Shown here: in pieces, positions 1-52,076 of the stretch
Position numbering within the stretch: position 1 is the stretch's first letter
Layout of the letters: every line of letters starts with the position of its first letter
Origin: an uncultured Bacilli bacterium
GTDB taxonomy: Bacteria; Bacillota_I; Bacilli_A; RF39; UBA660
DNA length: 52,076 bases
Assembly (NCBI GenBank): GCA_947626115.1
Contig: CANQQX010000006.1
Coordinates: forward strand, 1-52,076
Reading direction: 5' to 3'
Position numbers and translations under genes: made by a program
The notes under the pieces: model-generated
Database searches by the model: none
What the model was told of the DNA's origin: nothing
What the model saw: only the letters and a program-made list of their open reading frames with translations

Positions 1-14
1 TTGTTATTTTTTAA

Positions 15-65
15 TAGGACATTTTAACTTGTAAATATAAAATTAAAATTAGGACATTTTAACTT
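15..65. repeat. Pair of 16-bp direct repeats at left window edge
   Basis: The 16-mer TAGGACATTTTAACTT occurs at 15-30 and again at 50-65, a period of 35 bp. Tandem short repeats near an end are typical of multi-repeat transposon termini, and the ACATTTT core recurs in the element at the right edge of the window. No transposase is visible here. A further short palindrome (CTTCAAA, one base, TTTGAAG) lies near 165-180. I infer the remnant or edge of a mobile element; the rest of 66-250 holds no gene I can recognise. Confidence 0.45.
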
Positions 66-254
66 AAAAGTCACATTTATGCAATAATTTTTTTTCATTT
101 TTGAAAAAATTGACATTTTTTGGGTAGTGAATGGTCATCTCGCAGCAATTACTTCTCAACTTCAAAATTTGAAGACATTTGACTAAACCATTAAATTTAT
201 CAATATGTTTTACTATATTTCTTTATATAATTAAAATTTGAGTATCAATTTCAA

Positions 255-283
255 TTGTCAAATTTAGTAAAATTATGTTAAGA
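255..283 (+). promoter_or_regulatory. Candidate sigma-A promoter of the UvrD-like gene
   Basis: TTGTCA at 255-260, a 17-bp spacer and TTAAGA at 278-283 fit a housekeeping promoter. Transcription would begin near 290, which leaves no leader for the ATG at 292 but about 30 bases for the ATG at 322. Confidence 0.4.
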
Positions 284-321
284 TAAATTTAATGAAACTT
301 TTCCAAATGAAAGGTTTTTAT

Positions 322-1773
322 ATGCAACAAAATTATAAAGTAGGAAAATTTCAACTCGATGATCATCAAATGCAGCTTCTTTTAAATGACACTAATTCCA
401 TTGTTATTGCAGGAGCTGGATCTGGGAAAACTTTAACTATAACTGGTAAAGTAAATTATTTATTAGACAAAAAAATTGTTAGGCCAGAAGAAATTTTAAT
501 CATATCCTTTACTAATGCTTCCGTAAATGACATAAAAGCAAAAATTAACGATAATGTTTACATTTTTACCTTTCATAAACTAGCAATGTTTATTTTAGAA
601 AAATTAAATTACAATTATCAAATTTGTCCCGAAAGTATTCTCTATTACACTATTGAAGAAGCAATAAACACTTGTAGTAATACCGAACAAAAACTAATCA
701 AAAAGTTTTTAAATTATAACACTAATTTTACCAAATTTTTAAAATCACATGAATTTACTAGTTTTTGCAAATTAATTGCCACTTTTATAAATTTATGGAA
801 AACCAATAATCTTCAATTTAGTGATATTCCTTTAAATAAGTATACCAAATTAGAAAGAAAAATTCTTCTATTCATATTTCAAATATACCAAAAATACATT
901 ATGGAAAAAAACAGCACCCAAAAATTAGACTTCGATGATTTAATTTTAATTGCGACCCAAAATGTTAAAAATGTAGACTTACCTTTCAAATACATAATTA
1001 TTGATGAGTTTCAAGATACATCACTAATAAGACTTAATTTAATTAAAGAAATATTTAAATATACCAATTCCAAAGTAATTGTTGTTGGTGATGACTGGCA
1101 ATCCATTTATCGCTTTAGTGGTTGTGATTTAAATTTATTTATTAATTTTCCGGAATTTTTTCCCAATGTAAATACCATAAAGTTGTGTAACACCTACCGT
1201 AATAGTCAGGAACTTATTAATGTGGCAGCAACTTTTATCGAGAAAAATCCCAAACAAATCAAAAAAGAATTAGTTTCTAATAAACATTGTGAAATGCCTT
1301 TTATTTTTGTATCCTACTCTGATAAAAAGAAAACTTTCAAAAAATTAATTACTCACCTATTAAACATAAGCAACGATATTATGATTTTAACTAGAAATAA
1401 CAAAGATATTTATGATTATCTTGATAATGATTTTAAGTTAGAAAATAACATTATAACTTATCAAGACAAAAAATTAAAATTTTATACTGTTCATAAATCA
1501 AAAGGCTTAGAAGCTGAATATGTAGTTGTTCTGAATTGCAATGATGAAACATTAGGGTTCCCTAACAAAATTGAAAATAATCCTTTAATTCAAGAATTAT
1601 ATAGTAACAATGAAATAAAATTTGCGGAAGAAAGAAGACTTTTCTATGTTGCCATTACTAGATGTAAAGAAAAGACATACTTAATGTATGCCAAAGATAA
1701 TCCATCACCATTTATTATCGAAATTAAAAAGATTATTAGAAAAAAATTAAATCATATATCCTATTTTAAATAA
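322..1773 (+). CDS. UvrD/Rep-like superfamily 1 DNA helicase, short form
   Basis: ATP-dependent SF1A helicase of the UvrD/PcrA/Rep type, expected to unwind DNA in repair or replication restart. All core motifs are visible in order: Q-motif region around residue 16, Walker A GAGSGKT (about 31-37), motif Ia ISFTNAS, Walker B IIIDEFQDTS, motif III GDDWQSIYRF, motif IV NTYRNSQ, motif V TVHKSKGLEAEYVVV and motif VI RRLFYVAITR. At 483 residues it lacks much of the 1B/2B subdomains and the C-terminal tail of the usual ~720-residue PcrA, so it is a compact relative rather than PcrA itself. The frame is open from an ATG at 292, but GAAAGG precedes the ATG at 322 by seven bases, so I start there. Its 3' end overlaps the convergent hydrolase gene by 8 bp. 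Confidence 0.88.
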   Translation: MQQNYKVGKFQLDDHQMQLLLNDTNSIVIAGAGSGKTLTITGKVNYLLDKKIVRPEEILIISFTNASVNDIKAKINDNVYIFTFHKLAMFILEKLNYNYQICPESILYYTIEEAINTCSNTEQKLIKKFLNYNTNFTKFLKSHEFTSFCKLIATFINLWKTNNLQFSDIPLNKYTKLERKILLFIFQIYQKYIMEKNSTQKLDFDDLILIATQNVKNVDLPFKYIIIDEFQDTSLIRLNLIKEIFKYTNSKVIVVGDDWQSIYRFSGCDLNLFINFPEFFPNVNTIKLCNTYRNSQELINVAATFIEKNPKQIKKELVSNKHCEMPFIFVSYSDKKKTFKKLITHLLNISNDIMILTRNNKDIYDYLDNDFKLENNIITYQDKKLKFYTVHKSKGLEAEYVVVLNCNDETLGFPNKIENNPLIQELYSNNEIKFAEERRLFYVAITRCKEKTYLMYAKDNPSPFIIEIKKIIRKKLNHISYFK

Positions 1774-2641
1774 TCTTAATAAACAAATCACCATCTTGGG
1801 TAGATAATTCTATCTTACCTTCACTTTCTAATTTAGTTAGAATACTTTTAATAGTTGTACCTACTACATATAATTGCATCATATTCAAATTAATATGATA
1901 TGAAACTGCCAATTTATTAAGTAAATCCGTATATTTAATACCTACTCCTATTAAATTTATTACATTATTTTCTATTTCTAACATATTATTATAATTAGCA
2001 TCTATTGTACTTTGAATATCACTTTCTATTTCTCCATGACTAGGTACATAGTATTTATAACTAGTTGTCTTTAAATAATTTAACGTACTTAAAAATTTAG
2101 CCACATCAAAAGTATATTGAATTGCATATTTATTTAATATTTTGCTACTAGTATAAGCATCACCGACAAAGCAAACATTATCACTAGTTACAATACCAAT
2201 TAATCCTTTAGCGTGTCCTTCTAAATTAATAGCCTTTATTCCATCAATATCCATATTTTCAATATTTTCACAAACACTTGGTTTAGCCAGTAAAAGATGG
2301 GTATGTAAATCTTTAGGAGGCACACTTCCATACAATAAAGATGGTTCTAGAATTGGTTCATTAATAAAATAACTTTCAATTAAACTAGCAAAAATACGAC
2401 AATTATATTTATCTTGTAAATATTTGTTACCACCAATATGATCAGCATGACTATGCGTATTTATAATATATTGTAAATGCCAATTATGCTCTTCTAAAAT
2501 TTTCGCAATAATTTTGGCAGAATCTTTTGAATTGCCTGTATCAATTAAACATACATTATTATTAGCTAGTATATATATTCCCACATTAACTGGGCTTTTT
2601 ATTACATAAGTTTTTTCACCTAATTTAACTAGTTCATTCAT
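1766..2641 (-). CDS. Metallo-beta-lactamase-fold hydrolase
   Basis: MBL-fold metal-dependent hydrolase of 291 residues. The metal-binding HSHADH sits at about 63-68, followed by GHAKG (third-position His), GDAY (bridging Asp) and a late PSHGE that supplies the last His, so the dinuclear zinc or iron site looks complete. The last ~90 residues, after the core, are helical and resemble the winged-helix-like tail of some MBL proteins. The family includes glyoxalase II-like thioesterases and RNA or quorum-lactone hydrolases; nothing here picks a substrate. AGGTGAT precedes the ATG. It is divergent from the MscS-type gene, with 37 bp between them to hold both control regions. Confidence 0.85.
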   Translation of the reverse strand: MNELVKLGEKTYVIKSPVNVGIYILANNNVCLIDTGNSKDSAKIIAKILEEHNWHLQYIINTHSHADHIGGNKYLQDKYNCRIFASLIESYFINEPILEPSLLYGSVPPKDLHTHLLLAKPSVCENIENMDIDGIKAINLEGHAKGLIGIVTSDNVCFVGDAYTSSKILNKYAIQYTFDVAKFLSTLNYLKTTSYKYYVPSHGEIESDIQSTIDANYNNMLEIENNVINLIGVGIKYTDLLNKLAVSYHINLNMMQLYVVGTTIKSILTKLESEGKIELSTQDGDLFIKII

Positions 2642-2678
2642 ATAATCACCTAAAACATTATATCACGAAAGGAATTCT

Positions 2679-3533
2679 ATGGAAAAGATTACTTCTCTCT
2701 TTGTTAATTATTTTCATATTAAAAATATTTATATCATCAATATTATTTATTCATTGCTCTTTTTCCTTATCTTAAAAATTTTTCGCTATATTTTTGATTG
2801 TATTAATTTAAGGTTTAATAAAGATGAAAAAAACTTATATATAACCACTAGAAGAAATAAAACTATTTTAAGAATTATCTATTTCTTTATTATTTTCTTT
2901 ATTTGGAAAGAAGAAATAAGCGATATTATAACATTTATTAGTTTTGTATCAGCAGCAATAACACTTGCCATTAGAGATATTATTTACAATTATTTCTGTG
3001 GTATTTACATAAAATTTATAAAACCGATTAAAATTGAAGACCGCATTCAAGTTGGTAACATTATTGGTGATGTCATTAACACTCGTTCTTTATTTTTTGA
3101 AATACTTGAAGTAAATCCTAATACTAATCAAAGTACTGGTAAAATAATCTATGTTCCTAATTCTCAAATATTTAGTGAAACAATTAAAAATTATAATACC
3201 GCTTTTAAATATATTTGGCATGAACTCAAAATAAATATTTCGATTGATTCAAATATAGATTTAGCAAAAGAAATAATTTTAAATATTTTAAATTCCAATG
3301 AAACAATAAATGAAATTCCAAAGAAAATGCAACGAGAAATCAAAAAATCACATGCTGAATATCGTATTTATTTTAATAAACTGACACCTATTGTCTATAT
3401 CTCTATAAATGATAACAAAGTAGTTTTATCAGCCCGATTTTTAATGCATCCGAAAAAAATTAGAATAGTCGAAAGTGAAATATATGAAAAATTAATTAGC
3501 GAATTTAAAAAGAATAATATTAATTTTGCTTAA
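2679..3533 (+). CDS. MscS-family small-conductance mechanosensitive channel
   Basis: Membrane protein of 284 residues. It has hydrophobic helices at about 15-38, 62-82 and 88-112; the last is the pore-lining helix and runs straight into the conserved beta domain (IEDRIQVGNIIGDV, then a region ending IIYVPNSQIF), as in MscS. A soluble alpha/beta C-terminal cage of about 110 residues follows. These channels open when membrane tension rises on hypo-osmotic shock and release solutes. The length matches E. coli MscS (286). AAAGGA stands just upstream of the ATG. The gene ends 3 bp from the convergent DUF368 gene. Confidence 0.85.
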   Translation: MEKITSLFVNYFHIKNIYIINIIYSLLFFLILKIFRYIFDCINLRFNKDEKNLYITTRRNKTILRIIYFFIIFFIWKEEISDIITFISFVSAAITLAIRDIIYNYFCGIYIKFIKPIKIEDRIQVGNIIGDVINTRSLFFEILEVNPNTNQSTGKIIYVPNSQIFSETIKNYNTAFKYIWHELKINISIDSNIDLAKEIILNILNSNETINEIPKKMQREIKKSHAEYRIYFNKLTPIVYISINDNKVVLSARFLMHPKKIRIVESEIYEKLISEFKKNNINFA

Positions 3534-3536
3534 ATA

Positions 3537-4451
3537 TTATTCTTTATCTTTATCACTATCTTTTGTTAAAAAATTTTTTAATCCTTCTAAACTAAACATT
3601 ATTAAGCCACCAATTATAAAATAGAATGGACTAAATGTTTTGAATGTTAAGAATTTAAGGGGAACATCTAGCGTTGTTGGACCCATTACAATCGAATAGA
3701 TTGATGCCACCATCATCCCAAGAATAGCATAAATAGTAGCACTTCTATGTTTATCTAAACATTTACGAAGTAATTTAATAAAGTATAAAATACCTACGAT
3801 TACTCCTAAGCCAAAGACAATTAAAATTGGTAAAACTGATAAATTAAAATGTAATAATTCTTTTATTTTACTAATTATGGGAATATATATACCAAAGATA
3901 AGTAAAATTGTTGATCCGGAAACACCTGGTAAAACCATTGCAGATATCGCCATCATGGCAGCCAAGAAAACATATAAAATTGTGGCTAAATTAAAAGTAT
4001 CAATATTAAATGTACCACCAACTACTCTATTTAAATAAGTAATTATAATAACTAATAAAGCTCCTAAAATAGCAAATAAAATATTTTTATATTTACCTTT
4101 TAAACTATCCTTTTCATCTTTAATAACAATAGGAATAGCAAAAATAATAAAACCAATAAATAAAGAACTCATCTCATATATATGTTTATCAAATACACTA
4201 GCTAAGAATAAAACAGCAATTATAAAACCAACAATCCAACCAATCGCAAGTTTAAGTAAATATTTAATTGCTTTCTTCTTTTTCTCCCAATTACCTCTAA
4301 ATAAATCATCAAGAGAGGTGATAAATTTATCATAAAATCCTAAGATAAAGGCTACTGTACCACCAGATACTCCCGGAACACTATCAGCAAGAGCCATACA
4401 AAAGCCATTAATAAAATTAACAATATATTCTTTTATTTTCTTCATATCCAT
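3537..4451 (-). CDS. DUF368 polytopic membrane protein, probable undecaprenyl-phosphate translocase (PopT type)
   Basis: Hydrophobic protein of 304 residues with about eight membrane segments. The two diagnostic inverted-repeat motifs are present: SVPGVSGGTVAFILG near residue 25 and VLPGVSGSTILLIFG near residue 175. Members of this family (PopT) have been shown to return the undecaprenyl-phosphate lipid carrier across the membrane, which supports peptidoglycan and wall polymer synthesis; I transfer that function from the family. The gene ends the run of minus-strand genes that starts upstream at 5607, but a terminator-like hairpin at 4496-4527 separates it from the DUF1292 gene, so it probably has its own promoter. 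Confidence 0.85.
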   Translation of the reverse strand: MDMKKIKEYIVNFINGFCMALADSVPGVSGGTVAFILGFYDKFITSLDDLFRGNWEKKKKAIKYLLKLAIGWIVGFIIAVLFLASVFDKHIYEMSSLFIGFIIFAIPIVIKDEKDSLKGKYKNILFAILGALLVIIITYLNRVVGGTFNIDTFNLATILYVFLAAMMAISAMVLPGVSGSTILLIFGIYIPIISKIKELLHFNLSVLPILIVFGLGVIVGILYFIKLLRKCLDKHRSATIYAILGMMVASIYSIVMGPTTLDVPLKFLTFKTFSPFYFIIGGLIMFSLEGLKNFLTKDSDKDKE

Positions 4452-4495
4452 ACCTTCTAACTCTTCTTAATTATAACAAACAAAACTACCATATA

Positions 4496-4527
4496 CAACA
4501 AAAAATGACTAGTATCTAGCCATTTAA
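4496..4527 (-). terminator. Hairpin terminator after the DUF1292 gene
   Basis: AAATGACTAG at 4503-4512 pairs with CTAGCCATTT at 4516-4525 with one mismatch and a 3-base loop. On the minus strand it is followed by a T run. Confidence 0.55.
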
Positions 4528-4791
4528 TTTATTTATATCATTTAATATTTCTTTAATAATTTGTAAACCAATCGATTTTTCTTCTGGAGTTTTTGCTTCT
4601 TTTAATTTGATACCATTACCTACTTTTTCATATAAACCATAATATACTTTTAATTTTTTGGTTTCATCTAAAGTTTTATCAGTATATACAATATAATCTT
4701 TATTAGTATCGTCATCATGATAAGTTGCTATTACTTCACAAACTATTTCATTACCTAATTTATCTTTTGTAGTAAACTCCATTCTTTCCAT
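4516..4791 (-). CDS. DUF1292 family small protein (YrzB-like)
   Basis: Acidic 91-residue soluble protein. Its pattern of a beta-rich domain (CEVIATYHDDDTNKDYIVYTD, shortened here to the key run ATYHDDDTNKDYIVYTD) followed by a lysine-rich strand and a C-terminal helix matches DUF1292, a short Firmicutes family of unknown function often found beside yrrK and mltG-type genes. That usual neighbourhood is absent here. It lies 13 bp downstream of a small membrane protein gene and is probably co-transcribed with it. Confidence 0.6.
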   Translation of the reverse strand: MERMEFTTKDKLGNEIVCEVIATYHDDDTNKDYIVYTDKTLDETKKLKVYYGLYEKVGNGIKLKEAKTPEEKSIGLQIIKEILNDINKLNG

Positions 4792-4804
4792 AAAATCACT
4801 TTTT

Positions 4805-5161
4805 CTATCTACTATGACTTATATTATTTTCTTGTATGTTTCTTTTAGCCATTGTAAATCCATTTTCATCAGTAAATAATGACCAACCCTCTGGAGCAAA
4901 ATAAATTGTTTCGCCTTCTTCATTAACTTTTTTTAACGGTTCCATATATTCTGTTTTTACAACTTGTTCTTCACCATCATTTTGAACTAATTCAAATCCT
5001 GATGGAGCAATAGGCTCAGTTTGTTTATTATTATGATGTTCTTTTGCTAACCATATACCATAACTTGCTCCTAAAATTTCTGCTCCAATTAAAGCAAATC
5101 CTAAATAAACTTTAAGATTTTCCCTTTTTATTTTTTTCATTTCTTCTTTTTCATCAAACAT
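4805..5161 (-). CDS. Small single-pass membrane protein, unknown function
   Basis: I do not recognise a family. The 118-residue product has a charged cytoplasmic start rich in Lys and Glu, one membrane segment at about 18-38 and an exported tail of about 80 residues with an FAPEGWSLF stretch. CCCCTT-type purine-rich sequence on the coding strand (AAGGGGAG) gives a good ribosome site. The layout (short basic N-terminus, one helix, small exported domain) resembles the gene at 5976-6356, and the two may be distant paralogues. It sits between two other small-protein genes on the same strand. Confidence 0.65.
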   Translation of the reverse strand: MFDEKEEMKKIKRENLKVYLGFALIGAEILGASYGIWLAKEHHNNKQTEPIAPSGFELVQNDGEEQVVKTEYMEPLKKVNEEGETIYFAPEGWSLFTDENGFTMAKRNIQENNISHSR

Positions 5162-5175
5162 AATATTTTCTCCCC

Positions 5176-5607
5176 TTACGATTTGTTATAGTAGCATACT
5201 TTACATTTTTTGTCAACCACCAGACTACTTTTTTTGCTTTTTAAATGCCTAATTTCTTTTTTATATTTAGCGATTAATTCTTTATATTCTTTTAATTCAT
5301 CTTTTGATATCATTACATAATTTTTATATTTTGTATAATCTTCTTCATTATTTTTAAAACCAATAACTAAAATTAATATGGCACTGATAAAAGTTAAAAC
5401 ACAAGCAATAATTAATAAAATATTTTTTATTCTTTCAAAACCATAAACATTAGTAATCAAATTTTGATTTAAATAATAATTGATAACATAAACACTACTT
5501 AAAAGTACAAATGAACCAATAAATAATCCAATTAAAATAACTATTAAAACTGTACTATTTTTACTACTATCTTTAATTTCATACATATCACTTTTACTAC
5601 TATTCAT
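5176..5607 (-). CDS. Small two-helix membrane protein with charged C-terminal tail
   Basis: Unknown function. Two hydrophobic segments at about 20-45 and 60-85 are followed by a Lys/Glu-rich helical tail of about 50 residues that may form a coiled coil, and the protein ends near a CKVC pair. The frame stays open upstream to 5640, but AAGGGGC stands eight bases before the ATG at 5607 (MNSSKSD), which I take as the start, giving 143 residues. It faces a divergent XRE regulator gene at 5713, with about 100 bp between. Confidence 0.6.
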   Translation of the reverse strand: MNSSKSDMYEIKDSSKNSTVLIVILIGLFIGSFVLLSSVYVINYYLNQNLITNVYGFERIKNILLIIACVLTFISAILILVIGFKNNEEDYTKYKNYVMISKDELKEYKELIAKYKKEIRHLKSKKSSLVVDKKCKVCYYNKS

Positions 5608-5712
5608 ATTTCTAGCCCCTTTATATAAATAGTATAGCATAAATGTGGCTACTAGCCTATATATAAAATTAATTTTTTTGGTGAAAATATATTTATAAGT
5701 TGGTGATCTATA

Positions 5713-5949
5713 ATGAAAGAAAATACTTATAATGATGAATATTACTATACTTTAGTCAGAAATAATATAAAAAAATTGCGGAAAGAAAAGAAAATGACCC
5801 AACAAAATTTAGCGGATATGACTGATTTATCAAGAGAATATGTTTGTGATATTGAAAATGAAAAGCGTAATAAACACTTTACTATTGCAGTTTTAGGTCG
5901 TATTGCTGATGCTTTACAAGTTCCTATAACGGAATTTTTCCAAAAATAA
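5713..5949 (+). CDS. XRE-family helix-turn-helix regulator
   Basis: Compact Cro/C1-type DNA-binding protein of 78 residues, essentially one HTH_3 domain. IKKLRKEKKMTQQNLADMT and LSREYVCDIENEKRN form the helix-turn-helix, followed by an RIADALQVPITEFF helix typical of these repressors. GGTGATC precedes the ATG. It is the only plus-strand gene in a minus-strand stretch, and the divergent gene at 5607 is the obvious candidate target, though I cannot point to an operator with confidence. No phage genes surround it. Confidence 0.85.
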   Translation: MKENTYNDEYYYTLVRNNIKKLRKEKKMTQQNLADMTDLSREYVCDIENEKRNKHFTIAVLGRIADALQVPITEFFQK

Positions 5950-5979
5950 AAATGGCTAAATCAATTAGTCATTTTTTAT
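5949..5979. terminator. Bidirectional hairpin between convergent genes
   Basis: AATGGCTAA (5951-5959) pairs with TTAGTCATT (5965-5973) with one G-T pair, and has A runs on the left and T runs on the right. It can serve both the XRE gene and the convergent membrane-protein gene. Confidence 0.6.
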
Positions 5980-6356
5980 CTACTTAAACTTATTGTTTCT
6001 TGATAATCAAAAGTATTTGTTTCATAGTTATAATTAGCGTATTCTGTTATTTCATAGCCATCATTATTTTTTTGATAAGATATTTTTGCATCTTCATAAC
6101 CTTGCTCTTTTAATTCCTTAATCATTTCTGGTATTTGATGAGTTTCTACCCCAATTGACATATCTTCTTCATCTTTTGGACTTAAAGTATCGATTATTTT
6201 AGTTGTTAAACATATTTCTTTCGTATGATCGATATCAACATCATATATTTCTATACCAGAGTAACCTACTAAAGTTAAGCCAAGTAAAGCCGCAAGTGAA
6301 TACTTAACAATTTTACCTCTTCTAATATCTTCTGTTGGTATTTCATCATTATACAT
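5976..6356 (-). CDS. Small single-pass membrane protein, unknown function
   Basis: The 126-residue product has a cytoplasmic start with a RRGK cluster, one membrane helix at about 18-37 (LAALLGLTLVGYSGI) and an acidic exported domain of about 85 residues. No family is recognised. The ribosome site is a run of seven G on the coding strand (plus-strand C at 6365-6371) a few bases from the ATG, which is unusual and could slip; its effect on initiation is unknown. It stands alone, between the convergent XRE gene and the CotJ operon. Confidence 0.6.
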   Translation of the reverse strand: MYNDEIPTEDIRRGKIVKYSLAALLGLTLVGYSGIEIYDVDIDHTKEICLTTKIIDTLSPKDEEDMSIGVETHQIPEMIKELKEQGYEDAKISYQKNNDGYEITEYANYNYETNTFDYQETISLSR

Positions 6357-6442
6357 AAAAAATTCCCCCCCTCTAAATGCTCTTAAATGCTTAAATACAC
6401 CTGATTGCCTGTTATTATAGCAAAACTAGAAAATTTGTCAAA

Positions 6443-6472
6443 TTAAAAGACTCTATTCTGAGCCTTTTCTAT
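6443..6472 (-). terminator. Hairpin terminator after cotJC
   Basis: AAAAGACTC and GAGCCTTTT pair with one mismatch across a 6-base loop, followed on the minus strand by TTTTAATTTG. Confidence 0.5.
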
Positions 6473-6476
6473 AAAA

Positions 6477-7034
6477 TTAATATCCTTTACTTTTATAATA
6501 TTCGTATAATTCTTTAAAACGATTAAAATGAACAACTTCTCTTTGTCTTAAGAATAAAAGTGGGGCTAAAACATCTTCATCATCTGTTAAATCAATTAAA
6601 TTTTCATATACCGCTCTCGCCTTTTGTTCAGCAGCCATATCTTCCATTAAATCAGCAAGCGGATCTGCAGTTACAGCAAAATACATTGCACTAAATGGAA
6701 CACCTGATGCATCTACCGGGTAAATACCTTTATTATGATCAGCATAATATGAACCAAGACCAGCTTCTTCTAATTCTTTAACCGTAGCATTTTTGGTAAG
6801 TTGGTGCACCATTGTACAAATCATTTCGCAATGGCCAAGTTCTTCCGTACTTATATCGTTAAGTAAGGCTTTACCTTTATCATCTGGCATTGTAAACTTT
6901 TGACTAAAATAACGCATCGCCGCCGCAAGTTCGCCATTCGCACCACCAAATTGAGTTAATAAGTATTTTGCCATTCTTAAATCTTTTTTCTTAATATTTA
7001 CTGGATAGTTAGTGTGTTTGGTATATTTAAACAT
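6477..7034 (-). CDS. cotJC: Spore coat protein CotJC, manganese-catalase-like
   Basis: Ferritin-like protein of 185 residues, the usual CotJC length. The metal-ligand helices of the manganese catalase family are visible: NGELAAAMRYF, STEELGHCEMI, EQKARAVYENL and a final REVVHFNRF. In Bacillus, CotJC is a coat protein with possible peroxide-removing activity. The start overlaps the end of the upstream CotJA-CotJB gene by 8 bp, so the two are translationally coupled, and the partner interaction is conserved in known cotJ operons. A hairpin follows the stop. Confidence 0.93.
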   Translation of the reverse strand: MFKYTKHTNYPVNIKKKDLRMAKYLLTQFGGANGELAAAMRYFSQKFTMPDDKGKALLNDISTEELGHCEMICTMVHQLTKNATVKELEEAGLGSYYADHNKGIYPVDASGVPFSAMYFAVTADPLADLMEDMAAEQKARAVYENLIDLTDDEDVLAPLLFLRQREVVHFNRFKELYEYYKSKGY

Positions 7035-7488
7035 ACATATTACCTCCTAAATCATCCCAAGGCCAAGGACTTTCAATCCAATCAAATTTATCACCTTTAA
7101 CTTTAGTTACTGTAAGTGGTCCATATTGTTCCATATATTCTTTTTTCGCTTGTTTTTCTTCTTTAACTAATTCTTCAAATAAGCGAACAACTCTAGTATC
7201 ATCTGGATGTAAATCTAAATAAAGATTTAAGTCATTAATGGCAAATGAGAATTGCATTACATTAAATAGTTTGGCTTCTCTATCACTTTGTGGTCGTATA
7301 TCAACATAAGTTAAATTTTTGTATGGCTTATATTCATTTTTAAACATATTGCCTCTTAAAAATCCTTCTTTAGTTGGTAATATATTTGGTGTACTCATAT
7401 CCATTTTTGATATACTTTGACTATTATTAAGATTAGCTAAATCTAAAAATGTAAAATCCAAATTAACATCATTATTATCAAATAACAT
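7027..7488 (-). CDS. Fused spore coat protein CotJA-CotJB
   Basis: In one 153-residue chain, residues about 36-60 resemble the core of CotJA (PTKEGFLRGNMF, then YKPYKN; compare the Bacillus pattern of P-K-E-A-L, G-T-L-W-P and Y-x-N-P-Y). Residues 72-146 match CotJB over its whole length: FAINDLNLYLDLHPDD, YMEQYGPL, and the W-x-E-S-P-W-P-W end. In Bacillus these are separate genes of 82 and 87 residues. There is no stop or frameshift between the two parts, and GGAGG precedes the single ATG. The gene heads a two-gene operon with cotJC. A sigma-E-like CATACACT sits 23 bases upstream. Confidence 0.8.
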   Translation of the reverse strand: MLFDNNDVNLDFTFLDLANLNNSQSISKMDMSTPNILPTKEGFLRGNMFKNEYKPYKNLTYVDIRPQSDREAKLFNVMQFSFAINDLNLYLDLHPDDTRVVRLFEELVKEEKQAKKEYMEQYGPLTVTKVKGDKFDWIESPWPWDDLGGNMYV

Positions 7489-7510
7489 AAAAAAAATTAC
7501 CTCCTACATT

Positions 7511-7518
7511 AGTGTATG
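7511..7518 (-). promoter_or_regulatory. Sigma-E-like -10 element of the cotJ operon
   Basis: On the minus strand this reads CATACACT, matching the CATACANT -10 of sigma-E, the mother-cell factor that drives cotJ in Bacillus. I find no convincing -35 at the right distance, so the call rests on the -10 and on context. Confidence 0.35.
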
Positions 7519-7549
7519 AGATAATTATTTAGCCTTTTATGTTATATGC

Positions 7550-8098
7550 CTATTTAACCGCATCAAATTCGTATAATTCTAATAAATTTTCTAATTCATT
7601 TACCGATAAAATACTATCACTTGTACCATCTAAGATATCTTTTTTATTTATTTTTCCTTCATTTACATAAATAATTGCGGGAATATTTTCAATATCTTTA
7701 ACATCTAGAGCATCATTTACTTTATCTAAATATCCATCATCTTCTTTTAATTTAGTTAAATCTACATAATAAAATATATCGTTTAAATCATATTTATCAA
7801 TTATCGGTTTTAGTTCTTCTTCTAATTCATAAATTTTTTCATCACCATGATAACTTAAATAGATAAAATATGATGATGGGGCTTCTTGTCTAATTAAGTT
7901 TAGCGAATCTAAATCTTTCACACTATTTTGAATAGTATTAGAGGTAATTAAATAACTATTCATTAGTTTTTCTTCTTGTTTGACATCTCGCCACCTAAAA
8001 ATATACAACACTAAAAGAACGCAACCAACTATAATTAGTAAAGCATAAAAATAATTAATTGGTTCTATTTTTTTCTTTTTTACATTTTTAGGACTCAT
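7550..8098 (-). CDS. Membrane-anchored thioredoxin-fold-like protein without CxxC
   Basis: 182 residues: a lysine-rich cytoplasmic start, a membrane helix at about 14-33 and an exported domain. The domain has the strand-helix pattern of a thioredoxin fold (YFIYLSYHG, IFYYVDLTKL, then the cis-proline-like IPAIIYVNEGKI), but no CxxC where the active site should be, so it is probably not a redox enzyme. The fold call is inferred from pattern only. It lies between the cotJ operon and ftsK on the same strand, with its own ribosome site, and a coat or envelope role cannot be decided. Confidence 0.55.
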   Translation of the reverse strand: MSPKNVKKKKIEPINYFYALLIIVGCVLLVLYIFRWRDVKQEEKLMNSYLITSNTIQNSVKDLDSLNLIRQEAPSSYFIYLSYHGDEKIYELEEELKPIIDKYDLNDIFYYVDLTKLKEDDGYLDKVNDALDVKDIENIPAIIYVNEGKINKKDILDGTSDSILSVNELENLLELYEFDAVK

Positions 8099-8185
8099 AT
8101 TATCAATCCTTCCCTATTTATTTTAACATAATAAATTTATTTTTGTAAACTAACTTTGCTATTATTAATTATATTTGTGTCAAGT

Positions 8186-8213
8186 AAGAAAAATGAAGAA
8201 TTACTCTTCTTCA
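8186..8213 (-). terminator. Hairpin terminator overlapping the end of ftsK
   Basis: TGAAGAA (8194-8200) pairs with TTCTTCA (8207-8213), followed on the minus strand by ATTTTTC. The stem uses the last codons of the gene. Confidence 0.55.
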
Positions 8214-10450
8214 CTTTCACTCTTTACTAATACTTCTCTTGGCTTAGAACCATTTTGTGGTCCTACTATTCCTCTTGCTTCAAGTAAATCAATCATACGA
8301 GCTGCTCGATTAAACCCAAATCTAAATTTTCTTTGAATTAACGAAGCGCTTATTTTACCTGTTTGCATTGCAAATTCCACAATTTCATTATACATTGGAT
8401 CATCATAATCATCATCTCCATTACCACTGCCAGAAGATGAATTACTAGAAGCCGCTACTGTCATATCTTCATATGATACTTTTAGTTGCTTTGAACAATA
8501 ATTAATTAATTTATTAATTTCTTCATCAGAGATAAAACAACCTTGAATACGCATTGGTGTATTTTCACCCATCGGTAGGTATAACATATCACCTTTACCA
8601 AGTAATTTTTCGGCTCCACTCATATCAAGTGCTGTTCTTGAATCAATTTGACTAGCAACCGCAAAACAAATTCTTGATGGAATGTTTGCTTTAACTACAC
8701 CAGTGATAACATCAGTTGATGGTCTTTGGGTTGCCACAATTAAATGAATACCAGCAGCTCTCGCCATTTGGGTAATACGCATAATTGAATCTTCTACTTC
8801 TTTAGATGCTACTAACATTAAATCAGCAAGTTCATCGATAATTACTACCCAGAAAGGCATTTTAGGAAGTGGTGATTCTGGATGTTTCCGATTTTCTTTT
8901 TCAATTTTTTCATTATATTCGCTAATCTTTTTAACACCATTTTCCGCAAAAGTATCATATCTTTTTTCCATTTCTCTAACAACATTTTGTAACATTATTG
9001 AGGCTTTTTTCGGATCACTTACAACCGGACAATACAAATGCGGCGTACCATTATAATTAGTAAGTTCAACCTTTTTTGGGTCAACCATAATTAACTTAAC
9101 TTCATTGGGATTATAATTCATTAAAATAGAACAAATAATAGAGTTAATACAAACTGATTTACCACTACCAGTAGAACCTGCTACTAAAAGATGTGGCATT
9201 TTGGCCATATCAGCCACAATTGGTTTACCCATTAAGTTCTTACCTAAAGTAATCATAATATCATATTTATTACGCATATTTAAATTGGCTTCTAATATTT
9301 CTCTAAATGGGACAGCACTAATACTTTCATTAGGGATTTCAATACCTATCGTACTTTTACCAGGAATTGGTGCTTCAATTCTGACATCTTTGGCAGCAAG
9401 TGCTAAAGCAATTTCTTTATTAATTGATAAAATTCTACTTACTTTAGTTCCAGCAGGAACTACTACTTCATATTGCGTAACAGCAGGTCCGACATGAATA
9501 TCTACCACCTTACCAGTAATTTGGAAATCTTTTAAAACATTTTCTAGAATGTCTTTATTTTTTAAAGTATAAGCATCATTTGTATTCTTTTTTGTTGCTT
9601 TAACTTCATTTAAAATACTTAAAGGTGGTAATTTATATTTACCAACAATTACTGGTTCTTCTACTTCTTCAACTACTACCGGTTCAACTGGAATAACTTC
9701 TTTGGCCTCGGTCATTTTATTTTTTACATCAGCAAGCGAATTAATAACAATTTTTTCATTTTTCTTTTCTTGGGCAGGTATTTCTTTCACCACTTCTTCA
9801 CTTACATCAGCCAAAGTTGGCTCGTTATTTTCTTCGTCATCATCTTCATCACTTAAGGCTTTATTATTTTTAACAAAATTTCTTATCTTATCTAATAATT
9901 CACTCATTGTTAAATCAAGAAGTAAAACTACACCAACAATACCAGCAATTACTAAAACGATTATTGTACCAGTTCTCGCAAATAAGAAATAAAGGCCACT
10001 AATAAAAACGGCTCCAATAATACCACCACCAATGGCAATCGTCGTATTACCGGTATCTAAAACTGAATTAGCCATATTAATAGTATGTATTCTATCCATA
10101 AATTGATCAAAAGTTATTTTAATAATATCAACAGGATTTTCAATTTTATTTAAGAAAGTAAAATGACTAGCAACTAAAATAACAATCATAATTAAATAAA
10201 ATCCAATTAAACGAGATGAGAAAAATTTTGGCATTTTTCTTTTAAATACCATAAATAATCCTACTAATAAAAGATATATATCAAAAACTATCCACCAAGA
10301 GCCAAGTAAAAACATGCCAAATTCTTTAATTAAAGTTCCGACATAGCCAAAGCCAAAACCAATTATGCCAACAATTGCTAAAATTAATCCAGTAAGTTCT
10401 ATACTCATTCCTGGTTTATTTGTTTCTTTTGATTTTTTTCGCTTTGCCAT
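8201..10450 (-). CDS. ftsK: FtsK/SpoIIIE DNA translocase
   Basis: Septal DNA pump of 749 residues that clears chromosome from the closing division or sporulation septum. It has four N-terminal membrane helices within about 20-180, an acidic linker (DEDDDEENNE), the alpha-beta motor and a C-terminal gamma winged helix. Walker A GSTGSGKS, Walker B VVIIDELADLM and the ATQRPSTDVITG stretch are intact; the gamma domain carries ISASLIQRKFRFGFNRAA, which in the family reads KOPS/SRS sequences. The frame extends to 10462, but GGTGAT just before the ATG at 10450 (MAKRKK) marks the start. In a spore former this copy may serve as SpoIIIE; the sequence does not separate the two roles. Confidence 0.95.
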   Translation of the reverse strand: MAKRKKSKETNKPGMSIELTGLILAIVGIIGFGFGYVGTLIKEFGMFLLGSWWIVFDIYLLLVGLFMVFKRKMPKFFSSRLIGFYLIMIVILVASHFTFLNKIENPVDIIKITFDQFMDRIHTINMANSVLDTGNTTIAIGGGIIGAVFISGLYFLFARTGTIIVLVIAGIVGVVLLLDLTMSELLDKIRNFVKNNKALSDEDDDEENNEPTLADVSEEVVKEIPAQEKKNEKIVINSLADVKNKMTEAKEVIPVEPVVVEEVEEPVIVGKYKLPPLSILNEVKATKKNTNDAYTLKNKDILENVLKDFQITGKVVDIHVGPAVTQYEVVVPAGTKVSRILSINKEIALALAAKDVRIEAPIPGKSTIGIEIPNESISAVPFREILEANLNMRNKYDIMITLGKNLMGKPIVADMAKMPHLLVAGSTGSGKSVCINSIICSILMNYNPNEVKLIMVDPKKVELTNYNGTPHLYCPVVSDPKKASIMLQNVVREMEKRYDTFAENGVKKISEYNEKIEKENRKHPESPLPKMPFWVVIIDELADLMLVASKEVEDSIMRITQMARAAGIHLIVATQRPSTDVITGVVKANIPSRICFAVASQIDSRTALDMSGAEKLLGKGDMLYLPMGENTPMRIQGCFISDEEINKLINYCSKQLKVSYEDMTVAASSNSSSGSGNGDDDYDDPMYNEIVEFAMQTGKISASLIQRKFRFGFNRAARMIDLLEARGIVGPQNGSKPREVLVKSESEEE

Positions 10451-10539
10451 TATAATCACCATCTTAATTATAAACTAAATATCAAATTTTGACAATTAAT
10501 TCTAGATTTTATATAATTATTTTTGATTCGAGGGATATT

Positions 10540-11049
10540 ATGATTAATGTTGTTTTATTTGAACCAGAGATACCTACTAATACTGGTAATATTATGCGTA
10601 CTTGTATTGCTACTAATACTCACTTACATTTAATTAAACCACTAGGTTTTAGTTTAGATGATAAATATGTAAGAAGAAGTGGTGTCAACTATATCGATAA
10701 GTGTAAATATACTGTCTATGAAAATATTGATGAATTTTTTGCAAAAAACAAAGGTGAATATTATTTTTTAACTAGATATGGCCATAAACCACATACCTCA
10801 TTTGATTATAGTGATACATCTAAAAATATTTATTTCTTTTTTGGTAAAGAATCAACTGGTATTCCACCCAAAATATTAAAACCATACATTGATAGATGTT
10901 TAAGAATACCTATGACTAGTGATGTTCGGGCCTTAAACTTATCTAATACGGTAGCTATTGTAGTGTATGAAGCCTTAAGACAACAAGGATATCCTGATCT
11001 ATTATTTGATGAGCCACATAAATCTAAAAATTTCATTGAAGAAAGTTAA
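10540..11049 (+). CDS. trmL: tRNA (cytidine/uridine-34 2'-O)-methyltransferase TrmL
   Basis: SPOUT-class methyltransferase that uses SAM to methylate the ribose of wobble base 34 in leucine tRNAs. The family marks are complete: PEIPTNTGNIMRTC near the start, the FFFGKESTGIP loop and the knotted C-terminus RIPMTSDVRALNLSN. The frame is open from 10489, but GAGGG sits six bases before the ATG at 10540 (MINVVLFEPE), giving 169 residues, close to the ~155-160 usual for TrmL. A tRNA-Leu gene, a class of known substrate, is encoded at 21462-21547. Confidence 0.92.
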   Translation: MINVVLFEPEIPTNTGNIMRTCIATNTHLHLIKPLGFSLDDKYVRRSGVNYIDKCKYTVYENIDEFFAKNKGEYYFLTRYGHKPHTSFDYSDTSKNIYFFFGKESTGIPPKILKPYIDRCLRIPMTSDVRALNLSNTVAIVVYEALRQQGYPDLLFDEPHKSKNFIEES

Positions 11050-11117
11050 TATTTACTACTAAAAATTAGTATGTTATTATTAAATTAATAAAAATTGGAT
11101 AGAAATGAGTAAGTAAA

Positions 11118-11453
11118 ATGAAAACTATAATGCACTTTATATTAGTAGTAATTTGTATTTGTATATTCAGTATGTGGATAGCTTATAACAATATTACTTA
11201 TAAAAAAATTTCCGACATTGATAATGAAACTTTTAAAGAAAATTTTATTAATGTATTAAATGAAATAGAATGGGATCCTGATGAAGTAATAAATCTAATT
11301 GATGAAGATGATTGTGACATGATAATATGCTATAACTTTTTTTATAGAACTACTCGCTACTATGTAACTGCTTATCCTAATAGTGAAATTTATTCTATAA
11401 GTTCTTCTAAACATCCTAATGGTAATTATATATATTTAAATAAAAATGATTAA
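11118..11453 (+). CDS. Small exported or membrane-anchored protein, unknown function
   Basis: 111 residues: a hydrophobic N-terminal segment at about 4-23 (signal anchor) followed by an acidic domain with repeated aromatic residues (YNFFYRTTRYYVTAYP). I recognise no family. It begins 68 bases after trmL and is followed by a clear terminator, so it is either the second gene of that unit or a monocistron. Confidence 0.6.
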   Translation: MKTIMHFILVVICICIFSMWIAYNNITYKKISDIDNETFKENFINVLNEIEWDPDEVINLIDEDDCDMIICYNFFYRTTRYYVTAYPNSEIYSISSSKHPNGNYIYLNKND

Positions 11454-11468
11454 ATAAATTCTTATATT

Positions 11469-11496
11469 GAAGAAAATTCTTTCTTCATTTTTTTGT
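11469..11496 (+). terminator. Rho-independent terminator
   Basis: GAAGAAA (11469-11475) and TTTCTTC (11480-11486) with a 4-base loop, then A and seven T. Confidence 0.75.
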
Positions 11497-11579
11497 GTTT
11501 TTGTAACCATTTTTAAAATTTCGCATATATTATATGGTCTAAAATTTAGCTCTACCCCATATATTTTACTGGGTGACTT

Positions 11580-14144
11580 ATGATAAATTATAATGGTCTT
11601 AGTAATGATGAAGTAATTGAATCAAGAAAAAAATATGGTACTAATGAACTTGCCAAAGTAAAACAAAAAAATTTTTTTAGACTTTTACTGGAGTCATTAG
11701 GTGATCCGATTATTAAAATTCTTTTAATTGCTCTCGCTATCAAACTTTTATTTATTTTTTCGAAATATGATTGGTATGAAACAATTGGTATTGCTATTGC
11801 GGTAATGCTTGCTTCATTCATCTCAACAATTTCCGAATATGGTAGTGAAGCTGCTTTTAAAAGACTACAAAATGAAGTCAGTAAAATAAAAGTTAAAGTT
11901 TTAAGAGATAACAAATTACAAGAAGTAATAATTAATGAAATTGTCGTTGGTGATATTGTTGCACTTGCAACCGGTGATTCAATTCCTGCTGATGGAATAC
12001 TAATAAGCGGTTCTATATCTTGTAATGAGGCATCTTTAACTGGTGAATCGAAAGATATTAAAAAAAACACAAAAGAAAATAATCTTTTCCGGGGGTCAGT
12101 TGTAACTGCCGGCAATGGCAAAATGCTGGTTAAAAAAGTTGGTAATAACACTGAATATGGCAAAATATCTTTAGAAATTCAAGATAAAGATCCTACATCT
12201 CCTTTAAAAACCAGATTATATCATTTAGCCAAAATAATTAGTAAAATTGGTTATATTGGGGCTTTTATTGTTTCTTTGTCTTACTTATTTAATAAAATAG
12301 TTATTGAAAATAATTTTGATTTAGAGTTAATTATGACTACTATCACAACTCCTAAAGTTATTTTAAATTATCTTATCTATGCTCTTACTCTATCTGTAAC
12401 CATTATAATTGTTGCGGTCCCTGAAGGACTTCCGATGATGATTACTTTAGTACTATCATCTAATATGAAAAGAATGCTTAAAGATAATGTTTTAGTAAGA
12501 AAACCAATCGGTATTGAAACAAGTGGTAATATTAACTATCTTTTAACTGATAAAACAGGAACTCTTACTAAAGGCATTCTAGAAGTAACTAGTTTTATTT
12601 CACCCGATTTAAGAGTATTTAAAAAAGATAATGATTTAAAAGGTACTAAAATTTATGATGATATTTATAAAGCTATTATTTTAAATAATGAGAGTATTAT
12701 TAGTGACCATAATGTTATTGGGGGTAATGGGACTGATAAAGCTTTAATCAATTTTTTAAAAATAAAATCGGATATGCCCAAAATTACTAAACGAATACCT
12801 TTTGATAGTGAAACTAAATTTAGTGCTATTTATTTAGATAATGATGTCTATTTAAAAGGAGCTATGGAAACAATTTTACCTAAATGTACTAAATATTTAA
12901 CTAGTAAAGGTGAAGAAAAATTAATCTTAAATGATAAAATATTTACAAGAGAAATTGATAAATATACGAAAAAAGGTATTCGCATAATCGTCCTTGCTAA
13001 AGGAAATAATACAAGTGATAATTTAACTTTTTTAGGCTTTGTTACTTTAAAAGATGAGTTAAGGAGTGAAGCTAAAGAAGGAATAAGCTTAATTAGAAAT
13101 GCTGGCATTAACGTAATTATGATTACGGGTGATGCGAAAGATACCGCCAAAAATATTGCGAAAGACTGTGGTATTGTTACTGATCCCACTGATTTAATTT
13201 TAACAAGTAGTGAGTTTAATAATTTAGATGATGAAGAAGTTAGTAAAATAATTAGTAGATTAAAAATTGTAGCAAGAGCTCTTCCCCAAGATAAAAGTAG
13301 GCTTGTTAACCTTCTTGAAAAAATGAATTATATTGTGGGAATGACTGGTGATGGTGTTAATGATGCTCCGGCTTTAAAACACGCTAATGTCGGTTTTGCC
13401 ATGGGAAGTGGTACTGAAGTTGCTAAAGAAGCTAGTGATATCGTTATTTTAGATAATAATATTTTATCAATTAGTAAAGCAATTCTTTATGGAAGAACTA
13501 TATTCAAAAGTATAAGAAGATTTGTAACTTACCAATTGACAGTTAATTTCACTGCTCTATTCTTATCAATTGTGGGATCATACATTGGTGTTAGTACACC
13601 AATTACCATTATTCAAATGTTATGGCTTAATATGATTATGGATACTTTTGCAGGACTTGCTTTCTCATATGAAGCGCCACTTAAATATTATATGGAACAT
13701 AAACCGAAAAAATTAGATGAACCAATTATTAATAAATATATGTATTCGCAAATTATATGGAATGCTATGTATTCAGCAATACTTTGCATATTATTTTTAA
13801 AATTACCGATATTTAAAGAAATAGTTAGAAGTGATTATAAACATTTTATGACATCTTACTTTGCTTTATTTATCTTTATTGGCATCTTTAATGCTTTTAA
13901 TGCCAGAACTGAAAGATTAAATATTTTATCTAATATTTCTAAAAACAAAGTTTTTCTAATTGTTTTCTCTTTTATAATAATTGCCCAAATATTTTTAATC
14001 TATAATGGCGGTAATTTATTTAGAACTTATGGTATGACTATCTTTGAGCTATTATTTGTTATTATTTTAGCCTTTACAGTTATTCCAATGGATTTCTTAA
14101 GAAAAATTATTTTAAAGAAAAAGAAAATTAAAATAGAAGTATAA
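11580..14144 (+). CDS. P-type calcium-transporting ATPase (P2 type)
   Basis: Ion-pumping ATPase of 854 residues, the usual length for bacterial P2-type Ca2+ ATPases. It carries actuator TGES (in NEASLTGES), the membrane PEGLP motif before the phosphorylation site, DKTGTLTKG with the phosphorylated Asp, MITGDAKDTA and the hinge MTGDGVNDAPALKHANVG. The later membrane helices carry the QMLWLNMIMDT motif typical of the PMCA/SERCA branch, which supports Ca2+ over Na+/K+ or Mn2+; the exact ion is inferred. It would expel Ca2+ from the cell. GGGTGA lies close to the ATG. It is monocistronic, with a hairpin after the stop. Confidence 0.9.
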   Translation: MINYNGLSNDEVIESRKKYGTNELAKVKQKNFFRLLLESLGDPIIKILLIALAIKLLFIFSKYDWYETIGIAIAVMLASFISTISEYGSEAAFKRLQNEVSKIKVKVLRDNKLQEVIINEIVVGDIVALATGDSIPADGILISGSISCNEASLTGESKDIKKNTKENNLFRGSVVTAGNGKMLVKKVGNNTEYGKISLEIQDKDPTSPLKTRLYHLAKIISKIGYIGAFIVSLSYLFNKIVIENNFDLELIMTTITTPKVILNYLIYALTLSVTIIIVAVPEGLPMMITLVLSSNMKRMLKDNVLVRKPIGIETSGNINYLLTDKTGTLTKGILEVTSFISPDLRVFKKDNDLKGTKIYDDIYKAIILNNESIISDHNVIGGNGTDKALINFLKIKSDMPKITKRIPFDSETKFSAIYLDNDVYLKGAMETILPKCTKYLTSKGEEKLILNDKIFTREIDKYTKKGIRIIVLAKGNNTSDNLTFLGFVTLKDELRSEAKEGISLIRNAGINVIMITGDAKDTAKNIAKDCGIVTDPTDLILTSSEFNNLDDEEVSKIISRLKIVARALPQDKSRLVNLLEKMNYIVGMTGDGVNDAPALKHANVGFAMGSGTEVAKEASDIVILDNNILSISKAILYGRTIFKSIRRFVTYQLTVNFTALFLSIVGSYIGVSTPITIIQMLWLNMIMDTFAGLAFSYEAPLKYYMEHKPKKLDEPIINKYMYSQIIWNAMYSAILCILFLKLPIFKEIVRSDYKHFMTSYFALFIFIGIFNAFNARTERLNILSNISKNKVFLIVFSFIIIAQIFLIYNGGNLFRTYGMTIFELLFVIILAFTVIPMDFLRKIILKKKKIKIEV

Positions 14145-14145
14145 A

Positions 14146-14173
14146 ATTCGAATGTAAAAGTTCGAGTTTTTAT
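14146..14173. terminator. Hairpin between the Ca2+ ATPase and the convergent surface gene
   Basis: ATTCGAA (14146-14152) pairs with TTCGAGT over an 8-base loop and is followed by TTTTTATTT. Confidence 0.6.
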
Positions 14174-14179
14174 TTATTA

Positions 14180-15676
14180 TTATATTGCAAGAGCTATGCG
14201 AAAACTATAATATTTTTCTGCACCACCAATCCATGAAGAAAAATAAAATTGACCTGTTAGAACACCATCGCTATTAATCCCACCACGAAAAGGCCAAGGA
14301 TCTGATAAATCAACAAAATTAGAGTTATCAGCATACCAACTACTATGGAGACCATTCCAACCACTACTTTCTAAATATTTATAAAATGGTCCAAGTTCTC
14401 CTGTGGCATCGCCTAAGATTCTTTTATTATATGAATCTCTTGAACTATCGGCTGAATACTCATCTATATATCCTTTGGCCACCTGATTTTCTAATTCACT
14501 TGTATCAAATCCACTACTACTAATTTGACCCTTTACACAAGCTGCCATATATTCCCAAGCACCACCACTCATATCATATACTCCACCTATATTACCGGTA
14601 GTAGATGCTAAATAGCCAAAAGCAGTATTCCATGGTTGAGTATTTACCTTATCAGTACTTTCAGCAGTTATTCCTGGATATATTCTTTGATCAATATTAG
14701 AAGTTGCAGAATATCCTGTTTTAAAATCAGCCGAATTATTTGTATTTACTTCATTTCCTATTCCATATGCAGAGTGAGATAAATATGCTACCGCTCCCCA
14801 TTCTGTATTTTTTAACATATGGCTATCTAAATCTCTTTCATAATTATATGAATTCATAAACATATTTTTTATTGATATATTACGCCATGAATATACATCT
14901 GGTTTTATTATTATTTCATCACGTGCTTCACTATCTACTCCCGCATTATTTGCATTTGTTGCATCTTTATATCCCGTTTCAAACTTTCCTACCCATATAC
15001 CATTTAAATCTTTAGTACCTAATGTAAATGCTGGATGTGTATAATATTTATTTAATTCTGCTTCATTTTCGTTCATTTTTGGTATACTATTTGGTGTTCC
15101 AAATTTTATATCTATTAATCGTGAATTACTGCCAGCTACCTTCCAAAATGCAGTATCATTTTCACGATTACTTTGATCATCTGTTAATTGACTAAAAGTA
15201 TAAGATTCACTATATTCACCTAAATCCCATATCTTATATTGATATCTTGGTATCCAGACAAAGTAACTTTCAATGTCATCTTCTATTATATGATCTCCTA
15301 CTTTATAATTTGTATTACTGGGACTATCTATTAATATAATTGCATTGGCCCATCTTTTCTCACTATAGTTATACCATTCACTATTTTCGTTAGCATAATA
15401 AACATCACCATTTGGTTTTATTTCGACCGGGATTAAATGATCCTTTAATACAGGATCTGCTCCATTTAATGTTTTATCTACCCATTTAGTCTTATGTATA
15501 CCACTTTTTTCATATAATTCATCTATAGCTTCTTCAACATTTGTTTTATTATGATTATTATACGTTACTTTATTACTTTCGATATAGGCATCTACTGCAT
15601 ATACTGTTGATATTGATAATATTAATCCTACTATTACTCCTAGTATAAATATATATTTATTATTTACTTTTCTCAT
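14180..15676 (-). CDS. Membrane-anchored FGE-sulfatase/C-type-lectin-like surface protein (paralogue 1)
   Basis: 498 residues: an N-terminal signal anchor (about 8-30), a conserved linker (VEEAIDELYEKSG) and an exported domain resembling the formylglycine-generating-enzyme fold. That fold shows in FVWIPRYQYKIWD, HPAFTLG, NGIWVGKFETG, NTEWGAVAYL, GVYDMSGGAWEYMA and the final PWPFRGG...SFRIALA. No cysteine pair of a true FGE is seen, so I read it as a ligand-binding C-type-lectin-like domain, not an enzyme. A paralogue at 39116-40603 matches closely except over the last ~60 residues, where the pocket of this fold lies. Transcription starts from a promoter with an eight-G spacer shared with two other surface genes, and the leader AGAAGGTTATTATA is conserved with the paralogue. 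Confidence 0.75.
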   Translation of the reverse strand: MRKVNNKYIFILGVIVGLILSISTVYAVDAYIESNKVTYNNHNKTNVEEAIDELYEKSGIHKTKWVDKTLNGADPVLKDHLIPVEIKPNGDVYYANENSEWYNYSEKRWANAIILIDSPSNTNYKVGDHIIEDDIESYFVWIPRYQYKIWDLGEYSESYTFSQLTDDQSNRENDTAFWKVAGSNSRLIDIKFGTPNSIPKMNENEAELNKYYTHPAFTLGTKDLNGIWVGKFETGYKDATNANNAGVDSEARDEIIIKPDVYSWRNISIKNMFMNSYNYERDLDSHMLKNTEWGAVAYLSHSAYGIGNEVNTNNSADFKTGYSATSNIDQRIYPGITAESTDKVNTQPWNTAFGYLASTTGNIGGVYDMSGGAWEYMAACVKGQISSSGFDTSELENQVAKGYIDEYSADSSRDSYNKRILGDATGELGPFYKYLESSGWNGLHSSWYADNSNFVDLSDPWPFRGGINSDGVLTGQFYFSSWIGGAEKYYSFRIALAI

Positions 15677-15704
15677 TTATAATAACCTTCTTTATTATAA
15701 GATT

Positions 15705-15732
15705 ATTATAATATACCCCCCCCGAGAGTCAA
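15705..15732 (-). promoter_or_regulatory. Promoter with G8 spacer tract (surface gene 14180-15676)
   Basis: On the minus strand: -35 TTGACT (15727-15732), a 16-bp spacer containing eight G (plus-strand C at 15716-15723) and -10 TATAAT (15705-15710), then 28 bases to the ATG. The same layout recurs at 26891-26918 and 51745-51772. A homopolymer between -35 and -10 can change spacer length by slippage. Confidence 0.75.
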
Positions 15733-15753
15733 TAGAATTTCCAAAAAAATAGT

Positions 15754-17871
15754 TTAATTTTTAATCAAACTATCTTCTTTTATTAATTTCTCAATATTTT
15801 TATAATTATATTTTTCATAGTTACTATTTTTAATTATTTTATCAATATTTTTTACTTTCTTACTTTTTAAATAATTAATTAAAGTATCTAAATCTATATT
15901 ATTAAATTTAACTACTTCATCTACTAAATCATATAACTCATTATATTCTTCTATCTCATTCTTATTATTAAAGCCAATCTTTTTATCATTTATCGTATCA
16001 TCAGTAATAAAGATAAATGTATTATTAAAATAGATCTTTTCACCCCTGTTATCAGTAATAACTTTCTCTTTTAAAATATCCTTAATTAAATCTTTAATAT
16101 TTTGATGGGCCTCTTTATAATTATCAAATAAAATAATAGTAAAATTGTTATTCTTAAGTCTACTAAATAAGTGTTCATCATTATAACCAACATAGCCTTG
16201 GGTTGTACCTAGTAATTTATTGATATCATAAGAAGTTTTATATTCTTTTAAATCAATTCTTAAGAAAGTTGCTCCAGGAATATTCTCAGCATATTTTTTT
16301 ACAATAGTACTTTTGCCTAAAAATGAACCACCTTCTAAATATACTTTTAAAAATCCTTCTTTATTTAATAAATTATTTCTAATTAAATTACTAATAGTTT
16401 TCGTATAATTATTAACATTATATAATTTTTTATCTATTTGTTTTTCAATATCTTTTAAGAAACTTAGTTTTTCTTTGGTAAATATCATATTAGTTTTATT
16501 TTCTAAAACACTAATAATATCGCTTTCTTGTATTTTAGGCTTTTTATTTACTTGATAATGTTTTAATTTGTCTTTAATTTTTAATTCTTCTTGATATAAT
16601 TCTAAGGCTTTATCATAATTATTTTCTTTAATACTTTCTTCTTTTTGTTTTTTTATTTCTTCTATTCTTTTATACAATTCTTTTTTAGCAACACTATTAT
16701 TGCTTTGTGTTTTAACTTTTGAGCAAACTGAATCTAAAAAATCAATGGCCTTATCCGGATTTTTTTTGGTAGTAATAAATTTATCAGTATAATAAATAAT
16801 TTTATCTATCATGTTATTTGGAATAATTACGTTATGATGATTTTCATACTCACTTTTTACTTTTGAAAGTATTTCTTTAGTCTCACATTTATTTGGTTCA
16901 GAAACATTTATTACTTCAAACCTTCTCATTAAGGCTTTATCACCGGAGAAAAATTTATTGTATTCTTCGACGGTTGTTGCGCCGATTACTTTGATTTTAC
17001 CACGGGCTAGGGCTGGTTTAAAAATATCACCGGCGGTAATTGCTCCTTCGGCTCCACCAGCATTAACCATCGCATGAATTTCATCAATAAATAAAATAAT
17101 GTTGCCTTCACTTTCGAGCTCTTTAATGATTTTCGTAAGTTTTTCTTCAAATTCACCACGATATTTAGTTCCTGATACCAGTGAACCCATTTCTAAAGCC
17201 ACAATTTTGGTATCAAATAAATTATCTGGTACTTCTCTTTTCATAATCCGACGGGTGAGTTCTTCGACTATGGCAGTTTTACCAACACCTGCATCACCAA
17301 TTAAAATGGGATTATTTTTCTTCTTTCTTAAAATTGTTTCAATAATTAGATCAATCTCTTTATCTCTTCCTATGACACATTCATTAAAATCAACGGTATC
17401 ATTAAGTAAAATACCTGTTTCATATATTTCTAATTTTTTACTAGTAAGTTTATTACTTTTATTCAAAGATTCATACATTTCATCGATATCAATACCCATG
17501 CCTATTAAAAGACGAATAGCAATTCCTTCGCCTTCTTCTAGGATAGCCAAGACTAAATGTTTAGGCGTAACTAGCCCATTATTATTTTCTTTGGCATTTT
17601 CTAAAGCATTATTAATTACTCTTTTTAAAAGAGGCGTATATAAATTAAATTCACTAGCTTTAGTAGCACTCCCCACTACTAAAGTTAATTCTTTTTTAAA
17701 AGACTCATAAGTAAGTTTATAACTTTTTAAATAGTTAGCCATCTCTTCATCACACAAAAGAATAGATAAAAGTAAATGCTCTGTTCCCACATAAGGATGA
17801 TGAAGGGCATATCGCTCCCTTTCGGCGGTTTTAAAAATATTTGCTACATGGACACCAAAATTATTAAACAT
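15754..17871 (-). CDS. ClpC-like AAA+ protease-regulator ATPase with degenerate second ring
   Basis: 705 residues against about 810 for ClpC. A Clp N-domain with both repeats occupies about 1-145. The first AAA ring is complete: Walker A GDAGVGKT (192-199), Walker B IILFIDEIHA (about 258-267) and ALMRRF arginine fingers. A UVR-like coiled segment lies at 402-436. The second ring keeps Walker A (GGSFLGKST, about 514-522), but its Walker B reads IILFDN, with Asn in place of the catalytic Glu, and sensor 1 reads FITDD rather than an Asn-bearing form. That ring likely binds but does not hydrolyse ATP. I see no clear ClpP-docking loop, so this may be an unfoldase or adaptor rather than a protease partner. 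The gene stands alone and diverges from the adhesin gene. Confidence 0.8.
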   Translation of the reverse strand: MFNNFGVHVANIFKTAERERYALHHPYVGTEHLLLSILLCDEEMANYLKSYKLTYESFKKELTLVVGSATKASEFNLYTPLLKRVINNALENAKENNNGLVTPKHLVLAILEEGEGIAIRLLIGMGIDIDEMYESLNKSNKLTSKKLEIYETGILLNDTVDFNECVIGRDKEIDLIIETILRKKKNNPILIGDAGVGKTAIVEELTRRIMKREVPDNLFDTKIVALEMGSLVSGTKYRGEFEEKLTKIIKELESEGNIILFIDEIHAMVNAGGAEGAITAGDIFKPALARGKIKVIGATTVEEYNKFFSGDKALMRRFEVINVSEPNKCETKEILSKVKSEYENHHNVIIPNNMIDKIIYYTDKFITTKKNPDKAIDFLDSVCSKVKTQSNNSVAKKELYKRIEEIKKQKEESIKENNYDKALELYQEELKIKDKLKHYQVNKKPKIQESDIISVLENKTNMIFTKEKLSFLKDIEKQIDKKLYNVNNYTKTISNLIRNNLLNKEGFLKVYLEGGSFLGKSTIVKKYAENIPGATFLRIDLKEYKTSYDINKLLGTTQGYVGYNDEHLFSRLKNNNFTIILFDNYKEAHQNIKDLIKDILKEKVITDNRGEKIYFNNTFIFITDDTINDKKIGFNNKNEIEEYNELYDLVDEVVKFNNIDLDTLINYLKSKKVKNIDKIIKNSNYEKYNYKNIEKLIKEDSLIKN

Positions 17872-17992
17872 AAATATTCTCCCTTTACAATTCTATGTTC
17901 ATAATGGGCATTTTATAAATTTTTTATTCATCTTTTAATTAATTTAAAATGGGGTCGAAATTTGGAGAAAAATAGCGAAAACGACTAGTTTT

Positions 17993-18070
17993 GTGAAATT
18001 TTTGTGAAAATTTCCCCTAAAAAAAAGGAAATCGGCCGATGAGCGACGAATAATATAAGTGAAAGGAGGA
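17993..18070 (+). promoter_or_regulatory. Leader of the adhesin gene, homologous to the leader of the Rpn-like gene
   Basis: This stretch contains GAAATTTTTGTGAAAA, then AAAAAAAAGGAAATCGGCC, then ATATAAGTGAAAGGAGG. The same three blocks in the same order precede the unrelated Rpn-like gene (37477-37541, minus strand). The block spacing differs by an insertion of about 11 bases here. Part of it is the ribosome site; the rest may be a shared promoter or leader. The remaining 17872-17992 holds nothing else I can name; GGTC-like repeats there do not fit a CtsR operator. Confidence 0.5.
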
Positions 18071-18077
18071 AAAATAT

Positions 18078-20549
18078 TTGCAAAAATATTGGAAATTTTT
18101 AGTGGTATTTGCAGTAGTGTTATTTAGTAGTATTAAAGGCGTAAATGCAGCCAAATTAGTGCAGACACCAATTGATAATGTTTGGTATGTAAGACAAGGA
18201 GGTGGCGAAAAGTATTTCTCGGCTAAATATCATGAATATGTTATTGATGGTAATAAAACAACTTATTGTATTGAACCTGGTGTCCATATTACAACTTTAG
18301 ATTATAAAGAAATGGGTGGACTAACTACTTCACCATATAGTGAAGAAATAAATCAAAAAATGCAATTAATTGGTTATTATGGTTATGATTATCCTACTCA
18401 TAAAACTTTAAAATACCGGATGGCTGCTCAAGCCTTAATTTGGGAGTTAACTGGTAATGGTAAAGTTGAATATTGGACTGAAGCATCAGGTCATGGTGAT
18501 TATATCGATATAAGTACTGAACGAGATGAGATTAATAGACTTGTTAATAGTCATTATGATATGCCATCATTTGTGGGAGAAGAAAAAAGTACCACCATTG
18601 GAAGGTTAGTAACATTTACTGATAGTAATAATCTACTTTCTAATTATGAAGTTATCGAAAACAATAGTTATACTGCATCAATCGATGAAAACACTTTGAA
18701 AGTAACGCCCAAAAAAGTTGGGAATATTACTATTACTTTAAAAAGAAAGCAATATACTAGTACTAATACTACTCTATATGCTGGAATTGATGAAATTTCG
18801 CAAAAAATGGGTTACTTTGGCTTAGATGAAGAAATAACTTTTAAAGTAACTATTAAAAGTTTAGGTGGTAAAGTAACTATAGAAAAATTAGATAAAGATA
18901 ATTTATCTATTACACCCAAAGGTGATGCTATTTTAAAAGGAGCTATCTATGGTATTTATGATAGTGATGATAATAAAATTACCGAAGTAACTATTGGAAA
19001 TAATTCTAAAGTTACTAGCCCTAACTTACCTAAATTAGGAAGATACTATCTCAAAGAAATTAAACCAAGTAAAGGCTACACTTTAGATACCCAAAAATAT
19101 TACTTTGAAATTACCGAAGATAATCTTAACCCAAGTGTTAAAGTATATGAAAAAGTTATTGAGAAAAAAATTGAATTTTATAAAGTAATGAATAACAATA
19201 AAACAGGGATACTTACATCTGAGCCTAATATTACTTTTGAATTTTATTTAAAATCCAGTAACGAGTTAGTAGCTACTAAAACAACGGATAAAGATGGACA
19301 TTTAACTCTTACCCTACCTTTTGGTACCTACATAGTTAAACAAACATCAACAACCGAAGGCTTTGAAAAGATTAAAGACTTTGAAATAGTCATTGAAAAT
19401 GATGAACCACTTACTAAAGTTATTGCTGATGGTGAAATTATGGCACGTTTAAAACTTATTAAAATTGATAGTAATTCAAAAAGAGTTTTAGTAAAAGATG
19501 GTATTAAATTTAAAATTAAGAATTTAGATACTAACAAATATGTCTGTCAAAGTGTAACTTATCCAAAAACTGAAAAAATTTGTGAATTTAGTACAACTGA
19601 TGGTATGTTTATTACTCCATATTTACTAAAAGCTGGTAACTACCAAATTGAAGAAGTAGAAAATCAATTACTATCTGGTTATTTATGGAATAAAACTTCT
19701 CTTAAATTTTCAATTAATAATGATTCTAATTTTATCTATGATGATGAATTAGGACTTATTTTAGAAGTAAGATTTGAAAATAAAGAAGTTATGGGTGAAG
19801 TAAATATTCATAAAGTTGGGGAAAAAGTTGTTTTAGAAGATAATACTTTTCATTATGAAGATATAGATTTAGATGGCGTAACTTATGAATTATATGCTGA
19901 TGAAGATATTTATTCTGGTGATGGTACTCTTATCTATAAAAAAGGAACTTTAATAGATAGTTATATTACGAAAGATGGCAAAATTAATATTAAAAATTTA
20001 TATTTGGGAAAATATTACTTAGTTGAAAGTAAAACATTAGATGGTTATATCTTAGATGCAACTAAACATTATTTTGAACTTAAATATAAAGATCAATATA
20101 CTGATATTGTAAGTTTATCTTTTACTTTTAAAAATTATTTACCTAAAGGTACTTTTGAATTTACTAAAAGTGATATATCTACCGGTGAAGTTTTACCTAA
20201 TACTAAAATTCAAGTATATACTTATGAAGATGATTATGAAAATGGTACTTTAATTTTTGAAGGTTATACAGATGAAAACGGTAATATCAAAATACCTAAT
20301 CTATTTGTAGGTAAATTCTACTTTGTTGAAAGTGAAGCTCCAGAAGGTTATGTTTTAAATGATAGTAAGAATTTCTTTGAAATAACTAAAGATGGTGAGA
20401 TTATCAAAGCTAATATGACTAATGAACGAATAGTCTTATCTGTACCTAAAACATTAGATAATAAAAATACAATAGTTAATATAATTGGTATAATAAATGT
20501 TATTATATCTTTAGGATGTTATCTTTATGCTAAAGAAGAAAATAATTAA
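18078..20549 (+). CDS. Sortase-anchored thioester-domain adhesin with CnaB/SpaA-like modules
   Basis: 823 residues, started by TTG eight bases after AAAGGAGG. A signal peptide (about 1-24, ending VNAA) is followed by a thioester domain: Cys64 in YCIEPG and Gln118 in AAQALIWE are the expected cross-linking pair, which in related adhesins forms a covalent bond to host or surface amines. Next come an Ig-like stretch (about 185-255) and about five SpaA-type modules, each opening with a K-containing strand (VTIEKLD, IEFYKVM, LKLIKID, VNIHKVG, FEFTKSD) and closing with a Glu-bearing ESxxPEGY-like strand, as in self-forming isopeptide domains. The C-terminus has VPKTLD, a membrane helix and a KEENN tail: a non-canonical sorting signal. 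The sortase gene overlaps its end. Confidence 0.88.
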   Translation: MQKYWKFLVVFAVVLFSSIKGVNAAKLVQTPIDNVWYVRQGGGEKYFSAKYHEYVIDGNKTTYCIEPGVHITTLDYKEMGGLTTSPYSEEINQKMQLIGYYGYDYPTHKTLKYRMAAQALIWELTGNGKVEYWTEASGHGDYIDISTERDEINRLVNSHYDMPSFVGEEKSTTIGRLVTFTDSNNLLSNYEVIENNSYTASIDENTLKVTPKKVGNITITLKRKQYTSTNTTLYAGIDEISQKMGYFGLDEEITFKVTIKSLGGKVTIEKLDKDNLSITPKGDAILKGAIYGIYDSDDNKITEVTIGNNSKVTSPNLPKLGRYYLKEIKPSKGYTLDTQKYYFEITEDNLNPSVKVYEKVIEKKIEFYKVMNNNKTGILTSEPNITFEFYLKSSNELVATKTTDKDGHLTLTLPFGTYIVKQTSTTEGFEKIKDFEIVIENDEPLTKVIADGEIMARLKLIKIDSNSKRVLVKDGIKFKIKNLDTNKYVCQSVTYPKTEKICEFSTTDGMFITPYLLKAGNYQIEEVENQLLSGYLWNKTSLKFSINNDSNFIYDDELGLILEVRFENKEVMGEVNIHKVGEKVVLEDNTFHYEDIDLDGVTYELYADEDIYSGDGTLIYKKGTLIDSYITKDGKINIKNLYLGKYYLVESKTLDGYILDATKHYFELKYKDQYTDIVSLSFTFKNYLPKGTFEFTKSDISTGEVLPNTKIQVYTYEDDYENGTLIFEGYTDENGNIKIPNLFVGKFYFVESEAPEGYVLNDSKNFFEITKDGEIIKANMTNERIVLSVPKTLDNKNTIVNIIGIINVIISLGCYLYAKEENN

Positions 20550-21090
20550 AATATCTTTAATTACTTTCATAAGTACAATTATTTTATTAAGTGCTTATTA
20601 TTTATCTTTATATTATGAAAATAAAAAAGAAAAAATATTAATTAAGGAATATTTTAATACTACTATTAATGATAATAGTTATCACAAAATAAGTAATGAT
20701 AATTATATTGGTATATTAGAAATACCTGTTATTAATTTACGTAAGGGTTTTTATAATATTGATAATAAAAATAATAATGTTAATAAAAATATTCAAGTTT
20801 TAGCTAAATCTTCCATGCCAGATCAGGAAAATAGTTTACTTGCTATTGCCGGTCATTCTGGTAATGGTCGAAAATCATTTTTCAAAGATTTAGATAAACT
20901 TAGTATTAATGATGAAATTATTATTTACTATAACAATAATGAATACTTTTATAAAATAAATAATATTTATGAAGAAGAAAAAGATGGTACAATTGAAATT
21001 AAAAAAGATGACTATTCTAAATTAGTATTAACTACTTGCAATCAAAAGAACAAAACCAAGCAAATTATCATTGAAGCATTTTTAATTTAA
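20527..21090 (+). CDS. Sortase (class B/D-like) with Lys in place of the catalytic Arg
   Basis: Membrane-anchored transpeptidase of 187 residues: one helix at about 8-28, then the sortase barrel with His110 (in AGHSG) and Cys171 (in LVLTTCNQ). In sortases an Arg about seven to nine residues after the Cys completes the site; here the sequence reads NKTKQIII, with Lys178 at that place and no Arg nearby. The ATG lies inside the end of the adhesin gene (23-bp overlap), after AGGATG, so the two are translationally coupled and the adhesin is its evident substrate. The sorting signal it meets, VPKTLD, is also atypical. The class is uncertain. Confidence 0.85.
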   Translation: MLKKKIIKISLITFISTIILLSAYYLSLYYENKKEKILIKEYFNTTINDNSYHKISNDNYIGILEIPVINLRKGFYNIDNKNNNVNKNIQVLAKSSMPDQENSLLAIAGHSGNGRKSFFKDLDKLSINDEIIIYYNNNEYFYKINNIYEEEKDGTIEIKKDDYSKLVLTTCNQKNKTKQIIIEAFLI

Positions 21091-21098
21091 CACTACTA

Positions 21099-21126
21099 AA
21101 AAAGATTACTTAAAGGTAATCTTTTA
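21099..21126. terminator. Strong bidirectional terminator
   Basis: AAAAGATTAC (21100-21109) and GTAATCTTTT (21116-21125) form a perfect 10-bp stem. It ends the adhesin-sortase operon and the convergent small gene. Confidence 0.8.
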
Positions 21127-21363
21127 ATATGGTCTTGGATAATAATAATTATAACTAAAATTACCATATGGATATGGTGAATTATAATAACCTCCACCAT
21201 AGTTAGGTCCTGGATTTGGAGCCACATTATAAATAGGTCTAGGTCTTGTTAGTCCTACCGCCGCTCCACCTAGTAAAGCTCCACCTAAAAATGGTACTAA
21301 AAAATATCTATCATTATTATTTAAATTAGTTACAGGGTAATTATTTTTAGGGTAATACATCAT
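21124..21363 (-). CDS. Small Gly/Tyr/Pro-rich protein, possible spore coat component
   Basis: 79 residues with a hydrophobic glycine-rich middle (FLGGALLGGAAVG) and a tail rich in Tyr, Asn, Pro and Gly. That composition is common in small coat proteins of endospore formers, but I recognise no family. AAAGGA overlaps a first ATG at 21372, so the ATG at 21363 is the better spaced start. A CATAAAATA sequence (plus strand 21384-21392) matches the sigma-K -10 CATANNNTA, without a matching -35. The coat assignment is inferred. Confidence 0.5.
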   Translation of the reverse strand: MMYYPKNNYPVTNLNNNDRYFLVPFLGGALLGGAAVGLTRPRPIYNVAPNPGPNYGGGYYNSPYPYGNFSYNYYYPRPY

Positions 21364-21461
21364 AAAAAACATCCTTTCTTATGTATTTTATGATAATTCT
21401 TTTTTATAACAAATTACTATTGCCCATTAAAAAAATGACTATATGTCATTAATTTTAAAAT

Positions 21462-21547
21462 TGGTGCTCATACTCGGACTTGAACCGAGACTTCCAGAGG
21501 AAAATAGATTTTGAGTCTATCGCGTCTACCAATTTCGCCATACGAGC
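21462..21547 (-). tRNA. tRNA-Leu(CAA)
   Basis: 86 nt with encoded CCA. Acceptor GCTCGTA pairs with TATGAGC, discriminator A. The anticodon stem ATAGA/TCTAT holds loop CTCAAAA, so the anticodon is CAA, reading UUG. The long variable arm is typical of leucine tRNA, and the T arm GGTTCAAGTCC is intact. Confidence 0.97.
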
Positions 21548-21571
21548 AAGCTAGAAATATTATAGCACATA

Positions 21572-22129
21572 CTAAATATTTTCTTCAACATTACTTTTAC
21601 TAAATAGCTCTTGTTCACTATCATCTTCGACATTTATCATATCTGGTAAATCATTTAAAGAAGACAAACCAAAGCAATCTAAAAATTCTCTGGTAGTGCG
21701 ATATAAATTAGGTTTCCCTGGTAAATCACTTTTACCTACTACTTTAATTAAATCTTTACTTAATAATTTTTTAACTATATAAGCACTACTAATACCTCTT
21801 ATATTATCTATTTCAATTCTCGTTATTGGTTCATTATAAGCAATGATAGCTAAAACTTCTAATTGGGATTGCGATAATACTTCTTCTTTCGTAGTAATTA
21901 ATTTTTGATAATATTCTTTATGTTCTTTTTTTGTTGTTAGTTTAAATACATTACCTAAAAAGCTAATTTTTAAGCCATGGTCATCTCTTTCATATTCTCT
22001 CTTTAATTCAGTAAGTAATTCTTTAGCTTCATCTTCTTTAATTTCTAAAGTTTTACAAATGTCTTCTAAAGACACTCCTTCATCACCTACAACAAAAAGT
22101 AAACCTTCCAAAACTCCACGTTTATTCAT
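21572..22129 (-). CDS. scpB: Segregation and condensation protein ScpB
   Basis: 185 residues, the normal length. Two winged-helix domains are visible (LEGLLFVVGDEGVS at the start; LEVLAIIAYNEPITRIEID and the GRSDLPGKP-like GKSDLPGKPNLYRTT hairpin in the second), followed by an acidic tail. ScpB dimers join ScpA and SMC to form the bacterial condensin that organises and separates sister chromosomes. It is 4 bp downstream of scpA, in the usual scpA-scpB order. Confidence 0.95.
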   Translation of the reverse strand: MNKRGVLEGLLFVVGDEGVSLEDICKTLEIKEDEAKELLTELKREYERDDHGLKISFLGNVFKLTTKKEHKEYYQKLITTKEEVLSQSQLEVLAIIAYNEPITRIEIDNIRGISSAYIVKKLLSKDLIKVVGKSDLPGKPNLYRTTREFLDCFGLSSLNDLPDMINVEDDSEQELFSKSNVEENI

Positions 22130-22133
22130 AACT

Positions 22134-22856
22134 TCACTTACTTTCTATAATAATTTTACTAAATACTCGATCCTGTTTTAATAATATTTCATTATTTTTA
22201 CTCATATCTAAAAGTGATAAAAAAGTTACTACAATATTTTCTTTTGTAACTACTTCAAATAACTCGGTAAATTCTATTCTTTTTTTCACTTTTAATAAAT
22301 TTCTTATTTCTTTTATTCTCTCTTTAACACTATACTCTTTTCTTGTAACTTTAGTCGTAATAGGTTTTTCTAAAGTTATTCTTTTTTGCATTTCTAAAAA
22401 TGCTTTTAATAAATCATCTAGAGAAACATCACTATTAATAATATGATCATCATCAACATAATTACTTAAATTTTCTGGTAATTTCGTATAATATTCTAAT
22501 CTGTTTTCTTCTAAAGCTTTAAAAGTTTCCGTCATATTTTTATACTTTTCATATTCAATTAATTTATTTCGTAAATCTTCTTCACTTTTAATAGAATATT
22601 CATCATCATTATCATCATTGTCTTCTTCATCACATTTATTTACGAGCATTTTACTTTTTAAATGAATGAGTTCAGCCGATACTACTAAATATTCACTACT
22701 TAAATCAATATTATATTTATCAATACTATTAATAAAATCTAAGTATTGTTCAATAATTGTTCTTATATTTATGGTATAGATATCCATTTTAGATACTCTT
22801 ACTAGATGTAAAAGTAAATCAAATGGACCTTCAAAATCTTGGATTTGTAAATTCAT
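22134..22856 (-). CDS. scpA: Segregation and condensation protein ScpA (kleisin)
   Basis: 240 residues. The N-terminal signature FEGPFDLLLHLVRVSKMDI (which contacts the SMC neck), the YLVVSAELIHLKSKMLV segment, an acidic linker with EEDNDDNDDE and the C-terminal winged helix that ends VTFLSLLDMSK are all present. It bridges the SMC heads. Its start is 9 bp after the stop of the upstream membrane protein gene, so the three form one operon with scpB last. Confidence 0.95.
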   Translation of the reverse strand: MNLQIQDFEGPFDLLLHLVRVSKMDIYTINIRTIIEQYLDFINSIDKYNIDLSSEYLVVSAELIHLKSKMLVNKCDEEDNDDNDDEYSIKSEEDLRNKLIEYEKYKNMTETFKALEENRLEYYTKLPENLSNYVDDDHIINSDVSLDDLLKAFLEMQKRITLEKPITTKVTRKEYSVKERIKEIRNLLKVKKRIEFTELFEVVTKENIVVTFLSLLDMSKNNEILLKQDRVFSKIIIESK

Positions 22857-22865
22857 AAACTCCCC

Positions 22866-23804
22866 TTACATTAAATTACAAGTAAAACCATAGGTAGGCA
22901 TTTCATAATTTATAACTTTAGCAGCTTCATAATATGCATAATAATATTTTTCATTTACTTTATTTAAATCAGTTTTAGCTAAGTCTATATTTATATCAGC
23001 TGTATAACCAGTTAAACTACTAGTAAAATTAGCATCTATACCTTCTATAGTTTTATAACCATTTACTTTATTTTGATAATTATTCATATTAGTACTATAA
23101 TTGGTATTATTAATATCATTATCTACTATTTTATCATTTATTTTAATTAAACTAGCTTCTTTGAAAGTATAAGTAATTGTTTCTTTATCCTTCATACATA
23201 CTATAGTACTTTCACCATTTTCATTATTATTTAAAGTTAAAGCTGGATAATCATCAATACTTTTCTCCATAATAGTTAAATAATTAAATTCTTTAGTAAT
23301 ATTTAATGCCAATGTTATTTTAGAATTATTAGCTACTGAATTAATATCTAACTTAAATCTATCTAATAAAGTTTTATTTTCATCATATGTTTCTAAAAAT
23401 ATTTTTTTATTTGCAACATCAATTTCTTCTTGGCTTAAATTATTTACATCAAATGTTAACATATTATTGCCTGTCTTAAAATCATCTATTGATAAACCAT
23501 TAAAATTAATTTTTAAATCATCAGAATAAGAATAATATTCTATCTCTGGTTCTTCTGTTGGTTCATTTTGATTATTTTTATCTGTATTATTAGCATTATT
23601 TTCTATTGTCGGTGCTGTTTCTTTTCCTAAAATACTATTAAAAAATAAACTAATATCATCAATAAAATATACAACTAAGATAAAGGCAATAAAAATAAAG
23701 ATAACTCGACCAACATTATTTTTCTTTTGGTATGTATAACCTAATGCTTGTGGTTTTAATTCTATATTTTCTAAAACAACTTTTTCTTTTTTCTTTTTTG
23801 CCAT
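22866..23804 (-). CDS. Membrane-anchored exported protein, unknown function, scpAB operon
   Basis: 312 residues: a basic start (MAKKKKEK), one membrane segment at about 33-52, an Asn/Glu-rich linker and an exported region of about 240 residues. That region has beta-strand-like alternation and many Asn and Ile, for example LKINFNGLSIDDFKTG. I do not recognise a family. It begins the minus-strand unit that continues into scpA and scpB, which is an odd partner for chromosome condensation and may be simple read-through. Confidence 0.65.
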   Translation of the reverse strand: MAKKKKEKVVLENIELKPQALGYTYQKKNNVGRVIFIFIAFILVVYFIDDISLFFNSILGKETAPTIENNANNTDKNNQNEPTEEPEIEYYSYSDDLKINFNGLSIDDFKTGNNMLTFDVNNLSQEEIDVANKKIFLETYDENKTLLDRFKLDINSVANNSKITLALNITKEFNYLTIMEKSIDDYPALTLNNNENGESTIVCMKDKETITYTFKEASLIKINDKIVDNDINNTNYSTNMNNYQNKVNGYKTIEGIDANFTSSLTGYTADINIDLAKTDLNKVNEKYYYAYYEAAKVINYEMPTYGFTCNLM

Positions 23805-23863
23805 TTTAATTCACCCTATTTACTCTTTATATTATATCAACATTTAAATATGTTAACAATTAT

Positions 23864-24553
23864 TTATTTGTTTTTTTCAATTAATTTTATAATGTCTTTT
23901 TCTAATTCTTTAATTTCATCATTACTTAATTTATCATAACCATTTTGTTGTGAAGGTACTGTCCCAACATGAATTCCTGTAATCTTTCCTTTTTTTACCG
24001 CTACTAAAGTTGGTGCATACAATCTTTTTTCTTCTGTATCATATTTATTACCAACTTCATCTTCTAAATAATATTCATCTAAATATTCATCTAATTCTTC
24101 TAGAATATTATAATAATCTTTAGTACCTTTTTTATTTTTACTTAATTTACCATCTTCAATTATAAATGAAGATCTTATATCGGCAATATCAACATAATAT
24201 ATATTCTCTTCTTTTTCGATAGCTACATCAGTTAAAACTGATACTAAACTACGACACCATGGACAATTACTAAAGCCAAAATAAATTAAACCCGTACCAG
24301 TTTTTAACATTTTAGTTGCTTCTTTTGGGGATATATATTTAACTGTATTATCAACTGAAATATTAACTAAAGGATAATTTTTACCAACAGATTCATTAAT
24401 CTTATCATTTAACTCCATATATTCAGTTCTAAATTTAATCGCATCACTATTATTAACATGATTATTATTTATAATACAATATATACATACCGCTATTACA
24501 ATTAAAGTTAAAATTACCACGGTAATTAAAATAATCTTATTTCTTTTTTCCAT
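23864..24553 (-). CDS. Membrane-anchored thioredoxin-like protein (CPWC)
   Basis: 229 residues: an N-terminal membrane helix (about 7-28), then an exported thioredoxin-like domain with YFGFSNCPWCRS. Cys97 and Cys100 form the CxxC site, and a late LYAPTLVAVKKGK carries the cis-Pro loop. It is closely related to the lipoprotein at 27071-27772: both share NSDAIKF near the start, the CPWC block and the RLYAP/RIYAP loop. It likely forms or reshuffles disulfides in exported proteins; the direction is unknown. It is separated from the surface protein at 25108 by one small gene. Confidence 0.8.
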   Translation of the reverse strand: MEKRNKIILITVVILTLIVIAVCIYCIINNNHVNNSDAIKFRTEYMELNDKINESVGKNYPLVNISVDNTVKYISPKEATKMLKTGTGLIYFGFSNCPWCRSLVSVLTDVAIEKEENIYYVDIADIRSSFIIEDGKLSKNKKGTKDYYNILEELDEYLDEYYLEDEVGNKYDTEEKRLYAPTLVAVKKGKITGIHVGTVPSQQNGYDKLSNDEIKELEKDIIKLIEKNK

Positions 24554-24594
24554 TTGCTTTTACCACCTATTAAAATTTTACTATAATTAATGAT

Positions 24595-25008
24595 TTATTG
24601 CAAATCAAACACAGTATTATAAATATTTTTATCTATTTGATAAATACCATTATAAGGTTCTTCTAAATAATAACTTTTATCTTTTTTATATACATATACA
24701 ATTGTAGCAACACTATCTTCATAATAAAAAGTAACTTTAATTTGATTCTCACCATCTACTGGAGTATTTTCTTTACTCTTTATCTTAGTCTTAGTAACTG
24801 TTTTAAAAGAATTATATATTTCTTTAATATTATCTTTATTACTAATATATTTATTATGATGATTATACTCAATACTTAAACTAACAACCTTATCTATATT
24901 TGGTAAAGTTATAATATAAGTTTTTTTACTAGTAAAATTAATAAATATTATACTTAATATTATAATAAGTACTAATATTATTCCTAAAATAATTTTTTTA
25001 TTTTTCAC
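24595..25008 (-). CDS. Small membrane-anchored exported protein, unknown function
   Basis: About 137 residues with a signal anchor at about 4-24 and an exported alpha/beta domain (IITLPNIDKVVSLSIEY, then a C-terminal ...NGIYQIDKNIYNTVF). The look recalls DUF5301-type extracellular domains, but I cannot confirm that. Three near-cognate starts overlap here; GGTGAT supports the GTG at 25008 over the TTG at 25020. It ends 41 bp before the thioredoxin-like gene on the same strand and may be co-transcribed with it. Confidence 0.55.
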   Translation of the reverse strand: MKNKKIILGIILVLIIILSIIFINFTSKKTYIITLPNIDKVVSLSIEYNHHNKYISNKDNIKEIYNSFKTVTKTKIKSKENTPVDGENQIKVTFYYEDSVATIVYVYKKDKSYYLEEPYNGIYQIDKNIYNTVFDLQ

Positions 25009-25054
25009 TATTATCACCAATTATAATTATAACAAATATTATTTGTTTTTTAAA

Positions 25055-25084
25055 TTATAAAAAGTAGAGTTTAAAACTCTACCT
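25055..25084 (-). terminator. Terminator of the surface protein gene 25108-26862
   Basis: GTAGAGT and ACTCTAC pair over TTAAA, followed on the minus strand by TTTTTATAAT. Confidence 0.8.
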
Positions 25085-25107
25085 TTAGTTTAATAAAATT
25101 CTTTGTA

Positions 25108-26862
25108 TTATTCTTCTACATCTAGGATATACGGATTTGCTTTTGTACCAACACCATCCTTGATTTTTGCTGCCGACGAAAGGAAAAAGACGGGTCTCAG
25201 ACTACTTACTACACCCAAAGGGGTCCCAAAAACCCTACCAGAACCATCCACACAACGCGCCAACACGTAATGGTTCGTTGGCATAGACGTCCCACCGAGG
25301 ACCCCATTGCGCGTGCTAAAGCATTCGACATATGTAGATGAGTTATACCCATCTTTTTGAAAATGCAACCATCCATTTTTAGCTGCACTCTCACCTCCTG
25401 GGTTTCCGCGACTTTCTTCTGTAGATCCATCATAATAACTATATAAATAATCATGTATATACATAAGACTTATCTTGGCTGTCACCTTATTTTCTGCTGG
25501 CCATCTATATTGTTCTGCTACTAACATTGAATCTACATAATGCGTTGTTTCCGTTTGGCCAGTTTCAATATCATACATATTTCTTCCATTATATATTACT
25601 GATTCCGTCTCAACGTTTGTATCTCCATACATCCATTCGTGATCCGCTATTAATTGATACCATTTACTTCCTTTATTATCTTTTGTACCATTTATACTAT
25701 CTCCTGATTTTAAATATTCATATTCACTACTATCTACAAAGATATCCGTCCATTCTTTGTTTAGTGTTGACCCATCTCCTGCTTGTGTTCCATTACTTGT
25801 TCCATTTATTCTTTTAAATAGTAAACTTGTATTCCATTCTGGACATAACCCGTCATCACAATAAAAAGAATCAGATGAGCTTGTTGAATATTTATCATTC
25901 CATGCAAATTCCTTTTGAGTTCCTTCTTTTAAGAATGTTTCTTTTATTAAATACATTTGTCCTTCTTCCGTTATCCCTATTATTCTGTACATGTATTTAT
26001 CTATTCCTGTATCTTCATTTGTACATTGTTCTTTATCTGTTGTTCCAAAGCATATCCAATTGATCATTTGAGCTGTTCCCGTCTCATCTACCGGTGATGC
26101 CTGATATCTATACATTCCGCCTTGTAAATCTTCACTTAAATATTTTTGACTATCATTATTTCTTAACTTATCTATTGTTTCTGGCTCTGCTATATCACAT
26201 TTTAATTCACTTGTACTTATATCTATATTTAATTTCTTTCCTGCTAAATAATTTTGTTGTTCTTCTTTATTTAATAATTTAATATATGCTTGGATATTTT
26301 CTACTTTATTTCCTGTTATCTTAAAATTTAAATTATATTCTTTTGGGGTATTCTCTTTTAATTCACTTAAATCTAATTTTTCGCTTATTATATTCCCTTT
26401 AAATTGTAATATCATATCTCCTAGTTGTAATACTTCTACCATTGTATCTGCATTTTCTTCTTCTGTTACTTTACTTACTGTTAACTTCGCTGTACAACTA
26501 TATTTGGTTGTTACTTCTCCACCTGTTAACTCTACTGATGCTATTGTCTTTGTTCCTAATTCTTCTGTTCCTACATATGGGTCTTCTCCATCTGTTCCAT
26601 AATATTCTTTTGTCCTATTTTCATATGACATATCACTTGCACTTATATTTAAATGTAAATTATCCGCTCCCGGTTTTAATGTTACCAAACTTTTTGGTGG
26701 TGTTTTTCCGGTTATAGTTGTATTACTACTTTCATTATTTGTACTTATTTGAAAGTAAGCATAAGTGGCTCCAAGTACCGCTATTAACAATGTTACTAAA
26801 CCTATTAGTATTGCTACCTTTTGTTTCTTCTTATTCTCATTATTTTTTACTTCTTCGTTCAT
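25108..26862 (-). CDS. Large membrane-anchored surface protein with hypervariable GC-rich C-terminus (paralogue A)
   Basis: 584 residues. A lysine-rich start and a membrane helix at about 15-36 (VAILIGLVTLLIAVLGATYAYF region) resemble the export anchor of camelysin/TasA-like proteins. A beta-rich domain (about 40-235) follows, then a Cys-containing domain with GGMYRYQA, NWICFGTT, YMYRIIGITEEGQ and HEWMYGDT. The end is W-L-H-F-Q-K-D-G-Y..., a divergent stretch, RPVFFL and DGVGTKANPYILDV. That last part resembles the GVRP-type closing strand of C-type-lectin-like domains. The copy at 49950-51716 is alike throughout except for the ~45-50 residues before RPVF, which lie in a G+C-rich patch. It has about ten cysteines, unusual for a Gram-positive surface protein, and thioredoxin-like genes flank it. 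It is transcribed from a G8-spacer promoter. Ligand unknown. Confidence 0.8.
   Translation of the reverse strand: MNEEVKNNENKKKQKVAILIGLVTLLIAVLGATYAYFQISTNNESSNTTITGKTPPKSLVTLKPGADNLHLNISASDMSYENRTKEYYGTDGEDPYVGTEELGTKTIASVELTGGEVTTKYSCTAKLTVSKVTEEENADTMVEVLQLGDMILQFKGNIISEKLDLSELKENTPKEYNLNFKITGNKVENIQAYIKLLNKEEQQNYLAGKKLNIDISTSELKCDIAEPETIDKLRNNDSQKYLSEDLQGGMYRYQASPVDETGTAQMINWICFGTTDKEQCTNEDTGIDKYMYRIIGITEEGQMYLIKETFLKEGTQKEFAWNDKYSTSSSDSFYCDDGLCPEWNTSLLFKRINGTSNGTQAGDGSTLNKEWTDIFVDSSEYEYLKSGDSINGTKDNKGSKWYQLIADHEWMYGDTNVETESVIYNGRNMYDIETGQTETTHYVDSMLVAEQYRWPAENKVTAKISLMYIHDYLYSYYDGSTEESRGNPGGESAAKNGWLHFQKDGYNSSTYVECFSTRNGVLGGTSMPTNHYVLARCVDGSGRVFGTPLGVVSSLRPVFFLSSAAKIKDGVGTKANPYILDVEE
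25171..25333 (-). other. GC-rich divergent segment in surface protein A
   Basis: Positions 25201-25320 hold 64 G or C in 120 bases (53%), while coding DNA around it is near 31-36%. Of about 45 codons only about four end in A, although A-ending codons dominate elsewhere. On the coding strand A makes up about 16%. The matching part of the paralogue at 49950-51716 is equally aberrant but different in sequence. Confidence 0.8.
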
Positions 26863-26890
26863 AATAGATCCTTTCTACCTTTATAAGATA

Positions 26891-26918
26891 AGTATATATT
26901 ACCCCCCCCGAAAATCAA
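26891..26918 (-). promoter_or_regulatory. Promoter with G8 spacer tract (surface protein A)
   Basis: Minus strand: -35 TTGATT (26913-26918), 16-bp spacer with eight G (plus-strand C at 26902-26909), -10 TATACT (26891-26896), then 28 bases to the ATG, the same geometry as the other two copies. Confidence 0.75.
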
Positions 26919-27029
26919 CTGATTTTGTTAATTTTACACAGGAGATGTAAACCAAATATCGTATTACTGTATATTTTTATTATAGCATTAAATTACTTTA
27001 TTTATAAATATTAATTTATCTTACTTGAC

Positions 27030-27062
27030 ATAAAAAAAGTAATAGAACTTAATCTATTACAA
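27030..27062 (-). terminator. Terminator of the thioredoxin-like operon
   Basis: GTAATAGA (27039-27046) and TCTATTAC (27053-27060), then TTTTTTT on the minus strand. Confidence 0.8.
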
Positions 27063-27070
27063 TTTATTTC

Positions 27071-27772
27071 TTAACAACCTTGTTGACAAACTTTAGCATC
27101 TTCTTGCAAACAATCTAGAACACATTTAAACTCATTATAAGTATCTTTTTTCATTTCATCTGTTAGTTCCATCATACTATCTGTTTGCATTTCACTTATA
27201 CCTGTATTTAATTTTTGCGCTTTACCATCCACTACACTAACTAAATTAGGAGCATAAATTCTTTTTTCACCAACTTTAACAGTTTTACCCTTTTCGGTAG
27301 TTAAAGTATAATCACTTAGAACACTTGCTAAACTAGTAATAAGTTCATTATAACCTTCACTACCATCTTTTGTTTTTTCTGGTTTATTTTTACTATTTAA
27401 TTCATAAGTATCTCTAATATCTAAAACATCAACATAATAAATTTTATCAATATTTAGATCATCTGCTACTTCAATTAAAGTAGTAATAATACTTCTACAC
27501 CAAGGACAACTATTAAAGCCAAAATATACCGCAAAAGTTTCTTTATTATCTATTTTTTCTTGAATTTTTTCAGCTGTAGCATAAACAAATGGATTATCTT
27601 CATCTATTTCTACTTCTCGATAAGCTACTCCATTTCTGTTTTTTTCCCCATTTAATTTTTCATATTCTTCTTTAAATTTAATAGCATCGCTATTTTTTAC
27701 TTCTTTATCACCACAACTACTTAAAGTAAAAACAGAAAGGATAACTAATAATGATAATATTACTTTTTTCAT
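27071..27772 (-). CDS. Thioredoxin-like lipoprotein (CPWC)
   Basis: 233 residues with a lipoprotein signal peptide (lipobox LSSC, Cys20 modified), so it is anchored outside the membrane. The thioredoxin-like core has YFGFNSCPWCRS with the redox pair Cys89/Cys92, IYYVDVLDIRD and RIYAPNLVSV as the cis-Pro loop. It is a paralogue of the protein at 23864-24553. The C-terminus adds four cysteines in about 20 residues (CVLDCLQEDAKVCQQGC), an unusual extra cluster. It is 2 bp downstream of another thioredoxin-like gene; together they look like an exported disulfide-handling pair. Confidence 0.85.
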   Translation of the reverse strand: MKKVILSLLVILSVFTLSSCGDKEVKNSDAIKFKEEYEKLNGEKNRNGVAYREVEIDEDNPFVYATAEKIQEKIDNKETFAVYFGFNSCPWCRSIITTLIEVADDLNIDKIYYVDVLDIRDTYELNSKNKPEKTKDGSEGYNELITSLASVLSDYTLTTEKGKTVKVGEKRIYAPNLVSVVDGKAQKLNTGISEMQTDSMMELTDEMKKDTYNEFKCVLDCLQEDAKVCQQGC

Positions 27773-27774
27773 AT

Positions 27775-28485
27775 TTATCTCCTTGATTTTTCTTCTAATT
27801 TAAGCATTACTTTTTTATTTTCATAATTAACATAAGCAACTATAACAATAATATTTATAATAAATAATAAGAATGTTACTAATAATACTTCACTATTAGA
27901 AATATCTTTACTACTAGAAGTATTAGAATATTCACTAGTTGCATCACCAGTTCCATCAGTAGTTTCAGTTTCTGGTGTAGTAGCAGTTACTTCTAAATCT
28001 TTATCAGTCATTTCCGCAAAAACATCATATCTATCTTTGCTATTATATAAATCTTTGATAGTGCTCTTAATATCTTCATCATAAGAACTAGAATAGCCAT
28101 CAAAGACTTTATCTCCTATTACAATAAATGGTACTCCTTGAAGATCTTTATTCATAAATGCTGCTACTGAACTTAGTAAAGCACTATTTTCAGCATCATT
28201 CCAAACTTCAAAAGATACAACTTTAAAATATTTACCATATTCATCAGTAATACTATTTAAAAATGTTAAAAATGCACGGCAAAAACTACAGCCTTTACCT
28301 CTAAATAGATAAATTGTTACTTGTTTATCATTTTCCTTATAATCTTTAAAAGCTTCATCAATCTCTTCTTCCTTTAAAGCTTCTTTTAAATTTAGTGTAT
28401 TATACTTATCAATAGATATAGCTTTTGTAGTAATTGGTAACACTAATAAACACATTGCTACAAATAATAATATTTTTTTCTTCAT
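27775..28485 (-). CDS. Exported thioredoxin-like protein with C-terminal membrane anchor (CSFC)
   Basis: 236 residues: a signal peptide (about 1-22), a thioredoxin fold with FRGKGCSFCRAF (Cys66/Cys69) and the cis-Pro loop QGVPFIVIGDKVFDGY, a Thr/Ser-rich linker (about 165-195) and a C-terminal membrane helix with a basic cytoplasmic end. The glutaredoxin-like GVPFIVIGD part suggests an oxidoreductase acting on exported proteins. The frame opens at 28506, but GAAGGAG precedes the ATG at 28485. It forms an operon with the lipoprotein gene that follows. Confidence 0.8.
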   Translation of the reverse strand: MKKKILLFVAMCLLVLPITTKAISIDKYNTLNLKEALKEEEIDEAFKDYKENDKQVTIYLFRGKGCSFCRAFLTFLNSITDEYGKYFKVVSFEVWNDAENSALLSSVAAFMNKDLQGVPFIVIGDKVFDGYSSSYDEDIKSTIKDLYNSKDRYDVFAEMTDKDLEVTATTPETETTDGTGDATSEYSNTSSSKDISNSEVLLVTFLLFIINIIVIVAYVNYENKKVMLKLEEKSRR

Positions 28486-28570
28486 ATTTTCTACTCCTTC
28501 AAACATAATTATACAACATTTTTTAAAATAGTACTATTTTTTTAATGATTTTTCATAATTTATTCACAAT

Positions 28571-29779
28571 TTAAACTTTAAAATACTTAATAGTAAAAGT
28601 CGTTTTATTATTATTTGATGTTACAAAAACTTTACCATTATCTTTTTCAATAATACTTTTAGCTAAAGATAAACCTATTCCCATACTTTCATTTAAAGCA
28701 TTTTCACTTTGATAAAATCGCTCAAATATATGAGGTAAATCTTTTTTCGTAATACCTACACCATAATCAGTAATATCTATTTTGGTATATGCTTTATTAT
28801 CACTATACTCTATATCTACTTCACTATCATTATAAGAATGTTCTAAACAATTTTTTAAAATATTAGTTAAAGCTTCAATTTGCCAATTAAAATCTATATT
28901 TAATTTTATCTTTTTATTACCTTTAACATTTATTACAATATTTTTTAAATCACTTAAAGTAGCCGTATTTTTCATAACTTCTTTAATTAAATCACTTACT
29001 AATACATCTCTTTTATTAAACTTAACTGTATTAACATCAAATTTAGTAAGTTTAAGTAAATTTTGGACTAAAAAATTAATATTTAAAACTTCTCTTTTTA
29101 AATCATGAATAAATTCTTCTTGTAAATTTTTAGGCATATTAGCATCATCAATTAAATTATCTAAAATAATTAGCATTGATGTTAAAGGCGTTTTTAACTG
29201 ATGGGAAATATCTTCTAAAGATTTCTTTAATTCCAATTTATCTTGGTGGGATAATTCCGCTCTTTCTTTTAAAATAATAGTGGTTTTATAAATTTCATTT
29301 TTAAGGATTGATAATTCATCTTCCGTTAAATCATTTAAATTAATTTGATAATCACTATTATTAATTCTCTCTACTAATTTAGTAATTTCTTTTATTTCTT
29401 TTCTTTTGTTCTTTTCATAATGTAAATAGACAAATAAAATAATTATGATACTTATAATAAGATAACTAATATTAATAATTAAAAAAGTATTAAAAGCATT
29501 TTTATTTTCTAAAATATAGGAATCACTTTCTAAAATACCATATTCTTTAAATAAATCATTTGTCTTTTCTTTATTATTTAATATTTCTACTATATCATTA
29601 TTATCAATAAACGGATATTTATCTTTTACTTTGCTAATTATTAAGGCTACTTTATTATTAAAATTTTGTTTATAAACATTATATTCATATATATTTAGAA
29701 ATACAAAAATAGTACTTAAAATGATACTTATAATAAATGTTACTATTAAATACTTTTTAAAATTAATTTTATTTTTCAT
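28571..29779 (-). CDS. Sensor histidine kinase (two-component system)
   Basis: 402 residues. Membrane helices at about 12-32 and 95-118 bracket an exported sensor of about 60 residues; then a linker and the dimerisation helix with the phosphorylated His (LEDISHQLKTPLTS). The ATPase domain follows: N box NILKNCLEHS, G1 DYGVGITKKDL, F box IFERFYQS and G2 GIGLSLAKSI. The start overlaps the response regulator gene by 11 bp. With the ABC exporter genes upstream in the same operon, it probably senses a peptide or envelope stress and controls the exporter. Confidence 0.92.
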   Translation of the reverse strand: MKNKINFKKYLIVTFIISIILSTIFVFLNIYEYNVYKQNFNNKVALIISKVKDKYPFIDNNDIVEILNNKEKTNDLFKEYGILESDSYILENKNAFNTFLIINISYLIISIIIILFVYLHYEKNKRKEIKEITKLVERINNSDYQINLNDLTEDELSILKNEIYKTTIILKERAELSHQDKLELKKSLEDISHQLKTPLTSMLIILDNLIDDANMPKNLQEEFIHDLKREVLNINFLVQNLLKLTKFDVNTVKFNKRDVLVSDLIKEVMKNTATLSDLKNIVINVKGNKKIKLNIDFNWQIEALTNILKNCLEHSYNDSEVDIEYSDNKAYTKIDITDYGVGITKKDLPHIFERFYQSENALNESMGIGLSLAKSIIEKDNGKVFVTSNNNKTTFTIKYFKV

Positions 29780-30428
29780 CTATCCTATACCCAATTCCTT
29801 TAATCGTAATAATTACATCTGTTTGTAGCTTTTCTCTAATTCTTTTTAAATAAACAGTTATGGTATGATCGTCAACATCATTACCAGTCCATTCCCAAAT
29901 TTTATCTAAAATAGTACTTCTAGTTACTACTTTATTAATATTTAAAAATAAAAGATGTAATATTTTTAATTCTAGTGATGTTAGTTCAATTAATTTATTA
30001 TTCTTAAATACTTCCATTTTAGCAAAATCAAAAGTAATATCTTTAACCGTAATAGTATTATTTTTATTATATCTACTTAATATTTTTTCCATTCTAACGA
30101 GTAATTCTTTCGAACTAAAAGGTTTTGTTAAATAATCTTCTGCTCCTAGAGTTAGACCTTTTACTATATCTTCTTCACTATCTTTAGCAGTTAGAAATAT
30201 AGTTGGAATTTTTTTAATTTTTATAACATTTGTAAAAAGGGAAAAACCATCACCATCTGGTAAAGTTATATCTAAAATAATTAAAGCAATATCTAAATTT
30301 TTATTTAATAAATATTCTTTAGCGCTTTTAACATTTTTCTTAACTATTAATTCATAATTATTTTTTTCTAAAGAATAAGTAAGACCTTTAATAATAGTGT
30401 CATTATCTTCAATTAATAAAATATGCAT
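29769..30428 (-). CDS. OmpR/PhoB-family response regulator
   Basis: 219 residues. The receiver domain has the acidic pair ED at 7-8, phospho-acceptor Asp53 (in IILDITLPDGDG) and the conserved Thr and Lys (LTAKDS, YLTKPF). The C-terminal winged helix ends WEWTGNDVDDHTITVYLKRIREK with the recognition helix. The frame opens at 30443, but AAAGGA stands before the ATG at 30428 (MHILLIEDN). Its likely site is the pair of 7-bp direct repeats, 11 bp apart, over the -35 of the operon promoter at 33832-33860. Confidence 0.92.
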   Translation of the reverse strand: MHILLIEDNDTIIKGLTYSLEKNNYELIVKKNVKSAKEYLLNKNLDIALIILDITLPDGDGFSLFTNVIKIKKIPTIFLTAKDSEEDIVKGLTLGAEDYLTKPFSSKELLVRMEKILSRYNKNNTITVKDITFDFAKMEVFKNNKLIELTSLELKILHLLFLNINKVVTRSTILDKIWEWTGNDVDDHTITVYLKRIREKLQTDVIITIKGIGYRIDEK

Positions 30429-30468
30429 AATATTTCCTTTCATTTTTTATTATATTATAACAGATGAG

Positions 30469-30492
30469 AAAAAAAGGGAATAACCCTTTTTA
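30469..30492 (-). terminator. Hairpin between permease and response regulator genes
   Basis: AAAAAGGG and CCCTTTTT pair over a short AT loop, followed by a T-rich run on the minus strand. It may attenuate rather than end transcription, because the regulator and kinase genes follow only about 40 bases later. Confidence 0.6.
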
Positions 30493-33129
30493 AATATTCT
30501 CATTTCTAATTGTTTCAATCGTATTTTGTTTATTTATTTTACTCATTGAGTATTTCATAATACAAGTAATAAGTAAGAATACAAAGATAATTGTAATTAG
30601 TATTGCTTGAATAGGAACATTATAAATACCAGTTTCATTTTTTAATGCCATAAATATTAAATATGATAATATTAGACCAATTGGAATACCAAATAATAAT
30701 GATTTTAAGCCCATGAAGATACTTTCTAATCTAATCATACGATTAAATTCTCTTTTAGTCATCCCAATTGATTTTAACATGGCAAATTCTTGTCTTCTTA
30801 ATTCCATACTAGTAGTAATAGTATTAAAGATATTCGTAATACCAATTAGAGATATAACAATGATAAAACCATATAAGAAGATACCTATTAAAGTAAATAA
30901 ATTATGCATCATATTATAATCTTCTTCGGTATTATTTAAATAATAATCATCTTCTTTTAATATTTCATCAATATTATCTTGTAATTTAGAAGCATCATTT
31001 GATTTAATATAAAGATAGCCTCGATCATCTAAAGTATAGTATTTGTCCCATAATTCATCACTAACAATAACGATACTTTCATATTCTCTTGTACTTAAAC
31101 TAAATGGATTCTCATCAGTTATTAAGGCAAGTGGTAAATCAAAATTTTTATCATTGCCAATAAATGAAATAACATCATCTTTTTGATAGTCATACATTCT
31201 GTAGCGATAATCTTTATTATTTAAAGAATATAATACTCTATCAAGTAGAATACCTTTATCTTTAACTTGTTCATATTTTAAACCTAACTTTTTAAGATAT
31301 TTTTGATATGCCTCATTACCTATGGCCATAATTTGAAGATCTCGATAAGTATCATTATTATATCCCGTTAAATCTTGATGTTTTTTATTAATTTTAACAT
31401 TTTGAATTTCAGCTTGATATTCTCTTTGAATAGCATATTCTTCAATATTATCTAAACTAGTTATTTCAGGTATTTTTTTAACGGCATCATTATTTTCTAA
31501 GTAAACATAAATATTAAAATCTTCTTCTTTAAATTGATTTTTAACTGTATCAAATGCCATATTCATAAATGAAGATAAGGCAATAAAAGTAGCAACTGAA
31601 ACCACAATTGAAATTACGGTAGTGCGATATTTTCTTTTATTTCTCTTTAAATTTTTATAAGATATTTCTCCACCTATGCCAAATAAGTTCTTAATAATTT
31701 TAGGACATTTTATCTTTTTTGCTTTTATTTTAATATCCGCACTATTTCTAATTGATTCAATTGGGGATACTTTTGAAGCTTTACGGGCACTTCTAATAGC
31801 AGATAAATAAATAGTTATAATACCAATAATAGTTGCTAAAATAATAGCTATAATTGAGAATGAAAAAGTTAACATTCTGCCATTAATTGCTGTAGAAAGG
31901 AAATAATTAGAAACAATAATTAGAATGTATGATGCAAATAGACCTGCTAAAATACCTAAAGGAATACCGATAATACCTAAAATAGTAGCTTCATAAAAAA
32001 CATTTTTCTTAATTTGTTTTTTAGTTGCACCAATACTTCGAAGCATGCCATATTGTTTTGTTTTTTCTGATACACTAATATCAAAACTATTTTTAATACA
32101 AAAGACAGATGTAACAATAATAATTAAACAAACGATAGCTACTACTACCCCTAAACCACCAATACTAGAATCTTTAATCGGATCATTTTCTAATTTAATT
32201 AAATAATTATTTTCTTGAAATTTATATTTAGTATGATCTATTTCATAAAGTATTTTATCACTTTCTGATTCTGATAATACTTCACCACTGTGATAAAGAA
32301 TAAATAAATCTTCATCAAATCCTAAAATACCGGCCGTAATTTTTAAATTATTTTTAATGCCACTTTTAGTATATCTTGCATAGACATCAACAGTACTATT
32401 AAATTCACTATCTTTTTCTAAAGTAATAAAAGTATACCCTGGTGCAGAATAACTTTCAACATTATAAGGTGGTCTTTCAATAATACCTACAATTTTATAA
32501 GTAATACTTTTTGTATTGGTAATATTTTCTTTACTTTTACTATAATCATTACTTTCTAATATTTTACCATTAACATCCGCTATAACTTCTGTTGAATCAT
32601 CTGGTATGTAAGGATCGTTCTGCGTTAATATAGTGCCATCACTTGATACTCTGTCACCCACATTTAAAATAAGTGTATCACCAATATTATAAGTTACTCT
32701 CCCATTAGTTTTAAGATGAGTTGGAATTACTACTTCATTTTCTCTCTCAGGAAGTCTGCCATCAACTAATTTAACCCCTAAATTTTCTAAAGATTTTTGC
32801 GAAAATCCTTTAATAAAAATATAAGGTTTATTCGGATTTTTCGAATTATCAAGTTTAGCATAACCAATATTTTTGGTTAAAAATATTTCTTCAACACTTC
32901 GGTTGTTTTGAAAATTCTCTAAATCATTTATTGGTACATCATAAAAGGCTACATGAAAGTTTCCTTGTTCACTTGTTTCAAATGATATTAAAGAATTAAT
33001 TAAACTAACATATAAAGATGATACGGCGGTAATAAGAGATACTGATAAAATAATCCCAATAATGGTGACAATAGTTCTCTTCTTATTTAAAAGAAGATTT
33101 TTCTTAGTTAATTTTTTTAACAAATTCAT
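30490..33129 (-). CDS. ABC exporter permease with two FtsX domains
   Basis: 879 residues. A first membrane helix (about 18-42) precedes a large exported region of about 270 residues. Then come three helices of a first FtsX domain (about 325-450, with SVSEKTKQYGMLRSIGATKKQI), a second single helix and exported region (about 505-745), and a second FtsX domain with TSMELRRQEFAMLKSIGMTKRE. These duplicated motifs are the couplers to the ATPase. The type (MacB/YknZ-like, duplicated) handles peptides, lipoproteins or antimicrobial compounds rather than small solutes. It is 12 bp downstream of its ATPase gene. Confidence 0.9.
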   Translation of the reverse strand: MNLLKKLTKKNLLLNKKRTIVTIIGIILSVSLITAVSSLYVSLINSLISFETSEQGNFHVAFYDVPINDLENFQNNRSVEEIFLTKNIGYAKLDNSKNPNKPYIFIKGFSQKSLENLGVKLVDGRLPERENEVVIPTHLKTNGRVTYNIGDTLILNVGDRVSSDGTILTQNDPYIPDDSTEVIADVNGKILESNDYSKSKENITNTKSITYKIVGIIERPPYNVESYSAPGYTFITLEKDSEFNSTVDVYARYTKSGIKNNLKITAGILGFDEDLFILYHSGEVLSESESDKILYEIDHTKYKFQENNYLIKLENDPIKDSSIGGLGVVVAIVCLIIIVTSVFCIKNSFDISVSEKTKQYGMLRSIGATKKQIKKNVFYEATILGIIGIPLGILAGLFASYILIIVSNYFLSTAINGRMLTFSFSIIAIILATIIGIITIYLSAIRSARKASKVSPIESIRNSADIKIKAKKIKCPKIIKNLFGIGGEISYKNLKRNKRKYRTTVISIVVSVATFIALSSFMNMAFDTVKNQFKEEDFNIYVYLENNDAVKKIPEITSLDNIEEYAIQREYQAEIQNVKINKKHQDLTGYNNDTYRDLQIMAIGNEAYQKYLKKLGLKYEQVKDKGILLDRVLYSLNNKDYRYRMYDYQKDDVISFIGNDKNFDLPLALITDENPFSLSTREYESIVIVSDELWDKYYTLDDRGYLYIKSNDASKLQDNIDEILKEDDYYLNNTEEDYNMMHNLFTLIGIFLYGFIIVISLIGITNIFNTITTSMELRRQEFAMLKSIGMTKREFNRMIRLESIFMGLKSLLFGIPIGLILSYLIFMALKNETGIYNVPIQAILITIIFVFLLITCIMKYSMSKINKQNTIETIRNENI

Positions 33130-33141
33130 CTATTTCACCCC

Positions 33142-33804
33142 TTAGATTATTTTGCCATCTTCTAGTTTTATAATCCGATCGGCATATTTAGCAATTTCCA
33201 TATTATGGGTAATCATAATAATTGTTTGTTTTAACTCTTTATTAGATTTTTGTAAAAGTTTAACAATTTCTTCACTTGCTTTAGAATCTAGATTACCAGT
33301 TGGTTCATCGGCTAAAATAATAGTTGGATTAGTAATAAGAGCTCTTCCGATACTAGTTCTTTGTTGTTGTCCACCCGATAGTTCATTAGGTAAATGATTT
33401 TTACGATTAGAAAGTCCTAGTAAATCTAACATTTCTTGTACTTTGGCTTGATTTATTTTCCGATTATCTAAAGACAAAGGTAAAGTAATATTTTCTTCGA
33501 CATTTAATATAGGAATTAAATTATAGAATTGATAAATTAGTCCAACTTGTCTTCTTCTAAAAATAGCTAGTTTATCATCATCTAAATTAAAAATATCGGT
33601 GCCATCAATAAAAACTTTACCACTGGTAGGTCGATCTACTCCCCCAATTAAATGTAAAAGAGTTGATTTACCACTTCCAGATGCTCCCACTATGGCAATA
33701 AACTCACCCTTTGATACAGAAAAAGAAACATTATCAAGCGCTACTACTTTCGCATTTCCTTTTCCATATATTTTAGTTAAGTTTTCCACTTTTAAAATTT
33801 CCAT
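33142..33804 (-). CDS. ABC exporter ATP-binding protein (MacB/LolD type)
   Basis: 220 residues with every motif intact: Walker A GASGSGKST, Q loop YQFYNLIP, signature LSGGQQQR, Walker B TIILADEPTGNLD and the H-loop MITHNM. The LSGGQQQR-ADEPTGNLDS pattern is typical of the family that powers FtsX-type permeases, here the next gene. It is the first gene of a four-gene operon: ATPase, permease, response regulator, kinase. Confidence 0.95.
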   Translation of the reverse strand: MEILKVENLTKIYGKGNAKVVALDNVSFSVSKGEFIAIVGASGSGKSTLLHLIGGVDRPTSGKVFIDGTDIFNLDDDKLAIFRRRQVGLIYQFYNLIPILNVEENITLPLSLDNRKINQAKVQEMLDLLGLSNRKNHLPNELSGGQQQRTSIGRALITNPTIILADEPTGNLDSKASEEIVKLLQKSNKELKQTIIMITHNMEIAKYADRIIKLEDGKII

Positions 33805-33831
33805 ATATTTCTTCCTTTCTAAAACAATTAT

Positions 33832-33860
33832 ATTATAGTTGAAGTTACATCTAAGTTACA
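33832..33860 (-). promoter_or_regulatory. Operon promoter with response-regulator direct repeats
   Basis: On the minus strand: GTAACTT (33853-33859) and GTAACTT (33842-33848), repeats 11 bp apart, then -10 TATAAT (33832-33837). The upstream repeat covers the -35 position (TGTAAC, 17 bp from the -10). One-turn-spaced direct repeats over the -35 are the usual layout for OmpR-type activators, so the encoded regulator probably activates its own exporter operon. Confidence 0.6.
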
Positions 33861-33864
33861 ATTG

Positions 33865-33894
33865 CAAAAAAAATAATAGTTATCCACTATTACT
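33865..33894 (-). terminator. Terminator of the UPF0316 gene
   Basis: TAATAGT (33874-33880) and ACTATTA (33886-33892), followed on the minus strand by eight T. Confidence 0.8.
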
Positions 33895-34399
33895 TAACAA
33901 AACCATTATGAACAAGTTTAGTTTCATTTACGACCATAAAGGCATCTTTATCATAGGCTTTAATCATATTAGTAAGTTCTTTTAAATTTTTGGTACTCAC
34001 TTCAATAAATAACATATCTTTATATTTACCATCAAAATCATTTTTTAGTTCAATAATTGATACCCCATATCCTTTTTTATGTAATTTATTAATTAATTTA
34101 TCATAGCCTTCTTCTAAAATAACTTGAACCCCAACTTCCCCTTTAATTAGTCTTTTCGATAAGTATGAGCCAATAAAAGTACCTGTAGCATAACCTCCCG
34201 CATAAGATACTGCAATATAAAATGTATTTCCCACGGTATTAAGGGCTTCTTTGGCAATTAAATACCAAATTAAAACTTCAAAAAAAGCAATTATAAATGG
34301 TTCAATCGTTTTGCCTTTAACAAAAAAGACAGTTCTTAAAGTACCTAATGTTACATCAATAATCCGAGCTGCAAAAATCTTTAAGCATTCGAGTAACAT
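33890..34399 (-). CDS. UPF0316 membrane protein (DUF5698/DUF2179)
   Basis: 169 residues: three membrane helices in the first ~90 residues (with RIIDVTLGTLRTVF and a YAGGYATGTFIGSYL stretch), then a soluble DUF2179 domain of about 75 residues (GVQVILEEG, YKDMLFIEVSTKNLKEL). This pairing matches the UPF0316 family (YebE-like), whose function is unknown; DUF2179 is thought to bind a small ligand. AAAGGGG stands upstream of the ATG. It is 13 bp from the preceding small membrane-protein gene and shares its operon. Confidence 0.85.
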   Translation of the reverse strand: MLLECLKIFAARIIDVTLGTLRTVFFVKGKTIEPFIIAFFEVLIWYLIAKEALNTVGNTFYIAVSYAGGYATGTFIGSYLSKRLIKGEVGVQVILEEGYDKLINKLHKKGYGVSIIELKNDFDGKYKDMLFIEVSTKNLKELTNMIKAYDKDAFMVVNETKLVHNGFVK

Positions 34400-34412
34400 T
34401 AGATCATCCCCT

Positions 34413-34637
34413 TTAAGTAGTAAAAATGATAATTAAAATAAGTAAAATGGAAAATAAGATAAAACCAAGAACAAAACCCCACATAACTGCATCTCTAGAA
34501 TCTTCTTCTTCTCTTTTTTCTATTTTCTCATTATCATGATTATACATTTCGCTTTTTAATTTAACTGCTTTGACATTTTTTTCCACATTTTTAATATCAT
34601 CTTCATTTGGTGTCAATTTTTTAAATTTATTTTTCAT
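34413..34637 (-). CDS. Small C-terminally anchored membrane protein, unknown function
   Basis: 74 residues: about 48 charged residues, rich in Lys and Glu, then a C-terminal membrane helix (WGFVLGFILFSILLILIIIF, 50-70). No family is recognised. The tail-anchored layout suggests a cytoplasmic domain held at the membrane. It is the first gene of the two-gene unit with UPF0316. Confidence 0.6.
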   Translation of the reverse strand: MKNKFKKLTPNEDDIKNVEKNVKAVKLKSEMYNHDNEKIEKREEEDSRDAVMWGFVLGFILFSILLILIIIFTT

Positions 34638-34760
34638 TATTATTTTCCTACTTTCTATTTAAATTATACCAAAAAAATATATTATATGTTGAAAAATTAT
34701 TTAACTTTACACTTTTTAGTGTTATTATAAATAATTAAGAAAGGATAATTAATACAACAT

Positions 34761-35468
34761 ATGATGAAACAAACAATTTATATGGCCATCGATGATTCAG
34801 GCAATTTAATACAAGATAAGATAATGACTTTTGGTGGTATAATCTTTTTTAATAGCGAAGAATTAAATGATTTTACAAAAGAATATCAAAAAATTGTCGA
34901 ATTATATAAACCGCGATATAAAAGATTATTAAAAAGGCATCCTGCCATTGAACTTAAAAGTTGTTATTTAAAGAAAAAACATTTCCAAGTATTTATAGAT
35001 TATCTATCTAAATATGAATTAATGAGTATTGCTATTGATACTACGAAAATTTATAAAAGTATTTTAAAAAACAAAAAATCTAAAGGTCGTTATTTAGATT
35101 ATGCCATAAAAATGATGATTAAAAATACCATTAAAGATTTAGTAAAAACAAATAAAATAGATCAAAATAAAGAATTAGAATTAATAATTTATGTTGATCA
35201 AAGTAGTTATAAAAGTAATGGACTTTATAATTTAGAGAAAAGCATTTATCAAGAATTAAAATATGGCATGACTAATATTAGAAAAAATAGTAAATTTAAA
35301 AATCTAATTAATAATAAATTAACTGTCAGAGTTATATTTAAAAATTCTCTTTACTCTTATCCAGTACAAGCAGCAGACTTAATTACAGGTTACACTAGAA
35401 AAAGTATTGTAAATAAAAATAAAGATAATTTAAAAATAATTAACCATTTATTTTATATACCTAAATAA
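34761..35468 (+). CDS. DUF3800 domain protein
   Basis: 235 residues. The DUF3800 marks are present: an early MAIDDSGN, an internal IYVDQSSY and a late YPVQAADLITGYTRK, with acidic residues placed as in RNase H-like folds. Such proteins are often beside mobile elements or defence genes, and their activity is not established. The ribosome site is poor: GAAAGGA lies about 15 bases before the first ATG, too far for normal use, so translation may be weak or start at a non-ATG codon nearer to it. It is isolated from other defence genes here. Confidence 0.75.
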   Translation: MMKQTIYMAIDDSGNLIQDKIMTFGGIIFFNSEELNDFTKEYQKIVELYKPRYKRLLKRHPAIELKSCYLKKKHFQVFIDYLSKYELMSIAIDTTKIYKSILKNKKSKGRYLDYAIKMMIKNTIKDLVKTNKIDQNKELELIIYVDQSSYKSNGLYNLEKSIYQELKYGMTNIRKNSKFKNLINNKLTVRVIFKNSLYSYPVQAADLITGYTRKSIVNKNKDNLKIINHLFYIPK

Positions 35469-35511
35469 CCAACTTTTATATTAATCATATAGTATAAAAG
35501 GAGGATATTTT

Positions 35512-36435
35512 ATGGATAGCGATTATCATTTTGGTAACAAATATTATAAATATTTTGATAATAAGGTAGGTGTGCAAAGTACTTATTATAAGATTTTGGC
35601 TCCTGAACAATCACAAGAGAAACAACCAGGGATGGAATATTTAATGAAGCCAAGACCTATTTTTGATAACCCTAACTATAAAGGGAGTAATAAATTAAAA
35701 GATAAAGTAGCCATTATTACGGGTGCTGATAGTGGTCTAGGCAAAGCCTGTGCAGTTGCTTTTGTTAAAGAAGGTGCTAAAGTAGTAATACCATATTATA
35801 ATGAACATATTGATGCCGAAGAAACTAAAAAATATATTGAAAACCTAGGTGGAGAATGTCTTCTTTTAGCAGGTGATATTACCAATAAAAAGTTTTGTCA
35901 AAGAATAGTACAAGAGACTTTAAATAGATTTGGCAAAATAAATATTTTAGTTAATAATGCCGGTGTCCAATATCAACAAGATAAACTTGAAGACATAACT
36001 GATGAGCAATTTGACTGGACAATGAAAGTTAATGTTTATGGCATGTTTTATTTAACTAAAGAAGTTTTACCTTATCTTCATTCCGGAGACTCTATTATTA
36101 ATTTATCATCAATTACTACCTTTTATGGTGATCCCCAATTAATTGATTATGTAACTACTAAAGGCGCTATTGTAGGATTTACGAGAGCCTTAGCGCGTAA
36201 TTTAGCTTTAAAAAATATAAGAGTTAATGCTATTGCTCCAGGATTTTTTTGGACTCCCCTTCAACCTGCTTGTTGGGTAAAAGAAAAAATACCATCACTA
36301 GGAGCTGAGGCTGCTATGGCAAGAGGAGCCCAACCTTATGAACTTGCACCAACTTTTGTCTTCTTAGCCAGTGATGATTCTAGTTATATGACTGGCCAAG
36401 TAATTCATAATAATGGTGGCCAAATAATGGGTTAA
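35512..36435 (+). CDS. SDR-family oxidoreductase (YhxC/YdaD-like)
   Basis: NAD(P)-dependent short-chain dehydrogenase of 307 residues. After an N-terminal extension of about 55 residues (with QEKQPGMEYLMKPRP, typical of the YhxC/YdaD/GsI39-like stress branch) comes TGADSGLGKA (cofactor loop), the NNAG motif, the catalytic Ser in NLSSITTF, and YVTTK as the Tyr-x-x-x-Lys pair. The C-terminus MTGQVIHNNGG is standard. The substrate is unknown. AAAGGAGG is perfectly placed before the ATG. Confidence 0.9.
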   Translation: MDSDYHFGNKYYKYFDNKVGVQSTYYKILAPEQSQEKQPGMEYLMKPRPIFDNPNYKGSNKLKDKVAIITGADSGLGKACAVAFVKEGAKVVIPYYNEHIDAEETKKYIENLGGECLLLAGDITNKKFCQRIVQETLNRFGKINILVNNAGVQYQQDKLEDITDEQFDWTMKVNVYGMFYLTKEVLPYLHSGDSIINLSSITTFYGDPQLIDYVTTKGAIVGFTRALARNLALKNIRVNAIAPGFFWTPLQPACWVKEKIPSLGAEAAMARGAQPYELAPTFVFLASDDSSYMTGQVIHNNGGQIMG

Positions 36436-36463
36436 AAACTCATAAATTTTTTGCAAATAAAAA

Positions 36464-36540
36464 TGGCGTCCTCGAGTGGATTTGAACCACCGACACCAGC
36501 CTTAGGAGGGCTGTGCTCTATCCAGCTGAGCTACGAGAAC
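36464..36540 (-). tRNA. tRNA-Arg(CCT)
   Basis: 77 nt with encoded CCA. Acceptor GTTCTCG pairs with CGAGGAC (one G-T), discriminator G. The anticodon stem CAGCC/GGCTG holds loop CTCCTAA, giving anticodon CCT, which reads AGG. D and T arms are intact (GGTTCAAATCC). Confidence 0.97.
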
Positions 36541-36583
36541 ACACAATATTATTTTACTAAAATATTATCTACTATTCAAGTTG

Positions 36584-36619
36584 TTAAAAAAACTATCAAT
36601 TCAGTGTTGATAGTTTTTA
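36584..36619 (-). terminator. Strong terminator of the Rpn-like gene
   Basis: AAAAACTATCAA and TTGATAGTTTTT form a 12-bp stem over a short loop at 36587-36618. It is flanked by A/T runs and touches the stop codon. Confidence 0.8.
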
Positions 36620-37465
36620 CATATTTTTCTTTAATTTTTCAATTGTTTTTTCACTAAGACCAGTTATTTCTATGATATCTTTTGTTTTCATATTCTTTTT
36701 TAACATATTAATAGCAATTTCATTGTTTCTTTCTGCTATGCCTTTTGTTATGCCTTCATCTCTTGCTTCAGATATTTCTGATCTTCTTAATTTCTCTTGC
36801 TCTTCTTCATAACTTAAATGATTTAATACTACTCCATCTTTTGTTAATGTTAACACTCTTTCTTCATACTCCTTTACTACTTTATCTTTTTTGCCTAATT
36901 CTTTCATCTCTTCCATATTGGCATTTAACATTACTAAATGTATATGTTCTTTGTTTCCTTTTATACATTCATCATAACATAGCTTTTTGTACTTAACAAG
37001 ATTGATGTTAATTATCTTAAATGTATTTGTATAGATACTTCCATCTTCATTACATTTTATTAAATATGTCTTTTTTGCTAATTCTACTTCACTATCGTTA
37101 TTTAAGTTTATAAGTACTGTTTCTAAGTCTTCATCATATTTTTTACTTTTTTCTATTATTTGCGAATAATATGATGCATAATATGATAAGTTTCTTACTT
37201 TGGTACTCTTACTAAAATTACTATTTAACTCAACTAGAATATGCTTACCACTATCTGACTCAACAATTAAATCAGTTACTTTGATTCTTTCAGATTTTCT
37301 TCTTATTTTTAGTTCAGTTGGTACAAACTTAAATACATGTACTTTTTCTTCTAAAATATCGGATAAAATATAATCAAGTAATCTTGTATCTTTTTCATTT
37401 ACAACAATGGCTTTAAAGATTGAATCATGCATTAAAAATTGTTCATTTTGAATCTTAGTTACCAT
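36617..37465 (-). CDS. Rpn/PD-(D/E)xK nuclease-family transposase-like protein
   Basis: 282 residues. The N-terminal HDSIFKAIV, the Asp in TDLIVESDSGKHILVELN and the following SYYASYY helix match the recombination-promoting nuclease (Rpn/PDDEXK_2) family, a degenerate relative of restriction nucleases often annotated as transposase. The usual E-x-Q/K end of the motif reads VELN here. The C-terminal half is helical (ERNNEIAINMLKKNMKTKDIIEITG). The leader, including AAAGGAGG, is homologous to that of the adhesin gene at 18078. Such genes spread in multicopy families, and their cellular role is unclear. Confidence 0.8.
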   Translation of the reverse strand: MVTKIQNEQFLMHDSIFKAIVVNEKDTRLLDYILSDILEEKVHVFKFVPTELKIRRKSERIKVTDLIVESDSGKHILVELNSNFSKSTKVRNLSYYASYYSQIIEKSKKYDEDLETVLINLNNDSEVELAKKTYLIKCNEDGSIYTNTFKIININLVKYKKLCYDECIKGNKEHIHLVMLNANMEEMKELGKKDKVVKEYEERVLTLTKDGVVLNHLSYEEEQEKLRRSEISEARDEGITKGIAERNNEIAINMLKKNMKTKDIIEITGLSEKTIEKLKKNM

Positions 37466-37476
37466 ATGATTTCACA

Positions 37477-37541
37477 CCTCCTTTCACTTATATATATAGT
37501 GCACTAGGAGGCCAATTTCCTTTTTTTTCGCAAAAATTTCT
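37477..37541 (-). promoter_or_regulatory. Leader of the Rpn-like gene, homologous to the adhesin leader
   Basis: Minus strand: GAAATTTTTGCGAAAA, AAAAAAAAGGAAATTGGCC and ATATAAGTGAAAGGAGG, in the same order as at 17993-18070. The bases between the second and third blocks differ (here TCCTAGTGCACTATAT). Confidence 0.5.
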
Positions 37542-37560
37542 TGCAAAAAGTGCTAAAAAT

Positions 37561-37590
37561 TAAAAAAATCTCTATTTCTAGAGATAATTT
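37561..37590 (-). terminator. Terminator of the LCP gene
   Basis: ATCTCTA and TAGAGAT over TTTC, then TTTTTTT on the minus strand. Confidence 0.75.
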
Positions 37591-37596
37591 TACTAT

Positions 37597-39021
37597 TTAT
37601 TCTAAAACACTATTAATTTTTTCTTTAGCAGTATTAACCATATCTTTATCTGGTATCATAACATATAATTTATTCTTACTAAATGAATAAGTATAATCAT
37701 AAGCACTGGTACCATCTAAAGTATAACTATCTATTTGCCAATTTCTTGGACTACTAATTTCTTTTTTGATAAATGCTGTCATTGAACTTTGACTAACATT
37801 GGTAACAAAAGCACCATCCAAAGATTTTAAAAGTTTATTATAAGATGTGATTATTTCTTTACTTCTAGCTTTATTCATAATAGCTTCCAAAACTTTAATT
37901 TGATTTTTACCCCTGCCGATATCGCCACCAGTAACATGTTTTCTGTCTCTTACAAAAGATAGGGCTCTTTCTCCATCTAAATTAACTTCACCTTTTCTAA
38001 ATGTAATATTTTCATTTGTAGTAAATGTTTCATCATTATAAACAGTAATACCTTTTAGAGCATCAACTACTTTTATAACAGAGGTAAAATTAACTTTAAC
38101 ATAATAGTTAATATCAATATCTAGTAAGTGTTCTAGAGCATAAATAGATGAATTTACCCCATAAATACCAGCATGAGTTAATTTATCTTTCATTGGATTA
38201 CTATTAATATTAACATAATAATCACGGGGAACCCAAGTAATTAATATTTTCTCTGTTTTAGGATTAACTGTTAATACCATATTAACATCACTTCTTGATA
38301 CGGCATTAATTTTCCCATAAGTATCAATACCACTGACATAAACATTAAATGGCTCCGTATTTATATTAACTGCATCTTGTAAATCTTTAATACTATTTTT
38401 AATTTCTATTTTATATATACTTTTTAATCTATTAAAATAATCATCATTATTTTCTTCTAATATAGCTAGTTCACTATCTTCTAAAATAATAGCAGGAATA
38501 TTTTCATTTATTAAACTATCCACTAATTCATTACTATCTTCATATTCTTTATATTTCACATTAACTTTTTTATTTAATTTACTTTTTACATCTTTTATTG
38601 ATTCATCATTTTTATTAATACCTACATCTTTATTTTTTAAATCATCAATATCATCATATTTACTATCATTTAATACCACGACATTATAATTTTTTAAAGC
38701 AAAATTACCATCAGTTATATTAAATAAGAAACCAATTGTATTATATAGATAAACTGCAATAATAGTAAAAATAGTAATAATTAAAATGCTAAAGAAATAG
38801 CCAATAACCCGAAATCCTTTTTTTCGACTAAAATTAAATAATACTAAAAATCCACTGATAAATAAAGTTACTAATAAAATAATAATATTTGTAATTAAAG
38901 GTAAGACATTTAGATAAAATAAACCACCAAAAAATATTAATATAGCCATTAATAACAAAATAGTTATAATTTTATTAATTTTTCTTTTTTTTCTTTTATA
39001 CTTTTTTACTACTTTTTCCAT
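37597..39021 (-). CDS. LytR-CpsA-Psr (LCP) family cell-wall polymer ligase
   Basis: 474 residues. After a basic start there are three membrane helices within about 17-105, longer than the single anchor of classical LCP proteins; then an alpha/beta spacer and the LCP domain from about residue 225 (FNVYVSGIDTYG, RSDVNMVLTVNPKT, ITWVPRDYY, KLTHAGIYG, LSFVRDRKHVTGGDIGRGKNQ). The Arg and Asp residues that bind lipid pyrophosphate are kept. LCP enzymes attach teichoic acids or capsule to peptidoglycan outside the membrane. The extra helices and the ~110-residue spacer are unusual but common in this clade's relatives. The gene stands alone, with its own terminator. Confidence 0.88.
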   Translation of the reverse strand: MEKVVKKYKRKKRKINKIITILLLMAILIFFGGLFYLNVLPLITNIIILLVTLFISGFLVLFNFSRKKGFRVIGYFFSILIITIFTIIAVYLYNTIGFLFNITDGNFALKNYNVVVLNDSKYDDIDDLKNKDVGINKNDESIKDVKSKLNKKVNVKYKEYEDSNELVDSLINENIPAIILEDSELAILEENNDDYFNRLKSIYKIEIKNSIKDLQDAVNINTEPFNVYVSGIDTYGKINAVSRSDVNMVLTVNPKTEKILITWVPRDYYVNINSNPMKDKLTHAGIYGVNSSIYALEHLLDIDINYYVKVNFTSVIKVVDALKGITVYNDETFTTNENITFRKGEVNLDGERALSFVRDRKHVTGGDIGRGKNQIKVLEAIMNKARSKEIITSYNKLLKSLDGAFVTNVSQSSMTAFIKKEISSPRNWQIDSYTLDGTSAYDYTYSFSKNKLYVMIPDKDMVNTAKEKINSVLE

Positions 39022-39115
39022 GAGTAATCTCCTTAAATAAAATTATAACATTAACCATTTACTTATTTAAGGCATTTCATTGTTAACTTAACATTTAGTT
39101 TACTAACATAATATT

Positions 39116-40603
39116 TCATTTACTTGGAGCAAGTACAATCCGAAAAGTAATGTTAATATCTTTTTCACCAATAGCAGAAGCGAAGAAAAATTGACTAGCA
39201 CCACCACCATCATTAAAACCACCAGTTCGTAAAAACCAAGGTTTAGTTGAATCTATAAAATTTGCATAATCACCATACCAACTATTATGATGATCATTTG
39301 TTCCTTCACCACCATAATATTGATAAAAAGGTCCCATTTCTCCCGTTGCATCTCCCAATATTCTTTTATCATATATTGTACGAGAATCATTTTTAGAATA
39401 TTTATCAATATAACCATTAGCCATTTCAGTTGCTAAAGTTGAAGTATCAAAGCCACTGTTACCTACCAATCCTTCCATACATCCCGCTACTAATTCCCAA
39501 GATCCACCACTCATATCATATACTCCACTAATATTACCGGTTGTACTTCCTAAATAACCAGTTGAAGTGTTCCATGGTTTAGTTATAGTTTGATCAGTAC
39601 TTTCGGCATAAGTACCTAAACGAGTACTTTGATTTGTATTTGGAGCTGCTACATAACCAGTCATATGATCAAGTGTATTGTTTATCCTAACTTCATTACC
39701 AATACCATACTCTGAATGTGAAAGATATGCTACTGCTCCCCATTCCGTATTCTTTATCATATGACTATCTAAATTTCTTTCATAATTAAATGATGTCATA
39801 AACATATTTTTCATTGATATATTTCGCCAAGAATGAACACTAGGTTTGATTATTACACTATCTTTTTCCACATTATCTACTTGAGCACTAGTAATGCTAT
39901 CTGCCCCTTTATATCCGGTTTCAAATTTGCCTACCCAGATACCATTTAAATCTTTATTTCCTAAAGTAAAGGCTGGATGAGTATAATATACTCCTGTTGT
40001 ACTTGGCTCTGTCATTTTGGGTATATTATTTGGTGTTCCAAATTGGATATCGATTATTCTTGATTTATTCATGGCTTGGGTTGTTGATGTTGTATAGTCA
40101 TTATTTACTAATGTACTTCCATCTGGAGCACTGGTATATTTTCCTAAATCCCATACTTTATATTGATATCTTGGTATCCACACAAAATAACTTTCGATAT
40201 CATCTTCTAGAATATGATCTCCAACTTTATAATTTGTATTGCTTGGATTATCTATAAGTATTATGGCATTAGCCCATCTTTTCTCACTATAGTTATACCA
40301 TTCACTATTTTCGTTAGCATAATAGACTTCACCATTTGGTTTTATTTCAACTGGAATTAATGGTTCCTTTAATACCGGATCTGCTCCATTAAGTATTGGA
40401 TCTACCCATTTAGTCTTATGTATACCACTTTTTTCATATAATTCATCTATGGCTTCTTCAACATTATTTTTATTATGATTATTATAGGCTACTTTATTAC
40501 TTTCGATATAGGCATCTACTGCATATACTGTGGTTCCAGATATTATTAAGCCTAATATAAAAGCAATTATTATTTTATAATTATTTTTTATTACTCTTTT
40601 CAT
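39116..40603 (-). CDS. Membrane-anchored FGE-sulfatase/C-type-lectin-like surface protein (paralogue 2)
   Basis: 495 residues, closely matching the protein at 14180-15676. It has the same signal anchor ending AVDAYIESNKV, the same VEEAIDELYEKSG linker, and the FGE-like core with FVWIPRYQYKVWD, HPAFTLGNKD, GVYDMSGGSWELVA and a final PWFLRTGG...TFRIVLAP. The last ~60 residues differ from the paralogue in most positions. The leader AGAAGGTTATTATA is shared, but the upstream promoter is not: no eight-G tract is present, and the region to 40809 holds only AT-rich sequence and the terminator of dacF. It may therefore be expressed under other control. Confidence 0.75.
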   Translation of the reverse strand: MKRVIKNNYKIIIAFILGLIISGTTVYAVDAYIESNKVAYNNHNKNNVEEAIDELYEKSGIHKTKWVDPILNGADPVLKEPLIPVEIKPNGEVYYANENSEWYNYSEKRWANAIILIDNPSNTNYKVGDHILEDDIESYFVWIPRYQYKVWDLGKYTSAPDGSTLVNNDYTTSTTQAMNKSRIIDIQFGTPNNIPKMTEPSTTGVYYTHPAFTLGNKDLNGIWVGKFETGYKGADSITSAQVDNVEKDSVIIKPSVHSWRNISMKNMFMTSFNYERNLDSHMIKNTEWGAVAYLSHSEYGIGNEVRINNTLDHMTGYVAAPNTNQSTRLGTYAESTDQTITKPWNTSTGYLGSTTGNISGVYDMSGGSWELVAGCMEGLVGNSGFDTSTLATEMANGYIDKYSKNDSRTIYDKRILGDATGEMGPFYQYYGGEGTNDHHNSWYGDYANFIDSTKPWFLRTGGFNDGGGASQFFFASAIGEKDINITFRIVLAPSK

Positions 40604-40796
40604 CTATAATAACCTTCTCTGTTTATTATTAGTATTCATATTTAATATGTAAAATATTATAAATATTACTATGTTTTACTACACATCTATTGTAATTAAA
40701 TTATACAACACAAGAGTTCACAATTCAACATATTTGTTGAAACAAAAAATAATTCATAAACTATATTTATTTCTTATACAAATTTCATGAATTATT

Positions 40797-40826
40797 TAAA
40801 AAAATGTAATTATTTAATTACACTTT
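40797..40826 (-). terminator. Terminator of dacF
   Basis: TGTAATTA (40805-40812) and TAATTACA (40815-40822), then seven T on the minus strand. The stop codon lies in the stem. Confidence 0.7.
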
Positions 40827-41964
40827 TTCCACCTAATAACATATTTAAATTTCTTTTAAAATAATCCCAAAGATTAGCTTTTTTAATATCTTTATTTACT
40901 GTTATACCTACTTTAGTTACTAAATTACCTTCATTATCAAGAATTTCCGCTACTCCTACTTTATCTCCTTTTTTAACTGGAGCTTCTATTTTATCAATAC
41001 TTATATTAATAGTATAATTTTTTGCTTTATCATTGATATTTAAAAGTTCAGTGGCATCATTCATTAGTATTAATTTAGCAGTATTTTCTTTACCTTTTTC
41101 TACTCTTACTTCATCAATTATTTTATTTTTTTCATAAACTACTGATAATTTAAAAGTATTAAAACCATAATTTAAAAGTTTAACAGTATCACTCGTTCTA
41201 TTATCAGGTGAATCTACACCCATTACTACTCCTACTAGACGCATATTATTTTTCTTAGCAGTTGATGTTAAACAATAGCCAGCCGTCTGTGTAAAACCAG
41301 TTTTAAGACCATCGACATCTTGATAGAATCTCACTAATTTATTGGTGTTTACAAGCCATGTACTAGAACCATCTGGTCTTTGTAAATAATCTTCATAAAT
41401 AGAAGTAAATTCTAATATTTCGGGATAATTATTAACGAGATATGTACCCATTAAAGCCATATCTCTGGCACTACTAAAATGTCCTTCCGCATCAAGACCA
41501 TGGGGATTCACAAAATTAGTATGCGTACAACCTAACTCTTTACATTTATTATTCATCATTTCGACAAACTTATCTTCCGTACCACCAATTTTTTCCGCCA
41601 TTGCAGTTACTGCATCGTTTGCAGATGCAATCGCAATCGATTTAATTAACTCTTTTACTTTATAAGTTTCACCCGTATTTAAATAGACTTGACTACCACC
41701 CATACTACTAGCATGTTCACTAATCACAACATCATCAGTCATTTTTAAGTTACCGTTATTAATGGCATCCATAATTAAAATCATACTCATTATTTTAGTC
41801 ATTGATGCCGGTGCTCTTTCTAAGTCAGCATCTTTTTCATATAATACTTTACCTGTAGTACTTTCAACTAAAATAGCACTTTCACTATATTCTACCACTT
41901 CGGCAGCTTTAACTGGTAAAACAAAACAAATTAAAAAACTAAATAATATTATTAATTTTTTCAT
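40810..41964 (-). CDS. D-alanyl-D-alanine carboxypeptidase (DacF/PBP5 type)
   Basis: 384 residues. A signal peptide (about 1-21) is followed by the peptidase S11 domain with SMTK (Ser54, Lys57), SAN (in IASANDAV) and KTG (in GLKTGFTQ), then a PBP5 C-terminal beta domain and a short amphipathic end (LWDYFKRNLNMLL) that would hold it to the membrane surface. It removes the terminal D-Ala from peptidoglycan stem peptides. In a spore former it could be the DacF (forespore cortex) or DacA (vegetative) copy. The frame opens at a GTG, but AGAGG before the ATG at 41964 marks the start. Confidence 0.93.
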   Translation of the reverse strand: MKKLIILFSFLICFVLPVKAAEVVEYSESAILVESTTGKVLYEKDADLERAPASMTKIMSMILIMDAINNGNLKMTDDVVISEHASSMGGSQVYLNTGETYKVKELIKSIAIASANDAVTAMAEKIGGTEDKFVEMMNNKCKELGCTHTNFVNPHGLDAEGHFSSARDMALMGTYLVNNYPEILEFTSIYEDYLQRPDGSSTWLVNTNKLVRFYQDVDGLKTGFTQTAGYCLTSTAKKNNMRLVGVVMGVDSPDNRTSDTVKLLNYGFNTFKLSVVYEKNKIIDEVRVEKGKENTAKLILMNDATELLNINDKAKNYTINISIDKIEAPVKKGDKVGVAEILDNEGNLVTKVGITVNKDIKKANLWDYFKRNLNMLLGGKSVIK

Positions 41965-42022
41965 ATACACCTCTAATAAAAAATATGCTAATTTTTTAAT
42001 AATATTTATTTAGTTTATTTTT

Positions 42023-42484
42023 TTATTCTTCATATTCATCAAACATATCATTTTTTTGCCAATTATATATCTTATCAGCTAAAGATATTTGTCTATCATT
42101 TATTATCGTAATTTTATAATTTTTTTCTGGAATAAATTCAATATTATCAATCTCTGGATCTCCATCAGTATAATGAGCTGGAATATTAATGTTAATTTCT
42201 TTGCCATTTATTTTATATGTACCAGATTCATCACCGCCACCACCACAAGCACTTTTAGGACAAAACCAAGGTTCAAATAAAAATTTTGAATCATCCTTAA
42301 AAGTTATTTGATACCAAACATCAGATCCTTTATATACATAATATCCATCTGTTTTTATAGCAAAATTTTCTTCTTTTATTTCTGGTTTATTATTAGCTAC
42401 TACAACGATAACTACTATAATGCTAACAACAACTACTAAACTAATTATAAAAGAAATTATTAAATGATCCTTAATCCACTTCAT
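42023..42484 (-). CDS. Membrane-anchored exported protein, unknown function
   Basis: 153 residues: one membrane helix at about 9-29 and an exported beta-rich domain (YYVYKGSDVWYQITF, GTYKINGKEININI) with a glycine-rich loop (SACGGGGDESG). The strand pattern recalls small lipocalin-like or META-type extracellular domains, but nothing decisive is seen. It starts 3 bp after the stop of the Gre-like gene, so the two are co-transcribed. Confidence 0.6.
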   Translation of the reverse strand: MKWIKDHLIISFIISLVVVVSIIVVIVVVANNKPEIKEENFAIKTDGYYVYKGSDVWYQITFKDDSKFLFEPWFCPKSACGGGGDESGTYKINGKEININIPAHYTDGDPEIDNIEFIPEKNYKITIINDRQISLADKIYNWQKNDMFDEYEE

Positions 42485-42487
42485 CTT

Positions 42488-42760
42488 CTATCTACTACAT
42501 CCCATATTTTTGCATCTCTTATGAATATCTTGAATAAGTATTTTATATCTAGCTCCCATAACGGAACATAAAGAATTAATTTCTTTTCCATATACTGCCA
42601 TGCCTATAGGACATTGTACAGAAAGAGAATATGTAGGAATTTCTTCTGTGCTATTAAAATCATATAAATAAAATGATACAGGTTCTTCTATTCCATCAGG
42701 ATATATAAATATGGTATCTATTGTATCACCAATATTAACTAAATTATCTTCATTTATCAT
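42488..42760 (-). CDS. Orphan GreA/GreB C-terminal-domain protein
   Basis: 90 residues that resemble only the FKBP-like C-terminal domain of transcript cleavage factors: VNIGDTIDTIF, then SVQCPIGMAVYGKE (compare the family S-P-x-G-x-A-L-x-G-K) and YKILIQDI. The N-terminal coiled-coil with the acidic tip, which does the RNA cleavage, is missing, so it may bind RNA polymerase without cleaving, as Rnk does. Two of its Cys lie near the end (CKNMGC). GAGGT precedes the ATG at 42760. It is followed directly by a membrane protein gene. Confidence 0.65.
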   Translation of the reverse strand: MINEDNLVNIGDTIDTIFIYPDGIEEPVSFYLYDFNSTEEIPTYSLSVQCPIGMAVYGKEINSLCSVMGARYKILIQDIHKRCKNMGCSR

Positions 42761-42817
42761 AATATACCTCATTTCTAATTGTTATTTATTTTATCATAAA
42801 AATATATTTATTAACAA

Positions 42818-43372
42818 TTATTTTTCTTCATATAAAATTATTTCTTCATTTTTTACTAAATAAGCTTTTTTAGCTAATTTAAACATAGGAATATCACTTA
42901 AAGAATCAGAATAAGCTTCATTAACTTCTACATTTTCATATACTTCTTTAAATCTTTTTACTTTTTCTTCTCCCTTACAATTTTTCCCTATAATACAACC
43001 ATTTTTTGTATCATATTTAGTAGCAATAACATTTTTTATGCCTATACTATGACAAAAAGGGATGATTATAAAATCAAAAGAAGCCGATATTACAACATCA
43101 TCATCTTTTTGTCTCTCTAAATAAAATTTTTTAATATGTTTTTTATTCTTTAAAATAAATTTATTAATATAACTATCTAAATCAGGTATTTTTTTAATAA
43201 AACTAAATAGTTCACTTTTAATACTTTCCAAACTACTTCCTTTAATAAGTTCTAATGAAGCTTTAAAAGAACTAATGGTTAGTATTATTGGATGTCTAAA
43301 AAATGAATATTTAATTAATTTAATTGATGAATCTCCTTTAATAATGGTATTATCAAAATCATATAAATTCAT
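42818..43372 (-). CDS. HAD-family phosphatase (IB type)
   Basis: 184 residues. The HAD motif 1 YDFDNTIIKGD lies at the very start, motif 2 is ISASFD, the Lys is in a CKGEEKV stretch and motif 4 is AYSDSLSDIPMF. The PSP/SerB-like IB cap region is helical. Substrates in this branch include phosphoserine and lipid-linked or sugar phosphates; none is indicated. GGAGG stands before the ATG at 43372, directly after the phosphoketolase stop, so the pair is co-transcribed and probably coupled. Confidence 0.85.
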   Translation of the reverse strand: MNLYDFDNTIIKGDSSIKLIKYSFFRHPIILTISSFKASLELIKGSSLESIKSELFSFIKKIPDLDSYINKFILKNKKHIKKFYLERQKDDDVVISASFDFIIIPFCHSIGIKNVIATKYDTKNGCIIGKNCKGEEKVKRFKEVYENVEVNEAYSDSLSDIPMFKLAKKAYLVKNEEIILYEEK

Positions 43373-43373
43373 A

Positions 43374-45713
43374 TTAACCTCCAAAAGTCCAGTTACGTAT
43401 CTCTTCTATATCTATACCTTCTTTAACTATATATGCTTCATGTTCTTTTAATTTCTTATGCATTAAATTTTTACATAATCTTACTTCTTCGGTTTCTTCC
43501 ACATATTTTAGAGCATCTAAAACTAAATTATAACGATCTATTTTATTTTGAACACGCATATCAAAAGGGGTAGTTATAGTACCTTCTTCAAGGTAGCCAT
43601 GAACATGGAAATTACGATTAACTCTATTATAGATAAGTTCATGAATTAAATTAGGATAACCATGAAAAGCAAAAATAACATGTTTATCTTCCGTAAATAT
43701 TTTATTAAATTCTGAATCGGTTAAACCATGCGGATGTTTATTACTATTTTGAAGTCGCATTAAATCAATTACATTTACCACTCTTGTTTTAATATGGGGA
43801 CAATATTCATATAAAATTTTGGAAGCTGCAATCACTTCTAGTGTTGGGGTATCACCGGCACATGCTAAAATAATATCCGGATTTTTGGCATTATTCGATG
43901 CCCAGTCAAAAACACCTAAACCTTTTTTACAATGAGTTTTTGCTTCATCCATCGATAACCACTGAATGCTAGGATGTTTAGATGCCACGATAACATTGAT
44001 ATAATTTTTCGTTTGAATACAATGATCAAATGTTGAAAGTAAAGTATTAGTATCTATTGGAAAATACATTCTAACGGTATCAGCTTTTTTCGTGGCTAAG
44101 TGATTTAAGAAACCGGGATCTTGATGGGTATAACCATTATGATCTTGTTGCCAGATATGACTTGTTAAAACGTAATTTAGGGATGCTATATCTCTCCGCC
44201 AAGGGATTTCTTTGGTTACTTTTAACCATTTAGCATGTTGACTTGCCATCGAATCAATTATTCTAATAAATGCTTCATAACTATGAAACATCCCATGTCT
44301 TCCCGTTAATAGATAACCTTCCAACATTCCTTCACACATATGCTCGGATAAAAAACTATCAAAGACACTTCCCATATTATCTAAAAATTCATCATTATCT
44401 TTAATTTCGGCATCCCATTTTCTATTTGTTACTTTAAAAATATTATTAAGACGATTAGACAAAGCTTCATCAGGGCCAAATACTTTAAAATTATTTTTAT
44501 TAAGTTTAATTATATCTTTAATATAACTACCAAGTACTCGCATATCTTCAGATTTAGTTATTCCTCTTACCACATCAATCTTATAATTAGTAAAATCAGG
44601 CACTTTCAAATTTTTTAAAAGCATTCCCCCATTAGCAATCGGATTTGCACTCATCCGCATATTACCTTTAGGGGTCATATCTAATATTTCTTTCTTTATT
44701 TTACCTTTTTCATTAAATAAATCTTTTGGATGATAACTTTTAAGCCAATCTTCAATTATTTTTAAATCATTTATAGCACTAGCATAAGATACAGGCACTT
44801 GATGAGCTCTAAAAGTTCCTTCAATTTCTAACTTATCAACTATCTTTGGACAAGTCCAACCCTTTTTTGATTTAAAAATAATCATTGGATATTTAGGTCT
44901 GATAAATTTTTTATTCTTTTTAGCATCACTTTTAATTTTTATAATTTTCTTAACGACTTCTTCTAGAGCACTTGCCATTTGTTCGTGATAATCGGATGTA
45001 TTTGTAACATCAACAACAATGGGATCCCAACCACAACCTTTAAAGAAGTCGATTCGCTCTTCTTCACTAATTCGTGCCATAACTGTAGGACTAGCAATTT
45101 TATAACCGTTTAAATGTAAGATAGGTAATACGATGCCATCTTTTTTGGGATTAATAAATTTATTGCCATGCCAAGAAGTTGCAAGAGGTCCAGTCTCGGC
45201 TTCCCCATCACCAATTACACAAGCTGCAATTAGGGAAGGATTATCTAAAACAGCTCCGAAAGCATGAGATAAAGAATATCCGAGTTCTCCCCCTTCATTA
45301 ATAGATCCAGGAACTTCTGGAGCGACATGACTAGATGTTCCACCAGGGAAAGAAAAGTTTTTAAATAATTTTTGTAAACCTTTTTCATCTTGTGTTATAT
45401 CAGGATATACTTCACTATAAGTTCCTTCAATATAACTATTCGCAATCATAGCTTGTCCACTATGACCAGGACCTGCTACATATATCATATTTAATTTATA
45501 TTTTTTAATTATTCTATTTAAATGAATGTAAATAAAATTTTGTCCCGGTGCACTACCCCAATGTCCAACTAATTTATTTTTGATATCTTCTTTCTTTAAA
45601 GGCTCTTTAAGTAACGGATTATCTTTTAAATAAAGCATTCCTACAGACATATAATTACATAAATTAAAATATTTATCTAATAATTCTATTTCATTTTTAG
45701 AAAGTATACTCAT
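43374..45713 (-). CDS. xfp: Phosphoketolase (Xfp)
   Basis: Thiamine-diphosphate enzyme of 779 residues that splits xylulose 5-phosphate (and in many members fructose 6-phosphate) with phosphate to give acetyl phosphate. The length and motifs fit: HWGSAPGQNF, GPGHSGQAMIA, the ThDP binding GDGEAETGP, LHLNGYKI, and late TGRHGMFHSYEAF with HQDPGFLNH. It lets the cell ferment pentoses, or run a bifid-type shunt, and gain ATP through acetate kinase. Which sugar phosphate it prefers cannot be told. Confidence 0.95.
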   Translation of the reverse strand: MSILSKNEIELLDKYFNLCNYMSVGMLYLKDNPLLKEPLKKEDIKNKLVGHWGSAPGQNFIYIHLNRIIKKYKLNMIYVAGPGHSGQAMIANSYIEGTYSEVYPDITQDEKGLQKLFKNFSFPGGTSSHVAPEVPGSINEGGELGYSLSHAFGAVLDNPSLIAACVIGDGEAETGPLATSWHGNKFINPKKDGIVLPILHLNGYKIASPTVMARISEEERIDFFKGCGWDPIVVDVTNTSDYHEQMASALEEVVKKIIKIKSDAKKNKKFIRPKYPMIIFKSKKGWTCPKIVDKLEIEGTFRAHQVPVSYASAINDLKIIEDWLKSYHPKDLFNEKGKIKKEILDMTPKGNMRMSANPIANGGMLLKNLKVPDFTNYKIDVVRGITKSEDMRVLGSYIKDIIKLNKNNFKVFGPDEALSNRLNNIFKVTNRKWDAEIKDNDEFLDNMGSVFDSFLSEHMCEGMLEGYLLTGRHGMFHSYEAFIRIIDSMASQHAKWLKVTKEIPWRRDIASLNYVLTSHIWQQDHNGYTHQDPGFLNHLATKKADTVRMYFPIDTNTLLSTFDHCIQTKNYINVIVASKHPSIQWLSMDEAKTHCKKGLGVFDWASNNAKNPDIILACAGDTPTLEVIAASKILYEYCPHIKTRVVNVIDLMRLQNSNKHPHGLTDSEFNKIFTEDKHVIFAFHGYPNLIHELIYNRVNRNFHVHGYLEEGTITTPFDMRVQNKIDRYNLVLDALKYVEETEEVRLCKNLMHKKLKEHEAYIVKEGIDIEEIRNWTFGG

Positions 45714-45766
45714 AAAATCACCTATTCTTATACTTATTATAAAATAAAATACTATTATTTAAAAGT

Positions 45767-45795
45767 AAAAGGAATCTAATTAGATTCCTTTTTGA
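45767..45795 (-). terminator. Terminator of the csoR-DUF2238 operon
   Basis: AAAAGGAATCTAAT and the matching ATTAGATTCCTTTT form a long perfect stem, followed on the minus strand by T-rich sequence. Confidence 0.8.
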
Positions 45796-46579
45796 CATTT
45801 TTAGTTACAATAAAATTATCCACAAATTTATATTTATCTCTATTTCTAATATATAAATAGCCAAAGATACTAAATACTATTGAACCTATAAAATTAACTA
45901 ATAAATCTTTCATTGTATCAATAATACCAATATCTAAATAACCATTAAATGTAGCCAAAACATTATTATCTTTACCATATAATATTACTTTATCGATATC
46001 TTTAATAACAATTGATTTATTTATTTTTTGTTCATCTAATTCCACTGTAGCAATACTCTTTAAAAAAGTATCTTTTTGCATATCTGTTTTAAATATAAGG
46101 TCACACCCAAATTCATAAAATTCCCAAATTACCCCAATAGTCATCGAAAAACAAAAAGCTACAATAGTAACAAAAAATGGGGATAAGTTAATTCTTTTAA
46201 CATTTTCATTTAATAAATCTACTAAAGAAAAGCCAACGGCTGCACATAGAAAGCCATTTAAAGTATGCATAATCGTATCTATATTATCTACTCTTACATA
46301 CATATTATGTATTTCCCCTAGAATTACACCGGTAAAGATAAATAATAAGATAATTACTTCCAGTAAACTAGGTAATTTTATTTTATACTTTTTCTCGATA
46401 AAGAAAGGTATTATAAATAAAACTAATGTAATTAAACAAAGTATGGCATTACCATATTCTTTTAAAAATAATTCTCTTATAAAAGCTAAAAATACTAAAG
46501 TTCTTAAAAACAAATAAACTGCAATAGTAAATTTAGAAGCTCCTTCATAACTTTTCTTAATTTTTTTCTTTAATTTCAT
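45776..46579 (-). CDS. DUF2238-like multi-pass membrane protein (YjdF-type)
   Basis: 267 residues with about six or seven membrane helices. TIMHTLNGFLCAAVGF, GVIWEFYEFGCD and DTMKDLLVNFIGSIVF are the family-type conserved stretches (His, Glu and Asp inside or beside helices). Function is unknown; the polar residues suggest metal or small-solute binding. Between the last helices is a ~60-residue soluble insert. It starts 4 bp after the csoR-like gene, so that regulator probably controls it. Confidence 0.75.
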   Translation of the reverse strand: MKLKKKIKKSYEGASKFTIAVYLFLRTLVFLAFIRELFLKEYGNAILCLITLVLFIIPFFIEKKYKIKLPSLLEVIILLFIFTGVILGEIHNMYVRVDNIDTIMHTLNGFLCAAVGFSLVDLLNENVKRINLSPFFVTIVAFCFSMTIGVIWEFYEFGCDLIFKTDMQKDTFLKSIATVELDEQKINKSIVIKDIDKVILYGKDNNVLATFNGYLDIGIIDTMKDLLVNFIGSIVFSIFGYLYIRNRDKYKFVDNFIVTKNVKKESN

Positions 46580-46583
46580 GTAC

Positions 46584-46868
46584 TCACCAAACTAATTTAT
46601 TAAATAAATTTATTGCTTCTTCTATTTCTTTTTTACTAGTAGTTTTAATATTATTAGTCATATAATTTTCTAAAATATTTCTACCTGTAGTTTTTAGAGA
46701 AGATGTTAAAGCCGCAAGTTGAATTAAAACTTCTTCATAACTTCTTTCTTCTTCAATCATTTTAGTAACCCCATTTATTTGGCCACCAATGATATTTAAT
46801 CTTCTGATAAAATACTTTTTATCTTTCTCACTAGCAATAAAACTTTTTTTGTTTTGCATTTCCTTCAC
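46584..46868 (-). CDS. CsoR/FrmR-family (DUF156) regulator lacking all cysteines
   Basis: 94 residues of the four-helix CsoR fold: the RLNIIGGQINGVTKMIEEE helix and the VLIQLAALTSSLK helix match well. In copper-sensing CsoR the metal is held by Cys, His and Cys; here those places read Tyr (in RSYEEVL), Tyr and Asn (in ILENYMTNN), and the protein contains no Cys at all. Formaldehyde-sensing FrmR also needs a Cys. So it either senses something else or acts constitutively. It leads a two-gene operon with the DUF2238-type membrane protein. Confidence 0.85.
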   Translation of the reverse strand: MKEMQNKKSFIASEKDKKYFIRRLNIIGGQINGVTKMIEEERSYEEVLIQLAALTSSLKTTGRNILENYMTNNIKTTSKKEIEEAINLFNKLVW

Positions 46869-46901
46869 CTCTTATATGACCATTATAGCACACATTCTCA
46901 A

Positions 46902-46931
46902 AATAAAAAACCATAACTGAGTATGGTTTCC
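46902..46931 (-). terminator. Terminator of the cotZ-like gene
   Basis: AACCATA and TATGGTT over a 6-base loop, then a T run on the minus strand. Confidence 0.8.
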
Positions 46932-46951
46932 ATCTACACTTTGCTTACACT

Positions 46952-47401
46952 TTAACAAACACAGTCAACATAAGTATCTGACAAGCATCTTATGGCACAT
47001 AGACAACTGCAATCCATTGTAAAGAATGAGTTAGTTGTTACATATGGATATAATGAAGTTGTATCAGTATTTTCAGCAAGAACTCTAAAAGTACAGCAAT
47101 TGCCTTCTATTTTTTCTACTCTAAATACTGTTGAACAAGTAGTACCTAAAGGTTCACCACTACAATCAGTAGTTACATCTTTTGTTATAGGCATACTCCA
47201 AGGTGTACCATTACCACAGCAAGTATAAAGCATTACCGGTCTTGTGTTACAAACTAAACAATTGCTGCCACCACCAAGCATTGGTCTATCACAAGTGTCT
47301 AAGCAATTATCTGGGCAAGCATTTTCTTGTAATACTAAAATTATACTTAGAATTTCATTAATACAATTGCCAGTATTTGAATTATTTGAATTATTATTCA
47401 T
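46952..47401 (-). CDS. Spore coat protein of the CotY/CotZ family
   Basis: 149 residues with 19 or so cysteines, among them NACPDNCLDTCDRP, NCLVCNTRP, LYTCCGNG, GNCCTFRVL and CSCLCAIRCL. The pattern and the IICDAV/NCI-like beginning match CotY/CotZ, cysteine-rich crust proteins that assemble two-dimensional arrays on the spore surface. An Asn/Ser-rich start (MNNNSNNSNTGN) precedes the conserved part. GGGTGA is the ribosome site. A sigma-K-like promoter lies upstream, as expected for a late mother-cell coat gene. Confidence 0.85.
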   Translation of the reverse strand: MNNNSNNSNTGNCINEILSIILVLQENACPDNCLDTCDRPMLGGGSNCLVCNTRPVMLYTCCGNGTPWSMPITKDVTTDCSGEPLGTTCSTVFRVEKIEGNCCTFRVLAENTDTTSLYPYVTTNSFFTMDCSCLCAIRCLSDTYVDCVC

Positions 47402-47430
47402 TATTTCACCCTTTCATGTATTCTCATTAT

Positions 47431-47457
47431 TAATTTATGATTATTTTCTAAAATAGT
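47431..47457 (-). promoter_or_regulatory. Sigma-K-like promoter of the cotZ-like gene
   Basis: Minus strand: AC (47456-47457), 16 bases, then CATAAATTA (47431-47439), matching the sigma-K consensus AC-N16/17-CATANNNTA. It would start transcription about 23 bases before the ATG. Confidence 0.45.
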
Positions 47458-47513
47458 GAGTACCACTTTTAAATATCAAATTTTTATAGTATAATTATTA
47501 TGGGTGAAGAAAT

Positions 47514-47831
47514 GTGAATCCAACACTTCAATATATTGTTATAGGTATTATTATACTTATTATTCTAGCGGTAGCTATTAAGTTAACTAGAAAAGACTTT
47601 GCTATTAAAGAAAATAAATTAATTGGATTTCTTGGTGGTAAAGATAACATTATTAATGCTGAATGTAATATGAGTAGATTTAAAGTAATTTTACATGATG
47701 TATCGATAGTTGATAAAGATGCTATTCAAAAACTAGGTGCTAAAGGTATTGTCGAAATTGATAATCAATTAAAAATAATATTTGATAATAATTCTAAACA
47801 ATTAAAAAAATATATTGACGAAATCGTTTAA
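47514..47831 (+). CDS. Membrane-tethered orphan PTS EIIB-like domain
   Basis: 105 residues starting with GTG: one membrane helix (about 6-25), then a domain resembling the glucose-family EIIB fold. LLGGKDNI-type FLGGKDNIINAECNMSRF puts a Cys (near residue 51) where EIIB carries its phosphorylated Cys, but the neighbours (usually CxTRLR) read CNMSRFK. KLGAKGIVEIDNQLKIIF completes the fold. No EIIA or EIIC gene is nearby, so it is not a sugar transporter by itself; a regulatory or structural use of the fold is likelier. Confidence 0.65.
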   Translation: MNPTLQYIVIGIIILIILAVAIKLTRKDFAIKENKLIGFLGGKDNIINAECNMSRFKVILHDVSIVDKDAIQKLGAKGIVEIDNQLKIIFDNNSKQLKKYIDEIV

Positions 47832-47840
47832 TATATTTTT

Positions 47841-48467
47841 TTATTTTAATATTCTTTCTATTTCTTCTAAATTATTTACTTTTAATAAATGATTTTCTAA
47901 AGATAAAGTAAATTTACTTTCTGTTTTACTATAATCACAATCAGGTTCTGTATTTATTACACCAATAAATTTACCATCATCACAATAATAATTAGTACTT
48001 TTAATAGTAACAAATTTATCTCCATGATTATTAATACTTAAAATACTACCAACATAATCTTTATTATAATCATTATCATATGATTCTATATAATATTCAT
48101 CTTTATAATTAATAATCTTTTTACTATTTAGAAAACTATCAATTATATTATTTTTTAAAGTACTACTTATTAAAGAATAATTTAATATTTTTTTATAACT
48201 ATTATAATCATTAATACTATATAAAATAAATTCATCATTATCTATTTCATATTCAAAATCATTTTTAACTAATTTTAATGCATTATTAAATGTATTTTTA
48301 CTCATATTTAAAACATTATCATAAGTTAAATTATTAAATATATATTCTATTTTACGATCTACATTATTAAGTGGTTTATTTTTAAATTGTGAAAATATAA
48401 TAGTACCTACTATTAATATAATTAATAAAATAAAAATAACTATATATTTAATATCATTCTTTTTCAT
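47841..48467 (-). CDS. Membrane-anchored exported protein, unknown function
   Basis: 208 residues: a signal anchor at about 8-27 and an exported domain rich in Asn, Asp, Tyr and Lys (NNLTYDNVLNMSK, YYCDDGKFIGVINTEPDCDYSK). No family is recognised. It shows two Cys in the C-terminal part, about 12 residues apart. It is convergent with the EIIB-like gene and 21 bp downstream of the next minus-strand gene. Confidence 0.6.
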   Translation of the reverse strand: MKKNDIKYIVIFILLIILIVGTIIFSQFKNKPLNNVDRKIEYIFNNLTYDNVLNMSKNTFNNALKLVKNDFEYEIDNDEFILYSINDYNSYKKILNYSLISSTLKNNIIDSFLNSKKIINYKDEYYIESYDNDYNKDYVGSILSINNHGDKFVTIKSTNYYCDDGKFIGVINTEPDCDYSKTESKFTLSLENHLLKVNNLEEIERILK

Positions 48468-48488
48468 ACTTAAATGATAACAAAAAAA

Positions 48489-48782
48489 CTATAATTTAAC
48501 AATATCTACAATATCTATTATTTTAATTAATTCTCCATCTATCGTAATGAGTTCTGAACTAGTTTTACCCACAATTACTTTTTCAACTACTCCATTTTTT
48601 AAAGTAATTCTTACTCTACTTTTATAGACATGGTGAGAATCGGCAAAAATGTTATTTATCTTTTTAACAACACTTAAATCATCTTTGGGAGCATTTCCTC
48701 TCATATTCCCATAAAAAAGTTCTTGATCATTATTAATACTTTCATCAATTTTATTTGCAAATACTCTTGGTAAATCTTTCAT
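48489..48782 (-). CDS. Small soluble protein, unknown function
   Basis: 97 residues with a conserved-looking start (MKDLPRVFANKI) and a basic C-terminal beta part (VRITLKNGVVEKVIVGKTSSELIT). GGAGGT abuts a first ATG, so the ATG at 48782 is better spaced. It may be a small RNA- or ribosome-associated protein, but I cannot support a name. It is divergent from the FtsW/RodA gene. Confidence 0.6.
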   Translation of the reverse strand: MKDLPRVFANKIDESINNDQELFYGNMRGNAPKDDLSVVKKINNIFADSHHVYKSRVRITLKNGVVEKVIVGKTSSELITIDGELIKIIDIVDIVKL

Positions 48783-48804
48783 ATACATACCTCCACTATA
48801 TTTT

Positions 48805-49941
48805 ATGATAAATAACTATCTTTTGGACCATAATAAATATATGAAAAAGTTTTTTAAAGATAACTACTTATTAATTATATTTTTACTTATTCTATCAGTA
48901 ATAAGTCTTTTTAATATGCTTAATGCTAAACTTATTAGTCCTACTTATAATAAAGCATTTATAAAACAATTAATTTGGTTTATTATTGGTTTTATTATTC
49001 TTTTATTATGTCAAAAATTAAAATTTAAAAAATTATTTAAATATAGTTTTTATTTTTATCTATTTACTATTATCTTACTTATCTTAGTCTTATTTTTAGG
49101 AAGTGATGTTAATGGAGCTAAATGTTGGCTAAATATCTTTGGTATTACTTTTCAACCATCAGAACTTGCTAAATTATCTTTATCTTTGTATTTAGTTAAT
49201 ATTGCATCAAATACTAAATTAAAAACATTTAAAGATGAGTTAAAAATAATATTTAAATTATTATTTTTAACTCTAATACCTTCTATTTTAGTCTTTCTAG
49301 AACCAGATACCGGTGCTATTATTAATTTTTTAATTATTCTTTTAGTAGTTATTCTTTCTTTAAAATTAAATAAATGGTGGTATATAACTGGTTTTAGCTT
49401 ATTAATTTTAGGTATATCTTCTTTCTTTGCTTTATACTTCTTCTTCCAAGATACTTTAATAAAACTAATTGGCACATCTTTCTTTTACAGAATGGATCGT
49501 CTTATTAATTTTGCTCAAGGTAACTCTTATCAACTAGAAAATGCTTTAATTACTATTGGTTCATCATCTTTCTTTGGCGTTGGAATAAACAAAATACTTT
49601 TATATATACCAGAAGCTCCAACAGATTTCTTTTTTGCCTTCTCTATTGGTAATTATGGTGTATTATCTGCTATTATAATTTGTTTATCTTTTATCATAAT
49701 AGATTTATTTTTAATTTACAAAATAAATAAAAATAAATCGAAATCTATTAAAACATTTGCTTATACTTATATTGCTATATTTATATTTCATCAAATATAT
49801 AATATTAGTATGAATTTAGGATTACTTCCTATTATGGGTATACCTCTTCCTTTTCTTTCTTATGGTGGTACCAATACTTTAATTAATTTTTTATTCTTAG
49901 GTATTATATTAAATTTGTTAACTAAAAAAGAGACTATCTAA
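48805..49941 (+). CDS. FtsW/RodA/SpoVE-family peptidoglycan glycosyltransferase
   Basis: SEDS polymerase of 378 residues with about ten membrane helices. It has the family blocks NGAKCWLNIFGITFQPSE (W-x-x-x-x-x-x-x-Q-P-S-E), LEPDTGA (catalytic-loop Asp), SLLGVGINK-like FFGVGINK, and the C-terminal GIPLPFLSYGGTNTL. Together with a class B PBP it polymerises lipid II. RodA, FtsW and the spore cortex version SpoVE share these motifs, and no neighbouring gene decides. The start may be the ATG at 48805 or at 48841 (MKKFFKD); neither has a strong ribosome site. Confidence 0.88.
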   Translation: MINNYLLDHNKYMKKFFKDNYLLIIFLLILSVISLFNMLNAKLISPTYNKAFIKQLIWFIIGFIILLLCQKLKFKKLFKYSFYFYLFTIILLILVLFLGSDVNGAKCWLNIFGITFQPSELAKLSLSLYLVNIASNTKLKTFKDELKIIFKLLFLTLIPSILVFLEPDTGAIINFLIILLVVILSLKLNKWWYITGFSLLILGISSFFALYFFFQDTLIKLIGTSFFYRMDRLINFAQGNSYQLENALITIGSSSFFGVGINKILLYIPEAPTDFFFAFSIGNYGVLSAIIICLSFIIIDLFLIYKINKNKSKSIKTFAYTYIAIFIFHQIYNISMNLGLLPIMGIPLPFLSYGGTNTLINFLFLGIILNLLTKKETI

Positions 49942-49948
49942 GTCTCTA
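49923..49948. terminator. Terminator between FtsW/RodA and surface gene D
   Basis: AGAGACT (49929-49935) and AGTCTCT (49941-49947), with TTTTTT on the minus strand; it best serves the surface protein gene. Confidence 0.65.
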
Positions 49949-49949
49949 A

Positions 49950-51716
49950 TTATTCTTGGACATCCAAGATATATGGATTTGCTTTTGTACCATCTCCATC
50001 GGCAATTTTTGCACTTGTTTCAACATAGAAGACAGGCCTCACGCCTCCTCCGCCATTCAACCCGATCATGCGGCTCATGCTACCGTCATCCTCCGCGACA
50101 CGCGCGTTGACCATCAGGACACCCGGAGCGATGACACCCGAGCGAGTGCTCAACCATTCGTAATCTGTTGATGTGTTGTATCCATCTTTCAAGAAATGTA
50201 TCCAACTATTTTTTACATTTGTATTACTTCCTGGATCTCCGCGACTTTCTTCACTGGATCCATCATAATATGCATACGCTACATCATGTATGTACATTAA
50301 ACCTATTTTTGCTTTTACTTTGTTACTCCATGTGTATGTTTCTCGGGTTATATTTCCTTTTGTTCCTACATAGTGTATTGTTTCTGTTTGACCAGTTTCA
50401 ATATCATACATATTTTTTCCATTATATATTACTGAATCGTTTTGAGTTTTTGTATCTCCATACATCCATTCGTGATCCGCTATTAAATTATACCATTCGC
50501 TTGCTTCTCCACCACTATTACCATCTCCGGATTTTAAATAACTATATTCTTTACTATCTACAAATATATCTGTCCAATCTTTGTTTAGTATTTTACCATC
50601 TCCTGTTTGTATTCCATTGCTTGTTCCATTTATTCTTTTGAATAATAAACTTTCCGGCCATTCTGGACATATTCCATTTTCACAATAATATGAATTTGAA
50701 CTATCAATAGAATATTTATCATTCCATACAAATGTCTTTTGAGTTTCTTCTTTTAAGAATGTCTCTTTTAATAAATATAATTGTCCTTCTTCTGTTATTC
50801 CTATTATTCGATACATATATTTATCTATTCCATCTGGTATACTATTACCATCACTATCTGTTTCATCTGTACATTCTTCTTTATTAGTTGTTCCAAAACA
50901 TATCCAGTTTGTCATTTGTGCTGCTTCATTTTCATCTCTGGGTGCTGCTTGGTATCTATACATTCCACCTTGTAACTCTTCACTTAAATATCCTTGACTA
51001 TCTTCATATCTTAATTGAGCTACTGTTGTATCAACTATTGCTACATTACATTTTAATTCACTTGTACTTATATTGATATTTAATTTCTTTCCTGCTAAGT
51101 AATTTTGTTGCTCTTCTTTATTTACTAATTTGATATATGCTTGTATTTCTTCTGGGGTATTTCCTGTTACTTTAAACTTTAAATTATATTCTTTACTTCC
51201 TGTTGTCTTTAATTCACTTAAATCTAATTTCTCACTTATGATATTTCCTTTAAATTGTAATATCATATCTCCTGGTTGTAAGACTTCTACCATTGTATCT
51301 GCTTCTTCTAAAGGTTCAGTTACCTTTGATACTGTTAACTTAGCTGTACAACTATATTTGGTTGTTGCTTCTCCACCTGTTAATTCTACTGATGCTATTG
51401 TCTTTGTTCCATCACTTTCATTTTCTTCATATGATTTTGCTTCTGCATCTGTTGCATAATATTCTTTTGTTTTATTTTCATATGACATATCACCTGCACT
51501 TATATTTAAATGTAAATTATCTGTTCCCGGTTTTAATGTTACTAAACTTTTTGCAGGTGTACTTCCTGTTATATTGGTATTACTACTTTCTGTATTTGTA
51601 CTTATTTGAAAGTACGCATATGTTGCTCCGAGTACTGCTATTAGTAATGTTACTACACCAATTAGTATCATTACCTTTTGTTTTTTCTTATTCTCATTAG
51701 TATTCTCATTTTCCAT
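49950..51716 (-). CDS. Large membrane-anchored surface protein with hypervariable GC-rich C-terminus (paralogue D)
   Basis: 588 residues, the counterpart of 25108-26862 with the same order: membrane anchor (about 14-35), beta domain with DMILQFKGNIISEKLDLSEL, then GGMYRYQA, NWICFGTT, KYMYRIIGITEEGQ, HEWMYGDT, and the closing GVRPVFYVET...DGDGTKANPYILDV. Over the first ~530 residues the two proteins are clearly alike. The stretch between STRSG and VRPVF is largely different and lies in DNA of about 62% G+C. It has cysteines at the same places as the paralogue except in the divergent end. It is transcribed from a G8-spacer promoter and lies nearest the right window edge. Confidence 0.8.
   Translation of the reverse strand: MENENTNENKKKQKVMILIGVVTLLIAVLGATYAYFQISTNTESSNTNITGSTPAKSLVTLKPGTDNLHLNISAGDMSYENKTKEYYATDAEAKSYEENESDGTKTIASVELTGGEATTKYSCTAKLTVSKVTEPLEEADTMVEVLQPGDMILQFKGNIISEKLDLSELKTTGSKEYNLKFKVTGNTPEEIQAYIKLVNKEEQQNYLAGKKLNINISTSELKCNVAIVDTTVAQLRYEDSQGYLSEELQGGMYRYQAAPRDENEAAQMTNWICFGTTNKEECTDETDSDGNSIPDGIDKYMYRIIGITEEGQLYLLKETFLKEETQKTFVWNDKYSIDSSNSYYCENGICPEWPESLLFKRINGTSNGIQTGDGKILNKDWTDIFVDSKEYSYLKSGDGNSGGEASEWYNLIADHEWMYGDTKTQNDSVIYNGKNMYDIETGQTETIHYVGTKGNITRETYTWSNKVKAKIGLMYIHDVAYAYYDGSSEESRGDPGSNTNVKNSWIHFLKDGYNTSTDYEWLSTRSGVIAPGVLMVNARVAEDDGSMSRMIGLNGGGGVRPVFYVETSAKIADGDGTKANPYILDVQE
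50031..50166 (-). other. GC-rich divergent segment in surface protein D
   Basis: Positions 50041-50160 hold 75 G or C in 120 bases (62.5%), against 37 in 120 (31%) at 50401-50520 in the same gene. Of the 41 codons from TTG AGC to CCT GTC only two end in A. On the coding strand A is about 17%. It matches the place of the segment at 25171-25333 but not its sequence. Confidence 0.8.
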
Positions 51717-51744
51717 AACTATACACTCCTATTACTATAAGATT

Positions 51745-51772
51745 ATTATAATATACCCCCCCCGAGAATCAA
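51745..51772 (-). promoter_or_regulatory. Promoter with G8 spacer tract (surface protein D)
   Basis: Minus strand: -35 TTGATT (51767-51772), 16-bp spacer with eight G (plus-strand C at 51756-51763), -10 TATAAT (51745-51750), then 28 bases to the ATG. It is nearly identical to the copy at 15705-15732. Confidence 0.75.
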
Positions 51773-51891
51773 GAGAGAATGCTGAAAAAGTTGCATTTTT
51801 TTACAAAAATTGTGATTTTTTACATTTTATTTTACATTTTTGACTAATTTTTTTGTAAAAAAAATAAGAGGTCATATCTTTTACTATTTAT

Positions 51892-52008
51892 TTAACTCTT
51901 TTCTTTGACCTTTTTATTATTTTTTTCTTCTCTTAATTTCCTTATTCGTTTTATATTTGTTAAAAAGAGCGTACTTGCCCCTTGTATCGTCATTCCTAAT
52001 TGATAGTG
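51892..52008 (-). pseudogene. Possible C-terminal fragment of a transposase-like gene
   Basis: A short open frame on the minus strand, from just inside the palindrome to a TAA at 51892. It encodes about 38 residues, including GMTIQGASTLFLTNIKRI followed by a Lys/Arg-rich end. The NIKRI-type end recalls the last helix of some IS transposases, but the match is from memory and weak. The palindromic element supplies an in-frame TAG on its upstream side. The stretch between here and the promoter (51773-51891) is AT-rich with no gene. Confidence 0.3.
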
Positions 52009-52076
52009 CTAATATAAAAATGTAGGAAAAGACGAATATAAAAATGTCGAAAAACCTACAAAATTATATTAGCACT
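52005..52076. repeat. Nested palindromic element at right window edge
   Basis: Outer arms AGTGCTAATATAA (52005-52017) and TTATATTAGCACT (52064-52076) are perfect 13-bp inverted repeats. Inside, TGTAGG (52021-52026) pairs with CCTACA (52055-52060), and GAC with GTC. It also holds a direct repeat, AATATAAAAATGT, at 52011-52023 and 52035-52047. The 72-bp unit ends exactly on the last base of the window, as expected if an assembly stopped at a repeat. It may be a transposon end or a MITE-like element. Confidence 0.6.

Follow-up and report, generated by a model that had tools for sequence, protein, structure and literature searches.

The window, that is, the whole stretch of DNA analyzed here (52,076 nucleotides), is contig C6 of a 1,270,408-base genome that is 93% complete and has 26% GC. 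Three dispersed genes for exported proteins, all on the minus strand, are preceded in it by promoters with a run of eight G in the spacer between the -35 and -10 boxes. The architecture that a first, sequence-only reading had described at 15705, 26891 and 51745 is indeed shared by the three sites: TTGA(C/T)T, a 16-bp spacer with G8, TATA(A/C)T, 28 nt and ATG. The promoters, their genes and a related gene with an ordinary promoter are the following:

15732-15705, minus strand: poly-G promoter 1, TTGACT-CTCGGGGGGGGTATAT-TATAAT, 16-bp spacer (-35 box TTGACT at 15732-15727, G8 at 15723-15716, -10 box TATAAT at 15710-15705)
14180-15676, minus strand: gene for a family A exported protein of 498 aa, downstream of promoter 1
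26918-26891, minus strand: poly-G promoter 2, TTGATT-TTCGGGGGGGGTAATA-TATACT, 16-bp spacer (G8 at 26909-26902)
25108-26862, minus strand: gene for a family B exported protein of 584 aa, downstream of promoter 2
51772-51745, minus strand: poly-G promoter 3, TTGATT-CTCGGGGGGGGTATAT-TATAAT, 16-bp spacer (G8 at 51763-51756)
49950-51716, minus strand: gene for a family B exported protein of 588 aa, downstream of promoter 3
40700-40732 (approximate), minus strand: ordinary promoter of the contrast gene, read from the sequence as TTGAAT, a 17-bp non-repetitive spacer and TATAAT
39116-40603, minus strand: gene for a family A paralogue of 495 aa, the natural contrast

The two family B proteins are ~70% identical to each other, and a Pfam search with the 584-aa protein gave no family. 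The 498-aa family A protein has a variable C-terminus and a weak match to the FGE-sulfatase/SUMF1-like family (PF03781, E=0.0019, below the cut-off). Predicted structures had a pLDDT of 38 for family A and 52 for family B, too low for structure searching. The family A paralogue at 39116-40603, whose product is 66% identical to that of 14180-15676, retains the leader GAAGGTTATTATAG-ATG without the poly-G promoter, as had been noted before; its conventional promoter sits further upstream than the poly-G position.

A diversity-generating retroelement was considered as the source of the variable family A C-termini and rejected because the differences lack adenine specificity: change specific to template adenines was not found in these C-termini, and the DNA of the paralogues differs at all kinds of position. 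Reverse-transcriptase domains (RVT_1) occur in the genome at G000:C10:29527-30144 (L314) and in contig C21, one of them inside a 683-aa frame; the ORF at C10:29527 does not lie close to the family A genes in the window. The window also encodes a pilin-like protein with similarity to SpaH/EbpB (18078-20549) and an adjoining sortase (20527-21090), a second surface system (18078-21090) that has no G tract.

Such tracts would be rare by chance, as had been supposed. Dinucleotide shuffles of the window contained GGGGGGG 0.38 times on average, against seven observed, and the longer motif 0.01 times, against three observed. Besides the three promoters, the window has a single run of at least seven G (6365-6371), in agreement with the first count. 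The three sites of the sequence-only reading are real but undercount the set, since the genome contains 38 copies of TTGANTNTCGGGGG (none of the reversed control) and 57 runs of at least seven G in 1.27 Mb, where base composition predicts ~1.5. Among the 56 distinct contexts that were read, 54 are promoter-embedded tracts or insertion sequence (IS) junctions in such promoters; the exceptions, which are neither, are the run at window position 6365 and one at C17:5871. Where the -35 box has TTGA, the tract is G6 once, G7 six times, G8 39 times and G9 four times, so that 39 of 50 are exactly G8, and it is almost always preceded by C and followed by TA.

The search of the genome for further copies of this promoter, which had been suggested from the window, led to ~50 genes for exported proteins. 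A hydrophobic N-terminus is encoded by every one of the 50 downstream ORFs that could be read, compared with 25 of the 48 other genes of the window (p = 2e-9, a value that overstates independence because many of the 50 ORFs are paralogues). The main protein groups are family A (MKRVIKNNYK...VYAVDAYIES) and family B (KKKQK...LGATYAYFQI), together with others, and most loci are paralogues that have both the promoter and the N-terminus in common. The genome also carries mutS, for which reason loss of mismatch repair was rejected as a cause of hypermutability.

Three odd copies of the promoter, which lack a -10 box, suggested site-specific recombination or inversion; this was rejected, since each of these copies is the left end of an IS1182-like element sitting within the tract. 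The transposase matches NF033551 with E=4.9e-61 but only 207 bits, short of the cut-off of 270, and DUF772 above the cut-off. The element lies between the G run and AGRYCGTCCGACAAAT, its right end adjoining a further G8 with a -10 box behind it, and an outward TTGACTCG8 promoter is found inside the element, ~75 bp from the right end. The element is located at G000:C12:746-2782 (L301), C15:29145, C16:252 and C37:184 and, in related genomes, at L318 and L320. The same kind of junction occurs in the related genomes G016 and G031, giving at least six junctions at tracts or promoters in three species.

Within the 60 relatives searched, the same motif is confined to the genus (14 genomes, including that of the window). 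With one pattern that ignored the content of the spacer and a broader G pattern, each sister species was found to have its own version of the promoter:

G034: TTGACACC-Gn-TAATATATAAT
G018: TTGACACC-Gn-TATTATATAAT
G022: TTGACTTC-Gn-TAATATATACT
G001: TTGACTCC-Gn-TGTTATATAAT

Tract length varies between fixed flanks in these species. In G034, the 28-nt flanks are identical in 31 promoters, whose tract is G6 once, G7 six times, G8 17 times, G9 five times and G10 twice. Nearly all tracts of G018 are G8, with one G7, one G10 and a few G9; the ranges are G8-G10 in G023, G8/G9 in G022 and G7-G9 in G001, and the tracts of a tandem array in G004 are G10, G9, G9 and G8 behind identical cores. All these comparisons are among paralogues or species and use assembled consensus sequences, in which metagenome assembly can miscount G runs. 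The pattern blind to tract content returned no interrupted tract of this promoter type in G034 or G018, while the sequence around the tracts differs at ~5-20% of aligned sites between paralogous loci. A pure tract amid diverged neighbors, together with a length that moves, argues for selection for the homopolymer plus slippage. In G025 (L307), the same promoter position holds a conserved non-homopolymer sequence (CCGGAGGTGGGG / TTGACTCCGGAGGTGGGGAAAATATATAAT) at several loci, some of them near contig ends; this version is possibly a case of tract loss.

Across the class, 36 of 395 genomes contain one or more promoters of the form TTGAC...G8+...TATA(A/C)T. Elsewhere in the same family, genera carry multi-copy versions of their own (37 copies in G284 and seven in G305), and in a different family (f21) the promoters occur singly, with tracts of G8-G11 between flanks of unrelated sequence. 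Tract lengths in other genera center on G9-G11, and many of the ORFs downstream of the promoters outside the genus are signal-peptide or lipoprotein-like. From these sequences, it looks as if poly-G promoters evolved repeatedly and independently. Outside the class, independent poly-G promoters were seen in an uncultured Helicobacter sp. (G14; L226) and in the Clostridia bin SRR15730533 (G9-G11; L169/L214/L223). A scan of viral contigs gave only short G5-G6 matches with different flanks.

In ~1 Mb of mostly genus DNA, promoters without G tracts peak at a spacing of 17 bp, followed by 18 bp, and 15-16 bp is background. At G8, the G-tract promoters have 16 bp (the window type) or 15 bp (the type of G034, G018 and G022), and G9 would give 17 bp in the window genome, at C7:14609, C7:30920 and C11:11738. 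Because the ordinary optimum is 17 bp and G8 gives 15-16 bp, a gain of one or two G should raise expression. Expression would then probably be low at G8 and high at G9 in the window genome or at G10 in the 15-bp type.

The G8 tracts are probably SSR switches for transcriptional phase variation by slipped-strand mispairing at ~50 loci. Behind this reading are homopolymers of at least seven G between the -35 and -10 boxes, their excess over base composition both in the shuffles and genome-wide, the surface or exported character of the products, and length variation among near-identical copies, observed between paralogous copies and between species. In the mechanism that we infer, replication slippage would add or remove one G between the two boxes, the distance that RNA polymerase meets would change, and with it the transcription of the gene for a single exported or surface protein, locus by locus. 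The phase-variable reading first made from the window gains support from the G7 and G9 copies in its own genome and from the G6-G10 tracts between identical flanks in a sister species, which suggest that the activity of each gene probably flips at random. A tract fixed at eight, which had been named as the sign of a regulator-binding element, was found neither among copies nor among species. The further idea that each gene varies independently would fit lengths that differ between loci. Tracts of more than seven G belong to the hypermutable class and those of 6-8 G to the mutable class (PMC4235727); with mutS present and G8 at the border of the two, switching may be slow or of moderate rate.

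The alternative that survives best, although we judge it unlikely, is a fixed regulator site, CGGGGGGGGTA, that coordinates a surface-protein regulon and in which tract length is incidental. A motif common to ~50 genes, with a strong G8 mode and nearly constant C and TA at its sides, would be expected of such a site, and the mode stays near eight G at spacings of 15, 16 and 18-19 bp alike. Lengths of 6-10 between identical flanks speak against it, as does the tract itself, a homopolymer without the dyad for a dimeric regulator. Moreover, in other lineages any of the four bases can precede the tract, the following bases also vary and the total spacing ranges from 12 to 20 bp, all of which disfavors a regulator site; unrelated genera have also evolved the same tract position with other flanks.

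It is less probable still that errors of assembly or sequencing at G homopolymers produced the length differences. In favor of this, nine of the 57 runs lie within 350 bp of a contig end, where 1.8 would be expected, and breaks at poly-G of eight or more are frequent in Illumina assemblies (PMC4235727). However, an artefact would not depend on the species, whereas two species with nearly the same promoter differ, G018 having mostly G8 and G034 everything from G6 to G10, and other genera have their own, longer center of tract length; the existence and position of the tracts are, in addition, independent of the exact count. A passive spacer, inherited in duplicated gene cassettes and with no role in switching, would agree with the paralogy of most loci in promoter and N-terminus; it is very improbable, given that the tract stays pure G in an AT-rich genome while its neighbors have diverged, and that the same feature stands at unrelated gene families and in unrelated genera. 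Least credible of all, despite the element junctions described above, is that the G runs are chiefly landing sites for the IS1182-family element, whose insertion would switch the genes, as the element is present in only four of 38 genus genomes and many genomes with tract promoters lack it.

With phase variation by slippage as the preferred reading, a more specific scheme of "few-of-fifty" antigenic variation can be offered tentatively, at somewhat less than an even chance. In it, a whole commensal gut lineage would vary its antigens solely through poly-G tracts in promoter spacers: the modal G8 would keep nearly all genes in a low or off state, 1-2 bp below the optimal spacing, rare slippage by +1 or +2 would turn on single genes and leave each cell with a small random subset on display, and the IS element would be specialized for the tracts.

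Several known systems resemble this one in part. The vlp genes of Mycoplasma hyorhinis reportedly have a poly-A tract between the -35 and -10 boxes; they too would form a multigene family of surface proteins with a promoter-spacer homopolymer for each gene, but with poly-A in a few genes of one cluster instead of poly-G at dispersed loci. In Neisseria meningitidis, fetA and also porA and opc, the Neisseria genes that the sequence-only reading had taken as its model, have homopolymers between the -10 and -35 boxes (PMC2791445); as here, a G/C homopolymer precedes a surface-protein gene and its length alters the spacing. The neisserial genomes have few such loci, whereas ~50 near-identical promoters, candidates for such switching, are found here in the 1.27 Mb of a Gram-positive-type gut lineage. 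The phasome of Campylobacter jejuni is similar in its AT-rich genome, its many G tracts of at least seven (29 poly-G/C loci in NCTC11168; PMC4965091) and their surface functions. Its tracts are mainly in reading frames and mismatch repair is absent (PMC4235727); here, promoter spacers hold essentially all tracts, and the genome carries mutS. No poly-G promoter switch system in gut Bacilli was found in the literature searched, from which subscription journals and preprints were mostly absent. Poly-G/C promoter switches themselves were already known; what is new is the scale, a host that is presumably commensal and the consistent placing of the tracts in promoter spacers.

A 2025 review names as a major open question whether genomes with many phase-variable loci are truly restricted to pathogens or whether this reflects database bias (PMC11868660). 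The strategy has so far been described mainly in pathogens, and here a presumably commensal, uncultured gut lineage has ~50 candidate loci in 1.27 Mb, denser than the 29 of C. jejuni NCTC11168 (PMC4965091). Similar promoters appear to have arisen again in other gut Bacilli, and the question becomes testable with existing metagenome reads. For these bacteria, the pattern would point to strong, fluctuating selection on the cell surface, by phage, IgA or diet glycans.
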